Source: Candidatus Babeliales bacterium
GTDB taxonomy: Bacteria; Babelota; Babeliae; Babelales; Vermiphilaceae
Direction of reading: 5' to 3'
NCBI GenBank assembly: GCA_020053845.1
Contig: JAGVMI010000137.1
Location: 1-5,570 of the forward strand
DNA: 5,570 nucleotides
The position numbers were made by a program, and so were the translations under genes. Positions within the stretch are counted from its first letter, which is position 1; each line of letters opens with the position of its first letter. A model generated the notes under the pieces. That model was not told the origin of the DNA. It was given only the letters and a program-made list of their open reading frames with translations, and did no database searches. Positions 1 through 5,570 of this stretch are shown one piece after another.

Positions 1-1
1 A

Positions 2-1960
2 GTGCGTCTTTTGCGGGGGTATGATGAGCCCCTGTGGTATAAAGTTCCTCATGCGTGGGCAGCTCAGGTTCAGGAAGGGTGTTTGGTGCGCGTTCCCTTG
101 CGCAAGCAGGTGGTATGTGCCCTTACTATGCGCCTAAGCTCTGATCAGCCATCAGTGCGGTTTAGCATTCGCGAAGCGATTGCGCTTGAACCGTTCCCTC
201 ATGATGCGCACTATCAAGCACTTATTACGCGCCTTGCATTTTATTATCAGCAAGAGCCGCTGTATTTTATTGAGAGAATGCGCCACTTTCTTTTGCAAAA
301 AGAGCAGCAAGAGCAAGTGATGCCTACACAACAGCAAAGCTCCAGTGCGCAGCATGTGCAGCTTACGGATGAGCAGCAAGCGGCAGCAGATTTCATAAAA
401 TCTCGCGTTACCGCTCAGGCTTATACTCCCATTGTGCTCCACGGAGTTACCGGATCGGGCAAAACCGAAGTATACAAAGATGCGATATTGCAGACGCTCA
501 AAGAAGGCAAAACAGCAATATTGCTGTTGCCTGAAGTTACGCTTGCGCTTGAATTTGAGCGGCGGTTGCGTCGCGCATGGCCTGAAGGCGTTCTGATTCA
601 TACTTTTCATTCTGCGGTATCGGTAAAGCACAAGCGTCAGTTGTGGCAGGACTTGCTTGCACAAAAGCCCATGCTTATCATTGGCGTGCATCTGCCCGTA
701 TTGCTGCCGCTAGCGAATTTGGGGCTTATTATTGTTGATGAAGAGCATGAAGTGGGATATCAAGAAAAAAAACATCCCAAGATCAATACCAAGGAAGTCG
801 CCGTGTGGCGTGCGCACTTGTACGGCGTGCCGATTGTGCTTGGCTCTGCAACTCCCTCAGTTGCAACACTATTTAACGTTAAAACTAAAAATTGGCATCT
901 CTTTCAGCTTAAAAAGCGCTTTGCAGGTACATTTCCTGCCGTCAAGACAGTGCTTCTGACAGATAAAAAAGAGCGCAAGCATTTTTGGATCAGCACACCG
1001 CTTTATGAGGCAATCAAAGATAGGTTGCGTAAAAAAGAGCAGGTGATTCTTTTTCTCAATCGCCGAGGATTTAGTTTTTTTGTGCAATGCAAATCATGCA
1101 GTTTTGTGGTTTCTTGCAGTAACTGCTCGGTAAGTTTAACGCTTCATGAACATGGCGTAATGCTGTGTCATTATTGCGGCATTACTCAGCAACAGCCGCA
1201 GGGCTGCCAATCATGCAAAGCTTCACAGGAGCAGCTGCTTAAAAAAGGGATAGGTACACAACAACTTGTAAGCATTGTGCAATCACTTTTTCCAAACGCG
1301 CGTATTGCGCGTGCCGATCTCGATACATCCTCCAAGAAAAAAGAATGGCAGCATACAGTAGATGCTTTTACGCGTGGCGATATCGACATTATGGTGGGCA
1401 CTCAAACAGTGACCAAGGGCTATGACTTCCCCGGCGTAACGCTTGTGGGAGTGGTGTGGGCAGATCTTAATCTTAATTTTCCTCGCTACAATGCAGCAGA
1501 AATCACACTTCAGCAATTAATCCAGGTAGGTGGGCGCGCAGGCAGACATCGTGATGCAAGCACGTTAATTGTGCAGGCTATGGGGCACCATGCCATTTTT
1601 GATTATCTCAATGAGATTGATTATCTCTCATTTTATGATCAGGCCATGGTATCGCGATTGGAGCTTGGTTATCCTCCGGCAAAGCGGCTTATAGAAATTG
1701 AGCTTAGGCATGAGAATGCCGAGCTTATTGAGGCTGAAGCGCAATTGCTTGCAGCACAACTTGCACGGCTTGCGCTAACAAAAAGCGAAGATATTATAGT
1801 GCTTGGCCCTGCTAAGCCGCCGGTGCACACGATTGCACGTGTGCACATGCGTACAATCTATATTAAGGGGCCATCAATGGTTGATCTGATTGCTCTGTAT
1901 GTGCAGGCGAAGGCACATTCTTATATGAGTTCGCTTTTTCTAACACCTGGTCCAGTGTAA
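2..1960 (+). CDS. priA: Primosomal protein N' (PriA) replication-restart helicase, 5' end cut by window
   Basis: PriA is an SF2 3'-5' helicase that recognises stalled forks and starts reloading of the replicative helicase. Residues below count from the codon at base 2. Visible are an N-terminal 3'-DNA-binding-like region (about 1-100), Walker A GVTGSGKT (148-155), Walker B box DEEH (246-249), GSATP (281-285), and eight cysteines as four CxxC pairs (363/366, 372/375, 389/392, 402/405), the PriA signature for two structural zincs. GTQTVTKGYDFPG (466-478), QVGGRAGR (508-515) and a PriA-like C-terminal domain ending TPGPV follow. Aligning LWYKVP with E. coli FDYLLP suggests about five residues are missing, so the real start probably lies just before the window and GTG at base 2 is internal. 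The protein is about 75 residues shorter than the E. coli one, all between the 3'-binding region and helicase lobe 1, where the winged helix should be. Family assignment is very secure. Confidence 0.96.
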   Translation: MRLLRGYDEPLWYKVPHAWAAQVQEGCLVRVPLRKQVVCALTMRLSSDQPSVRFSIREAIALEPFPHDAHYQALITRLAFYYQQEPLYFIERMRHFLLQKEQQEQVMPTQQQSSSAQHVQLTDEQQAAADFIKSRVTAQAYTPIVLHGVTGSGKTEVYKDAILQTLKEGKTAILLLPEVTLALEFERRLRRAWPEGVLIHTFHSAVSVKHKRQLWQDLLAQKPMLIIGVHLPVLLPLANLGLIIVDEEHEVGYQEKKHPKINTKEVAVWRAHLYGVPIVLGSATPSVATLFNVKTKNWHLFQLKKRFAGTFPAVKTVLLTDKKERKHFWISTPLYEAIKDRLRKKEQVILFLNRRGFSFFVQCKSCSFVVSCSNCSVSLTLHEHGVMLCHYCGITQQQPQGCQSCKASQEQLLKKGIGTQQLVSIVQSLFPNARIARADLDTSSKKKEWQHTVDAFTRGDIDIMVGTQTVTKGYDFPGVTLVGVVWADLNLNFPRYNAAEITLQQLIQVGGRAGRHRDASTLIVQAMGHHAIFDYLNEIDYLSFYDQAMVSRLELGYPPAKRLIEIELRHENAELIEAEAQLLAAQLARLALTKSEDIIVLGPAKPPVHTIARVHMRTIYIKGPSMVDLIALYVQAKAHSYMSSLFLTPGPV

Positions 1961-2315
1961 CAACACCGGTTTTTTCCTGAATTTCTTTTATTTTTTCAAG
2001 CGCAACAGACATTTCACGATAAATATTTTGCGTGATTTCGAGAGCTTCTGGGGTATTGATGAATTGTGCGATGTTTTTGAGTGCATCATTAAGCTCGGTA
2101 AGCATTTCTTCTTCGTTTTGCATGTCAAGAAGGTCAAGCGGGTTTTCACGCTGAAGTTTGCGCGCTTCTTTGATTACTTGTATCAAGTATTCATCATTAT
2201 CAAGAGGATTGCGCGCGAGACTTATAGGATCTGTAGATGGCGTAACGTGCTCAGCGTGCAGAGTCGAAATACCAAATCCAAGCATGCACATACACAATAG
2301 TGAGTATTTAAGCAT
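1863..2315 (-). CDS. Small secreted helical protein, unknown function
   Basis: I do not recognise this 150-residue protein. It starts with a good Sec signal peptide: MLK, a hydrophobic stretch to about residue 18, and a likely signal-peptidase I cut after LHA (residue 21). The mature part is hydrophilic, rich in Glu, Leu, Asn and Lys, and looks mostly alpha-helical between about 40 and 130, with possible short coiled-coil stretches. The tail is Pro/Ser-rich and ends PLMAP. No catalytic motif or lipobox is seen, so a periplasmic or secreted location is likely. The start is supported by AAGGAG at 2321-2326, five bases before the ATG. It lies 15 bp after the cysteine-rich secreted gene and is probably cotranscribed with it. 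Its last 98 bp, about 31 codons plus the stop, lie antisense to the end of priA. Confidence 0.8.
   Translation of the reverse strand: MLKYSLLCMCMLGFGISTLHAEHVTPSTDPISLARNPLDNDEYLIQVIKEARKLQRENPLDLLDMQNEEEMLTELNDALKNIAQFINTPEALEITQNIYREMSVALEKIKEIQEKTGVVTLDQVLEKANSYKNVPSPAHTEQSDQPLMAP
1952..1975 (+). terminator. Probable intrinsic terminator of priA, overlapping its stop codon
   Basis: The arms CCAGTGT (1952-1958) and ACACCGG (1963-1969) form a seven-position stem with one A-C mismatch around the loop AACA, directly followed by six T (1970-1975). The TAA stop of priA lies at 1958-1960, within the hairpin. On the opposite strand the same bases are codons of the convergent gene (encoding EKTGVVTLD), so the structure is doubly constrained. 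On the minus strand no T-run follows the hairpin, so termination would act only on priA transcripts. The stem is short and was folded by eye. Confidence 0.5.
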
Positions 2316-2320
2316 GTATG

Positions 2321-2326
2321 CTCCTT
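2321..2326 (-). promoter_or_regulatory. Strong Shine-Dalgarno site (AAGGAG)
   Basis: AAGGAG on the minus strand stands five bases before the ATG at 2315. It lies in the 15-bp gap after the TAA (2331-2333) of the upstream cysteine-rich gene. It fixes the start codon and supports translation from a shared transcript. Confidence 0.8.
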
Positions 2327-2330
2327 AAGA

Positions 2331-2879
2331 TTAGTCGTGAGGCATTGCGGGTGTGCATGGGCATGAACCATCGCTGCGCGGCTTACAGCAGCACATAGGA
2401 TAGCAATCAGGGCAGCAGTCTGAAGCGCCAAGCGTAAGTTCAATCGCGCCTTGAATACCCATTTGATCGTTGCCGAAATTAAAGTGAGCAACAGCGCTAT
2501 TCGATGGCTCTTTAATGTCTACTTTGCAGCGTGTAATCCAAGGCTCAAACGCTGCTGCTTGGCATGATGCAAGTGCAAAGCGTATGAGCTCAATCCAGGC
2601 TGCCATATTTACGCCATCAAGTTGCTGATCTTTAGTAATTTCAAGCTCTACGCGAATAGTGTTGAATGATGAGTTTTCCGATTGTCTGAGCACGTGAGAT
2701 TCGAGCTTTCTGATGCAGCATTCCCTGCGAATACGCTCTGCGGGATCCATTTCAGGCAGCTGATCTTCAATCGCAAGGCTGGATAATGAATCTTCAGGAG
2801 TGATGCTTTCTGCGGAACTATCGGCATACGCATATGGCAAAGCGAATACGCATGCCAGCAGGAAGAGAAGTCGCTTCAT
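2331..2879 (-). CDS. Secreted protein with a cysteine-rich C-terminal tail, unknown function
   Basis: This 182-residue protein has a classic Sec signal peptide (MKR, a Leu/Ala/Phe-rich core, predicted cut AYA|D after residue 19), so it is exported. The mature chain has 12 cysteines. Two are adjacent at 54-55, singles stand at 106 and 118, and eight are crowded into residues 155-175 in the order CC, C, CCC, C, C, interleaved with Pro and Asp and followed by the end PAMPHD. The middle (about 70-150) has alternating hydrophobic segments such as TIRVELEIT and AIELTLGA that suggest a beta-rich domain. The tail could bind metal or form disulfides linking an envelope or surface structure; both ideas are inference. 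AAGGG at 2886-2890 sits six bases before the ATG. The helical secreted gene follows 15 bp downstream and orn lies 76 bp upstream, so the gene may have its own promoter or read on from orn. I cannot name a family. Confidence 0.85.
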   Translation of the reverse strand: MKRLLFLLACVFALPYAYADSSAESITPEDSLSSLAIEDQLPEMDPAERIRRECCIRKLESHVLRQSENSSFNTIRVELEITKDQQLDGVNMAAWIELIRFALASCQAAAFEPWITRCKVDIKEPSNSAVAHFNFGNDQMGIQGAIELTLGASDCCPDCYPMCCCKPRSDGSCPCTPAMPHD

Positions 2880-2925
2880 ATAATACCCTTACATAGTAAC
2901 AAGTTGTGCAGTATGTGCGCGTAAA

Positions 2926-2959
2926 TTAGCACAAAAATACGGAGCGCGCAATGTGCTAA
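2926..2959. repeat. 8-bp perfect inverted repeat spanning the orn stop codon
   Basis: TTAGCACA (2926-2933) and TGTGCTAA (2952-2959) are perfect inverted copies separated by 18 bases that contain GCGCGC. One arm covers the TAG stop of orn (2956-2958); the other lies in the 76-bp gap before the cysteine-rich gene. In the minus-strand transcript it could form a stem-loop after orn, acting as an mRNA end, a 3' stabiliser or an operator. No good T-run follows the outer arm, so a standard intrinsic terminator is unlikely. No convincing sigma-70 promoter pair was found in the rest of this gap. Confidence 0.35.
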
Positions 2960-3504
2960 GGGTTGCAAATGAAAAATGTATTGCGATAATGCTTGAGTTC
3001 TTCTATCGATGCCTTTACATCATCAAGAGCGCGATGCACTTCAGGTTTTTTGAATGATGTCTTTTTGTTATGGGGATACCAGCGCTGCACCAATGTTTTT
3101 ATGGAACTTACATCCACAATGCGATAATGCAGATATTCAGTGATTTGTGGCATGTAGCGCGCAATAAATTCCCTATCTTTCCATATCGAGTTGCCACATA
3201 GCGGTGCGTTGCCTCGTTGGCAATGCTCTTCAATAAATTCGCGCGTTTCGCAAGCTGCCTGCTCGAGCGATACGTGAGAAGAGCGTACGAGATTGGTGAG
3301 CCCTGAGCGCGCATGAATGAGCTCTACCTCTGGGATCATAGTGCCCAGTATATCATCGGGCTGATGAATAACATGATGCGGGCCTTGTGCGATGATGCTT
3401 AAATCGTTATCGGTAATAATAGTGGCGATCTCAATAATTACATCACGCTCAGGATCGAGCCCTGTCATTTCAAGATCTACCCATACCAGGCGATTATCTT
3501 TCAT
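2956..3504 (-). CDS. orn: Oligoribonuclease (DEDDh 3'-5' exonuclease)
   Basis: Orn degrades the two- to five-nucleotide RNA fragments left by other nucleases, and pGpG from cyclic-di-GMP breakdown, to mononucleotides in the cytoplasm. The 182-residue length matches the E. coli enzyme (about 181). All five DEDDh residues are visible: D10 and E12 in WVDLEMTGLD, D110 in NSIWKDREF, and H157 and D162 in HRALDD. The family signatures CGNSI, ARYMP, LHYRIVDVSS and the C-terminal IEELKHYR are also present, so the enzyme is probably active. The start is fixed by AAGGA (3511-3515), six bases before the ATG, with MKDNRLVWVDLEMTG matching the usual N-terminus. The preceding minus-strand gene ends within this ribosome-binding site, nine bp from the ATG, which suggests one transcript and perhaps translational coupling. 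NSIWKD with Trp, where many homologues have small residues, is a minor deviation. Confidence 0.96.
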   Translation of the reverse strand: MKDNRLVWVDLEMTGLDPERDVIIEIATIITDNDLSIIAQGPHHVIHQPDDILGTMIPEVELIHARSGLTNLVRSSHVSLEQAACETREFIEEHCQRGNAPLCGNSIWKDREFIARYMPQITEYLHYRIVDVSSIKTLVQRWYPHNKKTSFKKPEVHRALDDVKASIEELKHYRNTFFICNP

Positions 3505-3510
3505 AGAGAT

Positions 3511-3515
3511 TCCTT
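3511..3515 (-). promoter_or_regulatory. orn Shine-Dalgarno overlapping the upstream stop codon
   Basis: AAGGA lies six bases before the orn ATG and overlaps the TAA (3514-3516) of the preceding gene. Ribosomes ending that gene would stop on the orn initiation site, a layout typical of translational coupling. Confidence 0.7.
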
Positions 3516-3891
3516 AGTCTATTTCCATATCAAATAATTCGCCTGAAAATCGTTTTTTTTGATCAGCGAGCTCAAGAGTTAGCACAATCCCTCTTATCGC
3601 CTTTTGTTTTAACTTATCACTTTTAAGTAAAAGACCGCTCTTAAACGGCAGAGAAGCTGCATGGGTAACATTTTTCAGTACAGGCGACTTTTTTTCTGAG
3701 CGCTGAGACGCTGTCCGATGTTTGCCAATAATTATTGAAGATTGTTGCGTGAGCATGCGTGTTAACGCTGAGTGTACATGTGGATGCTGCTGCGTCGCCT
3801 CAGGTTTTTTTTCTAAAACTTGCTGCATAGGAGCCATATAGTGTGGGTTCAAGGCTATAAAAAATAAGAACGACGCAAGCATTTTTTTCAT
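3514..3891 (-). CDS. Small basic protein with N-terminal export signal or anchor, unknown function
   Basis: I do not recognise this 125-residue protein. It begins MKKMLASFLFFIAL, a short positive start and hydrophobic core typical of a signal peptide. The obvious AxA-like site is followed by Pro (YMA|P), which signal peptidase I normally rejects, so cleavage may be elsewhere or the segment may stay as a membrane anchor. The middle (25-70) is Gln/His/Lys/Ser-rich and looks disordered; the C-terminal part (about 80-125) is Lys-rich with a short hydrophobic strand (GIVLTLELA) and an acidic end. No enzyme motif is visible. GGGAG (3899-3903) lies seven bases before the ATG and supports this start. 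It is the first gene of the minus-strand group and directly precedes orn. The clean start, signal-like N-terminus and coupling to orn argue that it is real. Confidence 0.72.
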   Translation of the reverse strand: MKKMLASFLFFIALNPHYMAPMQQVLEKKPEATQQHPHVHSALTRMLTQQSSIIIGKHRTASQRSEKKSPVLKNVTHAASLPFKSGLLLKSDKLKQKAIRGIVLTLELADQKKRFSGELFDMEID

Positions 3892-3951
3892 AGCGAATCT
3901 CCCATAAATGAAGGCAACGAGCTGGATGTATAAAGTATATAAGGGCTATCA

Positions 3952-3960
3952 AGTATAGCA
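3952..3960 (-). promoter_or_regulatory. Candidate extended -10 promoter for the orn gene group
   Basis: Read on the minus strand, TGC-TATACT is a TGn extended -10 with five of six bases of TATAAT. It would start RNA near 3945 and leave a leader of about 54 bases before the ATG at 3891. No good -35 stands at the normal distance, which extended -10 promoters tolerate. A second TATACT at 3934-3939 lacks the TG extension. Confidence 0.4.
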
Positions 3961-3994
3961 CACCTATAACTCGTGTGAATTGCAAGCAGATGTC

Positions 3995-4022
3995 TTTACA
4001 GTGCGCTAAGAGACGCTATGCT
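3995..4022 (+). promoter_or_regulatory. Candidate sigma-70 promoter for the ddl tandem
   Basis: TTTACA (3995-4000, five of six consensus bases) and TATGCT (4017-4022, four of six) are separated by 16 bp. RNA would begin near 4029, giving a leader of about 44 bases before the ATG at 4073. It faces away from the minus-strand candidate at 3952-3960 in a 181-bp divergent region with no other gene. Assigned by eye. Confidence 0.42.
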
Positions 4023-4072
4023 AACAGCGCAGTATGTGCACTTGAATACAACTTTCAAAAAAAGGCTCACGC

Positions 4073-5570
4073 ATGCGCAAGATGAACATTGGAGTGTTGA
4101 TGGGGGGAAGATCTGCAGAGCGAGAAGTATCTTTCAACTCTGGCCGCACCATTTGCGATCATCTTGATACTGCGCGCTATGAAGTGGTGCCTATTTTTCA
4201 AAAGCAATGCGGCGCATTATTTATCTTGCCATGGCAGTTTCTGCATCGCGGGAAAATAAGCGATTTTGAAGCGCGCCTTGATGGACAAGCAGTGCGCATT
4301 ACCTGGGATGAACTTAAATTGCGCATCGATCTTGCCTACATAGCAATGCATGGGCGGTATGCAGAAGACGGTATCATGCAAGGCGTGCTTGAAGTGCTTG
4401 GTATCCCCTATGTGGGGTCGCGCATTTTTGCGAGTGCTTTATGTATGGATAAAGTTATGCAAAAGCTATTGCTTGCAGATGCAGGCATAGCAGTTCCTAA
4501 GTATGCACTAGTGCGTGCAGCGCAGGTGCGCTCTGATGGCGTGAGTTGTGTGCTTGAGCGCATGCGTGAGTGTGGCATTAGCTTTCCCTGCGTGGTAAAG
4601 CCGCGTAGTGAAGGATCGAGCTTGGGCGTAAGTGTGGTGTTTCAGGAGAGCGAACTTGAACGCGCATTGCATCATGCGGCCAAGCCAAGTGAATGGCGTG
4701 GCGATGTGCTCATAGAAGAGCGCATTGAGGGAATGGAGTTTTCGTGCGTTACGATCGTGGATTATAAAAAGGGCGAGTATTTACCGCTGCAGCCTACAGA
4801 AATTGTTCCTGATAAAGGGACGCATTTTTATGATTATGATCAAAAATATATGCCAGGCCGCGCTACTAAATTTACTCCTGCGCGCTGCAGCGCTGCAGTT
4901 ATAGAAGCGATTCAGCAAACATGTGTGAAGGTGATGCGTACGCTTGGCATCACAACACTTTCTCGTATCGATGGATTTGTAACACATGATGAGCGCATAG
5001 TAATCATCGAGCCCAATACATTTTCAGGAATGGCACCTTCAAGCTTTATTTTCCGTGAAGCTGCAGAAATTAATATGAGCCATACAAAGCTTATTAATCA
5101 TCTTATTGAAACAGAGCTACACGCACGTGGCATGCTTGATGATCTCATTAAACAAGAGCAAGAAGATAGTGCATGCAAGGGGAAATCAGGAGATAAAATG
5201 CGCATTGCGGTGCTCATGGGCGGGCCTTCAAATGAACGTGAGGTGTCGCTTGAATCAGGCAGAAATGTAGTGTACAAATTGTCGCCGCATAAGTATGAAG
5301 TGCTGCCGATCTTTGTAACACATACCATGGATTTGTATGTGATAGATAATGCATTGCTCGTGCGCAATGGCACGCATGAGATTGCACATGAATTGCATCG
5401 AGCGCAGCATATTTCATGGGATGAGCTTGCTCAACGTGCTGACTTTGCATTCAACACGCTACACGGAGGCCCTGGAGAAAATGGTGCAGTCCAAGGCATG
5501 CTTGAAATGCTCGGCATTCCTTATAATGGCGCGGGAGTGCTTGCGAGTGCACTTTGCATGGATAAATACA
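4073..5570 (+). CDS. ddl: Tandem D-alanine--D-alanine ligase (complete module 1, start of module 2), 3' end beyond window
   Basis: The enzyme family joins two D-alanines with ATP to make the dipeptide that ends the peptidoglycan stem peptide; it is cytoplasmic. The frame is open for 499 codons to the window edge. Module 1 (about 4-350) is a full ATP-grasp ligase: GGRSAEREVS with E16, HGRYAEDG (93-100), MDK with K127, VVKPRSEGSSLG (174-185; K176, S182), YDYDQKY (253-259; K258, Y259), SRID (R298, D300), EPNTFSGM (E313, N315) and S324. By alignment with E. coli DdlB every catalytic residue is kept, and Tyr259 fits D-Ala rather than D-lactate as second substrate. After a charged linker (about 351-375), module 2 starts MRIAVLMGGPSNEREVS (E388) and runs through HGGPGENG to CMDKY at the edge. 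AAAGG (4061-4065), seven bases before ATG 4073, fixes the start; ATG 4082 is too far from it. Confidence 0.93.
   Translation, partial: MRKMNIGVLMGGRSAEREVSFNSGRTICDHLDTARYEVVPIFQKQCGALFILPWQFLHRGKISDFEARLDGQAVRITWDELKLRIDLAYIAMHGRYAEDGIMQGVLEVLGIPYVGSRIFASALCMDKVMQKLLLADAGIAVPKYALVRAAQVRSDGVSCVLERMRECGISFPCVVKPRSEGSSLGVSVVFQESELERALHHAAKPSEWRGDVLIEERIEGMEFSCVTIVDYKKGEYLPLQPTEIVPDKGTHFYDYDQKYMPGRATKFTPARCSAAVIEAIQQTCVKVMRTLGITTLSRIDGFVTHDERIVIIEPNTFSGMAPSSFIFREAAEINMSHTKLINHLIETELHARGMLDDLIKQEQEDSACKGKSGDKMRIAVLMGGPSNEREVSLESGRNVVYKLSPHKYEVLPIFVTHTMDLYVIDNALLVRNGTHEIAHELHRAQHISWDELAQRADFAFNTLHGGPGENGAVQGMLEMLGIPYNGAGVLASALCMDKY
5188..5192 (+). promoter_or_regulatory. Internal Shine-Dalgarno (AGGAG) before the second Ddl module
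   Basis: AGGAG stands five bases before the in-frame ATG at 5198, the codon where a free-standing Ddl would begin (MRIAVLMGG). It lies inside the open frame of the tandem protein. It may allow separate translation of module 2, or be a relic of a time when the modules were two genes. Confidence 0.6.
5198..5570 (+). other. Second Ddl module, N-terminal domain only (protein region or possible separate start)
   Basis: From ATG 5198 the translation restarts a complete Ddl N-terminal domain: GGPSNEREVSLESG, HGGPGENG, QGMLEMLGIPY and SALCMDK. Hand alignment with module 1 gives 22 of 37 identical residues over the first block and 18 of 25 over the QG-to-MDK block, so the two are homologous but clearly diverged. 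The central ATP-binding and C-terminal catalytic parts lie beyond the window, so activity of this module cannot be judged here. The N-terminal glutamate (E388) is kept. If the reading frame is correct this is the second half of a fusion; otherwise it is a separate gene. Confidence 0.85.

Follow-up and report, generated by a model that had tools for sequence, protein, structure and literature searches.

Two D-Ala-D-Ala ligase modules in one gene of Dependentiae and their probable kinship with the fused plastid enzyme of plants

Background

D-Ala-D-Ala is formed from two D-Ala with ATP by D-alanine-D-alanine ligase (Ddl) and is then handed to MurF. Throughout this work residue positions are given in the numbering of Escherichia coli DdlB, in which we take Glu15, Ser150 and Tyr216 to be the catalytic triad of Ddl, and Lys97, Lys144, Lys215, Asp257, Glu270 (the Mg ligand) and Asn272 to be the residues that hold ATP and Mg.

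Among the closest described systems is the plastid DDL of plants, which PMC9954125 (section 3.1) presents as two putative DDL enzymes fused into one and as present across the plant lineage. The moss Ddl has been placed closest to homologues of the Fibrobacteres-Chlorobi-Bacteroidetes group (PMC9434261, in the section concerned), and the plastid peptidoglycan enzymes are summarised as a patchwork, mostly of non-cyanobacterial origin (PMC6946739). For bacteria, we found no description of a tandem Ddl in the titles and abstract openings covered by our literature search (Sato and Takano 2017 and Hirano et al. 2016 lie outside that scope); in the excerpts of PMC4814524 and PMC8871954 the words 'Ddl' and 'tandem' both occur, with 'tandem' meaning other things. 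Tandem sequences are already public under names such as D-alanine--D-alanine ligase, and the interesting part is the link to plants. A gene fusion is a strong marker of descent.

Results

A tandem Ddl gene at the edge of a contig

We use 'the window' for the stretch of DNA analysed, which makes up contig G000:C109 in full (5570 bases); the genome to which it belongs has 822,586 bases in 148 contigs and is estimated to be 66.9% complete. Positions 4073..5569 of the forward strand hold a tandem Ddl gene from its 5' end through two thirds of its length (499 codons, free of stops up to the contig end), and this frame aligns to positions 1-500 of our 744-position tandem profile. It contains two matches to the Pfam domain Dala_Dala_lig_N and one to Dala_Dala_lig_C. 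Module 1 (4073..5122, forward strand; residues 1 to about 350) is a complete Ddl with both domains, as judged from the family matches and from its place in the module 1 clade of the tree described below, and it passes the NCBIfam model TIGR01205 with 256.8 bits against a cut-off of 245.65. The alignment locates its KPRSEGSS loop, with Lys144 and Ser150, at 4598..4621 and its lid FYDYDQKY, with Lys215 and Tyr216, at 4826..4849 (both forward strand). A linker of about 25 residues follows (5123..5197, forward strand, read from the translation, with the end of module 1 set by the family matches and the start of module 2 by the rows of the tree). Module 2 begins at Met376 (base 5198), and its first 124 residues, from the N-terminal domain to the Lys97 region by Pfam and alignment, fill positions 5198..5569 of the forward strand up to the sequence CMDKY.

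Module 2 is incomplete in the window because the contig stops there. The first 245 codons of contig C120, from the same genome, encode in the matching frame the remainder of a module 2, which is ended by a stop (L088:1-738) and carries the second Dala_Dala_lig_C; when compared with relatives, the ends of the two contigs are about three residues apart. The start of C120 is likely to be the missing rest of the window's module 2, the adjoining of the two contigs being our reconstruction.

The neighbours of the gene in the window are a PriA-like helicase (2-1960, forward strand), which begins at the contig edge and is perhaps cut, and an oligoribonuclease (2956-3504, reverse strand); within the 5570 bases the tandem Ddl has no wall gene next to it. 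Three small frames on the reverse strand (1863-2315, 2331-2879 and 3514-3891; 125-182 residues each) have a hydrophobic, signal-like N-terminal stretch apiece and match no Pfam or NCBIfam family, and between the one at 1863-2315 and the priA-like gene there is an overlap at the 3' end of the latter.

The module pair across Dependentiae

The module pair is the rule in the phylum Dependentiae (TM6, Babelota). A search of 101 genomes with the tandem profile gave a match in 87, and in 63 of the 68 genomes with completeness of at least 90% and contamination of at most 5%. The match covers both modules end to end in a single open frame in 73 genomes; adding G005, where it consists of two matched pieces of one 796-residue frame, and G081, where the first 62 profile positions are missing or on another contig, brings the number with the pair in one frame to 75. 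A frame crosses the junction between the modules, with no stop within the matched stretch, in 81 genomes, including six in which the gene is nevertheless cut (G001, G076, G094, G096 and the window's own G000 by a contig edge, G097 by unknown bases). One tandem copy of 753 residues is located inside a contig of 93,968 bases, and at 39 of the 43 loci of relatives that we examined a single frame contains two Dala_Dala_lig_C matches. In the protein databases, entries labelled Candidatus Babeliales or Candidatus Dependentiae (P0017, P0040, P0042, P0057 and P0075) are among the best 120 matches to L004, the tandem protein of G037, a genome of the window's order; it is on these matches that we assign the phylum, as probably Dependentiae.

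The modules are split into adjacent separate genes in 2 of the 101 genomes. The first ATG of the second gene lies five bases after the stop codon of the first in G027, and 11 bases upstream of that stop, preceded by GGAG, in G045. Because fused relatives exist under the genus code of the former (G005) and the family code of the latter (G031), the simpler reading is a late fission that left the halves side by side; separate genes as the ancestral state are disfavoured by the same two relatives. The original prediction, that one bacterial frame holds two Ddl modules, is thus borne out by the domain matches in the window and by the 81 genomes that cross the junction, and what it had named as speaking against it (a stop or frameshift between the modules, or relatives with separate genes only) did not occur: the crossing frames are free of stops, and the two split cases have fused relatives.

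In the remaining genomes the gene is partial or missing. Only module 2 is found, at a contig edge, in G015 and G092; module 1 stands alone, in a 402-residue frame, in G077; and what is left in G046 is a decayed piece of module 2 of the tandem gene that now forms part of another frame (L100). We found no match to the tandem profile in 14 of the 101 genomes, five of which are at least 90% complete (G011, G032, G053, G087 and G089). Loss of MurF together with the module pair was considered as a pattern and is not clean, since G011 and G046 retain MurF in the absence of an intact Ddl. Babela massiliensis, a member of the phylum, has been reported to be without murein genes (as stated in the extract of PMC4378268), and a complete mur pathway has been reported for Chromulinavorax (extract of PMC6561590); as these two cases show, the making of a wall comes and goes within the phylum, and the genomes without the gene fit such gain and loss.

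Among the 51 nearest relatives, a search with PF07478 found no comparable second Ddl outside the tandem: the best match elsewhere reached 72 bits, as against 95.9-145.4 bits for modules matched in one piece. That further, weaker Dala_Dala_lig_C match lies in a 653-residue frame (L087, on G039:C24). The tandem is therefore usually the sole Ddl where a wall is made. MurF is above its cut-off in 44 of these 51 relatives and alanine racemase in 35.

Tandem Ddls outside the phylum

We recovered 36 proteins with a search tuned to lengths of about 880-2800 residues. One is a tandem of the Dependentiae kind (P0121), and 29 are tandems of a second kind (P0122-P0150, 881-1332 residues), among them P0150 from Lewinellaceae bacterium SD302 (Bacteroidota). 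The plant tandem P0153, from Magnolia sinica, agrees with the bacterial tandems in its two modules, in their order and in the residues specific to each, and a metagenome protein of 894 amino acids, P0151, is a tandem Ddl whose N-terminus carries an HTH_3 domain (27.2 bits against a cut-off of 23). The remaining four have a single Ddl downstream of Mur ligase domains; one of the proteins with such domains, P0152 (1035 residues), carries a leucine-rich repeat stretch together with the Mur ligase domains and Ddl. Two of the Bacteroidota-type tandems, P0145 (1332 residues) and P0150 (1271), have a PASTA domain after both modules.

A profile of the second kind, built with the plant row included, matched 4286 proteins at E of 0.001 or less, not every one of which is a tandem; the best 120 are all of tandem length (892-911 residues), and the 13 of these 120 that carry an organism name are all Bacteroidota. 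Bacterial Ddl had been described, when the window was first read, as normally a single module; given these matches and the prevalence of the pair in Dependentiae, that description understates how common the tandem form is.

P0151 is the closest to the plant tandem in both modules (50% and 40% identity), and its HTH_3 domain suggests a bacterial source, apparently one that has a double Ddl of the plant type. No relatives of P0151 were found in the viral contigs searched. In plasmids, none of the six records covering at least 80% of P0151 (among the best eight matches), and none of the seven covering at least 80% of the Bacteroidota tandem (among the best 12), exceeds the length of one Ddl. One plasmid gene, from Bernardetia sp. 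(L105:2998-4869, 623 amino acids), encodes a module 1 that looks intact and, after it, a short and degenerate stub of module 2. Two further plasmid Ddls, L090 and L091, are labelled Lysinibacillus fusiformis and Stenotrophomonas rhizophila and are near-identical (branch lengths of 0 and 0.016), which suggests a mislabelled or mixed record.

Residues and divergence of the two modules

We tallied 43 rows of module 1 and 44 rows of module 2 from Dependentiae, with the incomplete module 2 of the window left out. Glu15, Ser150 and Tyr216 are present in all 43 rows of module 1. In module 2, Glu15 is kept in 43 of the 43 rows that reach it, position 150 is Cys in 44 of 44, and position 216 is Phe in 43 of the 43 rows with a residue there. 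Lys97, Lys144, Lys215, Arg255 and Asp257 are retained in both modules (one row of module 2 is unknown at 144), as is Asn272 (42 of 43 rows in module 1, 43 of 43 in module 2). Module 2 also retains both Glu270 and Pro275; in module 1, Glu270 is replaced by Asp in 41 of 43 rows, the window being an exception with Glu, and Pro275 is found in 0 of 43. The claim that module 1 of the window has all the catalytic residues expected of a Ddl therefore stands for the triad and the other positions and fails at 275, where Pro is replaced by Ser. The residues proposed for inspection in module 2 gave a similarly divided result: the lid Tyr has become Phe, and the Arg-x-Asp and Glu-x-Asn motifs are kept.

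The same division of residues (Glu-Ser-Tyr in module 1, Glu-Cys-Phe in module 2) holds in all 141 Bacteroidota-type proteins tallied (P0122-P0150 and P0157-P0268), as well as in the plant protein P0153 and in P0151, so that module 2 changes two residues of the triad identically in three distant groups. In the Bacteroidota-type module 1, position 270 is Asp and position 275 Ser in 141 of 141 proteins, and Lys144 has become Arg in 26.

Within one protein the two modules share 26.9-34.9% identity. Across 41 genomes the mean pairwise identity is 56.4% for module 2 and 52.9% for module 1, with module 2 the more similar in 709 of the 820 genome pairs, and both modules look, from these sequence comparisons, to be under selection. 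Positions given as dimer contacts in the part of PMC6899670 used here are mostly retained in Dependentiae, and drift at these positions is seen in the Bacteroidota module 2 and in the plant protein. Each module is predicted to form a complete Ddl fold, with both held in a defined arrangement. The two modules of L004, scored singly, fall below the TIGR01205 cut-off of 245.65 (229.5 and 235.2 bits); because module 2 lacks the full triad, we file it as a paralogue with the Ddl fold and not as a D-Ala-D-Ala ligase.

Phylogeny of the modules

A first, wider tree held 14 of the 43 relatives with modules and 12 of the 29 Bacteroidota-type proteins (L090-L092 are absent from it); the later trees held 8 of those 14 Dependentiae genomes and 8 of those 12 Bacteroidota proteins, leaving out P0121, G077, P0154 and P0155. 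The maximum-likelihood tree of 52 rows comprises 19 rows of module 1, 20 of module 2 and 13 single Ddls; for it we trimmed the window's module 1 row and gave each of the two pieces of module 2 from the same genome a row of its own. Module 1, module 2 and the single Ddls each fall on one side of a branch, with supports (bootstrap/SH-aLRT) of 100/94, 100/100 and 100/94, the single Ddls forming a third clan apart from both modules. The plant module 1 groups with the bacterial module 1s, and the plant module 2 with the bacterial module 2s.

We asked with approximately unbiased (AU) tests what it costs to force the two modules of one group of organisms together; these tests were run post hoc, with the tree already seen and the groups defined by organism, and in them, as in the motif-removed tree, the window's module 1 row was untrimmed and ran on into the start of module 2. 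The cost is 179 log units for the plant (p-AU 4e-8), 49 for the plant together with P0151 (p 4e-5), 95 for Dependentiae (p 3e-6) and 104 for Bacteroidota (p 1e-4); a duplication private to plants, to Dependentiae or to Bacteroidota is rejected in each case. When the four catalytic stretches are dropped from the alignment the groups persist (98/88, 100/99 and 97/93), and active-site convergence as the source of the tree is ruled out by this result.

Within the groups, in the version of the tree made before that trimming, the plant module 2 sits with Bacteroidota (99/97), and the plant module 1 falls, weakly, outside a group of Bacteroidota plus Dependentiae (89/37), so that the two modules differ as to which bacteria are nearest to the plant. 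The plant rows have long stems and come from one sequence, P0153; each of its modules shares about 29-33% identity with its bacterial counterpart, as against 25-30% with E. coli Ddl.

We infer from the tree that one duplication and fusion probably lies behind the pair in Dependentiae, Bacteroidota and plants. A single duplication would have given both modules because the root is expected among the single Ddls, and a single fusion is favoured because the order of the modules is common to all groups. The bearing on the double Ddl of plants that the original prediction had suspected is thereby upheld: the Magnolia protein has the same modules, order and residues, and joins the bacterial module clades. 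Plants, so far as one plant sequence indicates, likely received their Ddl already fused from bacteria; the direction is suggested by the wider bacterial spread of the pair and by the general origin of the plastid wall enzymes. The moss placement in PMC9434261 cited above agrees with this.

Discussion

A working model and its rivals

The reading that we think rather probable is a built-in heterodimer, in which module 1 is likely the D-Ala-D-Ala ligase and module 2 likely an ATP-binding regulatory partner. The tandem protein is predicted to fold as such a heterodimer, and module 1 would make D-Ala-D-Ala for the cell wall; it is the putative dipeptide-forming site because it alone keeps Glu15, Ser150 and Tyr216 and because it is the half left over after loss of module 2 (neither G077 nor the Bernardetia plasmid gene retains a whole one). 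Module 2 may still bind ATP and Mg, given that Lys97, Lys144, Lys215, Asp257, Glu270 and Asn272 are kept, and it would tune or stabilise module 1, perhaps also binding a D-amino acid. Several observations sit less easily with this reading. Module 1 departs from ordinary Ddl at positions 270, 275 and 144, which would count against it as the catalytic half, and module 2 is the better conserved, with the better-kept ATP/Mg residues, which would be no less in keeping with a second active site than with a regulator. The 14 genomes that lack a match and the drift at the dimer-contact positions also weigh against it.

If module 2 is a second active site, both modules could be active ligases, with module 2, through its Phe lid, joining D-Ala to D-lactate or to another D-residue; we regard this as possible, though on balance unlikely. 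The usual source of D-lactate is 2-hydroxyacid dehydrogenase, and a full-length match to that family (at least 170 bits) occurs in 6 of the 51 relatives, yet the Phe is invariant; 43 of the 51 are above the family cut-off, the matches beyond those six being short (about 25-51 bits), and the count speaks to this source of D-lactate only. Module 2 of L004 reaches 141.9 bits with the NCBIfam D-Ala-D-Lac model NF000206, whose cut-off is 550, and scores best with D-Ala-D-Ala models, though just below their cut-offs. What makes a second ligase with another acceptor a close rival is that Phe in place of Tyr at the lid marks the depsipeptide ligases of lactic acid bacteria (PMC5996685, in the part cited), but the exchange of Ser150 for Cys falls outside the Phe/Tyr rule as given there. 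On these scores and residues D-Ala-D-Lac as the main product appears weakened. The opposite view, that module 2 is a catalytically dead scaffold whose sole part is to stabilise module 1 in the manner of a dimer's second subunit, strikes us as improbable. It would suit a scaffold that two residues of the triad are altered wherever a row extends to them, as would the survival of module 1 by itself in G077 and on the Bernardetia plasmid; the fixed Lys97, Lys144, Lys215, Arg255, Asp257, Glu270 and Asn272 of module 2 are not expected of one, and neither is a conservation higher than that of the catalytic half.

The remaining alternatives concern origin. Were the plant and bacterial double ligases separate fusions, alike through convergence at the active site, one would understand why the plant modules have long stems and are hardly more similar to the bacterial modules of their kind than to E. 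coli Ddl. The AU tests reject a clade of plant modules, however, whether with or without P0151, the module clades stay when the active-site stretches are removed, and the module order is identical in all, so that we give separate fusions very little credence. The fragmented state of the window's genome, with a contig that ends inside module 2, would by itself allow the tandem frame to be an assembly or frameshift artefact of two adjoining genes; the stop-free crossing of the junction in independent genomes of the phylum rules this out for practical purposes.

Beyond the built-in heterodimer, we entertain a broader and more tentative account, which we hold to be somewhat less probable than its negation. 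A single ancient fusion in bacteria may have produced a two-headed wall ligase that still serves wall synthesis in Dependentiae and in many Bacteroidota; the ancestor of green plants would have received it in fused form and put it to use in the chloroplast wall; the second head would then be a working site, fixed as Glu-Cys-Phe, with a job that no known Ddl has. If plants took up a pre-fused bacterial Ddl, the search for the donor should turn to bacteria that have the pair, and should not be guided by the identity of single domains. For bacteria, the question raised is why two different Ddl sites are retained per chain.

Comparison with known systems

Module 2 shares the lid Phe of the Tyr/Phe-switched D-Ala-D-Lac ligases of lactic acid bacteria (as characterised in the cited part of PMC5996685), and differs from them in having Cys for Ser150, a Tyr-type fusion partner and a score short of the D-Ala-D-Lac cut-off. 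The MurC-Ddl fusion (NF011171; P0154-P0156) is likewise a Ddl within a longer wall-synthesis protein, but its partner is a Mur ligase, and no Mur ligase domain was found in the window protein or in P0121, P0122, P0133, P0145, P0150, P0151 and P0153. With the single-module Ddl (E. coli DdlA and DdlB, TIGR01205) each module of the tandem has in common both Pfam domains, the ATP/Mg residues and the fold, whereas the tandem consists of two diverged modules, the second without Ser150 and Tyr216.

The plant plastid DDL has two modules per chain in the same order, the Tyr-lid module (Glu-Ser-Tyr) first and the Phe-lid module (Glu-Cys-Phe) second, and the Magnolia protein falls in the same module clades; common ancestry with the bacterial pair, module by module, is supported for this one plant sequence. 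It differs in serving the plastid wall and in modules that are only about 30% identical to the bacterial ones, and the bacterial gene begins directly with the ligase.
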